A DNA stretch of 64,000 nt from Ruegeria arenilitoris (GTDB lineage Bacteria > Pseudomonadota > Alphaproteobacteria > Rhodobacterales > Rhodobacteraceae): the NCBI RefSeq assembly GCF_013030985.1, contig NZ_WPYP01000007.1:62001-126000 (forward strand). The letters are read 5' to 3'. Shown piece by piece: positions 1 to 64,000 of the stretch (the stretch's first letter is position 1; each line of letters opens with the position of its first letter). The notes under the pieces are model-generated. The model did no database searches, was not told where the DNA came from, and saw only the letters and a list, made by a program, of their open reading frames with translations. Both the position numbers and the translations under genes were made by a program.

Positions 1-2740
1 CAAGTTCTTGGAACAGCTCTCGGTGAGAGCCGTCCTTAAGCACAAAAATATCACCTTCCCGCAATTGGCTGACAGGTATGCAGGCATCTTCTGGTCGTGA
101 GGCATCTCTATTCAAGAGAACCAGGTCAGCATGAGGCGGCAAGAACACGTAAGCTGAATAGTCGTCGAGAATGACAGGAGTTCCACTGACCTTTGAGTCG
201 CCCCCGGAGTTAACGGTTCGATAGATACGTTCGAACAATCCATCAAGGTCGGGGCGCTTCTCTGTCGGCGGGATAAACTCTGATAAATCCTCGCTTAGTG
301 TAGCTTTACCTCTCTTCGGGCTGGGCCACACCAACTGCTCGACTGCCCCGCTGGGCTCACGCCCTTCATTTGAGTGTTCCATAGGCGTGCTGAAAGAACG
401 GACACGCCTACGCACCCCGTCCGTTACTCTGTCGAACCATTCTTCTTGAAAGTCGAACATAAGGTAGGTCAATTTTATTGCGGGAACGATTGTATCGAGC
501 CGGCGCATTGTTTCCGCACCGTGCCAGCCGGGAACAACCAAATGTTCCACGGGCGCAACGCGAAATAGTTCTGGCGCGGTAAGACCCGCACCGTGGAGAC
601 CGTTCCCGTTCAGCAGGGCTGTAGTTTCTTGCGCTTCCTGATGGGATCGGCAGAGGATTGTAACTGGCTTGCCCTCCTTAGCGATCCTTTCACCAAAGAT
701 ATCAGGGGAGAATTCGCCATTCTCGGCGAGCTCGTCGAGTGCGTTTGCGACTCCAATCAAGGATTGATCATAAAGCGCTTCAGCCTTAGCAGCCTTCGAA
801 AGAGCCAAGGCTCGTTCCCGTATTTTAGCAGACGCGGAGCTACCCGGGCGCGGCATCCTCCCCGCATCGGAAAGGAAGTTTCTTAATTGCGGCACAATAG
901 GAGTGAAGTCATCTTCCGGATCATCATGTTGATCTTGCAAGAACCGGTTGATTATAGCCAACGCCGGGTTGGGAATTACCTGAACGCTTCGATCAACGAT
1001 CCAATGATTGTATTGTCGCTTCAATCCGCGCGCCAAAGGATCAATTTGCCTGAAACCTCGTGGTTTCAAAGACCACGGCAGAACTACGTCGTCCTCCATG
1101 ATCAGGGCATCTCGGGGCGGACCAGGTACTTCGGAGATATCCGCTAAACAAAGCATCCGCAGATTTGGAATCTCTCGACCGACGAATTCAGCATTGATCT
1201 CGCGATAGGTCATCGAACCGAAGGCAATCAAATCGAATGCGATCACTCCCGCAGGGGGATTCTCAATCAGGTTTCTTGCAACCATCGCGGACCCGCACGC
1301 GTAGATCATCGCCCGATCAATAACGCTTTGCGTCATGGGTTCTTCGCGCTCGGTTCCGCTTATCCAAGTGGCACCGACTACCTTCGAAATTGCGTCACCG
1401 CGACAATGCAGGGAAGGCAAATAGTTTTCCAGTAAGTTGCGTGGAGCTACGACAAGTACGGCACGCCGGGCATCGCTACGAGGCCGCCCTTTTAGAAGAA
1501 AATGTAATGGGTCGATAGAATGGTGTTGCTGCCACGCTGAAACGACAGAACCGTTCGACAAGGTTTTGTAGTCTTGCCGAGGAGATACCTCCATGCAGTT
1601 CACCAGGTTATCAGGCAGGTATAGCCGGCCAGATGAACTCACTTCCACAACGATCTTTTCTTCACCTGCGATGACTTGTCGCCCTAAGTATCGCACACGC
1701 TCCGGACGCTGGCCGAAGTTTAGCAGATTGAGGATTGTACCCTCTTGCCATCTTCCATTCGTACCGGTCTGTGCATTTTCTCGCATTGCGGCAAGTGTGA
1801 CTGCCCCGACTACAGGTGCGAGAAAGACTTCTGCGTCTCGCAGAGTAATATGGTCGTTTTGCGAGCTTTCAAGCACAGCTTGTGCATTTCCGACGACATA
1901 CTGGCCGAAGCGATCCAGCATCATTCCGCCTGCTGTGAGATATGAGCTTTCCAAATGGGGAATTCGTTGCTGCAAGCTACTTAAATGGGGAAGGCCATAT
2001 GCTTGTTCTTCAACAGTGGCGTAGGCCCATTCAATGACATAGAGATCATCGAGAAGCCCTAATATTCCGATGCCATCCGGTATGACGTCATCAGTTTCCG
2101 CGAGATAAACGAGCGCAGCCCGAGCAAAGCCGGACCCAACACCTTCTCCCCCGGCCGCTTCGATCAATGCTTCCAACTTCTGATCAAAATCGGTGATATC
2201 CGTGATGATCTTCAGGCCTCGAATAGTCTCGACTTGCGTGGATGCCTTGTTGGCGATTTCCCTGGCACATCGCGTGTCATTCTCAGCAGTTCTGAACACA
2301 GTCTGCTGGATGGAGTGCATTTCTTCTTTTGTGATGGCGCTGTATATCCACCCGCCTTCGAAATTCATCCCCAGCTGATCAAGTGCTCGATCCTGAACCC
2401 AGTTCAATTCGCGCAGTCTTTCTTCTTCATGCCAGGACTTCCGGGATTGGTTGAGGAAATAAAGAGCAGAAAGCGCTTCACGGGCCGTTCCATCTCCTTC
2501 TATCGCTTTGCGTCTGAAAGTCGCGGCAAGGCGCAACCATCCAAGGATTTGATAGCCGTTGCTCGTTGGCAGTTCAGCAAATGCCTCTAAGCATGCAGAC
2601 ATGCCCGGCAGGATACTCTCCCATCCATTTATCTTGTTCCCGATTGACTTGGAAATCTTGTCAATCTCGATGTTGATTGCCTCAATACGATTTCTTGGCG
2701 GATAGTCGCATTCAAATTGGCCAAAGGGGCCGGAATTCAC
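1..2740 (-). CDS. Large DUF1232-containing protein, possibly DrmE-like (partial, C-terminus off window)
   Basis: The minus-strand frame stays open from a GTG at 2740 to the left edge, giving at least 913 codons with no stop. The GTG follows an AGAGGTG ribosome site, and a TAG lies two codons upstream in frame, so the start is well fixed. Residues of about 205-243 read like a DUF1232/YkvA segment (IPDGIGILGLLDD, then YVIEWA). The second half alternates hydrophobic strands with loops (AVLVVAPRN, GKPVTILCRSHQEA) and suggests a helicase- or nuclease-like fold, but I see no Walker A. Large proteins of this build, such as the DISARM factor DrmE, occur beside 5mC methyltransferases in phage-defence loci. 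The resemblance to DrmE is from memory and not tested. The gene is divergent from the methyltransferase and clearly lower in GC than the core genes. Confidence 0.6.
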   Translation of the reverse strand, partial: MNSGPFGQFECDYPPRNRIEAINIEIDKISKSIGNKINGWESILPGMSACLEAFAELPTSNGYQILGWLRLAATFRRKAIEGDGTAREALSALYFLNQSRKSWHEEERLRELNWVQDRALDQLGMNFEGGWIYSAITKEEMHSIQQTVFRTAENDTRCAREIANKASTQVETIRGLKIITDITDFDQKLEALIEAAGGEGVGSGFARAALVYLAETDDVIPDGIGILGLLDDLYVIEWAYATVEEQAYGLPHLSSLQQRIPHLESSYLTAGGMMLDRFGQYVVGNAQAVLESSQNDHITLRDAEVFLAPVVGAVTLAAMRENAQTGTNGRWQEGTILNLLNFGQRPERVRYLGRQVIAGEEKIVVEVSSSGRLYLPDNLVNCMEVSPRQDYKTLSNGSVVSAWQQHHSIDPLHFLLKGRPRSDARRAVLVVAPRNLLENYLPSLHCRGDAISKVVGATWISGTEREEPMTQSVIDRAMIYACGSAMVARNLIENPPAGVIAFDLIAFGSMTYREINAEFVGREIPNLRMLCLADISEVPGPPRDALIMEDDVVLPWSLKPRGFRQIDPLARGLKRQYNHWIVDRSVQVIPNPALAIINRFLQDQHDDPEDDFTPIVPQLRNFLSDAGRMPRPGSSASAKIRERALALSKAAKAEALYDQSLIGVANALDELAENGEFSPDIFGERIAKEGKPVTILCRSHQEAQETTALLNGNGLHGAGLTAPELFRVAPVEHLVVPGWHGAETMRRLDTIVPAIKLTYLMFDFQEEWFDRVTDGVRRRVRSFSTPMEHSNEGREPSGAVEQLVWPSPKRGKATLSEDLSEFIPPTEKRPDLDGLFERIYRTVNSGGDSKVSGTPVILDDYSAYVFLPPHADLVLLNRDASRPEDACIPVSQLREGDIFVLKDGSHRELFQEL

Positions 2741-3174
2741 TTTCTACACCTCTCTGAAAAGACTGTTCACTTGCGTAATCGCGCCGATGCCAGCATGTTC
2801 AGCCTACCTACTCACCAGCAACTCTAAGCACCGCTGCGGAAAAGTCGATCACTTTCTGATTGCAGAAACTCTTCCCACAATTCATCGTCGTGAAAGCACA
2901 TTTCAGATGTTTCTTTGTTAGTTCTCTGAAGGTTATTCTCCAGAAGCCAACTTCTCAAAGCAGACAACCCCACTAACCACTCGAGGATTGGTCTCCAAGC
3001 TGTTCAATGATCCGAGGAGACCGACGGTCTGTCCAATTACTTTGTTTGCAAGTGTGTGCGTATCGCATCATCCTGCTCGCCATTTTCTTGAAAACCTCGA
3101 TCAACCCCCTATGGTAGCGCGAAACAGTTTGCATTGAGCTATTGGCAATCAAACGACCAAAGGGAGGGCCCCGG
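2741..3174. promoter_or_regulatory. Divergent intergenic region between the DUF1232 protein and the methyltransferase
   Basis: About 430 AT-rich bases separate two divergent genes, so promoters for both must lie here. I see no convincing ORF: an 83-codon minus-strand frame at 2973-3224 runs into the methyltransferase 5' end and has no recognisable product. I found no controller-protein gene or clear operator repeats. Confidence 0.4.
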
Positions 3175-4326
3175 TTGGACGGAGGAAACAACCTACATCG
3201 GGTCCTTGTGGACACGTCTACCAATCAACTACAGGCAGTGGATTTGTTCTGCGGTGCTGGAGGGTTTTCCCTGGCAGCCTACAATGCTGGGTTCCATGTG
3301 GAATTTGCGGTTGAGAACGACAAGTTTGCCGTCGACACGTACCGGGAAAACTTCAACACGAAACTACAGTTAAAAACGACTCTTTATGACGACAGCATCA
3401 ATGAACTGAAGCCTAAACGTCTTGTAAAAAAGCACTTCTCCGAAACCGGATGCGATATCGTTCTTGGAGGCCCACCATGTCAGGGTTTCTCCACTCATCG
3501 CATCAATGATGCCGGGGTTGACGACCCAAGAAACAAGCTCATCCTCAGTTACTTCAATTTCGTCGAAACTCTACGCCCCCGTGCGTTCCTTATGGAGAAC
3601 GTTCCCGGGATTTTGTGGCCGCGACACGAAAAGTTCCTGGAGGAATTCAACTCAAGAGCCGAGAAAGCTGGCTACAAAGTTTTCCCTCCTGCTATTTTGG
3701 ATGCAAGAGACTTTGGTGTTCCTCAAAGACGAAAGCGTGTGTTCATATTAGGGACACGAAATGACCTTTCAGCGTCCGCGCTCTTATGGCCTCCCGCTCC
3801 AAGTCACTCCAATTGCGACGACGGCCTGTCTCCGTGGGTAAGCTGTAAGAAGGTGTTCCGAGCAGCGCCTAACCAAGACCCCAATGACATACACATGAAA
3901 CATGGGCGTGAATTGGTCGAAGCGTTTCGAAACACACCTCCCAACGGCGGTTCGCGCAAGGACTCGGGTAGGATACTGCCTTGCCACGAGAAACACGACG
4001 GTCATAAAGACGTTTATGGAAGAATTGACCCGGGTCAACCTGGCCCGACGATGACAACTGCCTGCATCAACCCATCCAAAGGGCGGTTTGTTCACCCGAC
4101 AGAGCATCATGGAATCACTGTTCGGCAAGCAGCTCGAATGCAAACGTTTCCTGATAATTTTGTCTTTTCGGGTGGCCTCACTGCCGCGGGCCGTCAGATA
4201 GGCAACGCCGTCCCGGTAGACCTCGGAACGGCGCTTTTGAAACCGATCTCCGAATGGCTTTCCAGTTTGGACGCATCCGTTGATTGTACCTTCGAGCCTC
4301 AGCCTATCCTTGAGTCCGAAGAATAA
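3175..4326 (+). CDS. dcm: DNA (cytosine-5) methyltransferase
   Basis: This enzyme transfers a methyl group from S-adenosylmethionine to C5 of cytosine in a specific DNA sequence. All main motifs are present in order: motif I DLFCGAGGFS, motif IV GGPPCQGFS with the catalytic Cys codon at 3478, motif VI MENVPG, motif VIII QRRKRVFILG, and the C-terminal RQAARMQTFPDNF and RQIGNAVPVDLG motifs. The variable target-recognition region between VIII and IX is compact. The frame opens at a TTG at 3142; I prefer the TTG at 3175 because GGGAGGG lies six bases before it. A GTG at 3208 is also possible. Gene vsr follows after 45 bases. The DUF1232 gene is divergent. The sequence target cannot be read from the protein. 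Confidence 0.93.
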   Translation: MDGGNNLHRVLVDTSTNQLQAVDLFCGAGGFSLAAYNAGFHVEFAVENDKFAVDTYRENFNTKLQLKTTLYDDSINELKPKRLVKKHFSETGCDIVLGGPPCQGFSTHRINDAGVDDPRNKLILSYFNFVETLRPRAFLMENVPGILWPRHEKFLEEFNSRAEKAGYKVFPPAILDARDFGVPQRRKRVFILGTRNDLSASALLWPPAPSHSNCDDGLSPWVSCKKVFRAAPNQDPNDIHMKHGRELVEAFRNTPPNGGSRKDSGRILPCHEKHDGHKDVYGRIDPGQPGPTMTTACINPSKGRFVHPTEHHGITVRQAARMQTFPDNFVFSGGLTAAGRQIGNAVPVDLGTALLKPISEWLSSLDASVDCTFEPQPILESEE

Positions 4327-4371
4327 GTGAGAAAACGTCTCTCCCCAATTGGGAAACGACCCTTTTGAGAT

Positions 4372-4803
4372 ATGGTTAAAGCGAAACCCGAATTTCAGGA
4401 GCCAATTGACCCTCAGCGGTCCAAGATGATGGCGTCAATTGGGCAACAGGGGACGAAACCAGAGATGATAGTTCGCCGCCTTTGCCACTCACTTGGGTAT
4501 CGGTATCGGCTTCATGTTAAAACTCTACCTGGATCTCCTGATCTTGTGTTCCCCCGATGCAAGAAGATCATATTCGTACATGGCTGCTTCTGGCATAGAC
4601 ACGAAAACTGCTCTCGAACAACCACGCCCAAAACAAGAGCCGCGTTTTGGGAGAAAAAATTTGCCGACAATGTTAGGCGTGATGAACAGCAAATTTCGCA
4701 GCTTGGCGCTCTTGGTTGGCAAGTTCTGATAGTCTGGGAGTGCGAAACAAAAGAACAAATCTCGCTAAAAGAAAAGCTGATTAGATTTCTCGCCGGGAAA
4801 TGA
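4372..4803 (+). CDS. vsr: Very short patch repair (Vsr) endonuclease
   Basis: Vsr nicks DNA 5' of the T in T:G mismatches that arise when 5-methylcytosine deaminates, which starts short-patch repair. The 143-residue product has the family length and motifs: TKPEMIVRRL near the N-terminus, the metal-binding Asp57 in SPDLVFP, and IIFVHGCFWHRHENC with His70 and His75. The C-terminal half carries GWQVLIVWECE. It sits 45 bases after the C5-methyltransferase on the same strand, the usual pairing, so it probably guards the same methylated sites. Some vsr-like genes beside phage-type methyltransferases may instead act as restriction nucleases; the sequence does not decide this. Confidence 0.93.
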   Translation: MVKAKPEFQEPIDPQRSKMMASIGQQGTKPEMIVRRLCHSLGYRYRLHVKTLPGSPDLVFPRCKKIIFVHGCFWHRHENCSRTTTPKTRAAFWEKKFADNVRRDEQQISQLGALGWQVLIVWECETKEQISLKEKLIRFLAGK

Positions 4804-4944
4804 CAGTCTGCACCGACGGTCAGTGATGTTTCAATTGAGAAGCAAGACACTTTTCTCCAATGCCCTCCTTCCTTTGGTCACCCTTAACGATACTCGGCGG
4901 TTCCTATGCGTGACATCGAAAACCGCTTCGCATAGCCTGGCACC

Positions 4945-5775
4945 ATGAGTGGTGAGGAATGGTCAGATTGGGAAAATGACGCCATTGTGGCGGATTACTT
5001 TTCCATGCTCACGGATGAGTTGTCGGGCGCGAGATACAACAAAGCGGCTCACAACCGTGCCCTGCAAGAGTTGATTGGGCGCTCCAAAGGGTCGATCGAA
5101 TTCAAACACCAAAACATCTCAGCGGTCCTTAAGGGGCTGGGTGAAACTTGGATTATCGGATATAAGCCCGCATTCAATTTTCAGAAATCCCTGGAGGATG
5201 CCGTTGCTCGGCATCTCCAGCAGCATGGTGGCTGGCTGACCCCGAGCCACACTCCCAAAATGAAAGCATCCGAGCCTCCGAGGGCTATCTGGATTGAGAC
5301 CCCACCCACCATGCAGAACACGCCGCCACCGGACGAATTGGAGCAAATGCAAGCCGTGGCCAGGAAATTCGATGTGGCGGGGCGAGATGAGAGGAACAGA
5401 TCTCTGGGCAAGGCTGGGGAAGAGCGCGTCCTTCATCATGAACGCGCCATTCTGACCAGTGTAGGCCGACAAGACCTCGCCAATAAAGTGCGGTGGGTCA
5501 GCCAGGAGGATGGCGATGGTGCCGGATATGACATTTCGAGCTTCACACCCGAAGGGAATGATCGCTTAATCGAGGTAAAGACAACCAACGGCTGGGAGCG
5601 CACACCATTTCACATTTCCAGAAACGAATTGGCGGTCGCAGAGGAGAATCGCGACCGCTGGATTCTTTTCAGACTCTGGAATTTCTCGCGGAACCCGAGG
5701 GCATTCGAATTGCGTCCTCCCTTGGGTGCTCATGTCGAACTCACGGCCACGAGCTTTCGCGCCAGCTTTCACTAA
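4945..5775 (+). CDS. DUF3883 domain protein, putative PD-(D/E)xK-type nuclease
   Basis: This 276-residue protein ends in a DUF3883 domain from about residue 155: GKAGEERVL, GYDISSF with Asp196, IEVKTT with Glu210 and Lys212, then FHISRNELAVA. Glu160, Asp196, Glu210 and Lys212 fit the acidic-acidic-x-Lys pattern of PD-(D/E)xK nucleases, so a DNA-cleaving role is plausible. The N-terminal 90 residues (EEWSDWENDAIVADYF...) form a separate helical domain seen in many proteins of unknown function. The gene lies 141 bases after vsr on the same strand and ends the island before tRNA-Phe. It could be the effector paired with the methyltransferase; function is inferred only. Confidence 0.8.
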   Translation: MSGEEWSDWENDAIVADYFSMLTDELSGARYNKAAHNRALQELIGRSKGSIEFKHQNISAVLKGLGETWIIGYKPAFNFQKSLEDAVARHLQQHGGWLTPSHTPKMKASEPPRAIWIETPPTMQNTPPPDELEQMQAVARKFDVAGRDERNRSLGKAGEERVLHHERAILTSVGRQDLANKVRWVSQEDGDGAGYDISSFTPEGNDRLIEVKTTNGWERTPFHISRNELAVAEENRDRWILFRLWNFSRNPRAFELRPPLGAHVELTATSFRASFH

Positions 5776-5911
5776 GACTCACATTGGGGTGCGGATGATC
5801 AGCAGGAGAGTCTGTCCTATGGCTGCGTGCCGCGCCGTCAGCGAGCACCTATTTCTCGGCTTCATTGGGTAGATAGAATGGTATCTTAGCATTGGCTAAG
5901 AGAACTCACGC

Positions 5912-5943
5912 GGAGCAAATTGTGGAGCAAATTGTGGAGCAAA
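5912..5943. repeat. 12-bp tandem direct repeat (2.7 copies) near tRNA-Phe
   Basis: The unit GGAGCAAATTGT occurs at 5912-5923 and 5924-5935, followed by GGAGCAAA at 5936-5943. It lies about 90 bases outside the 3' end of tRNA-Phe, on the island side. Short direct repeats at this place often are arm-type binding sites for a tyrosine integrase, but no integrase gene is in the window. Confidence 0.75.
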
Positions 5944-5992
5944 GCACGCTTTCCTGCACCCGATTAACGGGAGCGTTGGAAGTTTTTCCGTT

Positions 5993-6023
5993 AAAAAACA
6001 GAAAGTTATTGTGACTTTCCTGT
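5993..6023 (-). terminator. Rho-independent terminator of tRNA-Phe
   Basis: Read on the minus strand, an imperfect stem (ACAGGAAAGT pairing with ACTTTCTGT, one bulged base, loop of about seven bases) is followed directly by a run of six T. It lies just downstream of the tRNA-Phe 3' end. Confidence 0.7.
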
Positions 6024-6031
6024 AGAAAAAA

Positions 6032-6106
6032 TGGTGCCCGGGGGCGGAATCGAACCACCGACACGAGGATTTTCAATCCACTGCTCTACCCCTGAGCTAC
6101 CCGGGC
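6032..6106 (-). tRNA. tRNA-Phe (GAA)
   Basis: The 75-nt gene folds as a cloverleaf on the minus strand: acceptor stem GCCCGGG/CCCGGGC, D-arm GCTC...GAGC, anticodon loop TTGAAAA with anticodon GAA, T-loop TTCGATT and an encoded ACCA end. The second anticodon-stem pair is a U-U mismatch. Its 3' end points to the accessory block at 1-6030, the orientation expected if it served as an integration site. Confidence 0.96.
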
Positions 6107-6185
6107 ACGGGAACGATGTTTATCGTTGGGTGGAGGCCTTCTATGACTTGCTACAGGCAGTGTCCAGAGGCTTTTTTACATTTTT

Positions 6186-6368
6186 TCAATGTGGGCGCGA
6201 TTGCTCTGTTTCGCTCTCAGAAACCTCCGCATCCAGGTCCTCTTCCCGCTGCGACGGGACTGCGTAGGACCCGTTCAGCCATTTGGCCAAATCGATGTCA
6301 GCACAGCGTTTGGAACAGAACGGGCGGAACTTTACCACCGTGTCTTCGCCGCAGATCGGGCAGCTCAT
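6186..6368 (-). CDS. yacG: DNA gyrase inhibitor YacG
   Basis: A 60-residue zinc protein. Four cysteines form the zinc knuckle: Cys3 and Cys6 (CPIC) and Cys18 and Cys22 (CSKRC). They are followed by the family signature ADIDLAKWLNGSYAVP and an acidic tail. E. coli YacG binds GyrB and blocks DNA binding by gyrase. The start codon overlaps the stop of the RNase E/G-like gene by four bases, so the two are translationally coupled. This is the last gene of a four-gene group (infA, maf, RNase E/G, yacG) commonly seen in Rhodobacterales. Confidence 0.93.
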   Translation of the reverse strand: MSCPICGEDTVVKFRPFCSKRCADIDLAKWLNGSYAVPSQREEDLDAEVSESETEQSRPH

Positions 6369-7387
6369 TTCAGCACCTCTGTCAGAGGGATGCGACCACG
6401 TTTGCGCTGTAGTTCATAGTGACCCAAAGGGGTCCAACCGGCCAGAGTCGTCTCGATCCCATCCGCCTTGAACGCAGCACGCAGAGCCGACTCAAACCCG
6501 CGGCGGTCCTTTTTGGGCATCGGAGCCAGATCCACAGTGATTTGCCCGCCAAGGCCGCGCACGCGCAGCGCACGGGCAAGCGCCTTGGCGCAGGCGAAAT
6601 TGGCCTTGGTTCCGGCCGCCAGAGACGTATCGGACCCGGTGTTCACATCCACAGCGACCAGAGCGCGCGTGGGCTGGATAAAGAGGTGCCCTCCGCCCAG
6701 TAGCGGCTCGGAAATCCCGCGCACCACGTCCAGCGCATCGAGCACGCCCTGCTCCTCGAACCCTCCCGCCTGTGTTACGACCTCCGCCGGGTCGGTCCAG
6801 TCGCGCCAGGCCAGTACGTGCGGGCCGTCGCCTTCGAGCAGCAGCTCGGGCTCAGTCCCCGGATCGTTCAGAACCTGATCGGCATGGGCCAGCATGGCGC
6901 TGATGTCTTCGGCAATCTCGCCGGCATCCTCGCCCGAACAGCATGACCTCAGGATCAGGCCATAGTCGCTGCACTCCATGCATTCATGCGCAATCTCGAG
7001 CAGGCGGTCGCGCTCGTCCTCGTCCCGAATGGAGCGCGAGATATTCAGGCCCGGCGCGTCTGGCGTGACAATCGCATAGCGGCTTTTGAACAGGATGCGG
7101 TCGGTCACCGGCAGCGCCTTGCCCGGTTCGGCATAACCTGACACCTGCACCAGCATCAGGGCACCGGGCGCAAGCCCCTTAACTTGGCGCAGAAAGGCCG
7201 GACCATCGGGTGTTGTCAGGAACATGCCACCCTGCCCTTTCACAGGGCGGTCGGCACGGGCGCGATAGATCGTACCCGGCGCGGGCGCGTCTGCGGCAAT
7301 CAGGAAATCATCCAGTTTCCCGTCTACCATCAAAGCAGCGGCTTCGCGGTTGTCGATATGGTCCAGAACGATGGTGCGACCCTTCAT
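6365..7387 (-). CDS. Short ribonuclease E/G-family protein
   Basis: The product is 340 residues, much shorter than RNase G (about 490) or RNase E. An N-terminal OB/S1-like part is visible ([31 protein letters not shown]). The catalytic DNase I-like part keeps both metal-binding aspartates, in [12 protein letters not shown] and [11 protein letters not shown]. The C-terminal zinc-link CPxC and small domain of RNase E/G are missing, so it may not form the usual tetramer. It overlaps maf upstream and yacG downstream by four bases each. The family cleaves single-stranded RNA near 5' ends; activity of this short form is unproven, though conserved catalytic residues favour a working enzyme. Confidence 0.85.
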
Positions 7388-7962
7388 GATGCCTCACGAT
7401 ACAAGGGATAGCCGATGCCCTGCAAAAGGGCGGCGGTCTCAGACAGGGGCAGGCCCACGATGCCGGTGAACGAGCCCGAAATCCACGGGATAAACGCGCC
7501 AGCCGGGCCTTGAATGGCGTAAGCGCCTGCCTTGCCCTGCCAATCTCCGGTGGCCAGATATGCGTTGATCTCAACATCCGACAGGCGCTTGACCTTGACC
7601 TGAGAGACCACGTCGCGTTGCAGCACCCGATCCCCGCGCCGTACGGCAACCGAAGTGATCACGCGGTGCCGCCGACCGGACAGGGCGTGCAGGAATTCGG
7701 CCGCCTGACCCGCGTCTTCGGGTTTGCCCAGAATGCGACGGCCCAGCGCGACGGTTGTGTCGGCGCACAGGGTAACATCGTCGCTATCCGCCTGAACTGC
7801 CTGCACTTTTGCCCGCGTGATGCGGCTGCAATAGGGCACGGGCAGCTCGCCCTTCAAAGGCGTTTCATCGATATCAGGGGCGCGGATTGCATCGGGCTGC
7901 ACGCCAAGCTGGGACAGCAGGTCCAGCCGCCTGGGGCTGCCCGATCCTAAGATAAACGCCAT
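7384..7962 (-). CDS. maf: Maf-family nucleoside triphosphate pyrophosphatase
   Basis: This 192-residue enzyme should hydrolyse non-canonical or modified NTPs to NMP and pyrophosphate, cleaning the nucleotide pool. The N-terminal [18 protein letters not shown] is the Maf signature; [25 protein letters not shown] and [12 protein letters not shown] follow in the expected order. DTTV carries the catalytic Asp. [15 protein letters not shown] and [12 protein letters not shown] near the end are also diagnostic. It starts 11 bases after infA and overlaps the RNase E/G-like gene, which supports an operon. Assignment to the YhdE (dTTP/UTP) or YceF subgroup is not made here. Confidence 0.94.
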
Positions 7963-7973
7963 TGCGGCAGGCG

Positions 7974-8192
7974 TTACTTGAAGCGGTAGTTGATCCGACC
8001 CTTGGTCAGATCATAAGGGGTCATCTCGACCTGAACCTTGTCGCCGGCCAGAACACGGATGCGGTTCTTGCGCATCTTGCCTGCCGTATGTGCGATGATC
8101 TCATGGCCGTTTTCCAGCTCGACCCGAAACGTCGCATTAGGCAGGAGTTCCTTCACGACACCGGGAAATTCGAGCGTATCTTCCTTGGCCAT
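7974..8192 (-). CDS. infA: Translation initiation factor IF-1
   Basis: IF-1 is a 72-residue OB-fold protein that occupies the ribosomal A site during initiation. The sequence [20 protein letters not shown], then [17 protein letters not shown]-type and [23 protein letters not shown] is typical of the family. The frame is open a further eight codons upstream to 8216, but the ATG at 8192 has a GGAGA site at the right distance and matches the normal N-terminus. It is the first gene of the infA-maf-RNase E/G-yacG group; its promoter should lie in the 90 AT-richer bases between it and the nitrilase gene. Confidence 0.97.
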
Positions 8193-8283
8193 GTTGTCTC
8201 CATCATTACATTGCACCCGCAGAATCTACGGGGATGTGGGCTTAAATGAGCCCATTTTAGCCCTATTTCAAGGGCGGAATCAC

Positions 8284-9159
8284 CTAAAGAGGCGATAATG
8301 TGACAGAATCGACTCGGGAAGTCTGCTCAACCCAGTGGGATCGGTTCAACACGTGACCATCAGCACGGACGTTAGCGATGGCCGAAAGGTCGATATCCGC
8401 ATAGGTCCAGCCGGGTTGGTTCAGGGTGCCTTCGGCCAACACCCCGGTCTGCGGGAACCCCTTGTCCGGCGGGCCGAAAATGCCGCCGGTGCCGGTGTTC
8501 ATGTCCACCGCCTCGGACCAGTCGTTGTTGCCGACCAGCGAAGCCATCACCGTAACGCATTGATTTTCCAGCGCCCGTGACATCGCGCCGATACGAACCC
8601 GCCAATAACCCGCCAGCGCCTCGGTGCAGGAGGGGACGAGGATCAGATCGGTCTCCTGCAGGGCGCGACCCAACAGGGGAAACTCACTGTCATAGCAGAT
8701 CAGTACGCCGATCTTGCCCAAGGCAGTGTCGAACAGCTTGAGCGGGCCGCCGGGCGCGATATCCCAGTCTTCGCGTTCGAACCGGGTCATGATCTGTTTG
8801 TCCTGATGATCCTGCTGACCATCCGGGGCATAGAACGCAGCACGATTCACCGGGCGGCCCGGACCATCCACGACCGGAGCCGATGCGCCCAGAATGTATG
8901 TGTTGTATTCCTGTGCCAAACGCTGATGCAGGGCCCGAGCCTCCTCCATCCGGTCCGACACTGCCCGGATCGAGCGCTCCAGATCACCGGCCACACCGGC
9001 GCCATCGAGCGTCGAAAGCTCCATTGCACCGTATTCCGGAAACACCAGAAGCTCGGCCCCCTGACCGGCAGCCTCGGCCACCCAGCGATTCAGCTTGTCC
9101 TCGTACTGCGCCCAGCTGTCGAGCCAGTCTAGATCATAGGCGGCGGTTGCGACTTTCAT
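8284..9159 (-). CDS. Carbon-nitrogen hydrolase (nitrilase superfamily)
   Basis: The 291-residue protein has the nitrilase-superfamily catalytic triad: Glu42 in LVFPEYGAM, Lys121 in HQDKQIMTRFE and Cys155 in GVLICYDSEFPLLGR. This family hydrolyses non-peptide C-N bonds (amides, carbamoyl groups, nitriles). Features such as the conserved CYDSEFP and the full-length single-domain build fit an amidase rather than a true nitrilase, but the substrate cannot be told. The gene stands alone between infA and a divergent small gene, with no metabolic neighbours that would name its substrate. Confidence 0.9.
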   Translation of the reverse strand: MKVATAAYDLDWLDSWAQYEDKLNRWVAEAAGQGAELLVFPEYGAMELSTLDGAGVAGDLERSIRAVSDRMEEARALHQRLAQEYNTYILGASAPVVDGPGRPVNRAAFYAPDGQQDHQDKQIMTRFEREDWDIAPGGPLKLFDTALGKIGVLICYDSEFPLLGRALQETDLILVPSCTEALAGYWRVRIGAMSRALENQCVTVMASLVGNNDWSEAVDMNTGTGGIFGPPDKGFPQTGVLAEGTLNQPGWTYADIDLSAIANVRADGHVLNRSHWVEQTSRVDSVTLSPL

Positions 9160-9308
9160 AGCGCGAGCTCCTCAGGCCTGGTTTAGCGAGACACTAATAG
9201 GCGGCGTGTCGAACTGTACAGACGCATTGTTCGCCCCAGCCCTCATCGACGGGAAAGTGAATTGGCAGAAGGCATCCGAAGTGTTTCAATGTGCTTGGGA
9301 GGAAGACC

Positions 9309-9524
9309 ATGCAAAACCCGCAAAGTTTCGAGAAGTTCTATTTTGCCAAAGTTGGCATGGGCGAAGCCTGTGGCTGTGCGGAACGCGTTATCGACGTGTT
9401 CGAGTTCAATCGAAAAGGCGGCGCACAGGTAAAAAAGCCGCTGAAGCAGGAAAAGCGCAAAAGCCGGTCCCTCAGAGGGTGGGCCGTCAAATACGGTCTG
9501 CTCAGCCGAAAGCACCGGGCTTGA
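9309..9524 (+). CDS. Small basic hypothetical protein
   Basis: The ATG at 9309 has a clear GGGAGGAAG site six bases upstream and opens a 71-codon frame. The product starts MQNPQSFEKFYFAKVGMGEACG, has a middle GAQVKKPLKQEKRKSRSLRG and a strongly basic second half, with no membrane segment or signal peptide. I do not recognise the family. A 90-codon minus-strand frame overlaps it, but that one has no ribosome site and a less likely composition. The good ribosome site and compact size favour a real, possibly roseobacter-specific, protein. Confidence 0.5.
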   Translation: MQNPQSFEKFYFAKVGMGEACGCAERVIDVFEFNRKGGAQVKKPLKQEKRKSRSLRGWAVKYGLLSRKHRA

Positions 9525-9538
9525 AGCGTTAGCGCGGA

Positions 9539-10138
9539 TTACGTTGGCAAATCCCTGATCCAGAACTGTAGCGGTTTGAGCGTCTCACCCTCTTCGCCGA
9601 TATCCTTCCACGAAAACTGCGCCACCGCACCGGGCAGCGGTTCATAGCCCCGCGCGCGCCAGAAGGCATCCAGTGGCCGGTAGCTTTCCGGCCGCAGCGG
9701 GTGGTCAGCCGGGCGTTGGACGCTGCAAAAGGCGCATTTTTTAAAACCCAGCGCGCGGGCATACGCCTCGCGCAGGTCGAAGAATTTGTGGCCGACGCCC
9801 TGCCCCCGGTAGTCGGACAGCAGAACAGACTCGGCACAGTAGAAGATCTCGGACAGGTCCAGCCCAGACCGTTCGAAGGCCGCAGCGAAATCGTCGGCGT
9901 GCTCGGTCAGAGGCGCCCCGGTCGAGGCCCCGATCAGGCGGTCACCGTCGAAAGCCCCAACCACAATCGCCTTATCGCTGTCGCGGTAGGATTGCAGGTA
10001 CTTCCGTTCGTATTCCAGATCCCCGTCATACAGGTACGGCCAAGCCCGAAACACTTCGATCCGCAGGCGCGCCACGTCGTCCAGAGCGGCCTCCAGCGCC
10101 GCTCCGGTCAGGGGGCGGACGGCGGTGACCTCAGCCAT
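9539..10138 (-). CDS. GNAT-family N-acetyltransferase
   Basis: The 199-residue protein has the GNAT core: LRIEVFRAWPYLYDGDLEYE at the N-terminus, AIVVGAFDGDRLIGAS as the beta2-3 hairpin, and the acetyl-CoA loop LSDYRGQGVGHKFF (motif A, R/Q-x-x-G-x-G/A). LGFKKCAFCSVQRPADHPLRP and a C-terminal FSWKDIGEE...LQFWIRDL follow. The frame is open to 10201, but the ATG at 10138 (MAEVTAVRPL) fits the fold and overlaps the upstream gene by only eight bases. Substrate unknown. It belongs to a minus-strand run with a SnoaL-like protein, a tyrosine phosphatase and UPF0262. Confidence 0.85.
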   Translation of the reverse strand: MAEVTAVRPLTGAALEAALDDVARLRIEVFRAWPYLYDGDLEYERKYLQSYRDSDKAIVVGAFDGDRLIGASTGAPLTEHADDFAAAFERSGLDLSEIFYCAESVLLSDYRGQGVGHKFFDLREAYARALGFKKCAFCSVQRPADHPLRPESYRPLDAFWRARGYEPLPGAVAQFSWKDIGEEGETLKPLQFWIRDLPT

Positions 10139-10529
10139 TCGAGACCTGCTTTGTCCAGTCAGCGAGGTTGTAGAACGTGGTGACGCGGGTGATCTTGCCA
10201 TCCTTCAGGTCAAAGAACGACCCGGCGGGCAGGCGATAGGTCTGGCCATGCGCCTCGGGCAGGCCCTCATCGGTTTCCAGATAGGTGCCGTTAACGATGA
10301 ACTCGGCCGCTGCGCGGGTGCCGCCTTCGGCGTCGAACACCACGATATCGGTCAGGTTCTCGCGGTAACAGCGGTTCATGTGATCGCAGAAGGCGGCAAA
10401 TTTCTCTTTACCGACGCGGATCTGGCCTTCGTTCACATGATGCGCCACGTCATCGGACAGGCAAGCCAACATGCCGTCCACGTCGCCTGCGTTGAATGCC
10501 TCGAAATAGGTTTTGACGGTTTGGTTCAT
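10131..10529 (-). CDS. SnoaL/NTF2-like protein
   Basis: A 132-residue single-domain protein with the cone-shaped NTF2-like fold used by ketosteroid isomerase and SnoaL-type cyclases: VKTYFEAFNAGDVDGMLACLSDDVAHHVNEG at the start and AGSFFDLKDGKITRVTTFYNL at the end. The ATG at 10529 is preferred over the open extension to 10655 because the fold starts there and the extension overlaps the phosphatase gene. The ligand or substrate cannot be named. It lies two bases from the phosphatase gene and overlaps the acetyltransferase, so they form one operon. Confidence 0.82.
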   Translation of the reverse strand: MNQTVKTYFEAFNAGDVDGMLACLSDDVAHHVNEGQIRVGKEKFAAFCDHMNRCYRENLTDIVVFDAEGGTRAAAEFIVNGTYLETDEGLPEAHGQTYRLPAGSFFDLKDGKITRVTTFYNLADWTKQVSNG

Positions 10530-10531
10530 GG

Positions 10532-10984
10532 TCACTCCGTAGGTTCGCCCCAGCGCTCTTTCAGATGCCCGATGATCTGATCGCGGGTCTGTCGGTAGTG
10601 ATGTAGCTTTTCTTCGCGATTCTCGCCCAGCCCGGTAGGGTCCATTATTGGCCAATAATCGACATCCAGGTGAAAAATCCGGGTCAGTTCCAGCGCTTTT
10701 CGCTGGCTGGCAGGCGACAGGGCAACCACCAGGTCAAATGAGCTGAGGTCATCGCCCCATTCCTGCATCTCGTCGAACGAGCGCGTCCGGTGGCGGGAAA
10801 GTTCGACCCCGATCTCTTGGCAGACCGAAATGCAGAACCCGTCGATCTCAAAGTCGTTGCGCACACCGGCGGATTGCACATAGGTGCCGGTGCCATAGAA
10901 TTTCTTCATGATGCCTTCGGCCATCGGTGACCGGACCGAGTTGTGGTCGCAACAGAACAGGATCGACTGCGGCAGAGGCGTCAC
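10532..10984 (-). CDS. Low-molecular-weight protein-tyrosine-phosphatase-like protein
   Basis: The 150-residue product has the LMW-PTP P-loop near its N-terminus, CDHNSVRSPMAE, with Cys12 and Arg18 spaced as C-x5-R, and a C-terminal WPIMDPTG carrying the general-acid Asp. ArsC-type arsenate reductases share this fold; the extra Cys pair needed by thioredoxin-coupled ArsC is not obvious, so a phosphatase role is favoured. The gene begins four bases after UPF0262 and ends two bases before the SnoaL-like gene. The UPF0262-phosphatase pair is a conserved neighbour set in Rhodobacterales. Confidence 0.86.
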   Translation of the reverse strand: MTPLPQSILFCCDHNSVRSPMAEGIMKKFYGTGTYVQSAGVRNDFEIDGFCISVCQEIGVELSRHRTRSFDEMQEWGDDLSSFDLVVALSPASQRKALELTRIFHLDVDYWPIMDPTGLGENREEKLHHYRQTRDQIIGHLKERWGEPTE

Positions 10985-10987
10985 CCG

Positions 10988-11467
10988 TCAGCCCCCGAAG
11001 TGCAGCACGCAGATCAGCGTGAACAGGCGGCGGGCGGTGTCGGTGTCGATTTCCGCTTTTCCTTCCAAGCGCTCCTGCAGCACACGGCTGCCTTCGTTGT
11101 GGATGCCGCGACGGGCCATGTCGATGGTTTCGATCTGGCTGGGCGGCAAGGTCTTGACCGCGTTGAAATAGCTTTCGCAGATCTGGAAATAGTCTTTGAC
11201 CACCTGTTTGAACGGGCCAAGCGACAGATGGAACTCGGCCGCTTTTTCTTCGGCCTCGGTGGCAACGTCAAATACCAGCCGCTTGTCGCGGATCGACAGC
11301 TGGACGTGGTACGGCCCGTCCGGTACGGCCCGATCTTCGCGCTGGGGCAACGCAAAGCTGTTGTCTTCCAGCAGGTCATAGATGGCAACCTTGCGCTCCT
11401 GCTCGATCTCGGGGGTCGGCGGGGGCAGGTTTCGGTCATCCAGTTCAATATGCGAAATGCGGGTCAT
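10988..11467 (-). CDS. UPF0262 family protein
   Basis: A 159-residue conserved alphaproteobacterial protein of unknown function. It is recognised from its start (RISHIELDDRNLPPPTPEIEQERKVAIYDL) and middle (YHVQLSIRDKRLVFD, then FHLSLGPFKQVVKDYFQICESYF), and from the conserved IDMARRGIHNEGSRVL. No catalytic motif, signal peptide or membrane segment is seen, so it is probably a cytoplasmic protein. It lies directly upstream of the phosphatase gene and is probably transcribed with it. Function should not be guessed from the neighbours. Confidence 0.92.
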   Translation of the reverse strand: MTRISHIELDDRNLPPPTPEIEQERKVAIYDLLEDNSFALPQREDRAVPDGPYHVQLSIRDKRLVFDVATEAEEKAAEFHLSLGPFKQVVKDYFQICESYFNAVKTLPPSQIETIDMARRGIHNEGSRVLQERLEGKAEIDTDTARRLFTLICVLHFGG

Positions 11468-11553
11468 AGGAGTCGGGTCCGTTTAAGTCGGCACAGACTT
11501 AGCGCATGGGAATTGAATGGGCAACGCACTCGGCAACCGTTTGAACGCGGCGT

Positions 11554-12357
11554 CTAAATCGGGTGGTTTGACGGATCGATGCCGTGTTTGCACAAAAGCG
11601 TGTCGACAAGCGAACCCTCACTGATTTTGCGTCCCTGAAAAATCTTGCGGAACCACGACCCGTAGAAATGAATGGACATCTTCTTGTCCCACTTAAGAAA
11701 CTCAAGCTTGGACATGTCCGGGTCATTCCAAAGGTAGCGGTGGCGCAAAGGGATCGGATACAGCTCGGGGCGTGGCCCCGCCATTTTGTGCTCGGGCGTA
11801 TCGAAAATATAGTGGAACAGCATCGGAGGGCCGAAACTGAAAAGAGGCAGGCTCCAATAGGTCGAGGTCTCAAAGATGGCGCGGTAGGCCTCTTTTTTCT
11901 GATCACTCCACCAGGCCGGGGTGAGATCGCTGTCGAAGGCGTATTTACACATGTTCTGCAGCGCGGGGCTTTCTCCCGGCATGGCCCAAACGCCACTCAT
12001 GATCCGCCGTCTGCCCCGGTTTGCAATCGGGAAAAGATACCCGTCTTTGGTCTCGAAAGGGCGCACTGCATAAGCATCGGCATCCGCCCAGATGTAATCG
12101 GTCTTTTGCAGAAGCTTTAGTCGAAACAGGTCGGCGTGAACGGCCACGGACCGGGTGACCGGGTCACGGTAAATCTCGGGCGTGTCGAATATCTCGCGGG
12201 CGTCCCGGGCTTCGATATAGTCCGGGATGTCTTCCAGATCTCCATAGTGATAGACGATCGGCTTTTGATCGGCATCGGCAAAGGATTTCAGGCACAGGTG
12301 CTCCGGAAAGCTGAACTTTGCTCCGATCCAGAGGGTAGCAACGCGCTCCAAGTTCAA
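11554..12357 (-). CDS. DXD-type glycosyltransferase-like protein
   Basis: The 267-residue protein looks like a sugar transferase with a DxD motif (Gly_transf_sug/GT32-like). It opens with LWIGAKFSFPEHLCLKSF, has ADLFRLKLLQKTDYIWADADAY with Asp92 and Asp94 as the metal- and nucleotide-sugar-binding pair, and ends with SIHFYGSWFRKIF. No signal peptide or membrane helix is visible, so it should act at the cytoplasmic face, perhaps on exopolysaccharide or lipopolysaccharide. The gene stands alone between UPF0262 and hisD with gaps of about 90 and 115 bases. Donor and acceptor are unknown. Confidence 0.75.
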   Translation of the reverse strand: MNLERVATLWIGAKFSFPEHLCLKSFADADQKPIVYHYGDLEDIPDYIEARDAREIFDTPEIYRDPVTRSVAVHADLFRLKLLQKTDYIWADADAYAVRPFETKDGYLFPIANRGRRRIMSGVWAMPGESPALQNMCKYAFDSDLTPAWWSDQKKEAYRAIFETSTYWSLPLFSFGPPMLFHYIFDTPEHKMAGPRPELYPIPLRHRYLWNDPDMSKLEFLKWDKKMSIHFYGSWFRKIFQGRKISEGSLVDTLLCKHGIDPSNHPI

Positions 12358-12473
12358 CTTCTTCCACCTGATTGCTGCTGCGACTGCGCCTCAGGTTGGC
12401 GATCAGGTTCAAGCCTGTTCGGCTTGCCGGGCATCAGATTGAATAACGGTGTGTCCGGCAGGCCATATAAAGC

Positions 12474-13775
12474 CTATCCGTTCAAACGTTTAAGCCGCGC
12501 CGTAACCGACAAGCCGTGCGCTTCCAGGCTTTCCGACTGCGCCAGTTGCTCGGCTGCAGGACCGATCGCGCGCAGCGCTTCCGGCGTCATCTGGCTGAGT
12601 GTGGTGCGCTTTAGAAAATCCATCACGCTGAGGCCGGAGGAAAACCGGGCCGAACGTGCCGTGGGCAAAACGTGGTTGGGGCCACCGACATAGTCGCCAA
12701 TGGCTTCGGGCGTGTACTGTCCTAGAAAGATTGCACCGGCGTGAATGGTTTTCTGGCTTAGTTCCACCGGGTCGGCGACGCACAGCTCGAGGTGTTCCGG
12801 GGCGGTGCGGTTCGACAGCGCGGCGGCCTCGTCCAGATCGCGCACGGTGATCACCGCGCCGAAATCGCGCCAGCTGGCCCCGGCAATGACACGGCGTTGC
12901 AGGGTTTCCAGACGTTTCTCGACGGCCTTTGCCACTGCTTGACCGAAACCAGGGTCATCGGTAATCAGGATCGACTGCGCGCTTTCGTCATGCTCGGCCT
13001 GGCTGAGCAGGTCCAGCGCAATCCAGTCGGGGTCGTTGTCCTTGTCCGCGATCACAAGGATTTCGGACGGCCCCGCAATCATGTCGATGCCCACCTTGCC
13101 GAATACCCGGCGTTTGGCGGCGGCCACAAAGGCGTTACCGGGGCCTGTGATCTTGTCCACCGGTGCGACGGTCTCGGTACCGTAAGCCAGCGCCGCAATC
13201 GCCTGCGCACCGCCAATGCGATAGATCGTATCCACGCCCGACAATTGCGCCGCCAGCAGGACCAAAGGGTTCGCCTGCCCGTCCGGCGTGGGCACCGCAA
13301 TGGCCAGCCGTTCAACCCCCGCCACTTTAGCCGGGATCGCGTTCATCAGAACCGAAGAGGGGTAAGAGGCCAAACCGCCCGGCACATAAAGCCCCGCAGC
13401 TGAGACCGCCGACCAGCGCCACCCAAGGGTTGCCCCAGCCGCATCCGTCCACTGGTGATCCGCGGGCAGTTGTTTTTCATGATAGGCCCGGATGCGTTGG
13501 GCTGCCAGTTCCAGCGCGGCACGATCTGCATCCGAGACCTGCGCAACTGCCTCGGCGATCTCATCGGCGGAAAAGGCCAGCGTCTCGGGCGTCAGCTCCA
13601 GCCGGTCGAACTTGGCCGTCAGTTCAATGACTGCCGCGTCGCCCCGGGTGCGTACTTCCTCGATAATCTCCGCAACGACAGCGTCCACATCCGGGCTGTC
13701 TTCGCGCTTGGCCGACAACAGTGCCTGAAAGGCGGCTTCAAACTCGGGTGACGAGGAATCGAGGAAAACGGGCAT
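12474..13775 (-). CDS. hisD: Histidinol dehydrogenase
   Basis: HisD oxidises L-histidinol to L-histidine in two NAD-dependent steps at a zinc site, the last reactions of histidine synthesis. The 433-residue length is normal. Diagnostic segments are VPGGLASYPSSVLMNAIPAKVAGV, GAQAIAALAYGTETV, GPGNAFVAAAKRRVFG, IAGPSEILVIAD, SQAEHDESAQSILIT (metal and NAD contacts), APEHLEL and YVGGPNHVLPT. No other his gene is adjacent. In Rhodobacterales hisD is commonly found apart from the main his operon, near the UPF0262 and murA genes, as here. Confidence 0.97.
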   Translation of the reverse strand: MPVFLDSSSPEFEAAFQALLSAKREDSPDVDAVVAEIIEEVRTRGDAAVIELTAKFDRLELTPETLAFSADEIAEAVAQVSDADRAALELAAQRIRAYHEKQLPADHQWTDAAGATLGWRWSAVSAAGLYVPGGLASYPSSVLMNAIPAKVAGVERLAIAVPTPDGQANPLVLLAAQLSGVDTIYRIGGAQAIAALAYGTETVAPVDKITGPGNAFVAAAKRRVFGKVGIDMIAGPSEILVIADKDNDPDWIALDLLSQAEHDESAQSILITDDPGFGQAVAKAVEKRLETLQRRVIAGASWRDFGAVITVRDLDEAAALSNRTAPEHLELCVADPVELSQKTIHAGAIFLGQYTPEAIGDYVGGPNHVLPTARSARFSSGLSVMDFLKRTTLSQMTPEALRAIGPAAEQLAQSESLEAHGLSVTARLKRLNG

Positions 13776-13828
13776 GGTCTGGCTCTCCGGGGCGTTTCAT
13801 CGGGACATATCGCCGGGATCGGCTGGCC

Positions 13829-14296
13829 TCAACCCTTCTCGGCAGGGTGCAGCGATTTGCGCATGGCGAAACAGGAAACGTCGCCGCGCGCGCCGCATTG
13901 CCCGGTGGGCTGCCAGCCATGCCGTCGATAAAACGCCTGCGCCGTTTGTGTGGCCTCTAGCCGGGCTTCGGTATGGCCCGAAGCGATCAGCTCCTGTTCA
14001 AGCCGATGCAGCAAGACCGACCCGATGCCATGCCCGGTATAATCCGGATCGATATAAAGCAGCGTGATCTCATCGTCGCGCAGGCCACCCACGGCAGCAA
14101 CCTGCCCCGCGCGTTCGGCCACCCAAATCTGCGCTCCGTCCCTGATCCAACCCCGGATCGTCTCAGGGTCTTTGTTTGCCGTCCATTTCGCGATGGCCTG
14201 CGGGTCATCCCGGTGGTCCGCCTGACAGAGCCGGGTAATCGAGCGGATCAGAACCCGGCTCAGGTCGAACACGTCGAATACGGTCGCGCGGCGCAA
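13829..14296 (-). CDS. GNAT-family N-acetyltransferase
   Basis: A 155-residue GNAT protein: LRRATVFDVFDLSRVLIRSI at the start, WVAERAGQVAAVGGLRDDEITLLYIDPDYTGHGIGSVLLHRLE as core strands and the acetyl-CoA loop (GHGIGS), then ARLEATQTAQAFYRRHGW at the end. The frame has no ATG. The listed TTG lies too close to its GGAG to be ideal; the CTG two codons upstream (giving MELRRAT) is an alternative, so the start is uncertain. It lies between DUF2948 and hisD. The acyl acceptor is unknown. Confidence 0.82.
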   Translation of the reverse strand: MRRATVFDVFDLSRVLIRSITRLCQADHRDDPQAIAKWTANKDPETIRGWIRDGAQIWVAERAGQVAAVGGLRDDEITLLYIDPDYTGHGIGSVLLHRLEQELIASGHTEARLEATQTAQAFYRRHGWQPTGQCGARGDVSCFAMRKSLHPAEKG

Positions 14297-14342
14297 CTCC
14301 AGACCGGCCGGAGGCCCCGAGAACGCCTGCGATATGCCGCGC

Positions 14343-14819
14343 TTATTCCGGATGGTGCGGAGCCTGCCCCGATGGGGCCTGATAGGGGCGGGTCACATCC
14401 TTGAGCGTGACGTCAATCGCCTCGACCGTCAGTCGGATTGCGCCGTCGCCCGCCAACGTCAGGATGATTTGGCCGGCACCGTCCTCGCCAGCTTCAAAAT
14501 CGACCGAAAGCAGGGACATCACCATGTCCTTCTCACTGCGGTCGACACCCTGGCTGGCCACCGAGAGCACAGAATCGAACACCAGAACCGACTGCACCCG
14601 TTCAAACGCACGCCCCCGGCGGGTGGCGGCGTCCTTGTCTTCCCACCGAAAGCGGTTCAGCAGCAGACCAAACCGGCGCAGCGACGGTTGCCATGTCATC
14701 TCGGTCACCGGGAACACGGCGTCCTGCGTCAGGGTCGAAATCACCTGCAGGTCATCGCCATCCTCGGCGCCGAGGTTTAGCGGGGCCTCGCGCCCATCGT
14801 GAAAACTTGCGTCTGTCAT
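14343..14819 (-). CDS. DUF2948 family protein
   Basis: A 158-residue protein of unknown function seen mainly in alphaproteobacteria. Family features include [39 protein letters not shown]-like (here [13 protein letters not shown]), [14 protein letters not shown] and [27 protein letters not shown] at the end. It overlaps the murA stop by four bases, so it is translationally coupled to murA. No signal peptide, membrane segment or catalytic motif is visible. The constant link to murA suggests, but does not show, a role near the cell envelope or simply co-expression. Confidence 0.9.
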
Positions 14820-16084
14820 TGGCCCTTGATCCGTTCGATTTTGGCACCCACACCTTCCAGCTTGCGCACCACATGTTCATATCCGCGGTCCAGATGATAG
14901 ACCCGGCTGACCGTGGTTTCCCCTTCGGCCGCCAGCCCCGCCAAAATCAACGAGACAGAGGCGCGCAGGTCGGTCGCCATCACCGGCGCGCCCTTCAGCT
15001 GCTCTACTCCGGTGACCGTGGCCGTACCACCGTGCACTTCGATATTCGCCCCCATCCGCACCAGTTCAGGGGCGTGCATGAAGCGATTTTCAAAAATACG
15101 TTCTTCCAGAACCGAGGTGCCTTCGGCCGTGCACATCAATGCCATCATCTGGGCCTGCAAGTCGGTGGGAAAACCGGGGAACGGTTCGGTGACCACATCA
15201 ACAGACCGAACACGCCCATTCTTGCGCGCCACTTTCAGGCCTTTGCTGGTTTCCGAAACGCTGACCCCTGCGGCCTCCAGTTTCTCGGCAAAGGAATCAA
15301 CCAGCGACATCCGCCCGCCCAAAAGCTCGACCTCACCACCGCAGATGGCCGGGGCCAGCATATAGGTGCCCAGCTCGATCCGGTCGGTCACAACCTGATG
15401 GGTCGCACCGTGCAGACGATCAACGCCCTGAATTTCAATGGTCGAGGTCCCCTCACCCGAGATCTGCGCCCCCATCTTGCGCAGGCATTCGACCAGATCG
15501 ACGATCTCGGGCTCGCGCGCGGCGTTTTTCAGAACCGTGGTGCCCTTAGCCAGCGTGGCCGCCATGACGATGTTCTCGGTCGCACCGACCGACGCAAAAC
15601 GCATCTCATGCACCGCACCCTTCAATCCACCCGGCGCCCTGGCGTGCAGATAACCGTCTTCAAGTTCGATCTCAGCGCCCAGCGCCTCGAGCCCTTCGAC
15701 ATGCAGGTCCATCGGCCGCGCGCCGATCGCACACCCGCCCGGCAACGACACGATGGCTTCTCCGAACCGGGCCAGCAACGGACCGAGCACCAGATTCGAG
15801 GCCCGCATCTTTCGCACAATCTCATAATCGGCCGTGTGGCTGGTCAGGTCGTGGCTGGACATCGCAAGCACCTGCCCATCCTGCAGCGAAGACACCTCGG
15901 CCCCCAGCGATTGCAGCAGGGCGGTCATGGTCTTGATGTCGCTGAGCCTTGGTGCATTGGTCAGCGTCAGCGGTTCTTCGCTCAGCAAGGTCGCGGGCAT
16001 CAGCGTCAGACACGCGTTCTTGGCCCCCGCAATCGGTATCTGACCGTTCAGCGGCCCGTTGCCCGTCACCAGAATCGAATCCAT
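14816..16084 (-). CDS. murA: UDP-N-acetylglucosamine 1-carboxyvinyltransferase
   Basis: MurA transfers enolpyruvate from PEP to UDP-GlcNAc, the first committed step of peptidoglycan synthesis in the cytoplasm. The 422-residue length is typical. The N-terminal [23 protein letters not shown] holds the conserved Lys-Asn pair, and [24 protein letters not shown] holds Cys118, the residue attacked by fosfomycin. [13 protein letters not shown] and [18 protein letters not shown] are further markers. It follows a 51-codon basic ORF by six bases and overlaps the DUF2948 gene by four, so the three form one transcription unit. Confidence 0.97.
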
Positions 16085-16090
16085 CTGCTC

Positions 16091-16246
16091 TTATCCCTCG
16101 TCCTTGTCGGCTTTGTCGGTTTGGGTCGCGCGTGCCTTGGCCTGCGCCTTGCGCCGCGCCATATTCGCCTTCAGCGCCGCCTTCAGCCGCTCTTCGCGCG
16201 CATCCCCGGATTTGCCGTGTTTTTTGGGTGTATTTCTATCTGCCAT
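16091..16246 (-). CDS. Short basic hypothetical protein upstream of murA
   Basis: A 51-codon frame lies six bases before murA on the same strand. It opens MADRNTPKKHGKSGDAREER and continues with a helix rich in Lys, Arg and Ala (KAALKANMARRKAQAKARA), then an acidic Lys/Asp tail. The AGAGAAAG sequence before the ATG at 16246 may be the ribosome site. The composition suggests a nucleic-acid-binding or ribosome-associated helix, or a leader of the murA operon. I do not recognise a named family. Its tight spacing and regular codon use make it probably real. Confidence 0.6.
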   Translation of the reverse strand: MADRNTPKKHGKSGDAREERLKAALKANMARRKAQAKARATQTDKADKDEG

Positions 16247-16329
16247 AATCTTTCTCTACAGGAGGCGAAAAAAACCGTCCAGACACCCTTGCGCCCCGTT
16301 TCGTTTGAGTCTAATCACCCGCCCACAGT

Positions 16330-16404
<75 letters not shown>

Positions 16405-16730
16405 GGACATCCCAGCACATTCCGGACCACGCAACATATCATTGCCTTGCGTTTTCAGCCTCCGACATTGGAGCCTACGCAGCAGCCGAGCGCTTAGACT
16501 GCATCCACACCAGCTGACGGCTCAAATCGAAACCATCGGGGAGAGGTTTTCGCAGGCGATAGGGGTTCGTTGACAGTACTGAGGTGGAAAAAACCTCTCC
16601 CACCAGCGAACCACTAAATACAGAATCGATTTGACCTAGAAGTTTTGGGGTCGCAGTGCCGATTGCCCAATTCGCTAGGCTGCGCAACATTCTCGCTGAA
16701 CGCATCGCAGCCCCAGGTTTCTACGTCATT
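16405..16730. other. Intergenic stretch after tRNA-Thr, no recognised gene
   Basis: About 325 lower-GC bases. A minus-strand frame of 76 codons (16475-16705, ending in RKPLPDGFDLSRQLVWMQSK) might be a fragment of a longer protein left by an insertion, but I cannot assign it. No copy of the tRNA-Thr 3' end and no integrase are seen. Confidence 0.35.
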
Positions 16731-17741
16731 TTATGTGCTGTTAGACCTGCGCTGGGACAACAAGTCAGCAAATTCCCAGCCGGTTAAAACCTGGCCGTCG
16801 AAAGCTTCGAAGGTTTCCTTAGAACGGAAAAGGGTCTTCAGTTCATCTTCGCAACGCTCGTGGTCTGCGAGACACGGCACATCTCCGAAGGCAGCACCGT
16901 TCGTATCCCAATCAACCTCATGAGAAACGAAAACGCCTTCCGTAAGATCTCCTGTTCCGCTGGGAAGGAAGCGATAGTGACGATGTTTCGTCAGGTAGAA
17001 TCCACCTCGCGGGCCTCGATGGAGAGAAAAGAACAAAGCCGGCCAATCGTCCTCGGACATATCCCAACCTGAAAAAAACTCGCGCGAACTTCTGTCTTCA
17101 GCCACGAGTTCATCTGCTGCTTCTCGATCAAGCTCCTTGTTGGCGGCGTCTTGAACGGGCTTGCTTACGGTAGTGCTAGTACAAACGAAGCGAATGCCCC
17201 GGAACGCATCCGGATCGCGCTCCAGAGCCTCGACGAGGGTAAGCCCATCCGGCAACCGAGATTTCTCTCCGGCTCCGTTTACGTGCTTCGGCGCGGCCTC
17301 CAAAGCCGCCGCATCCACACGGACCGCTTGTTTGTACCGCTTTTTAAACTCTTTCTTTATTTGTTTAAAAGTTCTTGTCTGAGGACCAACCCAAACCCCG
17401 TCCTCAATACGCACCTCACAAGACAAAGCGCTGGTCGACGCGTTGGCCGAGCACACAACGGCGCCGACCTCTGAAAGATAAACCTTCGCGTGCATTTCGG
17501 AATCCGGCAAATGACGAAGCTTATCATTTACCGGCGCGCCACCCGCTTCGAGCGCATGGCGCGTCGTCATCCCCATTCTGAGATCACACACGACCCTGAG
17601 CCCTTTAGGCACCGAGCCTTCGAACAGTTCATCAAGCCAATCCGGCCCGAGGAATGCCACGCACATCCTGGGCTTATTACCCTCCATTACTTCCCTAATC
17701 CGGGCTGTCAAAGCTCCACCGGTAAGAAATTCAGCAGTCAT
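16731..17741 (-). CDS. Single-HKD phospholipase D-like protein
   Basis: The 336-residue protein has an N-terminal PLD-like domain: RMCVAFLGPDWLDELF, LRVVCDLRMGMTTRHAL, then SEMHAKVYLSEVGAVVCSANASTSAL, which holds the half-motif His84-x-Lys86 and Asn100. The usual Asp six residues after the Lys is not obvious (a Glu lies nearby). Only one such motif is seen, so an active enzyme would need to dimerise, as in Nuc-type endonucleases. The C-terminal half (PALFFSLHRGPRGGFYLTKHRHYRF, then VSHEVDWDTNGAAF) is unrecognised. It is lower in GC than its neighbours and sits beside tRNA-Thr, which suggests horizontal gain. A nuclease or defence role is possible but unproven. Confidence 0.7.
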   Translation of the reverse strand: MTAEFLTGGALTARIREVMEGNKPRMCVAFLGPDWLDELFEGSVPKGLRVVCDLRMGMTTRHALEAGGAPVNDKLRHLPDSEMHAKVYLSEVGAVVCSANASTSALSCEVRIEDGVWVGPQTRTFKQIKKEFKKRYKQAVRVDAAALEAAPKHVNGAGEKSRLPDGLTLVEALERDPDAFRGIRFVCTSTTVSKPVQDAANKELDREAADELVAEDRSSREFFSGWDMSEDDWPALFFSLHRGPRGGFYLTKHRHYRFLPSGTGDLTEGVFVSHEVDWDTNGAAFGDVPCLADHERCEDELKTLFRSKETFEAFDGQVLTGWEFADLLSQRRSNST

Positions 17742-17866
17742 CTTTAGCTGTTTCGTTAAATCGTGTTTGGCCGAAACTGATCCGCAACATCAAATGCGTG
17801 AAGAGCTTTCGTCAGGCCATGAGCTTTTTCAAATCGCCCGGATGGTAACCAAACGCCGATCCGGGA

Positions 17867-18601
17867 TCACTTTTCCGACGGATCGCTCTCAGCATAGTCC
17901 CGCAGGCGTTCGATATCGGCGATTACCGCGTGGTTGCGGTTGATCTTCACACCTACCGTCTTGAGCCGCGAAAAGGCACGGCTCAGGCTTTCCGGTTTCA
18001 TCCCCAGACGCCCGGCGATGAGCATCTTGTCATAGGGCAGTTCCACGTCGCAGGCATCGGCATCGGCATCGCACAGGTTCAGCAAGAACTCGGCCACCCG
18101 CTGCGCCCCCGTCTGCGCCTTGAGCTGTTCAAGCTGTGCCACCAGCGCATGCAGGTGGGTAAAGGTCGAAGCCAGGATCGACACGCCGATCTCGGGGTCT
18201 TCCTTCATCAGCGACAGCAGCACCGGGCTGGGGATATGCATGATCTCGCAGGCTGACACAGCTTCGGCGGACACCGGGTACGGGACATTTCGCAGCGCAA
18301 CCGCCTCGCCAAAGCTTTCGCCGCGCGTGAAGACACTCACCACGGCCTCGGCCCCGGTGGGCGACATGCGGAACAGCTTGACCCAGCCGGCCAGAATAAC
18401 ATGAACGGCCTTGGCCTCTTCTTCCTGCAGGAAAATCGTCTCGCCACGATCATAGCTGCGCCAGATCGCATGGCTGAGCAGAGTATCGACGTGCTGATCC
18501 GGCAAACTCTTGAGCAGGAGCGATTGCCGCGCGATTGCTTTTTGCGCTTCGTGAGCCAAGAAGGTTCCCCTTTTCCCTAGTCGATCTTCTGACCGGTACA
18601 T
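17867..18601 (-). CDS. Crp/Fnr-family transcriptional regulator (DNR/NnrR-like)
   Basis: A 244-residue regulator with an N-terminal cyclic-nucleotide-binding-type sensor fold (RGETIFLQEEEAKAVHVILAGWVKLF, FGEAVALRNVPYPVSAEAV), a long dimerisation helix (LHALVAQLEQLKAQTGAQRVAEFL) and a C-terminal winged helix with recognition helix GMKPESLSRAFSRL. No N-terminal cysteine cluster is present, so it is not an oxygen-sensing [4Fe-4S] FNR. E-x-x-S-R in the recognition helix fits TTGAC-type sites. Placed divergently from hemA and beside the nor cluster, it is a candidate NO-responsive activator (DNR/NnrR type) of the region. Haem binding and its true signal are inferred. Confidence 0.85.
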   Translation of the reverse strand: MYRSEDRLGKRGTFLAHEAQKAIARQSLLLKSLPDQHVDTLLSHAIWRSYDRGETIFLQEEEAKAVHVILAGWVKLFRMSPTGAEAVVSVFTRGESFGEAVALRNVPYPVSAEAVSACEIMHIPSPVLLSLMKEDPEIGVSILASTFTHLHALVAQLEQLKAQTGAQRVAEFLLNLCDADADACDVELPYDKMLIAGRLGMKPESLSRAFSRLKTVGVKINRNHAVIADIERLRDYAESDPSEK

Positions 18602-18661
18602 CCTTCGAACTCAGGCTATGCCAAAGCTCTGCACCGCGCACCAGCCTTTTCGTGGGTCAAC

Positions 18662-18675
18662 TTGACAATAGTCAT
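18662..18675 (+). promoter_or_regulatory. FNR/NNR-type site before hemA
   Basis: TTGAC-AATA-GTCAT, one base from the full TTGAC-N4-GTCAA palindrome. It lies in the divergent space between the Crp/Fnr gene and hemA, 62 bases before the hemA start, so it may control either or both. Confidence 0.6.
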
Positions 18676-18737
18676 GTCGCGCGGGTCGCAACACGCATAA
18701 TTTCACCCCAAAGCCAGTATTCCGGGGAGTCAGAAAG

Positions 18738-19961
18738 ATGGACTACGAGCGATTTTTCAGCCAGAGCCTCGAAAATTTGCGGGAAGAAGGAAACTATCGC
18801 GTCTTCATCGATCTGCAACGTCGCTGCGGATCCTTCCCGAACGCGCGCCAAACCGACGGTCAAGTGCAGCGGGATGTGCGGATCTGGTGCTCGAACGACT
18901 ACCTCGGCATGGGCCAGCATCCTGCCGTGATTTCGGCCATGCATGACGCGCTGGACCGTTGCGGTGCAGGCGCGGGTGGAACCCGGAACATCTCGGGCAC
19001 CACGCATGACCATGTGCTGCTGGAGGCCGAACTGGCTGATCTGCACGGCAAGGAAGCCGCGCTTTTGTTCACCTCGGGTTATGTTTCGAACTGGGCCGCC
19101 CTCGGCACGCTGGCGTCGAAAATCCCAGGGTTGATTGTGTTTTCAGATGCCTTGAACCACGCCTCGATGATCGAAGGCATCCGCCACTCACGCGCACAAA
19201 AAGTCATCTGGAAACACAACGATCTTGAGGATCTCGAGGCGAAACTGGCCGCCGCTGATCCCAATGCGCCGAAGATGATCGCCTTTGAATCGGTCTATTC
19301 CATGGACGGCGACATCGCACCGATCAAAGAGATTTGCGATCTGGCCGACAAATACGGAGCCATGACCTATCTGGATGAGGTTCACGCCGTTGGCCTCTAT
19401 GGCCCGCGCGGCGGCGGCATTGCCGAACGTGAAGGCCTGATGGATCGCCTGACCGTGATCGAAGGCACGCTGGGCAAAGCCTTCGGTGTGGTTGGTGGTT
19501 ACATCGCCGCTTCTGCCGCGCTGTGTGACTTTGTGCGCAGCTTTGCCAGCGGGTTCATTTTCACCACCGCTCTGCCCCCGTCGATCGCAGCCGGAGCTGC
19601 GGCCTCGATCCGGCACCTGAAACAATCGAACGCCGAACGCGATCTGCAAAAGGCGCGCGTGGAGCAGGTCCGCGCCCGCTTGGACGCCGAAGGCATCCCG
19701 CACCTGCCAAACCCCAGCCACATCATCCCGGTGATGGTCGGTGATCCGGTGAAGTGCAAATTCATCTCGGACACTCTGTTGGAAGAGTTCGGCATCTACA
19801 TCCAGCCGATCAACTACCCGACAGTGCCGAAAGGAACCGAGCGTCTGCGGATCACACCCTCTCCGGTTCACACCGACGCCGATATCGATCATCTGGTCAA
19901 CGCGTTGTCAGCCCTGTGGCAACGGTGCCAGATCGCGCGGATGCCGATGGCCGCCCAATAA
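18738..19961 (+). CDS. hemA: 5-aminolevulinate synthase
   Basis: HemA condenses glycine and succinyl-CoA to 5-aminolevulinate, the first step of haem synthesis by the C4 route used in alphaproteobacteria. The 407-residue length is usual. Motifs include [50 protein letters not shown] (the Asp that pairs with the PLP pyridine) and [16 protein letters not shown] with the PLP Lys247. It is divergent from a Crp/Fnr regulator and next to the nor cluster, and has an FNR-type site in its promoter. It may therefore supply extra haem for NirS, NorCB and haem d1 under denitrifying conditions. A second ALA synthase could exist elsewhere. Confidence 0.96.
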
Positions 19962-19987
19962 CCATAGCGCCCCTCGCTTGGATAACT

Positions 19988-20012
19988 GCCGCCCTTATAG
20001 GGCGGCTTTTTT
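19988..20012 (+). terminator. Rho-independent terminator after hemA
   Basis: Perfect 7-bp stem GCCGCCC/GGGCGGC with a five-base loop, followed by six T on the plus strand. It separates hemA from the convergent norF. Confidence 0.88.
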
Positions 20013-20017
20013 CTTTT

Positions 20018-20314
20018 TCAGATCAGGAAAAGGCAGAAGATCACCACCGCGAACCCGGTGAGGACCATGGTGAAGCCGCGCAACCAAGGCGGGCTGGTGG
20101 CAAGGTCCAGATATTGGGCAAGGATTATGCGGGACTTGGCCAGCGCAAGTATCAGTATTCCACCGCCCAAAAGCCTCGAAGGTATAGGCATCATGGTCAG
20201 CATTGCGGATGCGACGCTGAGCGCCAACAGGGTAAGCCAGGCGCAAGTGATCGGGCTTGGGAGCCTACGGCGGGAATGTTTGGGTATCGATGATGAAAAG
20301 CCCATCGTTTTCAT
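20018..20314 (-). CDS. norF: NorF, cytochrome c oxidase subunit IV-like
   Basis: A 98-residue membrane protein with about three helices (AWLTLLALSVASAML, GGGILILALAKSRIILAQYLDL, MVLTGFAVVIFCLFL) and the ALAKSRIILAQYLDL signature of prokaryotic COX IV-like subunits. In Paracoccus, norF is the last gene of norCBQDEF and is needed for full NO reductase activity, though not for catalysis itself. Its ATG overlaps the norE stop by four bases. The first 25 residues are polar and may be cytoplasmic. Confidence 0.85.
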   Translation of the reverse strand: MKTMGFSSSIPKHSRRRLPSPITCAWLTLLALSVASAMLTMMPIPSRLLGGGILILALAKSRIILAQYLDLATSPPWLRGFTMVLTGFAVVIFCLFLI

Positions 20315-20859
20315 CCCAGCAGGTAGATCACGGGGAACAGCATGATCCAGACCAGATCGACCATGTGCCAGAACTGAGCGCCTGCCTCGATATTGCGAGG
20401 ATCATCCCTCCAGGAAACCAGCAGCAGGATGCCGACTCCAGCCAGCACATGTGCGGCGTGAAACCCGGTCAGCAGATAGTAGAACAGAAAGAACGGGTGC
20501 GTTTCGAATCCGATGCCCTGAGCCGCTTTGTCCGCGTATTCCGTGCCCTTGATGATCAGGAACACTACGCCCAGAAGGGCCGCCCCGATCAGGGCCAGAC
20601 GCGCCGCTCCGCGACGGGCCGCCTGCCGCCAGTGCAGGGCCTGCGCGGCCAGATAGCCGGACGTGACCAGAACAGCGGTATTGAACGCCGCCCCCGTGCG
20701 GTGCAGATGCGATTGCGCCTCGGCAAAGCCCACCGGGTCGGTCAGGCGCACGCCCATGAAGGCGATCATCCCGGCGCCGAATACCAGCAATTCCGAGATG
20801 ATCAGAACCCACATCAGCAACTCGCCCGGAAGCTCGTCGATCAGAGAGGTATCGCTCAT
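20311..20859 (-). CDS. norE: NorE, cytochrome c oxidase subunit III-like
   Basis: A 182-residue membrane protein of the COX III family with five helices. Characteristic parts are LPGELLMWVLIISELLVFGAGMIAF, SHLHRTGAAFNTAVLVTSGYL, GTEYADKAAQGI, FFLFYYLLTGFHAAHVLAG and FWHMVDLVWIMLFPVIYLL. It is shorter than oxidase subunit III, as usual for NorE. The protein is an accessory to NO reductase and not part of the purified NorCB core. The gene overlaps norD upstream and norF downstream by four bases each. Confidence 0.92.
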   Translation of the reverse strand: MSDTSLIDELPGELLMWVLIISELLVFGAGMIAFMGVRLTDPVGFAEAQSHLHRTGAAFNTAVLVTSGYLAAQALHWRQAARRGAARLALIGAALLGVVFLIIKGTEYADKAAQGIGFETHPFFLFYYLLTGFHAAHVLAGVGILLLVSWRDDPRNIEAGAQFWHMVDLVWIMLFPVIYLLG

Positions 20860-22778
20860 GCGCCGACCAGTTGGCGGTAGATCTGCGGCAGGGCCATCGT
20901 CAGGCGATGCGGGTCGGGGATAACGGCAAAACCGCCCTGCCCGAACATGCGCGGGAACCAGCTTTTGCCGGTCTTGTCGATGGTGACGCCAAAGACCGAT
21001 TGCCCGGCGCGGCGCGCCTCACGCACCGCCATGCAGGTGTCTTCGATGCCGTGACGGCCCTCGTAATGATCCAGATCGTTGGGTTTGCCATCGGTGATCA
21101 CCAGCAGCAACCGGCGTTTACGGGATTGCTTGGCCAGATCGGCAGAGCAGTGGCGAACCGCGGCACCCAGCCGCGTGTAGTGACCCGGTCGCAATGAGGC
21201 GATCCGCTGTTCGACCGTTGTGCCCATAGGCTCATCAAACCGTTTGCAACGCTGCACATAGACCCGTTGACGTTTCAGCGAGCTGAAGGCGTGGATGGCG
21301 AAATCGTCGCCACAGGCGTTCAGACCCCAGGCGAGCGCGGCCAGTGCCTCGCGTTCGATATCGATCACGGCACGCCCTGCAACGGCGCTTTCGGTTGAGC
21401 GGCTCACGTCCAGCAGGATCGACACGGCCAGATCACGCGCCACGGGGCGGGATTGCATCCAGACGCGTTCATTGCCTTCGCCGCTGGCCATCCGGTCAGT
21501 TTCAGCACGTACGGCGGCCTCGATATCCAGCTGATCCCCGTCCAGATGGCCGCGTGTCATGACACGTCCGGGGCGCAGGGCCTCGAACTGGCGCTTGACG
21601 GCACGGATGCGCCGGGCGGTGGCCGGGTCTTTGCCAAACTCGGCTGCGTCTTCGCGGATATCTGCGTCGGACAGCAGAACATTCACGTGGTCCGGCAAAT
21701 ACTGCCCGGTGCGCACATCCCATTCGGGATAGAGGATTCGACCGGACAGACGTTCGCGGTTCACATCCTCGGGCGCTAGGTCCAGATGCAGTTTCAGCTT
21801 GGTCGGCGGTGCCTTCGATATCTGACCCAGCCCAATCTCTTCCTGATCGTCCGCAGCCTTTTTGGCGTTGTCAGGGTCGTCATCATCGACCCGACGGTTG
21901 AGGTTCAGGAACTCGGCCCAGCTGAGGATCGCTTCGAACTTGTGCAGGATCAGGCTGTCTTTCCGCTCGGCCTGGTCGGATTTGCGGCGGCGGGCGCGGT
22001 GGGTCTTTTCACCGGACTCCTCGGGCTCACCTTCGGTTTCCGGATTCTCGACCTCGTTATGTTCGGAAAAGCCGACAGCGCGCAGCTCGGGCCACAGGGG
22101 CACCGGGCGGAACGGCTGATAACCACGCGGGGCCGCGACCTCGTCGTCCATCTCCAGAAATGCTTGGGCGCGATCCGACAAGGGTTCGGGATCGCCCAGC
22201 ATATGGCGAACAATGCCTTCCACCGCAGCCTCGACCGGCGGCAAATCGGGAACGCTGCGCTGATGCAGCAACCCCTTGCACAATTCATTGTAAAGTGGGC
22301 GCAGACCCGGGGCGTCTTCCAGCGTGGCCTCAACCATCTGCCGGGCCGCAGCCAGCGCGTGCAGGTCGGCACGCAGCGGGTCATCTTCGTCAATTCGGGT
22401 TCCGGCATGAGCGGCCGCAGCGGCCAGCCAGACGTAAAGCGCACCATTCGCCTCGCGCAGGGGATAAACCGCCAGCCGATCCGGCAGGCGCAATACCTCT
22501 CCATCGAACGAGGCGCGCGGCATCAGTTCGACCTCGGTGGCCAACTTGCGGCGCCAGCTCAGGCGGTGACGTGAAACCTCGGGCGAGACCGGGCGCAATT
22601 CAACGCCCGGACTACCCCCAAGCCCTCGGAAGAGGACTGCCAACCGCCCCGCGACCTCTGAGAGGTCGACCGCGGCTCCAACATGCACCTCAGGTGCATC
22701 GAGGCGGCTGGCAAGGGTGTGCCACAGTTTCCCGATCGTTTCTTCGGGTTCCCATGGCTCAAATTCGATCCTGACCAT
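20856..22778 (-). CDS. norD: NorD, von Willebrand factor A domain protein
   Basis: A 640-residue cytoplasmic protein with a C-terminal von Willebrand A domain. The metal-ion adhesion site reads LLDVSRSTES (D-x-S-x-S), followed by LLLVITDGKPNDLDHYEGRHGIEDT. The middle is charged and low-complexity (ETEGEPEESGEKTHRARRRKSDQAERKDS split by short gaps). NorD works with the AAA+ ATPase NorQ to activate NorCB, probably by helping insert the non-haem iron (FeB) into NorB. It starts nine bases after norQ and overlaps norE. Confidence 0.95.
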   Translation of the reverse strand: MVRIEFEPWEPEETIGKLWHTLASRLDAPEVHVGAAVDLSEVAGRLAVLFRGLGGSPGVELRPVSPEVSRHRLSWRRKLATEVELMPRASFDGEVLRLPDRLAVYPLREANGALYVWLAAAAAHAGTRIDEDDPLRADLHALAAARQMVEATLEDAPGLRPLYNELCKGLLHQRSVPDLPPVEAAVEGIVRHMLGDPEPLSDRAQAFLEMDDEVAAPRGYQPFRPVPLWPELRAVGFSEHNEVENPETEGEPEESGEKTHRARRRKSDQAERKDSLILHKFEAILSWAEFLNLNRRVDDDDPDNAKKAADDQEEIGLGQISKAPPTKLKLHLDLAPEDVNRERLSGRILYPEWDVRTGQYLPDHVNVLLSDADIREDAAEFGKDPATARRIRAVKRQFEALRPGRVMTRGHLDGDQLDIEAAVRAETDRMASGEGNERVWMQSRPVARDLAVSILLDVSRSTESAVAGRAVIDIEREALAALAWGLNACGDDFAIHAFSSLKRQRVYVQRCKRFDEPMGTTVEQRIASLRPGHYTRLGAAVRHCSADLAKQSRKRRLLLVITDGKPNDLDHYEGRHGIEDTCMAVREARRAGQSVFGVTIDKTGKSWFPRMFGQGGFAVIPDPHRLTMALPQIYRQLVGA

Positions 22779-22787
22779 CGGCCGGCC

Positions 22788-23603
22788 TCACCCAAAGACA
22801 GCCGTGACAAGATCGAGGAGCCCGCGTTTGATGTCCTCATCATCAGTCAGAGGTTCGATCATAGCGGCAAGGATGGCGCGTTCGGTCGGCATGCCCTGTG
22901 CGATCAGCGTCGCGGCATAAACAACCAGACGGGTGGAAACGCCTTCCTCAAGGTCCTGACCCTTGAGCCCGCGCAGCTTATTCGCCAGCCGGATCAGCGG
23001 CTTGCAGCGCTCAAGCGCCAGCCCGCTTTCCTGGGCGACAACTTCGGCTTCCATCTCGGGCGATGGGAAGTTGAACTCGAGCGAGATGAACCGTTGCCGG
23101 GTCGAGGGTTTCAGGGTTTTCAGGATATTCTGGTAACCGGGGTTGTACGAGGCCACCAGCATGAAGCCGGGGGCGGCCTCAAGTTCTTCACCGGTGCGGT
23201 CGATCGGCAGGATGCGCCGGTCGTCGGTCAGCGGGTGCAGCACAACGGTCACGTCTTTGCGGGCCTCGACCACCTCATCAAGGTAGCAGATTGCGCCTTC
23301 GCGGACCGCGCGGGTCAGGGGGCCATCGACCCAGACGGTCTCGCCACCTTTCAGCAGATAACGCCCGATCAGATCGGCAGCGGCCAGATCGTCGTGGCAG
23401 GCCACGGTATAAAGCGGACGGCCCAGACGGGCGGCCATGTGGGCCACAAAGCGGGTCTTGCCGCAGCCTGTCGGCCCTTTCAGCAGAACCGGCAGATCGT
23501 TGTTGTAAGCGGCGGTGAACACATCGCATTCATCGCTCTGGGGCAGGTAGAAGGGGGCGTTCGCCGCCCCCTCATTCAGTTTTATGGAGCCATCCATATC
23601 CAT
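22788..23603 (-). CDS. norQ: NorQ, MoxR/CbbQ-type AAA+ ATPase
   Basis: This 271-residue ATPase has Walker A LLKGPTGCGKTRFV, Walker B GAICYLDEVVEAR and a sensor region MLVASYNPGYQNI. The C-terminal VSTRLVVYAATLIAQGM is typical of the CbbQ/NirQ/NorQ C-terminal domain. It acts with NorD as a chaperone pair that makes NorCB active. The ATG overlaps the norB stop by one base (TAATG). The same family pairs with vWA proteins for RuBisCO activation, but the position between norB and norD settles this one. Confidence 0.95.
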   Translation of the reverse strand: MDMDGSIKLNEGAANAPFYLPQSDECDVFTAAYNNDLPVLLKGPTGCGKTRFVAHMAARLGRPLYTVACHDDLAAADLIGRYLLKGGETVWVDGPLTRAVREGAICYLDEVVEARKDVTVVLHPLTDDRRILPIDRTGEELEAAPGFMLVASYNPGYQNILKTLKPSTRQRFISLEFNFPSPEMEAEVVAQESGLALERCKPLIRLANKLRGLKGQDLEEGVSTRLVVYAATLIAQGMPTERAILAAMIEPLTDDEDIKRGLLDLVTAVFG

Positions 23604-24970
23604 TACTCCGCAGGGGTTTTGGCTGTGCCTGCATCGATGACCTCTTTCCGGGGAACCCAGATCGAGTAGATGAACAGCAGCGCACCGAGGACAACGACGA
23701 TGCCCGAACCAAGACGCATCCAGTAGAAGATCGCGATCTGGTCCTGTACGTCCATGAAGTACTCACCGACCACACGTTGCATGTGCGTCTGCACGGTACC
23801 GCCGAAGGTCAGCACGAAGGTCATGAAGACCATACCGCTGGTCATCAGCCAGAACGAACCCATGTTCAGCACCTGATTGTACGGATCACGGTTTTTCAGG
23901 ATCGGCATCGCATAGCTGAAGATCGCCAGGTTGAGGCAGACATAGGCACCGTAGAAGGCCAGGTGACCGTGCGCCGCGGTGATCTGCGTGCCGTGGGTAT
24001 AGTAGTTCACCCCGTGCAGCGTGTGCAGGAAGCCCCAGACACCGGCACCGAAGAAGGCGAGCGTGGCACAGCCCAGCGACCACAGCAGCGCGGCCTTGTT
24101 GGGGTGGTCACGACGGCCTTTCCAGACCATGACGAAGGCAAAGGCCATCATCGCGAAGAACGGGATCACTTCGAGGCTCGAGAAGATCGAACCGATCCAC
24201 TGCCAGTACGCAGGCGTACCGATCCAGTAGTAGTGGTGACCCGTACCAAGGATGCCCGAGAACAGCGCAGCGGCGACGATGACATAGAGCCATTTTTCGA
24301 CGATCTCACGGTCCACACCGGTCAGCTTTAGCATCAGGTAGGCCAGGATCGAGGCCATGATCAGTTCCCACACGCCTTCAACCCACAGGTGGACGACATA
24401 CCACCAGTATTGTTTGTCCAGGGCCAGGTTGCCCGGATTGTAGAAGGCAAACAGGAACAGCAGCGCCAGACCCCACAGACCCAACAGAAGGATGTTGGTG
24501 ATGGCGGTCTTCTTACCCTTCAGAACGGTCATCGACACGTTGTAAAGGAAGATCAGCGCAGCCACGACGATGCCCGCCTTGACCCATTTGGGTTGTTCAA
24601 GGAACTCGCGGCCTTCTTTACCCAGCAGCCAATTGCCTTCGAACAGGTTGAAGACATAGGTCACAACCACGCCCAAAGTACCGACCACAAGAATGATCAG
24701 CTGCAGATAGGCCAGCTTGGTCGAGTGGATCTCGCGTTCGGACTCTTCCGGGATCAGGAAGTAGGCAGCGCCGAAGAAGCCCAGGATCAGCCAGACGATC
24801 AGCGAGTTGGTGTGCAGCATCCGCACGATGTTGAACGGCAGAAGCTCACTCAGGAAGTTTGGGAACACATAGATCAGACCGGCCAGAAGGCCGCCGATCA
24901 CCTGGATCGCAAACAGGGCCATTGCCACCGCAAAGTAGGCGTAGGCGATTTTTTGGGATTCGTATTTCAT
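23603..24970 (-). CDS. norB: Nitric oxide reductase catalytic subunit NorB
   Basis: NorB is the haem-copper-oxidase-like subunit that reduces two NO to N2O at a haem b3-FeB centre in the cytoplasmic membrane. The 455-residue protein has about 12 helices. The N-terminal GGLLAGLIYVFPNFLSELLPFNIVRMLHTNSLIVWLI includes a haem b ligand His. HLWVEGVWELIMASILAYLMLKL carries the FeB ligands, and GTGHHYYWIG and HGHLAFYGAYVCLN carry further His ligands. The conserved Glu residues in VEGVWEL distinguish it from oxidases. It follows norC after 16 bases. The short build without an N-terminal quinol-oxidase extension marks cNor, which uses NorC as electron donor. Confidence 0.97.
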   Translation of the reverse strand: MKYESQKIAYAYFAVAMALFAIQVIGGLLAGLIYVFPNFLSELLPFNIVRMLHTNSLIVWLILGFFGAAYFLIPEESEREIHSTKLAYLQLIILVVGTLGVVVTYVFNLFEGNWLLGKEGREFLEQPKWVKAGIVVAALIFLYNVSMTVLKGKKTAITNILLLGLWGLALLFLFAFYNPGNLALDKQYWWYVVHLWVEGVWELIMASILAYLMLKLTGVDREIVEKWLYVIVAAALFSGILGTGHHYYWIGTPAYWQWIGSIFSSLEVIPFFAMMAFAFVMVWKGRRDHPNKAALLWSLGCATLAFFGAGVWGFLHTLHGVNYYTHGTQITAAHGHLAFYGAYVCLNLAIFSYAMPILKNRDPYNQVLNMGSFWLMTSGMVFMTFVLTFGGTVQTHMQRVVGEYFMDVQDQIAIFYWMRLGSGIVVVLGALLFIYSIWVPRKEVIDAGTAKTPAE

Positions 24971-24986
24971 TTCTCCGTTCCCTTTC

Positions 24987-25436
24987 TCAGCCGGCCTCGT
25001 TGGGCGGCCAGTCCTGAGCGTCGATATTGTCCGTCCAGATCAGGAAGTTGGTCAGGTCGCGGAGTTCTTCGTCGCTGAGGTTGAATTGCGGCATCTGCCG
25101 ACGACCGGGAATGCCGGTCGGCTGCGCCTCCATCCAGCCTTTAAGGGATTCAAAGGCCGATTCCGGGTCGTCGAGGACGCCCCAGCGAGTCATGACGTTC
25201 GCGACTTCGGGAGCAAAGTAGGCCCCTTCACCCAGGATCGTATGACAGTTGATACAGGCGTGTTTTTCCCAGACATGTTTGCCCCGGACCACACTTTCAT
25301 CGAGTTTTGCCGAATTCTCGGAATTCACGATATACCAGTGCGAATGGGCCGACAGGGCCAGAAAGATGAGGATAAAGAACAGTGACCCGCCATAAAATAT
25401 GTTGCGGGCCATGCTCTTGGTCATGACTTCTCGCAT
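24987..25436 (-). CDS. norC: Nitric oxide reductase cytochrome c subunit NorC
   Basis: NorC is the membrane-anchored monohaem cytochrome c that takes electrons from periplasmic donors and passes them to NorB. The 149-residue protein has one N-terminal helix (FYGGSLFFILIFLALSA), then CINCH at residues 61-65 as the haem site, with the distal Met probably in GRRQMPQFNLSDEE. The ATG at 25436 follows GGAGAG; an internal ATG four codons later is possible. It heads norCBQDEF, with an FNR/NNR-type site 64 bases upstream. Confidence 0.96.
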   Translation of the reverse strand: MREVMTKSMARNIFYGGSLFFILIFLALSAHSHWYIVNSENSAKLDESVVRGKHVWEKHACINCHTILGEGAYFAPEVANVMTRWGVLDDPESAFESLKGWMEAQPTGIPGRRQMPQFNLSDEELRDLTNFLIWTDNIDAQDWPPNEAG

Positions 25437-25499
25437 TGCGCTCTCCTTTGCGCAGATTAGCTTGTCTGATCAACATGGCGGTTGGGCCATGGTGTCTCC

Positions 25500-25513
25500 T
25501 TAACGAAAGTCAA
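25500..25513 (-). promoter_or_regulatory. FNR/NNR-type site before norCBQDEF
   Basis: On the minus strand the site reads TTGAC-TTTC-GTTAA, a near-perfect palindrome. It lies 64 bases before the norC start and just after the nnrS stop, so norCBQDEF has its own promoter. The left half and spacer equal those of the nirS site. Confidence 0.8.
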
Positions 25514-25535
25514 GACTGGCCGAAGTAATTAAAAT

Positions 25536-26717
25536 TCATCCCGCTCGCGCCGCGCGCGGGCCTGTCAGGACGGGCCACATGGCGATCAGGTACAGCGCAA
25601 AGGCACAGACCCACAGGCCGTCGGACAGCAGCATCGCCACCATGTAACCAGCATTCAGCTCGGCCCCGACCCAACGCGACAGGGCAGCCACGGCCATCAG
25701 CCCATAGGCGACAACCATTGGGGCCGGTGCGATCAGCGCTCGTCCGCTATGGCCCAGCGCAGCACGGCTCATGACTGCCAGAGTCATGCCGCCCACGCAT
25801 CCGATACCCAGAACGTGCAGAGCGGCGACCTCATTGCCCAGGCCCAGCACCGACAGACCCCAGAGAATCAAACCCAGCGCCAACATCCCAAGCCCCAGAT
25901 GAAGGGCCAGCAGAATCGGCTGCCGTGCCGCCCAGCGCGTGCGCCAGCGGGCCATGCGCAGAACCTGCACCGCGCCCAATGCAAGCGCCCCCACACCGGC
26001 CACCGGCCCGGCACCGAACACCAAGGCCGTCAGCGGCAGAATCAGGGCCAGAATCATGCCCGCCTTATCCAGGGCAGCGACCGACACCGGCCAGTCCGCC
26101 TCGGGCACACCCTCGCGTTTCATCGCATTGCGGGTAAAGGCCGGCGTGATTCGCCCGCCCAGGATGGCGATCATCGCGCACAAGCTCAGCAATCCTGCGC
26201 GTAACCCGGTTTGCAGCGTGCCGGTCGTAACCCCCATCCATTCCAGATGAGTCAGCAGGTCAGCGACCCAGATCAGGCTGAGCAGCAGCAGGAAAATCAT
26301 GTTCTGCGGTTTCGGGCGACGAATCAGCTGGGTCAGGATTTTGGCTGCCAGAACAGGCACAAAGGCCAGGTCGACCACCGCAACGAACACCGGCGGCAGC
26401 ATCCCAGAAAACCACATGGCCATCCGCCCCGCCAGCCACAGCCCGGCTGCCAGAGTAATAAAGCGCGCCCGCGCCTCGGGTGCTCCGGTCCAGTTGGGCA
26501 CGGCCGTCAGAAAAAACCCACCCAGTGCGGCGGTGGCATAACCAAAGATCATCTCATGCGCGTGCCACATCGGTGGCGTCACGCCATTGTCCGGCGCCAC
26601 ATACGGCACTGCCAGCCACAGCCCCCAGACCAGCCCCACAAACAGGCCGTAGAGACCGGCGGACAGGAAGAATACACGGAACCCCTCACCTAGAACACGG
26701 GTGACGATTGCGGGCAT
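25536..26717 (-). CDS. nnrS: NnrS family membrane protein
   Basis: A 393-residue protein with about 12 helices. NnrS-type markers are MWHAHEMIFGYATAALGGFFLTAVPNWTG near the N-terminus, GGRITPAFTRNAMKREG in the middle and LHVLGIGCVGGMTLAVMSRAALGHSGR in the C-terminal third. NnrS is a haem- and copper-containing membrane protein of the NnrR regulon; it protects against NO stress in some bacteria and its chemistry is unsettled. The gene is upstream of norC on the same strand but separated by a new promoter site. It is divergent from nirS. Confidence 0.93.
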   Translation of the reverse strand: MPAIVTRVLGEGFRVFFLSAGLYGLFVGLVWGLWLAVPYVAPDNGVTPPMWHAHEMIFGYATAALGGFFLTAVPNWTGAPEARARFITLAAGLWLAGRMAMWFSGMLPPVFVAVVDLAFVPVLAAKILTQLIRRPKPQNMIFLLLLSLIWVADLLTHLEWMGVTTGTLQTGLRAGLLSLCAMIAILGGRITPAFTRNAMKREGVPEADWPVSVAALDKAGMILALILPLTALVFGAGPVAGVGALALGAVQVLRMARWRTRWAARQPILLALHLGLGMLALGLILWGLSVLGLGNEVAALHVLGIGCVGGMTLAVMSRAALGHSGRALIAPAPMVVAYGLMAVAALSRWVGAELNAGYMVAMLLSDGLWVCAFALYLIAMWPVLTGPRAARAG

Positions 26718-26771
26718 GGCTGCTCTCCTTGACGGTTTTCCAACTCGTAACAGCGCAGCCGAACCGGCGAC

Positions 26772-26785
26772 TTAACCAAAATCAA
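26772..26785 (-). promoter_or_regulatory. FNR/NNR-type site before nnrS
   Basis: On the minus strand it reads TTGAT-TTTG-GTTAA, 55 bases before the nnrS start. The left half TTGAT is closer to the FNR consensus than the other sites in the window, so an oxygen sensor may also bind here. Confidence 0.6.
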
Positions 26786-26874
26786 AACACCAAAAACATG
26801 CCCCTAAGACTCAGATTTTCCCAAGGTTTTTTTGGCGTTTTTTTCCAGCTGGCTCTCGAATTGCGTCCCCCGTG

Positions 26875-26888
26875 TTGACTTTCGTCAA
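26875..26888 (+). promoter_or_regulatory. FNR/NNR-type site before nirS
   Basis: A perfect inverted repeat TTGAC-TTTC-GTCAA, 62 bases before the nirS ATG. This is the best match in the window to the DNR/NnrR-type binding pattern. Confidence 0.85.
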
Positions 26889-26950
26889 GGAGTGGCCCCG
26901 CGCAATGTCTCACCCTAAGAGGTGCCTCACCACGCAAATGGAGAGTGATC

Positions 26951-28627
26951 ATGTCACTTGGAATCAGCTACAACAAAACTGGCCGCGCCTTTGGGGCCGG
27001 TTTGGCGATGCTGCTGGGCAGCGTCGCTGCACCAGCCTTCGCCGAAGAGCCAACCCTCAGCGAGGAAGCGTTTGAATCATCCAAACAGCTTTATTTCGAA
27101 CAATGCGCAGGCTGTCACGGCGTTCTGCGTAAAGGCGCCACAGGCAAGAGTCTTGAACCACATTGGAAGAAAACCGCAGCCGACGGCACCGTGACCGAAG
27201 GCGGAACCCTTGCACTCGGGCAGGAACGCCTCGAGAAAATCATCGCCTGGGGTACCGAAGGCGGGATGAACAACTTCTCGGACATCATGTCCGAGCAGGA
27301 AATCAAGGATATGGCGACCTACATCCAGATGGAGGCTCCCAAGCCGCCTGAGATGTCGCTGGAGCAGATGAAAGAGACCCGCAAGGTCTATGTCGAAGAA
27401 GCCGACTACCCGACCGAGCCGCTTCACGGCCGCAACTGGGAAAACTTCTTCGTCGTCATCGAACGTGACGTGGGTAAAGTGGCCGTTATCGACGGTGACA
27501 CCAAAGAAGTGCTGACACACATCCCGACCGGTTACGCCGTGCACGTTCTGAAAGCATCGGAACACCACAGCATCACCGAGCCGGAAAACCCAGGCCGCTT
27601 CTGGTACACCATGGGCCGCGACGGCAAGATGACCAAGATCGACCTCTGGCAGAAGCCTGAGAATATGTTGGTTTCGGAAGTCAAAATTGCTTATGACGCG
27701 CGTGACGTGGCCGTTTCCGGCGACGGCAAATACGTCATCGGTGGTGGTTACTGGCCGCCGCACTTCGCAATCGTTGATGCCCAGACAATGGAACCGGTCA
27801 AGGTTGTTTCGACCCGCGGTGTGAACGTGGACGGCGACTATGTGGAAGAGGCCCGCGTGGCCGCAATCTACACAACGCCGAACGAGCCGACCTGGATCGT
27901 CGCGATCAAGGAATTGGGTCAGCTGTGGCAGGTTGATTATACCGACCTGGACAACCTGCGGATCGACAAGATCGACTCGGCCAAGTTCCTGCATGACGGG
28001 TTCTTTGACCCGACAGGCCGGTACTTCCAGATCGCCGCAAACGCGTCGAACAAGATGGTCGTCGTCGATACCGAGACCCACAAGCTGGAAGCCATGATCG
28101 ACACCGCCGCCCTGCCGCACCCCGGACCGGGCGCGAACTGGATCGACCCGAACTGTGGTCCTGTGGCCGGTACAACCCACCTTGGCGTGGGCACCGTAAC
28201 CGTCTGGGGTAACGACCCGGAAGGCCATCCGGATCAGGCTTGGAAAACCTGCTACGAAGTGGAAACCGACGGCCCCGGCCTGTTTGTTCGGACCCACCCG
28301 AATTCGGACTACATCTGGGCGGACCAGACCAAGCACCCCGAGCCTGAAATTCAGCAATCGGTGCAGGTCATCTCGAAAGAGACCGGCGAGATCGTGAAAA
28401 CCATCCAGATCACCGAAGACGAAGGCAGCGCTGCCGTTCACTTCGAGTTCAACGCGGATGGTACCGAGGTCTGGGTCTCCAAGTGGAACCTGTCGGACTC
28501 GAAAGAGCCCAACGGTCAGATCGTGATCTTCGACGCCAAAACGCTGGAAGAGATCGGTCGCATCGAAGGGCTGTATGCCCCGACCGGCAAGTTCAACGTT
28601 TACAACCGCTCGAACCACGTCACCTGA
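26951..28627 (+). CDS. nirS: Cytochrome cd1 nitrite reductase
   Basis: NirS reduces nitrite to NO in the periplasm. The 558-residue product has a signal peptide ending near AAPAFAEE, a cytochrome c domain with CAGCH at residues 52-56, and the eight-bladed d1-haem propeller from about residue 160 (RNWENFFVVIERDVGKVAVIDGDTKE onward). HVLKASEHHS and ANWIDPNCGP are in the d1 propeller. The ATG at 26951 follows GGAGAG by five bases; a GTG two codons earlier is less likely. It is a single gene with its own FNR/NNR-type site and a strong terminator, unlike species where nirS leads the whole nir operon. Confidence 0.97.
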   Translation: MSLGISYNKTGRAFGAGLAMLLGSVAAPAFAEEPTLSEEAFESSKQLYFEQCAGCHGVLRKGATGKSLEPHWKKTAADGTVTEGGTLALGQERLEKIIAWGTEGGMNNFSDIMSEQEIKDMATYIQMEAPKPPEMSLEQMKETRKVYVEEADYPTEPLHGRNWENFFVVIERDVGKVAVIDGDTKEVLTHIPTGYAVHVLKASEHHSITEPENPGRFWYTMGRDGKMTKIDLWQKPENMLVSEVKIAYDARDVAVSGDGKYVIGGGYWPPHFAIVDAQTMEPVKVVSTRGVNVDGDYVEEARVAAIYTTPNEPTWIVAIKELGQLWQVDYTDLDNLRIDKIDSAKFLHDGFFDPTGRYFQIAANASNKMVVVDTETHKLEAMIDTAALPHPGPGANWIDPNCGPVAGTTHLGVGTVTVWGNDPEGHPDQAWKTCYEVETDGPGLFVRTHPNSDYIWADQTKHPEPEIQQSVQVISKETGEIVKTIQITEDEGSAAVHFEFNADGTEVWVSKWNLSDSKEPNGQIVIFDAKTLEEIGRIEGLYAPTGKFNVYNRSNHVT

Positions 28628-28646
28628 CGGGTTCGCAGGAACCATC

Positions 28647-28677
28647 GGAAAGGGCGGGCCCCTCGCCCGCCCTTTCC
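28647..28677 (+). terminator. Terminator after nirS
   Basis: A perfect 13-bp stem (GGAAAGGGCGGGC with its complement) and a five-base loop, 19 bases after the nirS stop. It lacks a long T run, so it may give partial termination and let some transcripts reach the NirT-type gene. Confidence 0.75.
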
Positions 28678-28751
28678 TCGTTTGACCTATCAGCCAAACT
28701 CACCGGCCTGCCACCCAAGGCCAGACAAGACAGCCAAAACGGAGCCCGGAT

Positions 28752-30539
28752 ATGACTTCCGAACCGGAAAAGAAAAAACCGATCTGGCGCCGGTATTTCC
28801 TATGGGGAATGCCCGTGGCCGGCATTGCCGCAGCCTTTGTCGCCGGCATCGTCTTCTGGGGCGGATTCAACACCGCCATGGAAGCCACCAACACCAAGGA
28901 TTTCTGTATCTCGTGCCACGAGATGCGCGATTTCGTCTACGAGGAATACACCGGTACGATCCACGACGTGAACCGTTCCGGCGTGGGCGCGGTCTGTTCC
29001 GACTGCCACGTGCCCAAGGACTGGACCCACAAGATCATCCGCAAGATCAAGGCGTCCAAAGAGCTTTATGGCAAGATGGTCGGCACCATCAACACCCGCG
29101 AAAAGTTCGAGGCCAAACGCGTACATCTGGCCATGAACGAATGGGAGCGGATGAAGTCCTCGGACTCGCGTGAATGCCGTAACTGTCACGATTTCGAATC
29201 GATGATGCCGGAATTCCAGAGACCCCGTGCACGTCAGCAGCACCTGAACGCGATGGAGATCGGCCAGACCTGTATCGACTGCCACAAAGGTATTGCGCAC
29301 TCGGATGCGCGCGACCGGGCCGACGAAGAGTATCTGGAAGAGCTAGAAGCACCGAATCCGGCCTTTATCCGCCCTATCCCGCCGGAATACCTGGCCAGCC
29401 TAGCCAAGATCGAGGCGCAGGAAGCTGCCGAAGCCGAGGCCGAACAAGCGGCCAAGAAAGCGCAGCAAGAGGCCATTCAGGCCCAGATCGCAGCCGCTGT
29501 TGACTCAGCCGTTGCCGAAGAGCGTGCCAAGGCAAACGGAGAAGAGGCCGCCGCGCCCGCAGGCGGTGGTGGCGGCGATGTCCCAGGCAACGTCGACTGG
29601 AACGCCGTGGCCAGCGCGGATCTGAAACTGTTCTACCCCGGTCAGGCCTCGTTTGAATGGGTGCAGAACGGCAAGTTCCACGGCGGTGCCCGTCCGCTGA
29701 CAAAAGGCGGCGATCAGTGCTCGACCTGTCACGCCAAGGAACTGGACACGATCGGCAACAAGATTGTGGCCGGTGGTGATCTGGAGCCGACGCCGATCCC
29801 CGGCAAACGTGGTGTGATCGACGCGACCGTTCAGGCCGCACATGACGACGAGAACCTGTATATCCGTCTGCAATGGCCGGATGCAGGTCACAACCCGGCA
29901 CCGTTCGTGGACGGTGGCAAGATGGACCCCGACAACCAGATCAAGGTTGCCATGATGATCACCGGCACCGGTATCGAGATGGGCGATCAAGTGGGTTGCT
30001 GGGCCTCGTGCCACGCGGACAACTCCTACATGCCCTTCGCACCCGAAGCGGATGCGATTGCCGCAAATGGTGACGTCGCGGGTCGCATGACCGCCCAGGA
30101 CACGGTGACCAAGTACATCAGCGAAAGCCGCACCGAGGTCGATACCAAAGGCCGTCGTGGTAAGCCGATGGGTGGTTGGGATAAACTGCACACCGCCGAG
30201 CAGATCGAGCAGTATCTGGCCGACGGCACCTATCTTGACCTGATGCGTGTCTATGCGGACGGCAGTGCTACCAACGGCTACCTGCTGGAACAGCGTGTAG
30301 TGAATGACGGCGAAATCGCCGCCTCGGCCGAGCTGTCCGGTGGTATGTGGACGGTGGTCTTTAGCCGCCCGCTGAACTCTGGCGCGCCCGGTGATGTGCC
30401 GCTGGAGGCTGGCAAGACCTACACGGTCGGCTTTGCCATCCACGACGACTTTGCTGCCGCGCGGTTCCACCATGTGACGCTGAACACCAGCCTTGCGTTG
30501 GATGACGACTCAGCTAACATCAACGTGGTAAAACAATAA
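28752..30539 (+). CDS. NapC/NirT-type multihaem cytochrome fused to an ethylbenzene-dehydrogenase-like haem domain
   Basis: A 595-residue protein built from two parts. The N-terminal part is a NapC/NirT quinol dehydrogenase: one membrane anchor (residues 20-40) and four haem c sites, CISCH (52), CSDCH (82), CRNCH (142) and CIDCH (174). A helical Ala/Glu linker follows (about 215-270, ending in a Gly run). The C-terminal part resembles the haem-binding domain of ethylbenzene/DMSO-dehydrogenase gamma subunits, with a fifth site CSTCH (323) and an unusual CWASCH (416, C-x3-C-H). It probably carries electrons from quinol into the periplasm, perhaps to NirS or the cupredoxin. No FNR-type site precedes it, so it may share the nirS promoter. 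Confidence 0.85.
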   Translation: MTSEPEKKKPIWRRYFLWGMPVAGIAAAFVAGIVFWGGFNTAMEATNTKDFCISCHEMRDFVYEEYTGTIHDVNRSGVGAVCSDCHVPKDWTHKIIRKIKASKELYGKMVGTINTREKFEAKRVHLAMNEWERMKSSDSRECRNCHDFESMMPEFQRPRARQQHLNAMEIGQTCIDCHKGIAHSDARDRADEEYLEELEAPNPAFIRPIPPEYLASLAKIEAQEAAEAEAEQAAKKAQQEAIQAQIAAAVDSAVAEERAKANGEEAAAPAGGGGGDVPGNVDWNAVASADLKLFYPGQASFEWVQNGKFHGGARPLTKGGDQCSTCHAKELDTIGNKIVAGGDLEPTPIPGKRGVIDATVQAAHDDENLYIRLQWPDAGHNPAPFVDGGKMDPDNQIKVAMMITGTGIEMGDQVGCWASCHADNSYMPFAPEADAIAANGDVAGRMTAQDTVTKYISESRTEVDTKGRRGKPMGGWDKLHTAEQIEQYLADGTYLDLMRVYADGSATNGYLLEQRVVNDGEIAASAELSGGMWTVVFSRPLNSGAPGDVPLEAGKTYTVGFAIHDDFAAARFHHVTLNTSLALDDDSANINVVKQ

Positions 30540-30544
30540 TCGAG

Positions 30545-30565
30545 GGGGCCGGATGATCCGGCCCC
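30545..30565 (+). terminator. Hairpin between the multihaem and cupredoxin genes
   Basis: GGGGCCGG/CCGGCCCC stem with a five-base loop, six bases after the stop and followed by TTCCCC. The weak T run suggests an attenuator or mRNA-stabilising hairpin as much as a terminator. Confidence 0.6.
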
Positions 30566-30592
30566 TTCCCCTTTGGAAAGGAGACATGGACG

Positions 30593-30994
30593 ATGAAACC
30601 CCACCGCCTTCTTCCCGCGCTGCTGCTTCTGGCTGCGCCCGCCTGGGCCGATGAAACCGACGATATCTGCACTGAAGCCGAAGAGCGTTATGTCGAGCAG
30701 TTCGGCCAGCCTTCGTCCGCCGTCGAGGACGCCGAGGTGGTGCTGATGTACAAATACAATTTCTGCCCCGGTGAGTTGACCGTAAAGGCAGGCACCACCG
30801 TGCGCTGGGTGAACGTGGACAAACGCACCAGCCATTCGGTCCTTCTGAAAGACGGCAGCGAACCCGAAAGCGACCGGTTGTTCCCCGAAGAATCGGTCGA
30901 CATGACATTCCTCACACCCGGTCCGCAGGAATACCTGTGCGGACCGCATTGGGAAACGCAGAACATGATCGGCATGATCACTGTCGAACCCTGA
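30593..30994 (+). CDS. Periplasmic cupredoxin (plastocyanin/pseudoazurin-like)
   Basis: A 133-residue secreted blue-copper-type protein. A signal peptide ends near APAWADE. Likely type 1 copper ligands are His81 (TSHSV), Cys116 and His119 (YLCGPH) and Met125 (QNMIGM). GELTVKAGTTVRWVN and FLTPGPQEYLCGPHW are cupredoxin strands. Two more cysteines (26 and 58) could form a disulphide that pins the N-terminal extension. Between the multihaem cytochrome and the nirE operon, it probably acts as an electron carrier to NirS or NosZ, replacing or helping cytochrome c551. It is not a standard pseudoazurin, and its partner is inferred. Confidence 0.82.
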   Translation: MKPHRLLPALLLLAAPAWADETDDICTEAEERYVEQFGQPSSAVEDAEVVLMYKYNFCPGELTVKAGTTVRWVNVDKRTSHSVLLKDGSEPESDRLFPEESVDMTFLTPGPQEYLCGPHWETQNMIGMITVEP

Positions 30995-31023
30995 GCCGAG
31001 GCAATAATACAGGCAAGATCAAA

Positions 31024-31050
31024 GGAGCGCGGGCGCAAATCCCGCGCTCC
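31024..31050 (+). terminator. Terminator after the cupredoxin gene
   Basis: A perfect 10-bp stem GGAGCGCGGG/CCCGCGCTCC with a seven-base loop, 30 bases after the cupredoxin stop. It abuts the FNR/NNR site of the next operon. Confidence 0.8.
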
Positions 31051-31064
31051 TTAACTTATGTCAA
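31051..31064 (+). promoter_or_regulatory. FNR/NNR-type site before nirECF-DL-GHJN
   Basis: TTAAC-TTAT-GTCAA, 13 of the palindrome positions fitting TTGAC-N4-GTCAA apart from one base. It lies 133 bases before nirE, directly after a terminator, and so should start the haem d1 operon. Confidence 0.7.
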
Positions 31065-31196
31065 GGAGGTTGGTTTAGGATTGCGCCAACTTGCCCTCAT
31101 GACACGCCCGGTCACCCCAGCAACGTCCCCTATTCGCGCGTGGAAGCTGCCGGAAGGTCCGGGTTCCGAAGACATTCAGAACAAGCGAGTTAGCAC

Positions 31197-31958
31197 ATGA
31201 GCGGTAAGGTTTTTCTGATTGGCGCCGGCCCCGGCGACCCCGAGCTGATGACCCTGCGCGCCCTGCGTATGCTGCAAGAGGCCGACGTGGTCGTCTATGA
31301 CCGGCTGGTTTCGGACGGAATCCTCGCCCTGCACGCCGACGGTGCGCGGCTGATCCCGGTGGGCAAGGCCCCCAAATGCCACACCGTACCGCAGGACCGT
31401 ATCAACGAAATCCTGAAGGAAGAGGCGCTGGCCGGTCACACCGTGGCACGGCTGAAGGGTGGCGATCCGATGATCTTTGGCCGCGGCTCGGAAGAGGCGG
31501 CCTACCTGATGGCCCACGGTGTCGCCGTTGAATACGCGCCGGGCATCACGGCGGCGCAGGGCGCGTCCTGTTCGACCGGCGTGCCGCTGACCCATCGCGG
31601 GCTGGCGACCTCGGTGCAGTATGTCACCGGCCACCGTCAGGCCGATAAGGTGCTGGACCTGGACTGGAAACGGCTGGCCGATCCCGATTCGACCCTGGTG
31701 GTTTATATGGGTGTCGCCAATATCGGCCAGATCGCCATGGGTCTGATGACCGAGAACCTGCCCGGATCGACCCCCGTTCTGGCCGTAGGCAAAGCCACAA
31801 CTCCTGATGAAAGCCGCCTGGTATCCCGCCTTGATCAATTGGCGGCAGATGTACGCAAAGCCGATCTGAAAGCACCGACCTTGTTCATCATCGGCAAGGT
31901 GGTGTCACTTTATGCGGAACGGCCGCTGGCGGAACTTCTGGAACAGGCTCATGGCTAG
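31197..31958 (+). CDS. nirE: Uroporphyrinogen-III C-methyltransferase (haem d1 pathway)
   Basis: NirE methylates uroporphyrinogen III twice with S-adenosylmethionine to give precorrin-2, the branch point to haem d1. The 253-residue length fits the single-domain SUMT family. Signatures are VFLIGAGPGDPELMTLRALRMLQEADVVVYDRLV, ARLKGGDPMIFGRGSEEAAYL, and GVPLTHRGLATSVQYVTGH. The linked nirC-N genes separate it from a cobalamin-pathway CobA. It is the first gene of the operon and overlaps nirC by eight bases. Confidence 0.93.
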   Translation: MSGKVFLIGAGPGDPELMTLRALRMLQEADVVVYDRLVSDGILALHADGARLIPVGKAPKCHTVPQDRINEILKEEALAGHTVARLKGGDPMIFGRGSEEAAYLMAHGVAVEYAPGITAAQGASCSTGVPLTHRGLATSVQYVTGHRQADKVLDLDWKRLADPDSTLVVYMGVANIGQIAMGLMTENLPGSTPVLAVGKATTPDESRLVSRLDQLAADVRKADLKAPTLFIIGKVVSLYAERPLAELLEQAHG

Positions 31959-32376
31959 GCTTGGTCATAAAAGCCTGAGGCAGCGCCCCGCCCCAGCGGA
32001 GTGCCAGACGCCTTCCCGGGGGGTGGGCCGGGCGGCGCCTCGCAAAGCGGCCCAACGTCCGGGCTGGGCGGCGCACGCCGTGCTGACAACCGCCGTCGTT
32101 CTGGCCACGTCCGCCTTTGCCGCCGACGCGCTTGACCCCAACGCACTGAAGCGGCTTGTCCATCAGGATTGCGGTTCGTGCCACGGGCTGTCGCTGAAAG
32201 GCGGTCTTGGCCCAGACCTGCGGTCAGAAACGCTCCAACACTACGACCCCGACGTCCTGACCGGCGTCATCCTTGATGGCATTCCCGACACCGCGATGCC
32301 CCCATGGCGGCCCCTGATCAGCGAAGAAGAGGCCGAATGGATCGCCCGCTACCTGCTGGAACAGGAGGAACAATGA
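31951..32376 (+). CDS. nirC: NirC, periplasmic c-type cytochrome
   Basis: A small monohaem cytochrome c with CGSCH at residues 74-78 of the listed start and a C-terminal MPPWRPLISEEEAEWIARYLL that carries the distal Met. NirC can donate electrons to NirS and helps finish haem d1. The listed ATG overlaps the nirE stop and gives a 141-residue protein with an Arg/Pro-rich leader before the signal helix (AVLTTAVVLATSAFA). A GTG at about residue 25, after a GGGGGG run, would give a more normal signal peptide. The start is thus uncertain. Confidence 0.85.
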   Translation: MARLGHKSLRQRPAPAECQTPSRGVGRAAPRKAAQRPGWAAHAVLTTAVVLATSAFAADALDPNALKRLVHQDCGSCHGLSLKGGLGPDLRSETLQHYDPDVLTGVILDGIPDTAMPPWRPLISEEEAEWIARYLLEQEEQ

Positions 32377-33518
32377 AACATCTCGTCCTCGGCCTTGCAG
32401 CCGCACTGATGATGACAACGGCACACGCCGAACCGACCGCAACCGGCGATTTGGGCCTGGTGATCGAACGGGCCAAGGGCTCGGTCCTGTTGGTGGACCA
32501 ATCTGACCGGGCCGCGCTGGCGCGGATCGAGGGGCTGGGCGATCTGTCCCATGCCTCGCTGGTCTATTCGCCCGATGAACGCTTTGCCTATGTCTTCGGG
32601 CGCGATGGCGGGCTGACAAAGGTCGATATCGTCACCCGCCAGATCGTGAACCGTGTCGTGCAGGCGGGCAACGCCATCGGCGGCGCGATCTCGGACGATG
32701 GCAAACTGGTCGCCGTGTCGAACTATGAACCCGGCGGCGTACGTGTCTTTGATGCCGATACGCTCGAGATGGTTGCCGACATCCCCACCGACAGCAAAAC
32801 CATAGGTCTGGTCGATGCACCCGGCCGTCGCTTCGTGTTCACCATGTGGGACACGGGCGAGACCTGGATTGCCGATTTCGCCAAAGGCGACCCCGAGATC
32901 ACCAAGATCACCGACATGGGCAAAAACCCCTATGACGCGCTGATCACTGCCAATGGTCGCACCTATATCACCGGTCTTTTCGGTGAGGATGGTCTGACTG
33001 CGCTGGACCTCTGGGCCGACAACCCCGAACCCATCCGCGTGCTGCCCGACTACGGGCGCGGACAGGAAGAGATGCCGGTGTACAAGATGCCCCATCTGGA
33101 AGGTTGGGCGCTGACCGGACGCGAGTTTGTTTTGCCCGCCGTTGGCCATCACGAGGTTCTGTGGATCGACTCTGACACGCTGACTGAAACCGGGCGCACC
33201 AAGACCCACGGCCAGCCGGTCTTTGCCATGGCGCGGCCCGACGGGCGTCAGGTCTGGGTGAATTTCGCCCATCCGTTGAACGACACGATTCAGGTGATCG
33301 ACAGCGTCAGCAAAGAGATCATCCACGAGTTTAAACCCGGCCCCGCCGTGTTGCATATGGAGTTCACCCCGCGCGGGCATGAGGTCTGGCTCAGCGTGCG
33401 CGACGCCAACAAAGTCATGGTCTACGACACCCAGACCTTTGAAAAACTGCGCGAGATTGATGCGGACAGCCCCTCGGGCATTTTCTTTACCGCGCGAGCG
33501 CACAGAACAGGGCTGTGA
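32373..33518 (+). CDS. nirF: NirF, haem d1 biosynthesis protein
   Basis: NirF is a periplasmic beta-propeller similar to the d1 domain of NirS that is needed for haem d1 synthesis or maturation. The 381-residue product starts at the ATG at 32373, after GGAGGAAC, with a signal peptide ending near TTAHAEP. DLGLVIERAKGSVLLVD and VYSPDERFAYVFGRDGGLTKVD are typical, as are LPAVGHHEVLW with a conserved His and NFAHPLNDTIQVID. The gene overlaps the nirC stop by four bases. An upstream extension to 32304 is open but runs into nirC. Confidence 0.92.
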   Translation: MKHLVLGLAAALMMTTAHAEPTATGDLGLVIERAKGSVLLVDQSDRAALARIEGLGDLSHASLVYSPDERFAYVFGRDGGLTKVDIVTRQIVNRVVQAGNAIGGAISDDGKLVAVSNYEPGGVRVFDADTLEMVADIPTDSKTIGLVDAPGRRFVFTMWDTGETWIADFAKGDPEITKITDMGKNPYDALITANGRTYITGLFGEDGLTALDLWADNPEPIRVLPDYGRGQEEMPVYKMPHLEGWALTGREFVLPAVGHHEVLWIDSDTLTETGRTKTHGQPVFAMARPDGRQVWVNFAHPLNDTIQVIDSVSKEIIHEFKPGPAVLHMEFTPRGHEVWLSVRDANKVMVYDTQTFEKLREIDADSPSGIFFTARAHRTGL

Positions 33519-33521
33519 CTG

Positions 33522-34511
33522 ATGGATCACATCACCGACCCGATCGACCGTCGCCTGCTGGATGAATTCCAGCGCGATTTTCCCGTCACCGACCGCCCGT
33601 TTCAGATTCTGGGCACTGCGCTGGGCCTGGATGAGGCCGAGGTCATCGACCGCCTGACCCGGATGCGTGCAACCGGTCGGATCACGCGTGTTGGCGCGAC
33701 GATTGCGCCCGGGGCGGTTTCGGCCAGCACTCTGGCAGCCGTCGCCGCACCCGAGGACCGTCTGGAAGAGGTCGCCGCGATGATCGACGCGGAACCCGGC
33801 GTGAATCACAATTACCAGCGTGAAGATGACTGGAACCTGTGGTTCGTCGCCACCGGTCCCGACCGCGCTCATGTCAATGATACACTGGCCAGGATCAGCC
33901 AGCGCACCGGGCTGCAGGTGCTGGATCTGCGGCTGGTCCGTCCATTCAACGTCGATCTCGGGTTCCGCATGTCGGGCAAAACCCGCAACGTGCCCGGCCC
34001 CCGCAAAGTGGACAGCTCGGCCATGCAGGACGGCGACCGGCCGTTGCTACAGGCGCTGAGTTCGGGCCTGTCGCTGGTCACCGAGCCTTTTGCTGAACTG
34101 GCACAATCACTGGGTCGATCAACGTCGGACGTGATGGCGCGGATCAAGGCGCTGCACGAAGCGGGCATCATCTCGCGCCTGGGCGTGATCGTTCGGCACC
34201 GGGCGCTGGGCTGGTCGGCCAATGCCATGGTAGTCTGGGACATGCCCGCCGATCAGGTCGCCACTGCTGGCCCGGCGCTTGCCGCGCATCCCGGTGTCAC
34301 CCTGTGTTACGAGCGGAACCCGGTCGAAGACGTCTGGCCCTATCGCCTCTATTCCATGATCCACGCCCGGTCGCGCAACGAAGCGTTGGAGACCCTTTCG
34401 GGTGCCACCACCCTGCCGGAACTGGCCGGGGCGCGCCACAAAGTCCTGTTTTCGACCCGCTGCTTCAAACAGACCGGGGCACTTATCCAAGCCAGGGAGG
34501 CCGCCGCATGA
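33522..34511 (+). CDS. nirDL: NirDL fusion, sirohaem decarboxylase subunit
   Basis: A 329-residue fusion of two AsnC/Lrp-like modules, NirD then NirL. Module one reads LDEFQRDFPVTDRPFQILGTALGLDEAEVIDRLTRM with ALPEPGVNHNYQREDDWNLWFV-like (here EPGVNHNYQRED); module two runs from about residue 170 (LSSGLSLVTEPFAELAQSLG, then PGVTLCYERNPVEDVWPYRLYSMIH). With NirG and NirH it decarboxylates sirohaem to didecarboxysirohaem. The DNA-binding-like helices are not used for regulation in this family. Gene follows nirF by three bases and overlaps nirG by four. Confidence 0.93.
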   Translation: MDHITDPIDRRLLDEFQRDFPVTDRPFQILGTALGLDEAEVIDRLTRMRATGRITRVGATIAPGAVSASTLAAVAAPEDRLEEVAAMIDAEPGVNHNYQREDDWNLWFVATGPDRAHVNDTLARISQRTGLQVLDLRLVRPFNVDLGFRMSGKTRNVPGPRKVDSSAMQDGDRPLLQALSSGLSLVTEPFAELAQSLGRSTSDVMARIKALHEAGIISRLGVIVRHRALGWSANAMVVWDMPADQVATAGPALAAHPGVTLCYERNPVEDVWPYRLYSMIHARSRNEALETLSGATTLPELAGARHKVLFSTRCFKQTGALIQAREAAA

Positions 34512-34957
34512 CGCTGGATGAAACCGACCGCGCAATCCTGAACCGGATGCAGGACGACCTGCCGCTGACCACGCATCCCTATGCCGCGATTGCGACAGAG
34601 CTGGGCATATCGGAAAACGAGCTGCTGAGCCGCCTCACACGCATGAAAGACGAGCGGGTGATCACCCGCTTTGGCCCGTTTTTCGACGCTGCTGCCATGG
34701 GCGGCGCGTTCTGCCTGTGCGCAATGGCCGTTCCGCCCGAGAATTTCGAAACCGTCCTGACCAAAGTCAATGCGCATCCAGAGGTTGCCCATAATTATGA
34801 ACGCACGCATCGGCTGAACATGTGGTTCGTTCTGGCAACCGAAACCCCCGAGGGGATCGAAGCCACCGCCGAGGCGATCGAACGGGAAACGGGGATCGAA
34901 GTTCTTTGTTTTCCCAAATTGCAGGAATTTTTCATCGGCTTCCGGGTGGCGGCATGA
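34508..34957 (+). CDS. nirG: NirG, sirohaem decarboxylase subunit
   Basis: A 149-residue AsnC/Lrp-like protein: LDETDRAILNRMQDDLPLTTHPYAAIATELG, then HPEVAHNYERTHRLNMWFVLATE with the His-Asn-Tyr motif of sirohaem decarboxylases. The ATG at 34508 overlaps the nirDL stop (ATGA) and is preferred over the open upstream frame. It acts with NirDL and NirH in the decarboxylation of sirohaem. The gene is coupled to nirH by another four-base overlap. Confidence 0.92.
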   Translation: MTLDETDRAILNRMQDDLPLTTHPYAAIATELGISENELLSRLTRMKDERVITRFGPFFDAAAMGGAFCLCAMAVPPENFETVLTKVNAHPEVAHNYERTHRLNMWFVLATETPEGIEATAEAIERETGIEVLCFPKLQEFFIGFRVAA

Positions 34958-35436
34958 TCGACGCGAAAGACAGAGAGATTATCGAGGCGCTGCAAGGCGG
35001 CCTGCCCCTCGTGCCTGCACCCTACGCGCAGGTGGCTTCGGACATGGGCATGGACGAAGACGAGTTGCTGCTTCGTCTGGCCGACCTGAAATCGAGCGGT
35101 GTGATCCGCCGCATCGCTGCTGCACCCAATCACTACAAACTGGGCATGACCTCGAACGGCATGACCGTGTGGGATGTCAAAGACGACCGCGTAACCGAAC
35201 TGGGTACCCGGATCGGCGCTCTGCCTTTTGTCACTCACTGCTATGAACGCCCCCGCGCCCTGCCCGACTGGCCCTATAACCTGTTTGCCATGGTCCACGG
35301 CACAGACCGCGACGAAGTCGAAGAAAAGCGCGCCGAGATCACTGCCATTCTTGGCGATGCCTGCCGGGCGAAAGATATCCTCTATTCCACGCGCATCCTG
35401 AAAAAAACCGGGCTGCGCCTGAAAACGAAAGGCTGA
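34954..35436 (+). CDS. nirH: NirH, sirohaem decarboxylase subunit
   Basis: A 160-residue AsnC/Lrp-like protein: DAKDREIIEALQGGLPLVPAPYAQVASDMG, IRRIAAAPNHYKLGMTSNGMTVWD, FVTHCYERPRALPDWPYNLFAMVHG, and ILYSTRILKKTGLRL at the end. The FVTHCYER motif matches NirL/NirH-type subunits. The ATG overlaps the nirG stop by four bases. Its role is in the NirDLGH decarboxylase complex. Three of the four subunit functions are thus encoded in order, with D and L fused. Confidence 0.92.
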   Translation: MIDAKDREIIEALQGGLPLVPAPYAQVASDMGMDEDELLLRLADLKSSGVIRRIAAAPNHYKLGMTSNGMTVWDVKDDRVTELGTRIGALPFVTHCYERPRALPDWPYNLFAMVHGTDRDEVEEKRAEITAILGDACRAKDILYSTRILKKTGLRLKTKG

Positions 35437-35439
35437 GAC

Positions 35440-36654
35440 ATGTTCCGCCTGACCGAATACATGCATCAACTCGTCACCCCCACACCGGTGCGCAAACGCC
35501 GCCCCGGACCGGTAAAACCGGTGGTGATCTGGAACCTGACGCGACGCTGCAACCTGAAATGCCGTCATTGCTACACCGTCTCGGCGGATGTTGCGTTCCC
35601 AGGCGAGCTCAACCACGAGCAAGCCATGGTAACCCTTGAGGATCTGGGCCAGTTTCGCGTCCCGGCCCTGATCCTCTCGGGTGGGGAACCGCTGGACCGG
35701 TTCGATTTCTTCGATATCGCCAAACGCGCCCGCGATCTGGTGCCCATGCTGGCGCTGTCGACCAACGGCACACGGATTCACGACGAGACCGCCGACATGA
35801 TCGCCGATGTCGGGTTCAATTATGTCGGCATCTCTCTGGACGGGATCGGGGCCACAAATGACTGGTTCCGCGGTGTTGAAGGCGCCTTTGCCGACGCCCT
35901 GCGCGGCGTCCGCGAATGCAAGAAGCGCGGCATCAAGGTGGGCCTGCGGTTCTGCCTGACCGAGGGCACACAGCACCACCTGCCCGACCTGCTGCAACTG
36001 TGCGATGACGAGGGCGTCGACAAGTTCTATCTGTCTCACCTTGTTTACGCCGGGCGCGGTGACAAGAACCGCGGCGAGGATGCCGAGCATATGCGCACAC
36101 GCAACGGGCTCGATCTGTTGCTGGAACGCGCGTGGGAGGCCGCCTCGGGCGGACGCCAGCTGGACATCGTGACAGGCAATAACGACGCCGATGCCGGGTA
36201 TTTCCTGAACTGGGTCCGCGCGCGCTTTGATGCCGACAAGGCCGCCCATGTGCGTGAACATCTGGCCGCATGGGGTGGCAACTCCAGCGGTTTGGGTGTG
36301 GCCAATATCGACAATCTGGGCCGGGTCCATCCCGACACCTACTGGTCCGACTACACGGTCGGCAATGTGAAGACCAAACCGTTTTCCGAGCTTTGGACCA
36401 GCGATGATCCGATGCTCGCCATGCTGCGCACCCGCCCGCGTCCGCTGAAAGGGCGCTGTGGGGCTTGTCAGCTCAAGGATGTCTGCGGCGGCAACACCCG
36501 GATTCGGGCTTTGCAGCTGACCGGCGACCCTTGGGCCGAAGATCCGGCATGTTATCTGACAAATCAAGAAATCGGCGTCGAAGATGCGGGCGAGCGCCTG
36601 CAGGTGACGCCGTTCCGAGGAAAAAGCCATGACCCGGCGCATCAGTTCTTTTGA
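35440..36654 (+). CDS. nirJ: NirJ, radical SAM haem d1 synthase
   Basis: NirJ replaces two propionate side chains of didecarboxysirohaem by oxo groups using radical SAM chemistry. The 404-residue protein has the CNLKCRHCY cluster (Cys37, Cys41, Cys44) for the [4Fe-4S] cluster, [12 protein letters not shown] as the SAM-binding GGE motif, and a C-terminal SPASM-like cysteine set ([15 protein letters not shown]...). The C-terminal [19 protein letters not shown] fits the family. It starts three bases after nirH and overlaps nirN by 26 bases in another frame. Confidence 0.95.
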
Positions 36655-38182
36655 CACTCTGAAAATCGGCACCTTCTGTTCGCTGCTGCTGGCGGGCACC
36701 GCATGGGCCGACGCCCCGGCCGACTATGCCGAACACTGCGCCTCCTGCCACGGCGAAAACCGGCTGGGCGGGGTTGGTCCTGCGCTGATCCCCGAAACGC
36801 TGAAACGGATGCGCGGCCCGCGCGTGGCCGCCGTGATCGCCGAGGGGCGCACCGCCACACAGATGCCCGCCTTTTCCCACGAACTCGACGCCTTGCAGAT
36901 CGAGGAACTGGCCGGTTGGCTGAAATCCCCGCTGGAAACCGACCCTGAATGGGGTGAAGCCGATATCATGGCCAGCCGCACGCTGGACAAGGACTATGTC
37001 CCGGTCGACGCTCCTGTATGGGACAGCGACCCGATGAATATCACGCTGGCGGTTGAGACCGGCGATCACCATGTCAGTGTTCTGGACGGCGACACGTTCG
37101 AGGTTCTGGACCGGTTTGAGACCCCCTTTGCCGTTCACGGCGGGCCAAAATTCAGCCCCGATGGCCGCTATGTGTTCATCATGTCCCGCGATGGCTGGGT
37201 GCAGAAATACGACATCTGGGCATTGAAACAGGTGGGCCGGGTGCGCGCGGGCCTGAACAGCCGCAACATCGCCATGTCGGGCGACGGCAAATGGGTGGCC
37301 GTGGCGAATTATCTGCCCAACAGCCTGACCCTGCTGTCGACCGAGGACCTGTCGGTTGCCAAGGTCGTTGAGGTCAAGAGCAAGAAGGGTGTCCCCAGCC
37401 GTGTCTCGGCCGTGTATCAGGCCCCACCGCGCGAAAGCTTTGTGCTGGCGCTGAAAGACGTGCCCGAGATCTGGGAGGTCTTTTACGGCGCCAACCCACC
37501 GCAATCCGGCCTGGGTCACGACTTCCGCATCGAGGGTCAGTTCAAGAACCCCGACCCCTTCCCGGTGCGCAAGATCACCACGCCCGACTATCTGGATGAT
37601 TTCTTTTTCGACCAGAGCTATGAATACGTCATGGGCGCCTCGCGCGATGGCAAGGGCGGTCAGGTGATCGACCTGGTCATAGGCCAGAAAGTCGCCGATC
37701 TGGACCTGCCGGGGATGCCGCATCTGGGCTCGGGTATCACGTGGCAGCACGGTGACACCACCGTGATGGCCACACCGCACCTGACCGATGGCACCGTGTC
37801 GGTGATCGACATGGAAACCTGGGAAACCGTCAAGCGGATCAAGACCGAAGGACCGGGATTCTTCATGCGCAGCCATGAAAACTCGCCTTACGTCTGGGCC
37901 GATGTGTTCTTTGGTCCGAACAAGGACGCGATGCATGTGATCGACAAGCAAAGCCTTGAAATCGTTAAGACTCTGCGCCCGGCTCCGGGTAAGACAGTTG
38001 CTCATGTGGAGTTCACCAAAGACGGCAGCCACGCGCTGGTTTCGATCTGGGAAGATGACGGCGCGGTAATCGTCTATGATGCGCAAACGCTGGAAGAGGT
38101 CCGCCGCCTGCCGATGCGCAAACCATCTGGGAAGTACAATGTCTGGAACAAAATCACCTTCTCGGAAGGAACCAGCCACTGA
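36629..38182 (+). CDS. nirN: NirN, dihydrohaem d1 dehydrogenase
   Basis: A 517-residue NirS paralogue. A signal peptide ends near GTAWADAP. The c-haem site is CASCH at residues 37-41, followed by a d1-type propeller ([69 protein letters not shown]). NirN oxidises dihydro-haem d1 to haem d1 in the periplasm and helps load it. It shares the d1 fold with NirS but lies at the operon end and lacks the NirS-specific N-terminal arm. The stop falls inside the next small gene. Confidence 0.92.
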
Positions 38183-38402
38183 AGGCAAATGGCCGGTCTG
38201 GAAACTGGCCATTCTGCTGTATCCGGCCACGGCACTGACCGTGGCCATCAACCTGTTTCTGGCCGGCCTGATCGCCAACAGCGCCGGTTACGGCATTATC
38301 GAGCCGGTCACAGCGATCCTGTGGTCGATCCCCTTGGGCGTGCCTGCAACCTGGCTTGCCGGGCGTTGGGTACGCGGCCTGATGGATGAAGCTGATGGTT
38401 GA
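38139..38402 (+). CDS. Small membrane protein overlapping nirN
   Basis: An 87-residue frame overlaps the nirN 3' end by 44 bases in another frame. After a basic start ([19 protein letters not shown]) it has two predicted helices, AILLYPATALTVAINLFLAGLIA and IIEPVTAILWSIPLGVPATWLAG, with charged ends, so it should sit in the cytoplasmic membrane. I do not recognise a named family. Its place at the end of the haem d1 operon suggests a role in NirS maturation or energy supply, but nothing in the sequence shows this. No cysteine or haem motif is present. Confidence 0.6.
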   Translation: MSGTKSPSRKEPATEGKWPVWKLAILLYPATALTVAINLFLAGLIANSAGYGIIEPVTAILWSIPLGVPATWLAGRWVRGLMDEADG

Positions 38403-38473
38403 AACAGGCTGTTAGTGCGCTGTGATTTAACCGAAAATCTCCCAAGATTAATTTTTGGGCAGATTAAAAAAAA

Positions 38474-38487
38474 ATGACTTAAGTCAA
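38474..38487 (+). promoter_or_regulatory. FNR/NNR-type site before the nos cluster
   Basis: ATGAC-TTAA-GTCAA, one base from the perfect palindrome. It lies 71 bases before the ATG of the first nos-region gene, just after an AT-rich tract. Confidence 0.75.
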
Positions 38488-38544
38488 GTATCGAATCGAG
38501 CGACGGCACTAGGACTCAGGAAAGATTGCCGAGTTGGATTCTCC

Positions 38545-39009
38545 ATGCCCGCCCTCAACCCTCTGCACATGTCAGCTGTTTGCGCGTCCCGCGCAGCTTG
38601 TGCACTAGCGGGCATCTTCCTTCTGCTGTTGCAGCTGCTTGGCCCGGCGCTGGCGAGTCCCGGGGAAAGCATGTGGGTGGAGATCTGCTCGGAGGCAGGG
38701 GCGGTCTGGGTTCAGGTGGACCTTGAAGAGGACACCACGGACCCAACCGCGCCCTGTCCGAAATGCGCCGACTGCGCCTTGTGCGCGGTCACCTCTGCGG
38801 CCCCGGTGCCGGACCTGCTCGTGGTGCAACGGGAAGGTCTCGTTCACGCCGCACATTGCGAAAACCGCGATCTGGTCAATGTCACCAGCGTAAAACGACT
38901 GTGGCCCGAAACCCGGGGACCCCCACGCGCAACCCAAGAAGAATCTGAACGCGCCCTGCGCGCGTCCATGGCGTTCACCCAAGTAACCGGAGGTGCGCCG
39001 TGGTCGTAA
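38545..39009 (+). CDS. Exported Cys-rich DUF2946-like protein
   Basis: A 154-residue exported protein that heads the nos cluster. A hydrophobic stretch (CALAGIFLLLLQLLGPALASPG) is a signal peptide or anchor. The mature part has VEICSEAGAVWVQVDLE and CPKCADCALCAVTSAA, a C-x2-C-x2-C-x2-C cluster that fits DUF2946-type proteins and could bind copper. The ATG at 38545 is preferred because the FNR/NNR site lies just upstream; the ATG at 38569 is an alternative. The stop overlaps the nosR start by ten bases. A role in copper supply to NosZ is tempting but inferred. Confidence 0.7.
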   Translation: MPALNPLHMSAVCASRAACALAGIFLLLLQLLGPALASPGESMWVEICSEAGAVWVQVDLEEDTTDPTAPCPKCADCALCAVTSAAPVPDLLVVQREGLVHAAHCENRDLVNVTSVKRLWPETRGPPRATQEESERALRASMAFTQVTGGAPWS

Positions 39010-41177
39010 GTCGCGCAATCCATTTCCTGCTGGCCTTTACCCTGTCCTGCCTGATGGCGATCAGCGCCCATGCCGACAGCCTCGCCAGCTTCCTTCCTGA
39101 CATTGAACCCGCCGATCTGGCCCCCGGCGCCGATGCCTTTGGTCCGGTACGGGACGACGTGAAAGTCGCCCCGGTGTTGAAGGGTGGCGAGACCATTGCC
39201 TGGGCCTTCCTGACATCCGATTTCGTGGGCACCACCGGCTATTCCGGCAAACCCATCCACGTGGTTGCCGCTATTGACGACGATGCGGTGCTGACCGGGG
39301 TGAAGCTGGTCAAGCACTCGGAACCCATCGTACTGATCGGCATCCCCAATTCCCGCATGGTCGAACTGACCGAAGGCTACACCGGCCTCGACCTCAAGCA
39401 CGAGGTTGCAACAGGCGGCGAAGGGCATGACCTGGACATTATCTCGGGTGCGACAGTCACGATCATGGTGATCGACGACAGCCTCGTGCGCGGCGGCATC
39501 AAGGTGGCCCGTGCGCTGGGTCTGGGCGGGCTGTCCCCGCTGCAGGCCGACGGGCCGAAACGCGAAGTCGATATGACGAAGAATGCAGTCTACGACTGGA
39601 CCACCCTCTCAGGTGACGGCTCGGTGCGGCGGCTGACGCTGGATGTGGGCCAGGTCAACGCCGCGTTTGAGGCCACCGGCGATCAGCGCGCCATCAAACG
39701 CCCCGAGCGGGGTGAGCCGGACGACACCTTCATCGACATGCACCTAGCGCTTGTGTCGGTGCCGTCGATCGGGAAATCCCTGCTGGGTGAGGCCGAATAC
39801 CAGAACCTGACCAAATGGCTGGACGAAGGCGAACAGGCCATTCTGGTGCTGGGACGCGGGGCTTACAGCTTCAAGGGCTCGGGCTATGTCCGCGGTGGTA
39901 TTTTCGACCGTATCCAGCTGATCCAGGGCGACAGCTCGGTGCGCTTCTTCGACAAGCAACAGCGCCGTCTGGGGCGGGTCGCAGCATCTGATGCGCCCAG
40001 CTTCACCGAGCTCGATATCTTCAAGATCCCTGCCGATGCCGAGTTTGACCCGACCGAACCGTTCCGCCTGCAACTGCTGGTGCAACGGGCTGTGGGTGCG
40101 GTCGAGAAAACCTTCCTGACCTTCGATTTGGGCTATAAGCTGCCGGAACAGTATCTGTTGCCAGTCACGGCCCCTGCAGTCGTCGATGACGCCACCGGTG
40201 AAGCGGCTGCCAAGGCCGCCCTGTGGCAGCGCATCTGGAAAGACCGCACCGTCGAGATTGCCGTTCTGGGCGTCATGCTGCTGGTGCTGACCGCCACGTT
40301 CTTCTTCCAGTTCCACGCGACGATGAATGCGCGGGTCTTCTACTGGTTCCGCATCGGATACCTGACGATGACACTGTTCTTCATCGGCTGGTATGCCAAC
40401 GCGCAGCTGAGCGTGGTGAACCTGATGGCGCTGGCAGGCAGCCTGCGCACCGGGTTTAGCTGGGATGCCTTCCTTCTGGATCCGCTGGTCTTCATTCAGT
40501 GGTTCGCCGTCGCCGCCGCCCTGCTGTTCTGGGGCCGAGGTGCCTATTGCGGCTGGCTCTGCCCGTTCGGCGCGCTGCAGGAACTGACCAACAAGATCGC
40601 GCGGGCACTGAAGGTACCACAATGGACCCTGCCCTGGGGTCTGAACGAACGGCTTTGGCCGGCTAAATACATGATCTTCCTCGTGCTCTTCGGCATCAGC
40701 TTTGTCTCGATCCCGCTGGCCGAGAAGTATGCCGAGATCGAACCGTTCAAGACCGCGATCATCCTGAAATTCATGCGCGACTGGCCGTTTGTGGTCTTTG
40801 CGTTGCTCCTGCTGGGAATCGGGCTGTTTATTGAACGGTTCTACTGCCGCTATCTCTGCCCGCTGGGCGGAGCGCTGGCGATCCCCGCCCGTATCCGCAT
40901 GTTCGACTGGCTGCGCCGCTACAAAGAGTGCGGCGCCCCCTGTCAGACCTGTGCCAACGAATGCCCCGTTCAGGCAATCCACCCCACCGGTGAGATCAAC
41001 CCGAACGAGTGCGTCACCTGCCTGCATTGTCAGGTGCTCTACCAGTCCGAGGACAAATGTCCCGTCGTTATCCGCCAGCTCAAACGGCGGGCCAAGACAG
41101 GGTCGGTCAATCCTAAGACCCCCCTCGGGCAACCACCGGCGAACCATCCGAACGCCAAACCGCAATCTGTTTCCTAA
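39000..41177 (+). CDS. nosR: NosR, regulator and electron donor for N2O reductase
   Basis: A 725-residue membrane protein. A signal peptide leads into a periplasmic FMN-binding domain, with the flavinylation motif LDIISGATVTIMVID. Several membrane helices follow, with two C-x3-CP motifs (CGWLCPFGA, CRYLCPLGG), and the C-terminal cytoplasmic ferredoxin-like part (CGAPCQTCANECPVQA, CVTCLHCQ) binds two [4Fe-4S] clusters. NosR is needed for nosZ expression and for electron flow to NosZ. The start is a GTG after GGAGGTGC, overlapping the DUF2946-like gene by ten bases. Confidence 0.96.
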   Translation: MVVSRAIHFLLAFTLSCLMAISAHADSLASFLPDIEPADLAPGADAFGPVRDDVKVAPVLKGGETIAWAFLTSDFVGTTGYSGKPIHVVAAIDDDAVLTGVKLVKHSEPIVLIGIPNSRMVELTEGYTGLDLKHEVATGGEGHDLDIISGATVTIMVIDDSLVRGGIKVARALGLGGLSPLQADGPKREVDMTKNAVYDWTTLSGDGSVRRLTLDVGQVNAAFEATGDQRAIKRPERGEPDDTFIDMHLALVSVPSIGKSLLGEAEYQNLTKWLDEGEQAILVLGRGAYSFKGSGYVRGGIFDRIQLIQGDSSVRFFDKQQRRLGRVAASDAPSFTELDIFKIPADAEFDPTEPFRLQLLVQRAVGAVEKTFLTFDLGYKLPEQYLLPVTAPAVVDDATGEAAAKAALWQRIWKDRTVEIAVLGVMLLVLTATFFFQFHATMNARVFYWFRIGYLTMTLFFIGWYANAQLSVVNLMALAGSLRTGFSWDAFLLDPLVFIQWFAVAAALLFWGRGAYCGWLCPFGALQELTNKIARALKVPQWTLPWGLNERLWPAKYMIFLVLFGISFVSIPLAEKYAEIEPFKTAIILKFMRDWPFVVFALLLLGIGLFIERFYCRYLCPLGGALAIPARIRMFDWLRRYKECGAPCQTCANECPVQAIHPTGEINPNECVTCLHCQVLYQSEDKCPVVIRQLKRRAKTGSVNPKTPLGQPPANHPNAKPQSVS

Positions 41178-41192
41178 AAAGGAGGAACGATC

Positions 41193-43100
41193 ATGTCGGA
41201 CAATGAAAACAAACTGAACATCACCCGCCGCGGGATGCTGGGGGCCACCGCCACCGGTGCCGTGCTGGCCGGGACCGGTCTGGGCTCGACCCTGATGACC
41301 GCCCGCGAAGCCAGCGCCGCAGCCAAATACAACCTCGAACCCGGCGAGCTGGATGAGTATTACGGCTTCTGGTCCTCGGGTCAGACCGGCGAGCTGCGCA
41401 TTCTGGGCTTCCCGTCCATGCGCGAACTGATGCGGGTGCCTGTGTTCAACCGCTGCTCGGCCACCGGCTGGGGTCAGACCAATGAATCGCTGAAGATCAT
41501 GACCGACGGTCTGCTGCCGGAAACCAAGGAATTCCTCGCCAAGCGCGGCCTGAAAACCTATGACAACGGCGACCTGCACCACCCGCACATGTCGTTCACC
41601 GACGGCACCTATGACGGCCGTTACCTGTTCATGAACGACAAGGCCAACACCCGCGTCGCTCGTGTGCGCTGCGACGTGATGAAATGCGACAAGATCACCG
41701 AGATCCCCAACGCCAAGGCGATCCACGGTCTGCGTCCGCAGAAATTCCCGCGCACAGGTTACGTCTTTGCCAATGGCGAAGATGAAACACCGCTGGTCAA
41801 TGACGGCACAGTGCTGGATGATCCGTCGCAATACGTGAACATCTTCACCGCGCTGGACGGCGACACCATGGAAGTGGCATGGCAGGTGATCGTGTCGGGC
41901 AACCTCGACAACACCGACTGTGACTATCAGGGTAAATACGCCTACTCGACCTCGTACAACTCGGAAATGGGTATGAACCTGGCCGAGATGACCGAGAACG
42001 AGCTGGACCACGTCGTTGTCTTCAACCTCGCTGAGATCGAAAAAGGTATCGAGGCCGGTGACTATCAGGAGCTGAAAGGCGTCAAGGTTCTGGACGGCCG
42101 TAAGGGTCAGAACAAGAACTACACCCGCTACATTCCGATCCCGAACTCGCCGCACGGCATCAACACCGCTCCTGACGGCAAGCACGTCTGCATCAACGGT
42201 AAGCTGTCGCCGACCGTATCGATCATGGATGTGACCAAACTGGACGCCCTGTTCGAAAGCGATGCCGACCCGCGGTCCTGCATCGTGGGTGAGCCGCAGC
42301 TGGGTCTTGGCCCGCTTCACACCGCCTATGACGGTCAGGGCAACGCGTTCACCACGCTGTTCCTGGACAGTCAGATCGTGAAGTGGAACATCGAAAAGGC
42401 CATCGAAGCTTACGGTGGCGCCGATGTGGACCCGATCATCTCGAAGGTCGACGTGCACTATCAGCCGGGCCACAACTCGACCTCCATGGGTGAAACCAAG
42501 GACGCCGATGGCAAATGGCTGATTTCGATGAACAAGTTCTCGAAAGACCGCTTCCTGAACGTTGGCCCGCTGAAGCCCGAGAACGAGCAGCTGATCGACA
42601 TCTCGTCGGATGAGATGAAGGTGGTCCACGATGGCCCGACCTTTGCCGAACCGCATGACTCGATCATCGTTCGCAGCGACATCGTCAACCCGGTCAACGT
42701 CTGGGATCGCGCCGATGTCACTTGGGAAGACGCCCGCAAACAGGCCGAAGCCGATGGCGTCGATCTGGAAGAAGGCGCCGAGGAACCGATCCGGGACGGC
42801 AACAAGGTGCGGGTCTACATGACTTCGCAAGCCCCGACCTTCAGCCTCGAGAAGTTCACCGTCAAACAGGGCGACGAAGTGACGGTTTACATCACCAACC
42901 TGGATGACGTGGACGACGTGACTCACGGCTTCTGCCTGGGCAACTACGGCATCGCGATGGAAGTCGCACCGCTGGCAACCGCCTCGGTCACCTTCACCGC
43001 TGACCGTCCGGGCGTACACTGGTTCTATTGCCAGTGGTTCTGCCACGCGCTGCACATGGAAATGCGCGGCCGGATGCTGGTCGAACCGCAGGGAGCATAA
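41193..43100 (+). CDS. nosZ: Nitrous oxide reductase
   Basis: NosZ reduces N2O to N2 in the periplasm using CuA and CuZ centres. The 635-residue product has a twin-arginine signal ([18 protein letters not shown]), a CuZ propeller with the conserved His pair [18 protein letters not shown] and HGIN, and a C-terminal cupredoxin domain with CuA ligands [15 protein letters not shown] (C-x3-C-x3-H-x2-M). The Tat signal marks a clade I (typical) NosZ. It follows nosR by 15 bases with an AGGAGGAACG site. Confidence 0.98.
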
Positions 43101-43103
43101 CCC

Positions 43104-44360
43104 ATGCGTTGGTCCCTGCTCATACCGCTCCTGCTCGGCTCGCCCCTTTGGGCGGCGGACTGGGATGTGCCCAACCGGGCGGGGGCCATCAATGAAATAC
43201 TGGCGCAGGCGGCGGATGGAGACACCCTCCGCCTGAGCCCCGGTGTTTACACCGAAACTCTGGTTCTGGACCGGCCCGTCACTATCGACGGGCTGGGACA
43301 GGCCACCATTGACGGACAAGGCACAGGCAGTGTCATCACCGTGACCGGACCAGGCGTAACCGTGCGCGGGCTGACGGTGATCGGCTCAGGCTCAAGCCAT
43401 GATGGTATCGACAGTGGTATCCAATTGACCAAAACGGCCAAGGCCCCGGTGGTCGAAGATAACGTGCTGCTGGGCAATCTCTACGGCATAGACATTCACG
43501 GCGCCAAAGACAGCATCGTCCGCGGCAATCGGATCGAAGGCCGCCAGGACCAACGGATGAACGACCGCGGCAACGGTGTCTATGTCTGGAACGCGCCGGG
43601 TGCGGTGGTTGATGGCAATGACATCCGGTACGGACGCGACGGGATATTTGTGAACTCATCGAAGAAAAATACCTTCACCAACAACCTGTTCCGCGATCTG
43701 CGCTTTGCCGTGCATTACATGTACGCTGATAACTCGGTCGTCAGCGACAACGTCTCGATCGGCAATGATCTGGGCTATGCGGTCATGTTCACGACCAATG
43801 TGACCGTGGCCAACAACGTCTCGATCGGTGACCGCGAGCATGGCGTGATGCTGAACTACGCCAACAAGAGCGTCATCACCGGCAACGTGGTGAAAGGTGC
43901 CAAAGAAAAATGCACCTTCCTCTATAATTCCAACAAGAACGAATTCACCGATAACTGGTTCCAGGGTTGTGGTATCGGTATCCACTTTACTGCTGGTTCC
44001 GAGCGCAACCGGATCGTCGGCAACGCCTTTGTCGGCAACCGGACGCAGGTGAAATACGTTTCGACCAAATGGGTCGAGTGGTCCGAAGACGGGCGCGGCA
44101 ACTACTGGTCCGATTTTGCCGCCTATGATGTGGATGGTAACGGCATCGCCGATGCCCCCTATCGCCCCAATGACAGTATGGACCATGTGCTGTGGACCCA
44201 ACCCGCAGCCAAACTGTTGCTCGGCTCGCCTGCCGTGCAACTGGTGCGCTGGTCGCAATCGGCCTTCCCGGCACTGTTGCCGGGGGGCGTGATGGACAGC
44301 AACCCCTTGATGCAAGCCCCTGAACCCCCAGCTATGAAAAAGGTGCCTCATGACGGATAA
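43104..44360 (+). CDS. nosD: NosD, periplasmic copper-centre maturation protein
   Basis: A 418-residue exported right-handed beta-helix protein (CASH/PbH1-type repeats) needed to build the CuZ centre of NosZ. The signal peptide ends near SPLWAADW. The repeats show as many NxxxxN turns: GNLYGIDIHGAKDSIVRGNRIEG, NNLFRDLRFAVHYMYADNSVVSDN, NVTVANNVSIGDREHGVML. FHDVD-like C-terminal part: GRGNYWSDFAAYDVDGNGIADAPYRP is conserved. It works with the ABC transporter NosFY. The stop overlaps the nosF start by 11 bases. Confidence 0.95.
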   Translation: MRWSLLIPLLLGSPLWAADWDVPNRAGAINEILAQAADGDTLRLSPGVYTETLVLDRPVTIDGLGQATIDGQGTGSVITVTGPGVTVRGLTVIGSGSSHDGIDSGIQLTKTAKAPVVEDNVLLGNLYGIDIHGAKDSIVRGNRIEGRQDQRMNDRGNGVYVWNAPGAVVDGNDIRYGRDGIFVNSSKKNTFTNNLFRDLRFAVHYMYADNSVVSDNVSIGNDLGYAVMFTTNVTVANNVSIGDREHGVMLNYANKSVITGNVVKGAKEKCTFLYNSNKNEFTDNWFQGCGIGIHFTAGSERNRIVGNAFVGNRTQVKYVSTKWVEWSEDGRGNYWSDFAAYDVDGNGIADAPYRPNDSMDHVLWTQPAAKLLLGSPAVQLVRWSQSAFPALLPGGVMDSNPLMQAPEPPAMKKVPHDG

Positions 44361-45243
44361 GGCCCTGTCAATCGACCATGTGTTCAAGGACCGAGGGAAA
44401 ACCCGCGTTCTTGACGATATCACCCTGTCTCTTGCCCCCGGTCAGCGCGTGGCGCTGCTGGGCCATAACGGCGCGGGCAAGTCGACCCTGATCAAATCCA
44501 TTCTCGGCCTGACGCCCATCCACAGCGGCGCCATCCGGATCGGCGATACCACCCCCGGCACGGCACAAGCCCGACGGGATACGGCCTATCTGCCCGAGGC
44601 TGTGTCATTCCATCCGGCCCTGACCGGACGCGAGCAACTGACCCTGTTCGCAAAGCTGTCCGGGGCCGGGGCCGATGTGCCCGGCCTGCTGGATCGTGTT
44701 GGCCTCAGCGATGCGTTGGACCGGCGGATCGGAACCTATTCCAAAGGGATGCGGCAACGTCTGGGTCTGGCGCAGGTGTTGCTTGGGCAGCCGAAAGTGG
44801 CGTTGTTGGACGAGCCGACCTCGGGGCTGGACCCGATTTCCCGGCAGGATCTCTATGCTATTATCGACGAGCTGGCCGCACAGGGCACCGCCGTCCTGAT
44901 CGCCTCGCACGCCCTGACCGAGGTCGAAGCCCGCACCGACCGCATTGCCATCATGCGCAAAGGCCAGATGGTCGCCGACGACACGCTGAGCAATCTGTCG
45001 GCGCTGGCCGGCCTGCCGATCCGCCTGCGCGTACGCGCCAGTGTCAACGCGGATGCCGTGGCCGCCGAATTGGGTGGTAACCGGATCAACGGGGCGTCCG
45101 TGGAGCTGCTCTGCGCCCCTGATGACAAGATGGAGGCCCTGCGCCGGATCGCCGGATTGGGCGACGCCGTGGCGGATGTGGAAATGACCCCACCCAAGCT
45201 GGAAGACCTCTATCGCCACTACGCTCAGGAGGAGATGCAATGA
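44350..45243 (+). CDS. nosF: NosF, ABC transporter ATPase
   Basis: The 297-residue ATPase powers the NosDFY complex that supplies sulphur for CuZ assembly. Walker A is LLGHNGAGKSTLI, the signature reads YSKGMRQRLGLAQ (in place of LSGGQ, as in many NosF and related proteins), Walker B is VALLDEPTSGLD, and the H-loop is IASHALTE. The C-terminal 80 residues form a regulatory tail. It overlaps nosD by 11 bases and nosY by four. Confidence 0.95.
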   Translation: MTDKALSIDHVFKDRGKTRVLDDITLSLAPGQRVALLGHNGAGKSTLIKSILGLTPIHSGAIRIGDTTPGTAQARRDTAYLPEAVSFHPALTGREQLTLFAKLSGAGADVPGLLDRVGLSDALDRRIGTYSKGMRQRLGLAQVLLGQPKVALLDEPTSGLDPISRQDLYAIIDELAAQGTAVLIASHALTEVEARTDRIAIMRKGQMVADDTLSNLSALAGLPIRLRVRASVNADAVAAELGGNRINGASVELLCAPDDKMEALRRIAGLGDAVADVEMTPPKLEDLYRHYAQEEMQ

Positions 45244-46061
45244 CCCGCTTCCTCGCCATCACCCGAACCGAGATGCTGATCCTGCGCCGCAACCGCTGGC
45301 TGCTGGTGGCCACACTGATCATGGTGCTGTTCGCTTTGGCGCTGACCTTCGCAGGCAGTGCACCGACCGGCACGCTGGGCGTTGATATGCTGACCGTCTC
45401 GGTGGCCTCGATGACCACATTGTCGGTCTACCTTGCGCCCTTGCTTGCGCTGATGATTGCCTTCGACGCCATCGCTGGCGACGTGGACCGGGGCAGCCTT
45501 TCGCTGCTGCTGTCCTACCCCGCCGGGCGCGGAGAAATCCTGTTGGGCAAGTTCACCGCGCACCTTGCCGCGCTGGCTTTTGCCATGACCGTCGGTTTCG
45601 GCACCGCAGGCGCAGTCGCCGCCTTCTTTGGTGGCGCAGGGCCGGAAAGTCTGATGGCGCTGGTCCGCCTCATCCTCACATCCATCCTGCTGGGCGCCGT
45701 GTTTCTGGCGCTGGGTTACCTGCTGTCCGCCCTGGCAAAGGGGGCTACGGCGGCGGCAGGTCTGTCGGCCGGGCTCTGGCTGGTTTTTGTCGTCCTTTAT
45801 GATCTGGGCTTGTTGGGAGCCGTCGTCATGGACAAGGACGGCACCTTCACCCAATCCGTCTTTCCATGGGTGATGGTAGCCAACCCGGCCGACGCATTCC
45901 GTTTGTGGAACATCGCCGCAACCGAAGGCGTCGCCATGGCATCCGGCATGACCGGGGCCGCGCAAGCCCTGCCCAACTGGGCCGCACCCGCTTCACTGCT
46001 GATCTGGCCGGTGCTGGGCTTTGCACTTGCCCGCCTCGCATTCCGGAGGGTCGAGCCATGA
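45240..46061 (+). CDS. nosY: NosY, ABC transporter permease
   Basis: A 273-residue ABC-2-type permease with about six membrane helices: WLLVATLIMVLFALALTFAGSA near the N-terminus, STVYLAPLLALMIAFDAIAGDVDRGSLSLLLSYP in the middle with the conserved family motif, and WAAPASLLIWPVLGFALARLAF at the end. With NosF it moves a sulphur species needed for CuZ, which NosD uses. The start overlaps the nosF stop and its own stop overlaps nosL, as usual in nosDFYL operons. Confidence 0.94.
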   Translation: MTRFLAITRTEMLILRRNRWLLVATLIMVLFALALTFAGSAPTGTLGVDMLTVSVASMTTLSVYLAPLLALMIAFDAIAGDVDRGSLSLLLSYPAGRGEILLGKFTAHLAALAFAMTVGFGTAGAVAAFFGGAGPESLMALVRLILTSILLGAVFLALGYLLSALAKGATAAAGLSAGLWLVFVVLYDLGLLGAVVMDKDGTFTQSVFPWVMVANPADAFRLWNIAATEGVAMASGMTGAAQALPNWAAPASLLIWPVLGFALARLAFRRVEP

Positions 46062-46573
46062 AACGTCTCGCCCTGATTGCTCTGGTCGCTTTGACCGCCT
46101 GCAAGGAAGAGGTTGCCGAAGCCCCCGACCCGATTGATCTGACCCCGGACGCTCTCAGCTATTTCTGTCAGATGAACATCGCCGAACATGGTGGACCAAA
46201 GGGGCAGATTCATCTGGAAGGGTATCCCGCGCCGCTGTTCTTTGCACAGGTACGCGACATGGTGGCTTATCTGAAAAGCCCCGAACGCGACGCCGAGATC
46301 ACCGCCGTATATGTCAGTGACATGGGGATCGCCCCAAACTGGCAGCAACCCGGCATATCCAACTGGATCGCGGCGGATGGTGCTTCCTTCGTTGTCGGCT
46401 CCAACGTTGCCGGCGGTATGGGCGCGCCCGAGATTGTCCCCTTTGCCGATCCCACCGCGGCCGATGTCTTTATCACCCAATATGGTGGCGCGCAGATGCC
46501 GCTTTCCGACATACCCGCCACCGAGGTTCTTGGCCCTGTCGATCTGGACCTGAAACTGGAGACCCCCTCATGA
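46058..46573 (+). CDS. nosL: NosL, copper-binding lipoprotein
   Basis: A 171-residue outer- or inner-leaflet lipoprotein: lipobox LVALTACKE with Cys15 or nearby as the acylated residue. The C-x-M motif FCQMNIAEH is the copper(I) site of NosL, and GASFVVGSNV and VYVSDMG follow. NosL brings copper to NosZ with NosDFY. The ATG at 46058 overlaps the nosY stop. The longer open frame to 45866 is only an overlap artefact. Confidence 0.94.
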   Translation: MKRLALIALVALTACKEEVAEAPDPIDLTPDALSYFCQMNIAEHGGPKGQIHLEGYPAPLFFAQVRDMVAYLKSPERDAEITAVYVSDMGIAPNWQQPGISNWIAADGASFVVGSNVAGGMGAPEIVPFADPTAADVFITQYGGAQMPLSDIPATEVLGPVDLDLKLETPS

Positions 46574-47472
46574 TCCCCCTCTCGCGCCGCCGGTTCCTGA
46601 CCATATCTGCTGCCTGCGCTGCCTTTCCAGCCGGCGCGAAACCCGCGCCAACGGCCCATTGGCGCGGGGTTGCGCTGGGAGCCGAGGCCAGTTTGCGGCT
46701 TGAGGGGCTGACCGATGCCCAAGCCGCGCCGATCATCGCCGCGGTTGAGGCCGAGATGGACCGTCTGGAGAACATCTTCAGCCTGTACCGTCCCCAATCC
46801 GAACTCAGTCGCCTGAACCGCGATGGACACCTGTCCGGCCCGGCGCCCGAACTGCTGAACGTTCTCAGCCTGTGCACGGCGCTGCACGATGCAACAAACG
46901 GCGCTTTCGACCCCACGATTCAACCGCTTTGGTCCGCGCTTGCAACCGGTTCGAGCCCTGAGAAGATCGACGCGGCCCGGCGCTCTGTCGGATGGGCACG
47001 CGTGACCGTTCAGGCGGACGTGATCCGTCTGCGCCAACCCGGCGTTTCTGCACTGACCCTGAACGGCATCGCACAGGGCGCCATTACCGACCGTATCAGT
47101 ACGCTTCTGACGGGGCACGGCCTGCGGGACGTGCTGGTGAACATGGGGGAAATCGCAGCCCTGGGCCAACGCGCAGACGGGCTGGCCTGGGAGGTCGGAC
47201 TGGCCGGACGCGGAGGTCAGGTCCAAAAAACCATCGAATTGCGGGACCGAGCGGTCGCAACGTCGGACGCGCGCAGCTTCATGCTGACAGGTGATCAGGG
47301 ACACATCCTGAACCCTGCCGACGGTGCGCGCCCAGCGCATATCGTCTCAGTTTCAGCCGCCAGCGCAGCCATTGCTGACGGTTTGTCGACAGCATTGTGC
47401 GCTCTGCCGAAGACAGGAATTGAATCAGCACTCAGATCCTTTCCCGACGCACGGCTGGAAATGCTTATCTGA
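46570..47472 (+). CDS. nosX: NosX, ApbE-type FAD:protein FMN transferase
   Basis: A 300-residue exported ApbE-family protein. A Tat-like signal (LSRRRFLTISAACAAFPAGA) leads to the family motifs: NIFSLYRPQSELSRLNRD, GAFDPTIQPLW, LNGIAQGAITDRI, VNMGEIAALGQR and TSDARSFMLTGDQGHILNPADG. NosX attaches FMN to NosR in the periplasm. It overlaps nosL by four bases and closes the operon; a hairpin follows at 47537. Confidence 0.95.
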   Translation: MIPLSRRRFLTISAACAAFPAGAKPAPTAHWRGVALGAEASLRLEGLTDAQAAPIIAAVEAEMDRLENIFSLYRPQSELSRLNRDGHLSGPAPELLNVLSLCTALHDATNGAFDPTIQPLWSALATGSSPEKIDAARRSVGWARVTVQADVIRLRQPGVSALTLNGIAQGAITDRISTLLTGHGLRDVLVNMGEIAALGQRADGLAWEVGLAGRGGQVQKTIELRDRAVATSDARSFMLTGDQGHILNPADGARPAHIVSVSAASAAIADGLSTALCALPKTGIESALRSFPDARLEMLI

Positions 47473-47536
47473 TCACAAGGATCAGCTGCCCGCAGGCCAC
47501 GCCATGTGCGGCCCCAAAACAACGGAGCCAGAACAA

Positions 47537-47567
47537 GGGCTTGCCAACGGATAACGAGGCAAGCCTT
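47537..47567 (+). terminator. Terminator after nosX
   Basis: Stem GGCTTGCC/GGCAAGCC with a 12-base loop and a short TTT run, 65 bases after the nosX stop. Confidence 0.6.
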
Positions 47568-47597
47568 TGATCGCGCCGTCTCTACAAAAAAGGTAGG

Positions 47598-47687
47598 TGG
47601 CGGAGACGAAGGGATTCGAACCCTCGAGACGGTTTCCCGCCTACTCCCTTAGCAGGGGAGCGCCTTCGACCACTCGGCCACGTCTCC
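47598..47687 (-). tRNA. tRNA-Ser (GCT)
   Basis: A 90-nt cloverleaf with the long variable arm of serine tRNA. Acceptor GGAGACG/CGTCTCC, anticodon stem CTCCC/GGGAG with loop CTGCTAA (anticodon GCT, reading AGC and AGT), T-loop TTCGAAT, and an encoded GCCA end. Confidence 0.96.
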
Positions 47688-48512
47688 GCCGACGGGTATA
47701 TCCTTGCAAACGCTGGAAATACAAGGCCAATTCTAAGTGACTCATAATTTTTCTTTGGAAGCACGGAACCCCTTGGAATTGCACCAATTCGCACCGATAG
47801 ACACCCATTTTGGGCAAGATTTGGTCGAGCCTCCCAAACCCTGGTCAGTCGTAATGTCAATCTGAGCAAACTGAATCACCTACGAAGGTCCAGCTGGAAA
47901 GAACACCATTCAAATTGTTTCTGTTTTGAACTGATCGAACCCCATTCCTCTTTGAACAAAGGCATGGGCATGTAGGACCGAGAACAAAACCAAGATCTCC
48001 CCCTCAGATGATAGCTGAGGTTCCGAAGATCATCCCGCCAGCTTTGGACCTAGCCATCCAATCAATCTGAAGCACTGCTCCAGAGTATCGATTTCACCGG
48101 TCGCGGATTGCGTGCAGATGATCAGCGCTTCGAGGTCAGCGGACAATGCGTTCGCCAGACCATGGCCTTCCAGCCGCAACAAAGCGGATTGGGGATCGGA
48201 TTACTACCAACTCACCTCGGAACCCCTTCCGTGGCTGCAGGAAAGTTCTTTCGACTACTCCCACATCAAGATGATACCAAGCACAACTGTTTATTTGATT
48301 GCAAATCAGACAGCCCCCTTGTCCAAGGCGGAACAGAGTCTGTTGGACGAGATGCAACACGAGTTGGGTGTGGGCACTTGTCCGTCGTTATTATGATCGC
48401 TTCTGAATTGCCCAGACGTTGTCATGACCCTTAGGCCGCCTCTCACGAATGGGGTGAGGTGCCCTGTGCCTTTGTCGAGCTTCGCCCCCGGCAGGAGGCT
48501 CACGGGGACTAA
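47688..48512. other. Low-GC stretch without a supported gene
   Basis: About 825 bases between tRNA-Ser and the ligase relic, clearly lower in GC than the flanking genes. Frames of 94-108 codons on both strands (for example 48112-48396) have no recognisable product and no good ribosome site. It may be old degraded DNA. No repeats, integrase or second tRNA end are seen. Confidence 0.4.
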
Positions 48513-48650
48513 ATCATAGCGTTTTGCCGGGAACATCTGGCCGGGTTCAAGGCCCCCAAGGCCGTGGTGTTCATGGATCTGCCCAAGACATCGACCGGGA
48601 AAATTCAAAAGTTCCAACTCGGGGACAAGATGAAAACGGCAGAGACCTGA
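48513..48650 (+). pseudogene. 3' fragment of an acyl-CoA synthetase (AMP-binding) gene
   Basis: The frame ending at a TGA (48648-48650) encodes [19 protein letters not shown], then [12 protein letters not shown] and a short tail. This is the C-terminal subdomain of medium/long-chain acyl-CoA ligases, including the catalytic Lys motif [14 protein letters not shown] lies directly upstream in frame at 48510 and no upstream ligase sequence is present, so only about 45 codons remain. It is a decayed remnant just before the GMC oxidoreductase gene. Confidence 0.8.
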
Positions 48651-48799
48651 AAAGCCTGATCACGACGCAGAAAACCAGCGACCTGCGCCGCAAAGGCGTT
48701 GCTAAAGATTCTTGGCCCGGTATCCTGCAGCGCCGGTCGGAGGACCCCTCGATAGCGCCCTCCCCTCTGCCCGTAACCTACTGACCCCGGAGCCTGACC

Positions 48800-50461
48800 A
48801 TGCCTGTCGAAACGTTTGATTACATCGTCATTGGTGCGGGCACCGCTGGCTGCCTGCTGGCCAATCGCCTCAGCAAAGATCCGTCAAAACGGGTGCTGTT
48901 GCTGGAAGCCGGTAAAAAGGACACCTACCCGTGGATTCATATCCCGGTCGGGTATCTGTACTGCATCGGCAATCCGCGCACCGATTGGCTGTATCACACC
49001 GAGCCCGACAAAGGTCTGAACGGTCGCGCGTTGCTCTATCCACGCGGCAAAACGCTAGGCGGCTGTTCTTCGATCAACGGCATGATCTACATGCGCGGTC
49101 AGGCGCGGGATTATGACAACTGGGCCAAGCTGAGCGGTGAGGATGACTGGAACTGGGAAAACTCGGTCCCGGACTTCAAGGCCCACGAAAACCATTACAA
49201 GCTGGACAATGGCGCCGATCCGGAAATGGGTGACAACAGCCGGTTCTCGGATTTGCACGGGCATGGCGGCGAATGGCGCGTGGAAAAACAGCGCCTGCGG
49301 TGGGATGTGCTGGACTCGTTCGCCGAAGCCGCGAATGAGGCCGGGATCGAACCGACCGACGATTTCAACGCGGGCGACAATGCCGGCGTTGGTTATTTCG
49401 ATGTGAACCAGAAATCGGGCTGGCGCTGGAGTACCTCAAAAGGCTTCCTGCGCCCGGCAAAAGAGCGTCAGAACCTGACCGTCTGGACCGAAGCGCAGGT
49501 CGAACGCCTGACTTTCGACACCGCCCCCGATGGCGCGACCCGATGTTCCGGCGCAGTTGTGCGCCGCGCGGGGCAGCCGGTGATCGTGAACGCCTCGGCC
49601 GAGGTTATTCTGTCCGCCGGTGCCATCAACTCGCCGCAAATTCTGCAGTTGTCGGGTATTGGTAATGGTGAGTTCCTGAAGTCTCACGGTATCGATGTGG
49701 TGCTGGATGCGCCGGCCGTCGGAGAAAACCTGCAAGACCACCTGCAAATCCGCGCTGTGTTCAAAGTGGATGGGGCCAAAACCCTGAACACGTTGGCCAA
49801 CAGCCTTGTGGGCAAGGCCAGGATCGGCCTGCAATATGCGCTGCAACGCTCTGGTCCCATGAGCATGTCGCCCAGCCAGTTGGGGGCCTTTACCCGGTCC
49901 GACCCAAGCCGGACCCATGCAAATCTGGAATACCACGTGCAGCCGCTGAGCCTTGAGGCGTTCGGTGAAGACCTGCACGATTTCCCGGCCATCACCGTCA
50001 GCGTCTGCAACCTGAACCCGACCAGCCGCGGCCATGTGCGTATCCGATCGAACAAATATACCGACGCGCCGATGATCGCGCCGAACTATCTGGACACGGA
50101 CGACGACCGCAAGGTCGCCGCCGACAGCCTGCGTCAGGTGCGTGAAATCATGTCCAAACCTGCGATGCAGAAGTACAACCCGCAAGAATGGAAACCCGGC
50201 GTTCAGTTCCAGACAGATGAGGAACTGGCGAAGCTGGCCGGTGACATCGCCAACACCATCTTCCACCCCGTGGGTACGGCTAAGATGGGGCGCGAGGACG
50301 ATCCGACCGCAGTGGTCGATCCTTACCTGAAAGTCAAAGGCATCAAGGGGCTGCGCGTGGTCGATGCCAGCATCATGCCCGAGATCACCAGCGGCAACAC
50401 AAACGCTCCGACATTGATGATCGCGGAAAAAGCCGCGCGCTGGATTAAGGAAGGTCGGTAG
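48800..50461 (+). CDS. GMC-family FAD-dependent alcohol dehydrogenase (choline dehydrogenase-like)
   Basis: A 553-residue glucose-methanol-choline oxidoreductase. The N-terminal YIVIGAGTAGCLLANRLS is the FAD Rossmann motif; LYPRGKTLGGCSSINGMIYMRGQ is GMC signature 1, VILSAGAINSPQILQLSGIG signature 2, and IFHPVGTAKMG carries the catalytic His region. Related enzymes oxidise choline or medium-chain alcohols (AlkJ type). An acyl-CoA ligase relic directly upstream may point to an alkanol or fatty-acid route, but the substrate is not settled by sequence. No betaine aldehyde dehydrogenase is adjacent. Confidence 0.93.
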   Translation: MPVETFDYIVIGAGTAGCLLANRLSKDPSKRVLLLEAGKKDTYPWIHIPVGYLYCIGNPRTDWLYHTEPDKGLNGRALLYPRGKTLGGCSSINGMIYMRGQARDYDNWAKLSGEDDWNWENSVPDFKAHENHYKLDNGADPEMGDNSRFSDLHGHGGEWRVEKQRLRWDVLDSFAEAANEAGIEPTDDFNAGDNAGVGYFDVNQKSGWRWSTSKGFLRPAKERQNLTVWTEAQVERLTFDTAPDGATRCSGAVVRRAGQPVIVNASAEVILSAGAINSPQILQLSGIGNGEFLKSHGIDVVLDAPAVGENLQDHLQIRAVFKVDGAKTLNTLANSLVGKARIGLQYALQRSGPMSMSPSQLGAFTRSDPSRTHANLEYHVQPLSLEAFGEDLHDFPAITVSVCNLNPTSRGHVRIRSNKYTDAPMIAPNYLDTDDDRKVAADSLRQVREIMSKPAMQKYNPQEWKPGVQFQTDEELAKLAGDIANTIFHPVGTAKMGREDDPTAVVDPYLKVKGIKGLRVVDASIMPEITSGNTNAPTLMIAEKAARWIKEGR

Positions 50462-50667
50462 CGCCGCAAGCTGATCTTTTGGCATGATCAGGTCGACATC
50501 TGTTTTCGCGGACATCGACATATTTTGCACAGAAAACTTGCCAAAAGCGCAGGTCATAAGGCATATTTGTATGTGTTTAATAAAAACTAATTCATGTAAT
50601 CGAATTTCTTGAGGCTAAACCGAGCGGCGGGCGCTATGCGCCCGGGACCACCTGTGGGGGAAGGAAG

Positions 50668-51699
50668 TTGGTTTTGGCTTGGTTGAGATCATTACTCGTT
50701 TTTTGCAGCGTTTTGCTACTGCCATCGCAGGTTTTAGCGGAAATCGGGAAAGTTATAGGCGTCAAGCAAGGCGCACAAATCACGCGCGCGGGAAAGACCC
50801 AGCCGTTGCGGGCTGGAATGGAGGTCGCCTCTGGGGATTCCATTTCGACCGACCGCAGCGGTGTGGTTCAGCTTGTTTTCGTTGACGAAACCAAGATTGC
50901 CATCGGACCGAACGCGCGAATGATGCTGGATGTGACAATGCTGCGCGGCAACCGAAAGGCCAAGAATTTCGCGGTTCAGGCATTGGGCGGTAGTTTTCGG
51001 TTCATTTCCGGCAAGAGCAAAAAGCGCGCCTATTCCATCAACACGCCGACCGCGACCATGGCCGTGCGGGGCACAACCTTCGACCTTTGGGTCGTTCCCG
51101 GCACGCAAAGCGCCATGCTGGTTCTTCAAGGCCGGGTAGAAATGTGCGGCCAAAGCGGCAGTTGCCGTGAAGCCGGGCGTCAGTGCAGCCTGCTGGCAAC
51201 AACGCAGGCTGGCAATGTTGGGCGTCCTGTCGATCGGGAAAGTTATGACAAGGCACTGGGAAACGGGTTCCCATTTGTTCAGTCCCAAGAACAGTTGCTG
51301 GCCCCCCTGCAGATAGATTTCGGAGGATGCGGAACGGATACCCTGCCGCTGCCGCCGCAGCGGTCCGAGCCGCGCGAAACCAGTCGTGAGCGCAGCGAGC
51401 AAGGCGGTGCCCAAAGCGTTGCAGCTTCGGAACCGCGCAGTGAATCCCCATCGGGGCAAAGCGTCGGCAAGGGGAACGGCGGCAACGTCGGTGGCAATAC
51501 CGGCAGCGGCGACGGTAATGGCGGCAATATCGGTGCCAGCAGCGGCAGCGGGGATGGGCGCGGCGGCTCGATCGGGGGCGGCTCGGGCAGCGGCGGCCCG
51601 GGAAGCGGCGGCACAATTGGCGGTGGTGACACCGGTGGATTCGGGGGTGCTCCCGGTGGCGGAGGCGCTGGCGGGAACGGCGGTAACAGCGGTGGCTAA
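50668..51699 (+). CDS. Exported FecR-domain protein with Gly-rich tail
   Basis: The start is a TTG after GGGGGAAGGAAG. A signal peptide ends near PSQVLAEIG. The FecR-type domain covers about residues 25-150: VIGVKQGAQITRAGKTQPLRAGMEVASGDSISTDRSGVVQLVF and TATMAVRGTTFDLWV. Three or four cysteines follow (MCGQSGSCREAGRQC). The last 80 residues are almost only Gly, Ser, Asn and Asp in short repeats (GGNVGGNTGSG, GGSIGGGSGSGG), probably an unfolded surface tail. It lies 92 bases before a CHASE2 adenylate cyclase gene; such FecR-CHASE2 pairs recur in proteobacteria. Ligand and role are unknown. Confidence 0.85.
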   Translation: MVLAWLRSLLVFCSVLLLPSQVLAEIGKVIGVKQGAQITRAGKTQPLRAGMEVASGDSISTDRSGVVQLVFVDETKIAIGPNARMMLDVTMLRGNRKAKNFAVQALGGSFRFISGKSKKRAYSINTPTATMAVRGTTFDLWVVPGTQSAMLVLQGRVEMCGQSGSCREAGRQCSLLATTQAGNVGRPVDRESYDKALGNGFPFVQSQEQLLAPLQIDFGGCGTDTLPLPPQRSEPRETSRERSEQGGAQSVAASEPRSESPSGQSVGKGNGGNVGGNTGSGDGNGGNIGASSGSGDGRGGSIGGGSGSGGPGSGGTIGGGDTGGFGGAPGGGGAGGNGGNSGG

Positions 51700-51791
51700 T
51701 GACACATGAGCGCCGCTAGTTATGACCAGTTCAAGCGATGTCGTGGAGACACCCGCACGTTCAGGGTTGACCACGGCATCCGGAGGCTAAT

Positions 51792-54026
51792 GTGACCGGA
51801 AAGCCCAAGGAAAGAACGGGGCGGCGACGAGCCTTTCAGCTTGTGGGGCTTGGCCTGATCCTGTTCGGGTGTTTCATCAGGGCCCTTGACCCTTACCCGG
51901 TGCGGATGACGCGGATGATCTATTTTGATCTTCTGCAACGCATTTCGCCACGGGACTACAACCCCGACCTTCCGGTGCGGGTGGTGGATATCGACGAGCA
52001 ATCGCTGGCAAACTGGGGGCAATGGCCCTGGCCCCGAACCCTGCTGGCGCAGATGGTCAAAAACCTGGGCGAATATGGCGCCGCCTCCATCGCCTTTGAC
52101 ATGCTGTTTGTCGAACCCGACAGGTTCTCTCCCGCACGCCTGCTGAATGACCCCGCTTTGGCCGGTGTGGTTTCGGTGGACCGTCGCGCCTCACAAGTGG
52201 ACAACGATGTGCTGTTCGCACTGGAAGTCGCCAACTGGCCGGTGGTTCTGGGCACCGCTGCCCGGCAATCCGGTAATGACAGGGCCGTCACACCCCAAGC
52301 CGGCATCATAGAAATCGGAGAAGCACCAACTGAGGGTCTGGTCTCGGTCCCGCATTGGACGCCCCCCGCCCCGCCACTGGATCGCAGCGCGGCGGGCATC
52401 GGCGGGGTCAATGTTTCGCCTCTGGGCGGCATGGGTATCATACGCCGCGTTCCCATTCTGTGGGGCGGCCCGGACGGCGCGCTGCCGGGGTTGGGGATCG
52501 AAGCGCTCAGGGTCGCACTGGGCGAAACCAACATCATCGCCGAGGGCACACCAGACGAAGCGGGCATCATGCTGGCGGTCGAGGTTGGAGAGTTTCGCCT
52601 GCCGACCACTGAAAACGGCGAAGTCTGGGTCCGGTACAGGCGTGACAATCCGGATTTGTACCTGTCGGCGAACGATATCATGCAGGACCCGGATAACCCC
52701 GCCCTGCGCGCCGAAATCGAAGGTCGCATCATACTGGTTGGCACCTCGGCTGCGGGATTGTTCGACATGCACCAGACGGCTCTGGGTGAATCCGTTCCGG
52801 GTGTGTCGATCCACGCGCAAATCCTGGAGCAAATTCTGACCGGCGAAATGATGAGCCGCTCGGATGTGACCGCAGCCCTTGAATTGCTGTCCTTCGTCAC
52901 TCTGGGCATCGTGGTCACGGCTGTCATGGCCCGGTTCGGCGCGGTGGCCTCGTTCGTGGCGGGGGGAGCATCGGCCGCGGTTGTTCTCGGCATCAGTTGG
53001 CTGGCCTTTCAGAACCAGCTGATCCTGTTCGATGTCACCTTTCCATTGATGGGCGGCATGGCCAATTTCGGCCTTCTCGCTGCCTATCTGTTCATTTCGA
53101 CCGAGCGTGAAAAACGCGTGATCCGGCAGATCTTTTCGCACTATGTCGCGCCCGAAATCCTGGATGAAATGGAGGGGACAGGCCATCAGCTGCAACTGGG
53201 AGGTGAAACTCAGGAAATCACCGTGATGTTTTCCGATATTCGGGGCTTTACCCCGCTGTCCGAGTCGGTGTCGGCCACGGATCTTGTTGCCCTGTTGAAC
53301 CAGTTGTTTTCACAGATCGGAGATCAAATTCTGCTGGAACGGGGCACCATCGACAAGTTCATCGGCGATGCGGTGATGGCCTTCTGGAATGCGCCGCTGC
53401 CGGTCGAGGACCACCCTCGCCGCGCGGCACAGGCGGCACTTCTGATGCGGCAGGCGCTGGTCGGTTTCAACGCCTCGGACGTCATGAAGGGGCAGCCACC
53501 GATTGCCCTGGCCACGGGCTGTGCCACCGGCCGGGCCTGCGTCGGCAATATCGGGTCCAAACGTCGGTTCAATTACACAGTGATCGGGGATGTTGTGAAC
53601 GTCGCCGCGCGGATCGAACAAAGCTGCCGCCATGTCGACTATGATATTCTGGTGTCTAGTTCGATTTACGAGAAAACACGGCGAGACATGGCCATGCTAG
53701 AGGCCGGATTTGTCGACCTTAAAGGACGAACCGATCTTGAGCCTGTATTTGTTCTGGTCGGCGACAAAACCATGCTGAATACGTCCGCGTTTCAAAGGCT
53801 GGAAGCAACCCACAAGGTTCTGATAGAGGCCATTCGGGATCGTCGACCATCGGATCAGATCGAAGTGATCTGCGAGGATTGCATAGCACAGGCACGTCAA
53901 ATCGAACCCGGTCTGCTGAGGTTCTACGGCGCGCTGTCCGGCCGAGCGGCGGACTTCAGGTCGGATTTCCAATCCAGCCAACTGATTTTCAGCCATCACG
54001 ATCGCGAACCCACACCAACTGCCTGA
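51792..54026 (+). CDS. CHASE2-domain adenylate/guanylate cyclase
   Basis: A 744-residue membrane enzyme starting at GTG. One N-terminal helix (AFQLVGLGLILFGCFI) leads to a periplasmic CHASE2 sensor (about 35-345: VRVVDIDEQSLANWGQWPWPRTLLAQM, GRIILVGTSAAGLFDMH). Three helices follow (about 365-440), then a class III cyclase domain with MFSDIRGFTPLSE (metal Asp482), DKFIGDAVMAFWNAP and FNYTVIGDVVNVAARIEQ. It should make cAMP or cGMP in the cytoplasm when CHASE2 senses an external signal, perhaps through the upstream FecR protein. Confidence 0.95.
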   Translation: MTGKPKERTGRRRAFQLVGLGLILFGCFIRALDPYPVRMTRMIYFDLLQRISPRDYNPDLPVRVVDIDEQSLANWGQWPWPRTLLAQMVKNLGEYGAASIAFDMLFVEPDRFSPARLLNDPALAGVVSVDRRASQVDNDVLFALEVANWPVVLGTAARQSGNDRAVTPQAGIIEIGEAPTEGLVSVPHWTPPAPPLDRSAAGIGGVNVSPLGGMGIIRRVPILWGGPDGALPGLGIEALRVALGETNIIAEGTPDEAGIMLAVEVGEFRLPTTENGEVWVRYRRDNPDLYLSANDIMQDPDNPALRAEIEGRIILVGTSAAGLFDMHQTALGESVPGVSIHAQILEQILTGEMMSRSDVTAALELLSFVTLGIVVTAVMARFGAVASFVAGGASAAVVLGISWLAFQNQLILFDVTFPLMGGMANFGLLAAYLFISTEREKRVIRQIFSHYVAPEILDEMEGTGHQLQLGGETQEITVMFSDIRGFTPLSESVSATDLVALLNQLFSQIGDQILLERGTIDKFIGDAVMAFWNAPLPVEDHPRRAAQAALLMRQALVGFNASDVMKGQPPIALATGCATGRACVGNIGSKRRFNYTVIGDVVNVAARIEQSCRHVDYDILVSSSIYEKTRRDMAMLEAGFVDLKGRTDLEPVFVLVGDKTMLNTSAFQRLEATHKVLIEAIRDRRPSDQIEVICEDCIAQARQIEPGLLRFYGALSGRAADFRSDFQSSQLIFSHHDREPTPTA

Positions 54027-54145
54027 GGCGTTCGAACAGGCCACCAAGCCGACGCATCCAGCATGGCGCGCCCGGGCCGCCAAGGCCAAGGCGCTTTCCT
54101 GCTTTCAACGTTGCTCTACTCAGCAGTCCAGTTTCCCGGAAACCT

Positions 54146-54892
54146 TCATCCTTCGGACGGCGCGCAGGACTCCAGATAGCGCCGAACGGTTTCGGCCATC
54201 CCGAATGTCAGCGCATCGCAGAGCAGCGCATGGCCGATCGAGACCTCCGAGATCGACGGGATGCGGGTGATCAACTTGCGCGTGCCGCTGACCGTAAGAT
54301 CATGCCCCGCGTTGACCATCAAGCCCAGCGCCTCGGCTGCGGCCGTGGCGTCGGCCAGGCGGCCAAGTTCCCGTTCTTCGGCGACCGGATCGCTATACGC
54401 ACCGCCGAAGGGGCCAGTATAGATTTCGACCCGATCCGCCCCTGTCTGGGCTGCATGGGCCATATGCGCCGCCTCCGGGTCGCTGAACAGCGACACGCGA
54501 TGGCCGTGTTTCTTAAGCCCGGCAACCACCTCTGCAAGCATCGTACCCTGAGTTTCGAAATCCCAGCCATGGTCGCTTGTCGCCTGCGCCGGATCATCCG
54601 GCACAAGTGTCACCTGATCCGCCCGAACTTCTTGGACAAGCGCCAGAAACCGCAGGTCGGGATACCCTTCGACATTCAGTTCCCGGTCCGGAAACTCTGC
54701 ATCAAGCAAAGCGCGCAGCGCCCGCACATCGCCGGGCCTGGTGTGGCGTTCATCCGGTCGGGGGTGCACCGTCACACCTGCAGCACCCGTCGCAAGGGCG
54801 ATCCGGGCCAAGTCCACCACATCCGGCCACGGGTGCTCGCGCCGGTTTCGAAGCAAGGCGGCGACGTTCAGGTTTACCGAAAGGTCTGTCAT
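54146..54892 (-). CDS. pdxJ: Pyridoxine 5'-phosphate synthase
   Basis: PdxJ joins 3-amino-2-oxopropyl phosphate and 1-deoxyxylulose 5-phosphate to make pyridoxine 5'-phosphate, the last step of the DXP-dependent vitamin B6 route. The 248-residue length fits. Motifs are LSVNLNVAALLRNRR-like start (here DLSVNLNVAALLRN), AGAAGVTVHPRPDERHTRPGD, LNVEGYPD, GADRVEIYTGPF and VNAGHDLTV, SEVSIGHALLCDALTFG. It ends a two-gene minus-strand pair with the PNPOx-like protein and lies in a group of B6-related genes. Confidence 0.96.
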   Translation of the reverse strand: MTDLSVNLNVAALLRNRREHPWPDVVDLARIALATGAAGVTVHPRPDERHTRPGDVRALRALLDAEFPDRELNVEGYPDLRFLALVQEVRADQVTLVPDDPAQATSDHGWDFETQGTMLAEVVAGLKKHGHRVSLFSDPEAAHMAHAAQTGADRVEIYTGPFGGAYSDPVAEERELGRLADATAAAEALGLMVNAGHDLTVSGTRKLITRIPSISEVSIGHALLCDALTFGMAETVRRYLESCAPSEG

Positions 54893-54901
54893 AATCCCAC
54901 C

Positions 54902-55558
54902 TTACAACCGAAAGGATTGAACGTGCGCGGGCAGCGGCACGCCATCGATATTCCTCGGATCGGGAATCGGGTCGCCGACCGTCGTGCTGACGGGAATAAC
55001 ACCCGCCCAGATCGGCAAATCGTAGTCTTCTTCCTCGTCCTTGGGGCCGCCAGTGCGAATCTTGGCGCTGCCTTCGGAAATCTCCATTCCCAGCACCATA
55101 GTCGCCTTCAGATCCTGCGCGTGATCCGGCCGCAGGGTTTCATAACGCCCCGAAAACAGGCCGTTCACGAACCGGCCGAGCTTGTCCAATTTCTCAGCCG
55201 GGTCTTCGACCTTGAATGCCGTCCCGAACAATGTGACCGAGCGTGAGTTGACCGAATGGTGCATCCCGGACCGGGCCAGCACAAAGCCATCAAGGATCGC
55301 AACCGACAAGCAAACCTGCGCGTCGCGCGCGTTGCGCAGGGCGCGACTGGCCGAGGAGCCGTGCCAATAGACATGGTTGCCCTCACGCCATTGCAGGGTT
55401 GGGGTGACAAAAGGCTTGCCATCAATCACATAGCCCACACTGCACATGGGCTGGGCGTCCAAAATCTGGTTGATCGTGGCGCGATCGAAATGCCCCCGCT
55501 CATGCGATCTGCGCAAGCGTGTTCTGTCGGTGATATCCAGTGTCTTGTTCATAGTCAT
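54902..55558 (-). CDS. Pyridoxamine 5'-phosphate oxidase-family flavin-binding protein
   Basis: A 218-residue protein with a split-barrel FMN-binding fold. The start carries the NimA/flavin-nucleotide-binding pattern: RSHERGHFDRATINQILDAQPMCSVGYVIDGKPFVTPTLQWREGNHVYWHGS, then VCLSVAILDGFVLARSGMHHSVNSRSV. This subgroup often binds FMN or haem, and true PNP oxidase activity is not implied. The gene is upstream of pdxJ on the same strand and divergent from a MocR/PdxR-type regulator, which suggests control by that protein and a link to B6 or amine metabolism. Confidence 0.9.
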   Translation of the reverse strand: MTMNKTLDITDRTRLRRSHERGHFDRATINQILDAQPMCSVGYVIDGKPFVTPTLQWREGNHVYWHGSSASRALRNARDAQVCLSVAILDGFVLARSGMHHSVNSRSVTLFGTAFKVEDPAEKLDKLGRFVNGLFSGRYETLRPDHAQDLKATMVLGMEISEGSAKIRTGGPKDEEEDYDLPIWAGVIPVSTTVGDPIPDPRNIDGVPLPAHVQSFRL

Positions 55559-55612
55559 AGCTCGGGTTTGTTCTTGCTATGACCGTAATGCCCGGATATT
55601 GGATGTTATCAA

Positions 55613-57049
55613 ATGTCCAATTCTGAAACTTTTTCTAAGGCCAATTTACACCGCGACCTGTTTGCGATCTCGCTGGATACGTCCTTGAAGGCGTCATTGC
55701 AGGCCCAGTTGCTGGATGCGTTGCGGTCCGTTGTGTCCAAATCTCCGGAACTGGTCGGCGCGCGACTGCCCGCCAGCCGGGCTCTGGCGTCCGAGCTTTC
55801 AATCTCGCGCACGACGGTTCAGGCGGTCTATGACCAGATGATCAGCGAGGGGTATCTGGTCACCCGGCAGGGCAGTGGCACTTTCGTCGCCAGCGAGATC
55901 ACCCATCTGTCACAGCCTCAGCCGATCCTTCGCCCGGCAGTTCCGGTGACCGAGGAGTGGCGCCCCTTTCAAACCGGGTTGCCCGATCAAACCCTGCTGC
56001 CGCACCGGCAATGGGCCCGCCATCTTGAACGCGCATGGCGCCGCCCGGCGCCCGAGCTTTTGACCCGCCCGGATCCGCTGGGCTGGTATCCGCTGCGCGA
56101 GGCGATCTCGGACCACCTGACCGCTTGGCGCCATCTGTCCTGCGATCCCGGTCAGGTGGTGATCACTTCGGGTGCGCGCGAGGCTTTCGAGGTGATTTTC
56201 CACGGCCTGCTTGGCGCGGGCAAACAGGTCGCGGTTGAGGACCCCTGCTGGCCCAAACTGCACACGATCCTTGCCGACACGGCCAACAGCGCCCACCCCA
56301 TCCGTATCGATCAGGACGGGCTGGATGTGGCCCGCATTCCGCAGGGCACACATGCCACGATCGTCACCCCCTCGCGGCATTATCCTACGGGGGTAAGCCT
56401 GCCCCTGTCCCGCCGGGTTGCCCTGCTGGATTGGGCGCGGCAAACCGGTGCGCTGGTGATCGAAGACGATTATGACAGCGAGTTCCGATATCGCGGACAA
56501 CCCCTGCCCTCGCTCTCGGGGCTGGACGGCCTGAACAACACGATTTACCTCGGCAGCTTTTCGAAACTGGTCAGCCCAGCTCTGAGGATTGGGTACATGG
56601 TTGTTCCCAAGAGGTTTTTGCCCAGCACCTTGACCTATCTTGGCCGGGTCGGCCCCCGCGCCTCGCTCATCCCTCAACCCGCTTTGGCGGCGTTCATGAA
56701 CAGCGGTGAGTTCGCTATGCATCTGCGACGGATGCGGCGGATCTATGCCCGGCGGCAGAGCCACCTGCTGGATACGCTGTCCCCGGTTGCCGACCTTCTG
56801 GACCTTGAACCCGATTCATCCGGAATGCACTTGTGCCTATCGCCAAAAGCACCGCTGGTTGACCGCATGTCCGATCTTGAGGTCAGCAAACGGGCCGACC
56901 AAAACGGCCTGCGCGTCAGCGCCTTGTCAGCGCACTGTGTATTGCCAGAAAAACTGCAGGGGCTGTTGCTTGGATACGCGGCCTTTGACGAGGACACGCT
57001 CTCAGACGCGGCAGAGCGGTTGATCGCCGCCCTTCGCACTCAAGCCTGA
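55613..57049 (+). CDS. MocR/PdxR-type GntR regulator with aminotransferase domain
   Basis: A 478-residue regulator: an N-terminal GntR winged helix (ARLPASRALASELSISRTTVQAVYDQMISEGYLVTRQGSGTFVA) fused to a fold-type I aminotransferase domain with the PLP Lys in YLGSFSKLVSPALRIGYMV and VIEDDYDSEFRYRG. MocR proteins such as PdxR use PLP as a cofactor or signal and act mostly on a divergent gene. Here the divergent gene is the PNPOx-like protein, 54 bases away, so a B6-responsive switch is the simplest reading. GabR-like amine sensing is an alternative. Confidence 0.93.
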   Translation: MSNSETFSKANLHRDLFAISLDTSLKASLQAQLLDALRSVVSKSPELVGARLPASRALASELSISRTTVQAVYDQMISEGYLVTRQGSGTFVASEITHLSQPQPILRPAVPVTEEWRPFQTGLPDQTLLPHRQWARHLERAWRRPAPELLTRPDPLGWYPLREAISDHLTAWRHLSCDPGQVVITSGAREAFEVIFHGLLGAGKQVAVEDPCWPKLHTILADTANSAHPIRIDQDGLDVARIPQGTHATIVTPSRHYPTGVSLPLSRRVALLDWARQTGALVIEDDYDSEFRYRGQPLPSLSGLDGLNNTIYLGSFSKLVSPALRIGYMVVPKRFLPSTLTYLGRVGPRASLIPQPALAAFMNSGEFAMHLRRMRRIYARRQSHLLDTLSPVADLLDLEPDSSGMHLCLSPKAPLVDRMSDLEVSKRADQNGLRVSALSAHCVLPEKLQGLLLGYAAFDEDTLSDAAERLIAALRTQA

Positions 57050-57178
57050 GCTGTCGCGCATAGCTGCGCCCGCGCCCAGCGAAGTTTTTACCACCTGCGC
57101 CGGGCGACGTGATATCATGAAAATAAGATATATATTTTCTTAGATTGGATTCGCGGTGTCCGTGAGGGAGAGGTTCAC

Positions 57179-59098
57179 ATGCTTCGACTGTCTTTCTGTT
57201 TTTTCACTTTGGCATCCCTGCCGGTAAGCGCAATTGCGGACGCCGTTCCCAGCAAGGAAGCCGCCGAGGGGACCTTTGCCGAGCGTCCGTTCTCGCCCTA
57301 TGCCAATCGGTCCTTCCCGGAACGCCCACTGTGGGGGGACACGCATCTGCATACCGGGCTGTCGCTGGACGCCGGCGCGTTTGGCAACACGTTGCTGCCC
57401 GACGACGCATGGCGATTTGCCAAAGGGGAACAGGTCATTTCCTCGACCGGCCAACCTGTCAGGCTGGCCCGACCGCTGGACTGGATGGTGCTGACCGATC
57501 ACACCGACCTGATGGGCTTTGCCCCCGATCTGCAGGCGGGCAAACCCGGTGTTCTGGCTGAACCGAAGGGATTGGAGTGGTATGAAGGCTACAAAGCCGG
57601 TGGCGAAGACGCGGCCAAGGCGGCGTTTGATATCATCACCAACTTCTCGCAAATGACCCTGCCCGAGCTTTTGCTGGAGTCCTACAGCCCCGGCGCGGAT
57701 GCCTTTGCCTTCACGTGGGAACAGATCGTGATGTCCGCGGAACGCCACAACGATCCGGGCAATTTCACTGCTTTCATCGGGTTCGAATGGACCTCGGTTC
57801 CCAAGGGGTTCAACCTGCATCGCAACGTTATGTTGCGGGATGGCCCGATCCGGGCGCTGCAGATGGTGCCACCGGTGACGCAACCACCCTACGGGGATAC
57901 CGACCCAAAGGCGCTTTATGCCTGGCTCGAGGAATATCAGTCGAAAACCGGGGGCCGCGCAGTTGCTTTTGCTCATAACGGCAACCTGTCGAACGGCTGG
58001 ATGTTCCCGACCGAAGACACCTATCACGGCGGCAAGGTCGACGAGGAATACGTGCAGAACCGCGCCAAGTGGGAACCCCATTACGAGGTCACGCAAATCA
58101 AGGGCGATGGCGAGGCGCATCCGTTCCTCAGCCCCGAAGATCCGTTTGCCGATTATGAGAACTGGGATGTCGGCAACCTCGATATCACCGAGTTGAAAAC
58201 CGAGGACATGCTGGCCGGGGAATACGCGCGCGAGGCTCTGAAACGCGGTCTGGCGCTGGAAGAGAAGTTCGGCGTGAACCCCTATAAGTTCGGGATGGGT
58301 GGCGCGACGGACAGCCATACGTCGCTGGCCACTGCGGAAGAAGAGAACTATTTCGGCAAATCCGTCAGCGCAGAGCCTTCGGCCACGCGGGTGCTGCATC
58401 CCTTTGTACAAAGCGATCTGGGCGCGTTTGAAGGCCACACGCTGGTTGCGTCGGGATACACTGCCGTTTGGGCATCCGAGAACACGCGCGCAGCCATCTT
58501 CGATGCTTTCAAGCGCCGCGAAACCTATGCGACCACAGGCCCCCGGATCGGCTTGCGGTTCTTTGGCGGCTGGGCCTTCGACGAAAGCGATCTTGAGACG
58601 CGCTTCCTTGCGGATGTCGGTTATACCCAAGGCGTCCCGATGGGCAGCGACCTGCGCCCGCGCGAAGGGGATGGCGCCCCAAGCTTTCTGATCGGTGCCC
58701 TGCGCGACCCGATTGGCGCAAATCTGGATCGGGTTCAGGTGGTCAAGGGCTGGCTGGATGCCGACGGCGTTCTGCAGGAAAAGGTCTATAACGTGGTCTG
58801 GTCCGATGACCGGGAACTGGACGCGGATGGCAATCTGCCTGAGGTTGGCAATACCGTAGATTTGGACACAGCAAGCTGGAGCAACACAATCGGCGCATCT
58901 GAACTGGTCACCGTTTGGACCGACCCGGATTTCGACCCTGTTGAGCGCGCCTTCTACTATGTGCGGGTTCTTGAAATCCCCACCCCACGCTGGGTGCTGT
59001 ATGACAAGCTGCGCTTTGGTGTCGACCTGCCGGAAGAGGCGCAACTGATCCATCAGGAACGCGCCTATTCCTCGCCAATCTGGTACACCCCCGGCTGA
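57179..59098 (+). CDS. Secreted DUF3604 protein (PHP-like)
   Basis: A 639-residue exported protein with a signal peptide ending near SAIADAVPS. It is a DUF3604 family member, related to PHP phosphoesterases: [20 protein letters not shown] carries the HxH metal motif, and [37 protein letters not shown] and [23 protein letters not shown] carry further metal-binding His and Asp residues. The substrate is unknown; a phosphodiesterase-type hydrolase of the periplasm is the best guess. It stands alone after the MocR gene, with about 130 bases of promoter space. Confidence 0.9.
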
Positions 59099-59221
59099 GC
59101 AACCAACAGGCCTGATGTCCGGCCTAGATTTCAGACCACCGTTTGACCTGCCCCCCAGGACAGGCGATCGCGGTTTGGTCCAAATCACCCACGCGTGTTT
59201 TCCTCGGGGATCCGATCAAAC

Positions 59222-59476
59222 TCAGATCACCACCGCGATCACCAGCCCCCAAAAGGAGGCCCCAAGAACCAAGCCGGGGAGAATCCACCAGCCCGCGACA
59301 CCTGTCGCATCGCTGGCCGATGTCAGGTCAGGATCGGCGTATCCTCGACCGTCCAGACATTCCAACACTCCAATTGCCGAGCCCTCGAATTCCGGGCTCA
59401 CAAAAGAACTGTTTTCATCAGCGGGCCTGAAGCCAAGCTGTGCCATTTTACTTTTCGATTTTCTCATTTCTCTCAC
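59222..59476 (-). CDS. Small hypothetical protein with one C-terminal membrane helix
   Basis: An 84-codon frame with a polar first half (SKMAQLGFRPADENSSF) and a C-terminal hydrophobic helix (GWWILPGLVLGASFWGLVIAVVI), which suggests a tail-anchored inner-membrane protein. An internal ATG at about 59446 may be the true start. It lies between the DUF3604 gene and the autotransporter, both in other directions or far apart. Unrecognised; moderate support from codon use and the clear helix. Confidence 0.45.
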   Translation of the reverse strand: MREMRKSKSKMAQLGFRPADENSSFVSPEFEGSAIGVLECLDGRGYADPDLTSASDATGVAGWWILPGLVLGASFWGLVIAVVI

Positions 59477-59544
59477 ATCAATGGAAAAGGCTGCACAAAT
59501 GTCTTGGTCAAAGCAGCGGAAGTCGCTGCATTGAGGTTTTCAGA

Positions 59545-59575
59545 GGCGCACCAGCCTCGGTTCTGCCGGTGCGCC
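59545..59575 (-). terminator. Possible terminator of the autotransporter gene
   Basis: Stem GGCGCACC/GGTGCGCC with a 15-base loop, about 30 bases after the autotransporter stop on the minus strand. The T run is poor, so this is a weak call. Confidence 0.4.
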
Positions 59576-59604
59576 GTCAAGCGATTGCAAGTGCCTGCGA
59601 GTGG

Positions 59605-62600
59605 TCAAAACCGCCACTCGTAGGACGCCCACGCGGCTTGAGTGGAAATATCGGCACCAAGGGTCGATCTTGCCTCGAGGCGCAGATTTCCACCGTGATC
59701 GAAGGCTTTCTCGTAGCTCAGACCGATTTCGCCAAACGTATCCGTGCCACTGCCACCGGACGCCAGCGCAAGCGTGTTGCCAAAGATTGCAACGTCGACC
59801 ACCGAGGGCGCGTCGGCATCCCGGTGAACCGCTGCCAGCGATGCAGACAGGCTGCCGCCCCCCACCACCGTCGAGTACGCTCCACCAATCCGGGTTTCGC
59901 TGAAGGTGACGGTTCTGTCGCCCACGGTCGCGTTGGCCGAGCTGCCCGTCTCGGTATAGCCGTCCAGATCTTGCTCGCCGTACATAAAGCTGGCGCGTGG
60001 TGTCAGGATCGCGCCGTTAACCAAGGCAAAATCCCGTTCCGCCGCCACCAACGCGGTGATCATGTCGCTGGAATAGTCGGCATCCGTTGTGGCGTCGCCG
60101 GACCGGGTTTCGTCGTGGTCCAGATCGCCGTAGCCCAGACCAAAGCTCAGATCGGCGAACCCGAAGTTCTGGGCAACAATACCGCTGATAAACACACCGG
60201 AGGTATCGAAGGACGACCCGCCAAAGGTACCGTTATTCCTGAGATAGCTGGCCCCGAACCCGTATCGCAGCCCGGTTCCAAGATCGCGGGTCACACCGGC
60301 ACTGACGCTCCACATATTGGACGACAGGGCAGCGGAACTGCCGCTGGCGGTTCCATCGCTTTGGCTGCCGCTGACCAGGAAGTAGGGCCGGAACCCTTCG
60401 ATCGGGCCAGTACCTTTGGTGCTCAACACGACACGATCACCGTTGATATTGCCACCATCGCCGCTGTCCAGCTGGCGCGCCAGATAATAGGTCAACCCGG
60501 CAACCTCGAACGCCTGATTTGTGTTTGGCTGCACTTCGGTCGCATCGAATGAGGCATAGACGGGCGCAGCCCCGCCTTCACCATCCACGAACCACCCCTG
60601 CGAGGCCGAGGTGACCGCGGTGGTGAATGTCCCACTGGTCACGTCATCATCCTGGAAGTGATAGACGATCCGACCGCCCACATGCATCAGGTTGACGTCG
60701 TGGTCGCTGACCCGAATGGTGCCCTTGATATCCGCCGATGTTTCGACATTCAGCGTGCCACCTCCGTCACCCAGAAACACAGCATAGCTTTCACCGGAAG
60801 ACGCGACAGAGATATCGCCGGTGATGTTGGCTGTTCCCCGCGCCGTTTCAATGAACAGCCCGTATGCCACGGTCTCTGGGCTGGTCGGACCACTCTCTAC
60901 CTGCCCACCGTCTTTCACCTCTGCGCCGGTCGCCGTGACGTTTATCGTGCCGCTGTGCGTCACTTCTGCACCGGTAGACAATTCGTCCATGCTCAGGCCG
61001 TAAGCCCGAACCGAGGCATCCCCTGTGGCCGAGACCCTGATGCTGCCGCTGTTCTCCAGAAAACCACCAATGTCGGATGTGACAACGCCGAAGGCCAGCG
61101 CGTTGGAAACACCGGTCGTGTTGGCCGTGACCATCACGGCACCGCTGTTTGCGTATGAGCCTGCGGTAAAGATGTCATCGGTTTTGATGCCCTGAGCAAG
61201 GGCCTCGTATCCACCATCCGCATCCAGCCAGACCTGAATAGCGCCGGAATTCGAAACTGAGCCTGTATCGGACACATTGCTCAGTTCTATGCCGTAGGCC
61301 TCGGCAAAGAACCCGGGGCCGTTCTGCGCCGAAACCACAATGTCACCTGCGTTCGTGAACGCCCCGTTTACCTCATCGCCACTGATTCCAGACGCCGACA
61401 CCCCGAAAGACCCGACAGACTCGGTCGAGACCGCAATGGTACCCGAGTTTGAAAACGTGGCGTTGGCGTCCACTAAGCCCAATTGAATACCGGCAGCGCG
61501 GGCCGAAGACGATCCGTCATTGCTGGCACTGACAACAATGCTGCCCGAATTGTCAAAGCGTCCGCTGATATCGTTGAAGACTTCTATGCCCGCAGCATAG
61601 GCCGACGTCGTTCCGGCAATCTGAACCGAGATTGCACCCGCGTTGTCGAAAGCACCGGAGACATCGTACACTTGGATGCCGCCGGCTTGCGCGTATTCGC
61701 CCGTGGCGTTTACCGAAATCGACCCCGTATTTGTAACCTGCCCCGTGACATCGGCGACATTGACACCATGAGCCACTGCCGAAGTGTAGCCGGTTGCCTG
61801 CACCACAATGCTGCCGCTGTTTTCGAATGTCCCGGAAATGCCGTGCGTTTTGATACCATCGGCAAGGGCATACGAGGTTGCATTTGCGGCAACCGTCAAA
61901 TTGCCGGAATTGCTGAACTGGCCCGAAACGCTGCCGACGTCGATGGCCCGCGTCATAGCCTGGGTCGCGTTTGTGACGTTGATGTCGATGTTGCCCGAGT
62001 TTTGAAGCTGACCCGCGACATCCGCTACAGAAATACCCTCGACCCGTGCATCGGACCCATTGCTCTGGATGAAAATCGACCCGCTGTTGCTGACGGAGCC
62101 CGCGATATGGGACAGGCGCATACCGTCCACCTCGATGCTAGATCCTTGCGCGTTTATGCTGATCGTCCCCGAGTTGATGAAGCTCCCCGCGACATTGCGG
62201 GCCTCGATACCGTAGATGGTTGCGTGGTCATCGGCTGTCACCGTTAAGGTCAGAGCACCCGAGTTGCTCAGCTGCCCATCTATGTTTTGGGTGACAATGC
62301 CATAGGCCTCTCCGGTCGAGGCGTTCTGAGCACTGGCGACAATCGCGCCGGTGTTGTTCAGGGCCCCAGATGCCGCGATATCCTGCACGACGATACCCTG
62401 CGCGTCCGGACTGCGCCCGGTGGCCGCAACCACCATGTCACCGGAGTTGCTCAGGGTACCAGCCAGATCGCCCGCTTCAATGCCGGTCGCAATCCCGCCC
62501 ACAGTCGAAACCGCTGAGACTGACAGCGCCCCCGCGTTGACGACGCTTCCACTCACATCATCAACCTGAATGCCGGTCGCGATCGCCCGCCCGGTCGCGG

Positions 62601-63948
62601 CCTGAGCCAGCACCGCGATATCGCCACTGTTGGACAGTGAACCCGACACATTTACGGCTTCGATACCTCTGGCCCGCGCATCTACCGCGCCTTCTGCCAC
62701 GGCAAGCAATGTGCCGGAATTCGTCACCGCCCCGCCAATATCCGAGAAATCCAAAGCGTCCACTGCCGCGTCACCGGTGGTTGCGGCGGCCTTCACATCG
62801 ACCGATCCGCTGTTGGTGACGGTTCCGGCAGACAGCACATTTCCGACATCAAACCCGTCCGCAGAGGCTTGATGGCCGGTCGCGCGACCAAAGATTGCCC
62901 CGGCATTGGTCGCGCTGCCGGTAATCCCCGCACCGCTGAAAATCTCGATCACATCAAAAGACGCGCTGCCTCCCGAGGCTGTTACGTCAATCGTCAGTGC
63001 TCCGCTATTCTCGAAGCTGCCCGACAGGCCCAGCAACTCGATCGCATCTCCGCCGGCATGGGTGTTGCCTTGAACCTGAACACGGACCGCGCCGGTATTG
63101 GTCAGGCTTCCCAAAAGGTCGTTGATCTCAATACCATCTGCGGCGGCTGCCCCGGCCAGGCTGGTTGCGCTGACAGTGATCGGGCCCGAGTTGTTGACCT
63201 GACCGCTGACCTGATCAATCTGCATACCGTCACTGTTTGCCGAAAAACCGCTGGTGGACGTCGTGACATTGATCGAACCCGTATTCTCCAACGTCCCGTC
63301 CACGCGCGTCGATCTGATGCCATCGGCAACTGCCCGGTCGCGTGTATCCACGCTCACGTCGAGCGTGCCCGAGTTGGAGACGGAGCCTACGATGTTGCCG
63401 GTCAAAATGCCGTAGGCCGTACCAAAGGTTAGCGCGGAATTCGCGATGTTGATCGTGCCGGTATTCTGAACTGAACCCAATACCTGACCCTGAACCTGAA
63501 TGCCCCGAAGGTCGGCGCTGTCGCCGGCAGACGCGCCCATCGTGATCGTGCCCGAATTCAGGATCGTGCCGGACAGGTCCGTATTGATGTTGATCGCCGC
63601 CCGTGTCCGGTTGGTCCCCTCTGCCGAGGACAACTGCCCGTCATTGGTCAGGGTGCTTGTGTATTCCGGAAGGACGAACACAACCAGACCCGACCCGGAA
63701 AAAGGGTTTACGTCGATCGATCCGGTGTCTGTGATGGTCAGGTCTTCATCCACGACACTGACGAACGGGATGGTCCGGGCGGTATCAATCACCTCGGCAT
63801 GTCCCGAGGCGGCTGAAACGGCAACCACTGACACCGAACTCAGCAAAAGCGAGGGCGCAATACTCGCTACTCTACCTTTCCACTTAGTCAAACGCCCCCC
63901 GCGCGCGAACGCACGAGCTCTTTGCTCGGTCTGCATGAAATTCTGCCC
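59605..63948 (-). CDS. Giant repeat autotransporter (type Va secretion)
   Basis: About 1447 residues from the ATG at 63948, which follows GGAG; the open frame starts at a TTG at 63981. A long signal peptide (RVASIAPSLLLSSVSVVAVSAASGHAEV) precedes a passenger of about 29 imperfect repeats of about 31 residues. Each repeat has a core like GSVSNSGTIxVxA followed by GIxxxDVxG, a pattern that makes a beta-solenoid. The last 280 residues are an autotransporter beta-barrel (GLRYGFGASYLRNNG, FADLSFGLGYGDLDHD, ending in WASYEWRF, a terminal Phe as BAM needs). It should place the passenger on the cell surface as an adhesin-like fibre; function unproven. Confidence 0.92.
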   Translation of the reverse strand, partial: GQNFMQTEQRARAFARGGRLTKWKGRVASIAPSLLLSSVSVVAVSAASGHAEVIDTARTIPFVSVVDEDLTITDTGSIDVNPFSGSGLVVFVLPEYTSTLTNDGQLSSAEGTNRTRAAININTDLSGTILNSGTITMGASAGDSADLRGIQVQGQVLGSVQNTGTINIANSALTFGTAYGILTGNIVGSVSNSGTLDVSVDTRDRAVADGIRSTRVDGTLENTGSINVTTSTSGFSANSDGMQIDQVSGQVNNSGPITVSATSLAGAAAADGIEINDLLGSLTNTGAVRVQVQGNTHAGGDAIELLGLSGSFENSGALTIDVTASGGSASFDVIEIFSGAGITGSATNAGAIFGRATGHQASADGFDVGNVLSAGTVTNSGSVDVKAAATTGDAAVDALDFSDIGGAVTNSGTLLAVAEGAVDARARGIEAVNVSGSLSNSGDIAVLAQAATGRAIATGIQVDDVSGSVVNAGALSVSAVSTVGGIATGIEAGDLAGTLSNSGDMVVAATGRSPDAQGIVVQDIAASGALNNTGAIVASAQNASTGEAYGIVTQNIDGQLSNSGALTLTVTADDHATIYGIEARNVAGSFINSGTISINAQGSSIEVDGMRLSHIAGSVSNSGSIFIQSNGSDARVEGISVADVAGQLQNSGNIDINVTNATQAMTRAIDVGSVSGQFSNSGNLTVAANATSYALADGIKTHGISGTFENSGSIVVQATGYTSAVAHGVNVADVTGQVTNTGSISVNATGEYAQAGGIQVYDVSGAFDNAGAISVQIAGTTSAYAAGIEVFNDISGRFDNSGSIVVSASNDGSSSARAAGIQLGLVDANATFSNSGTIAVSTESVGSFGVSASGISGDEVNGAFTNAGDIVVSAQNGPGFFAEAYGIELSNVSDTGSVSNSGAIQVWLDADGGYEALAQGIKTDDIFTAGSYANSGAVMVTANTTGVSNALAFGVVTSDIGGFLENSGSIRVSATGDASVRAYGLSMDELSTGAEVTHSGTINVTATGAEVKDGGQVESGPTSPETVAYGLFIETARGTANITGDISVASSGESYAVFLGDGGGTLNVETSADIKGTIRVSDHDVNLMHVGGRIVYHFQDDDVTSGTFTTAVTSASQGWFVDGEGGAAPVYASFDATEVQPNTNQAFEVAGLTYYLARQLDSGDGGNINGDRVVLSTKGTGPIEGFRPYFLVSGSQSDGTASGSSAALSSNMWSVSAGVTRDLGTGLRYGFGASYLRNNGTFGGSSFDTSGVFISGIVAQNFGFADLSFGLGYGDLDHDETRSGDATTDADYSSDMITALVAAERDFALVNGAILTPRASFMYGEQDLDGYTETGSSANATVGDRTVTFSETRIGGAYSTVVGGGSLSASLAAVHRDADAPSVVDVAIFGNTLALASGGSGTDTFGEIGLSYEKAFDHGGNLRLEARSTLGADISTQAAWASYEWRF

Positions 63949-64000
63949 CATCCGGCTGTTCTCCGTTCCCCGGATCCGCAAGGTTGTTTCCCCAGCGTCA

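Follow-up and report, generated by a model that had tools for sequence, protein, structure and literature searches.

The low-GC block at the left end of the window, the window being the whole 64,000-nucleotide stretch of Ruegeria arenilitoris DNA analysed here, is the right end of an 18.46-kb element that is integrated at tRNA-Phe and probably carries a DISARM-like restriction system. The predicted functional unit is an operon of four genes, encoding a DUF1232/DrmE-like protein, a NERD-helicase, DrmA and DrmB, together with a nearby C5-cytosine methyltransferase (MTase) gene, and the whole is likely to be a DISARM-like variant of type II in which the NERD-helicase probably serves as nuclease. 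It contains a nuclease-helicase, the search for the usual DISARM nuclease found none, and so it appears to be a modified form of a defence already known, not a new system of four genes. The first-pass annotation had described the genes visible in the window as a defence system that may not be fully described; the description of a defence-type island stands, in the form of a DISARM-like variant, but the four visible genes are not its unit. DISARM was among the families it had named for checking, and the operon belongs there by its DrmA, DrmB and DrmE-type region.

An integrative element at tRNA-Phe

The GC content of positions 1–6000 is 0.49–0.54 compared with about 0.60 to the right, and the low-GC stretch extends ~12–14 kb past the left window edge, where positions are given on L002 (window position = L002 position − 14000). 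The block ends at a tRNA-Phe (gaa) gene (6032–6106, minus strand), the 3′ end of which is the integration site. A 24-bp direct repeat, a copy of the tRNA end, marks both element borders, with the right copy (6027–6050) identical to the left copy at C31:49565–49588 (L002:1565–1588), and an integrase reading frame (L002:1635–3050, plus strand) starts 46 bp after the left repeat. An empty integration site is present in a sister species, and the borders, the empty site and the gene content of the element are established. Gene calls, the tRNA call and GC content confirmed the earlier placement of an MTase gene, a Vsr gene, a DUF3883 gene and a truncated DUF1232 gene in a low-GC block reaching to tRNA-Phe, and the leftward extension it had called for revealed the four-gene operon headed by the DUF1232 gene as well as the left border of the element. 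The case illustrates that a truncated view may lend the look of a new system to machinery that is already known.

The DrmE-like, NERD-helicase, DrmA and DrmB operon

The four operon genes are tightly packed on the minus strand. The first encodes the DUF1232 protein (positions 1–2740, continuing to C31:61495, L002:13495; Pfam DUF1232 6e-5), which is 1081 aa in full length with its N-terminal 913 aa inside the window, and is followed to the left of the window by genes for the NERD nuclease/helicase (L002:11753–13498), DrmA (L002:8475–11750; PADLOC DrmA 3.2e-223, PDB 7s9v_A 8.1e-165) and DrmB (L002:6614–8533; PADLOC DrmB 4e-75, Pfam MZB 3.6e-8, 7s9v_B 3.2e-80). DrmA and DrmB, the latter a DUF1998/MZB protein, are encoded separately and are homologous to the two members of the solved DrmAB pair (7s9v_A, 7s9v_B). 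Alignment shows that the NERD-helicase retains both its nuclease and its helicase motifs intact, with NERD residues E18/D54/E67/K69, the Walker A GKT and D349/E350/Q352 unchanged in all 13 aligned NERD-helicases. The operon is separated from the divergent MTase gene by a 401-bp intergenic region (2741–3141), in which no repeat was detected and promoter-like matches were not above chance.

Profile comparisons place the C-terminal ~300 residues of the DUF1232 protein in the DISARM DrmE family. Three DUF1232 proteins supplied a profile of their last ~185 aa, which was run on the 2211 ORFs from 32 loci and matched, beyond its seeds, proteins in L064 (4e-12), L033 (3.7e-7), L053 (1.3e-5) and L041 (0.016), the best shuffled-ORF match having an E-value of 1.2. 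The genes of these four proteins all lie immediately upstream of one for a NERD-helicase or for DrmA, and the protein of L053 is confirmed as DrmE_C by Pfam, its profile score being modest (39.2; best of 20 shuffles 25.5). An alignment spanning 296 columns links the full-length DUF1232 profile to the L066 protein (3.4e-12; score 104.5 against 20.3 for the best of 12 shuffles), which is DrmE_C by Pfam (9.2e-10, over the cut-off) and DrmE by PADLOC (5.8e-6). The DrmE component of type II DISARM is thus represented by the C-terminal region only, as detected by profile: Pfam DrmE_C on the DUF1232 protein alone gave an E-value of 0.074, below the cut-off, and was not reported for the L031 and L032 homologues at E-values up to 1. 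The search of defence databases suggested by the first-pass annotation identified the DUF3883 protein (see below) but left the DUF1232 protein unmatched by the PADLOC DrmE models.

As a single query against genome contigs, phages and plasmids, and against the genomes of 60 relatives and of 393 further members of the family, the DUF1232 protein retrieved only its own copy. Searching with a DUF1232 alignment gave one locus in genome contigs (L054, the same stretch as L032), no match in viral contigs and matches in 7 of 398 phylum genomes besides our own, one of which (G1062, L064) aligns in the C-terminal part, the other six being small frames that match the DUF1232 stretch only. Pfam DrmE_C had no match in 299 phylum genomes and a single match, L053, in 12 plasmid records. 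AlphaFold2 prediction of the part of the DUF1232 protein inside the window, with one relative, gave no usable model (pLDDT 30.3).

Conservation of the operon was assessed across 24 tabulated DrmA loci. DrmA matches were present in 12 genomes other than our own, and 8 loci from 7 genomes entered the table after removal of G543, G566, G672 and G756 (E > 1e-8) and G465 (a 188-aa fragment, L039); for plasmid DrmA matches, 11 of 86 records were examined, and three loci with NERD-helicase matches and no DrmA (L045, L046 and L047) were excluded. The order DrmE-like, NERD-helicase, DrmA, DrmB with a C5 MTase nearby occurs in 7 of the 24 loci, own included. Vsr is present in three of these seven and DrmC was found in none. 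A restriction gene of NaeI type is located close to the MTase of L041. The 24-row DrmA tree groups the DrmE-NERD loci with the DrmE-only L053 in one clade (98/94), with class I outside it. No description of this operon was found in the main texts of the papers searched.

The methyltransferase, Vsr and NOV_C genes

To the right of the intergenic region, three genes lie on the plus strand. The C5-cytosine DNA MTase (3142–4326, 394 aa; Pfam DNA_methylase 4.4e-64), for which a DrmMII-like role is proposed, scores better with the generic PADLOC model MTase_II (3.8e-89) than with DrmMII (8.4e-54). The Vsr mismatch endonuclease (4372–4803, 143 aa; Pfam 4.8e-26, NCBIfam vsr 4.3e-39) aligns with E. coli Vsr (1cw0, E-value 3.1e-27) and keeps the PD and HGCFWH stretches, which we take to be active-site residues of the E. 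coli enzyme. The NOV_C/DUF3883 protein (4945–5775, 276 aa; Pfam NOV_C 1.1e-23) matches the PADLOC phage-defence candidate PDC-S36 end to end (2.3e-128), a family for which no naming was found in the literature searched. Its residues D196, E210 and K212, a D-ExK nuclease-type motif, are invariant wherever aligned rows have letters; AlphaFold2 on the protein alone, run without an alignment, gave no usable model (pLDDT 34.8).

The co-direction and short spacing of these genes (45 bp between MTase and Vsr, 141 bp between Vsr and NOV_C), the invariant D-ExK motif and the MTase_II model as best-scoring match would all suit a self-contained type II restriction-modification system in which NOV_C is the restriction enzyme, the DrmE/NERD/DrmA/DrmB operon then being an independent neighbour. 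We consider this quite unlikely, as no relative of the MTase, Vsr or DrmA was detected in the examined flanks of 49 other NOV_C loci, comprising 45 viral contigs and 4 plasmids (4 of 1208 records with plasmid NOV_C matches examined); 24 of the 49 loci have flanks of 1.5 kb or more on each side. Nor is NOV_C annotated beside the three closest plasmid relatives of the MTase. That NOV_C restricts DNA in partnership with the MTase was rejected on the 0 of 49 pairings with a relative of this MTase; two of the four plasmids carry other DNA MTases several kb away from NOV_C rather than beside it (a type I system in L024 and a site-specific DNA-methyltransferase in L026). NOV_C is also missing from the examined stretch of all 23 other tabulated DrmA loci, so that the co-occurrence expected of the four visible families breaks down at DUF3883, which looks like separate cargo at the tRNA edge. 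That the MTase, Vsr, DUF3883 and DUF1232 proteins form one new four-gene defence system is accordingly highly improbable: adjacency in one genome speaks for it, but the combination recurs in no other locus examined, and L031 and L032, which hold DUF1232 homologues, have no Vsr or NOV_C matches and instead carry NERD-helicase, DrmA and DrmB. The four visible genes were rejected as one unit on the NOV_C loci, L031 and L032, and the DrmA locus table.

The MTase could, conversely, be dispensable to a DrmE-like/NERD-helicase/DrmA/DrmB core that senses DNA ends or replication intermediates, with MTase-Vsr as a separately acquired orphan module. Consistent with this, the plasmid-borne proteins most similar to the MTase (62, 56 and 46% identity; 3 of 2268 records with plasmid matches examined) belong to another cassette with ATP-binding and response-regulator proteins, as does the 59% identical relative in L031, and the MTases of the seven loci are only 24–39% identical pairwise, except for the own–L031 pair (59%). 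Such an MTase-independent core nevertheless seems unlikely, given that the examined stretch of all seven loci contains a C5 MTase gene, which in three of them (own, L031 and L032) is transcribed away from the DrmE-like gene, and that methylated DNA lowers the ATPase activity of DrmAB in the solved system, as described in excerpts of PMC9142583.

Proposed mechanism and relation to known systems

In the preferred reading, a DISARM-like system with the operon and the MTase as its unit, the C5 MTase would mark host DNA, and DrmAB would load on incoming unmethylated DNA wherever a 5′ end is free or the DNA is single-stranded, and then translocate. The DUF1232/DrmE-like protein may act as platform or sensor, with cutting carried out by the NERD nuclease-helicase, while Vsr would repair T:G mismatches arising from 5-methylcytosine deamination and the NOV_C nuclease would be independent cargo. 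According to excerpts of PMC9142583, the PLD nuclease DrmC appears non-essential in DISARM, which leaves the cutting enzyme unclear; they also name DrmE among the components that await study. In a DISARM-like lineage without detectable DrmC, the NERD nuclease, with its catalytic residues kept in 13 of 13 proteins, is a candidate cutting enzyme that can be tested directly, and DrmE would gain a wider family.

Comparisons with published systems draw on excerpts of PMC9142583, PMC9252829, PMC11090510, PMC10952713 and PMC12458937. DISARM class I (drmD, drmMI, drmA, drmB, drmC) has DrmA and DrmB in common with this system and differs in that our DrmA falls in another clade and a DrmE-like protein is present here; queries with DrmD and DrmMI, described as BrxHII-like and PglX-like, respectively, in excerpts of the ARMADA paper (PMC12458937), found nothing in the 26 kb that surround the operon. 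Membership of ARMADA was rejected on the lack of DrmD/DrmMI query matches and on the separate DrmA and DrmB genes. TALON, according to the same excerpts, likewise combines a helicase of the YprA family and a NERD nuclease but has ARMADA-like YprA, TPR-CSD and TBP proteins and is largely confined to Chloroflexota; a Pfam scan of nine L002 proteins listed neither TPR-CSD nor TBP. Other loci share DrmA, DrmB and a NERD-helicase, in the order UvrD-helicase, DrmA, DrmB, NERD-helicase, often with a C5 MTase and Vsr; they differ in having UvrD before drmA and the NERD-helicase after drmB, no DrmE_C match and a DrmA of another clade. One of them (Rhizobium rhizogenes pC6.5c) carries a DUF2357 gene, and McrBC branches are associated with a DISARM-like system in excerpts of Bell et al. 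2024 (PMC11090510).

DISARM type II, which under the PADLOC definition excerpted from PMC9252829 comprises DrmA, DrmB, DrmC, DrmE and DrmMII, shares with this system DrmA, a separate DrmB, the DrmE-family C-terminal region and a C5 MTase, and our DrmA clusters with a DrmE-bearing locus. It differs in DrmC, the PLD nuclease encoded after drmB that PADLOC requires for this type: none was found among 13 scanned proteins of the region, with a known DrmC scanned alongside as control recovered at 1.3e-97; an HxKxxxxD scan of the region gave only one 254-aa protein, without a PADLOC match, and a weak search of our genome with a single known DrmC gave no match. Here, a NERD nuclease-helicase instead lies between the DrmE-like gene and drmA, the N-terminal part of the DrmE-like protein is divergent with a DUF1232 motif, and the MTase is not clearly DrmMII. 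On balance, we lean towards a distinct DISARM subtype, with a DUF1232-bearing DrmE, DrmA, DrmB, a NERD nuclease-helicase that cuts in place of DrmC, interchangeable C5 methyltransferases and often Vsr, which may be disseminated on plasmids, proviruses and integrative elements and here sits beside a stand-alone nuclease family (PDC-S36) that appears to favour tRNA and provirus edges.

Operon extending left of the window

The first-pass annotation had proposed that a C5-cytosine DNA methyltransferase (MTase), Vsr, a DUF3883 protein and a DUF1232 protein beside tRNA-Phe form a possible defence system. Gene calls and domain scans placed all four genes where they had been described, and the tRNA-Phe 3' end does border the low-GC block. 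However, the window (G000:C31:62001-126000) begins inside the DUF1232 gene, and leftward extension (region L002, C31:48001-68000; window position = L002 position - 14000) revealed the gene set as incomplete, with NERD-helicase, DrmA and DrmB genes following on the DUF1232 strand. On this minus strand, the DUF1232 protein (L002:13495-16740, 1081 aa) heads an operon continuing with the NERD nuclease/helicase protein (NERD-helicase; L002:11753-13498, 581 aa; Pfam NERD 5.2e-10 plus Schlafen/UvrD-type helicase models; PADLOC RTasNERD-Hel 5.3e-22), DrmA (L002:8475-11750, 1091 aa) and DrmB (L002:6614-8533, 639 aa). By the listed frames, successive junctions are a 4 bp overlap, a 2 bp gap and a 59 bp overlap, making a single operon likely. 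Against 7s9v, the solved DISARM pair, DrmA gives 8.1e-165 and DrmB 3.2e-80.

Scanned by itself, the DUF1232 protein is not matched by any PADLOC model, and its Pfam DrmE_C match (E 0.074, residues 923-982) falls below threshold. A DrmA search of 385 genomes of the class gave matches in 12 further genomes, and homologues of the DUF1232 protein were found in G587 (locus L031, 24% over 1099 columns) and G570 (locus L032, 18% over 889), both carrying the DUF1232 motif (5.3e-6 and 1e-4) and preceding NERD-helicase, DrmA and DrmB. A profile built from the C-terminal ~185 residues of our protein and these two homologues, and applied to 32 loci (2211 ORFs), matched proteins in L064 (4e-12), L033 (3.7e-7), L053 (1.3e-5) and L041 (0.016), against a next match of 0.33 and a best value of 1.2 among the same ORFs shuffled. 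All four are encoded immediately 5' of a gene for a NERD-helicase or DrmA, and Pfam identifies the L053 protein as DrmE_C (1.2e-6). As L064 was itself retrieved by a DUF1232-protein profile, its DrmE match is not independent, while its neighbouring genes are. With the full-length profile, the L066 protein aligned across 296 columns at E 3.4e-12 and a score of 104.5, against 20.3 for the best of 12 shuffles; this protein is itself above the DrmE_C cut-off (9.2e-10) and matched by PADLOC DrmE (5.8e-6). On these profile matches to Pfam- and PADLOC-recognised DrmE proteins, the C-terminal ~300 residues of the DUF1232 protein are assigned to the DrmE family. For the N-terminal ~740 residues, including the DUF1232 motif, L031 and L032 were the only loci in which full relatives were found. 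The Walker A pattern is missing from six of the seven DrmE-like proteins and present in that of L064.

Gene set across DrmA loci

Across 24 DrmA loci, our own included, the order DrmE_C protein, NERD-helicase, DrmA, DrmB occurs in seven (own, L031, L032, L033, L041, L064 and L066). A C5 MTase is present in the stretch examined around all seven (by annotation for L041, by Pfam for the others), and Vsr is nearby in three (own, L041 and L064). The eight non-own loci retained from the unselected class search comprise three with the DrmE-NERD set, three class I DISARM loci and two others, both from G789. In the 24-row DrmA tree, the seven DrmE-NERD loci, L053 and L067 (cut just before drmA) form one clade (98/94), separate from class I, the UvrD-helicase set described below and L040, which has NERD-helicase, DrmA and DrmB with no DrmE_C match. 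Our locus groups with L031 and L032 (99/99); finer order is unsure because several rows are long-branched.

E18, D54, E67, K69, the GKT of Walker A and D349/E350/Q352 are identical in all 13 aligned NERD-helicase relatives, and we take the first four residues to be a nuclease-type site. The NERD-helicase is the sole predicted DNA-cutting enzyme common to the seven operons. Downstream proteins in L031, L032 and L033 show weak or partial matches to the candidate nucleases PDC-S14, PDC-S57 and RmuC-like.

Several related arrangements were also observed. Five loci (L028, L034, L042, L043 and L044) carry a further DISARM-like set in the order UvrD helicase, DrmA, DrmB, NERD-helicase, with a C5 MTase in four, Vsr in three and additionally a DUF2357 gene in L044. 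The DrmE-like/NERD/DrmA/DrmB operon of L041, on Rhodococcus opacus B4 plasmid pROB02, is adjoined by genes for a NaeI-type restriction enzyme, Vsr and a C5 MTase (L041:15718-19577). On a Priestia megaterium plasmid (L053), annotation divides the stretch ahead of drmA and drmB, the place of drmE, into three separate frames, and drmE may be broken there. On a Sphingomonas naphthae plasmid (L046:5061-11623), a NERD-helicase relative directly follows a 4857 bp gene annotated as a DUF3883 protein, with no drmA annotated nearby.

Mobile element and its cargo

The tRNA-Phe end is repeated without mismatch over 24 bp, at window 6027-6050 and at C31:49565-49588. The latter copy lies 46 bp ahead of a reading frame for a tyrosine integrase (L002:1635-3050), with Pfam matches to DUF6538 and Phage_integrase and a PHROG integrase match at 1.4e-16. 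Counting the left repeat but not the right one, the element measures 18,462 bp, with a GC content of about 0.51 vs about 0.60 in its surroundings. At this site the closest match within the genus is G011 (95% over the query), where the tRNA-Phe end and the sequence flanking our element on the left are directly joined (left side, 88% over 1372 bp and 80% over 71 bp; right side, 93.5% over 2374 bp). Because the GC drop already starts about 1.5 kb outside the left repeat, the same site may retain remnants of an older insertion. Most of this low-GC stretch (C31:48001-49564; L002:1-1564) is common to sister genome G011. Extra tRNA-Phe-end copies (46-50 bp, 96-100% identical) in 8 of 36 other genus genomes searched (G014, G015, G018, G024, G025, G028, G029 and G034), sharing a contig with the tRNA locus in six, suggest that this 3' end is a recurrent integration site in the genus. 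The integrase of one island at such a copy (L148, in G015) is a relative of ours (1.2e-12), and the same island encodes a C5 MTase and a protein weakly matching restriction enzymes (9.8e-6); four other stretches at such copies (L144-L147) contain no relative of our island proteins. Relatives of the element gene L002:4260-5048 were found in 22 plasmid records; the best match, at 66% identity, comes from a Sulfitobacter plasmid of 5.6 kb. Between the DUF3883 (NOV_C) gene and the attachment site, window 5912-5935 is occupied by a 12-bp tandem direct repeat.

The NOV_C protein, a full-length match to PADLOC PDC-S36, had been suggested as a partner of the MTase and Vsr, an association that the flanks examined do not support: 0 of 49 other NOV_C loci has a relative of our MTase, Vsr or DrmA there (45 viral contigs and four plasmids, 24 of the 49 with 1.5 kb or more on each side). 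In plasmid loci L024 and L026, annotation places other DNA MTases at distances of several kb from NOV_C. Among the viral loci (L069-L113 from IMG/VR, e.g. L075 and L092), a tRNA-Ser ends 350-389 bp before NOV_C in seven, and in 17 the gene lies within 30 bases of the start of the sequence piece, L108 and L111 starting inside it. D196, E210 and K212 are invariant in all 44 of 50 NOV_C rows with letters there. We read the protein as a putative independent nuclease cargo favouring element edges, and PDC-S36/NOV_C is possibly a provirus- and island-edge gene family.

The closest plasmid relatives of our MTase (62, 56 and 46% identical) belong to another cassette, with an ATP-binding protein, presumably GHKL-type by sequence, and a response-regulator protein, one also having Vsr. 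The gene for the L031 MTase (59% identical to ours) is separated by 7 bp from one for an ATP-binding protein of this type (38-44% identical), and a response-regulator relative is adjacent; relatives of neither protein were found around our island. This cassette, with an ATP-binding protein of ~990 aa, was found in Pantoea, Rhizobium, Pseudoalteromonas and G587 (L048-L050 and L031:1-5491) and appears to be a separate system. Apart from the own-L031 pair, MTases of the seven loci share 24-39% pairwise identity and look interchangeable; the case for our MTase serving the operon therefore draws on constant presence and position, not shared descent, and is the weakest link of the model.

Relation to known DISARM systems

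Composition, gene order, element borders and conserved active sites are directly supported. In the proposed mechanism, the MTase would mark self DNA, DrmAB would engage unmarked or open-ended DNA, the DrmE-like protein would serve as a platform and the NERD-helicase would degrade DNA, with Vsr guarding against mutations brought by 5-methylcytosine.

PADLOC defines type II DISARM by DrmA, DrmB, DrmC, DrmE and DrmMII (PMC9252829). Unlike that system, our region yielded no match to the required DrmC, and we therefore do not file the operon as type II DISARM. One known DrmC query with an HxKxxxxD scan found none in the seven loci, a weak test as regards the query alone because, while recovering DrmC in L037 and its source locus L051, it misses class I loci L036, L038 and L052. 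PADLOC models, which score the L037 DrmC at 1.3e-97, found none among our region's proteins and eight downstream proteins of L031, L032, L033 and L066. The existence of many uncharacterised DISARM-like classes has been noted (Bell et al. 2025, PMC12458937), as has the occurrence of McrBC with a DISARM-like system (Bell et al. 2024, PMC11090510); the passages of these two papers compared here contain no description of a DrmE-NERD-DrmA-DrmB operon. Judged by its genes, we consider this operon a variant of DISARM-type defence, without a description found in the literature compared, that probably works like type II DISARM.
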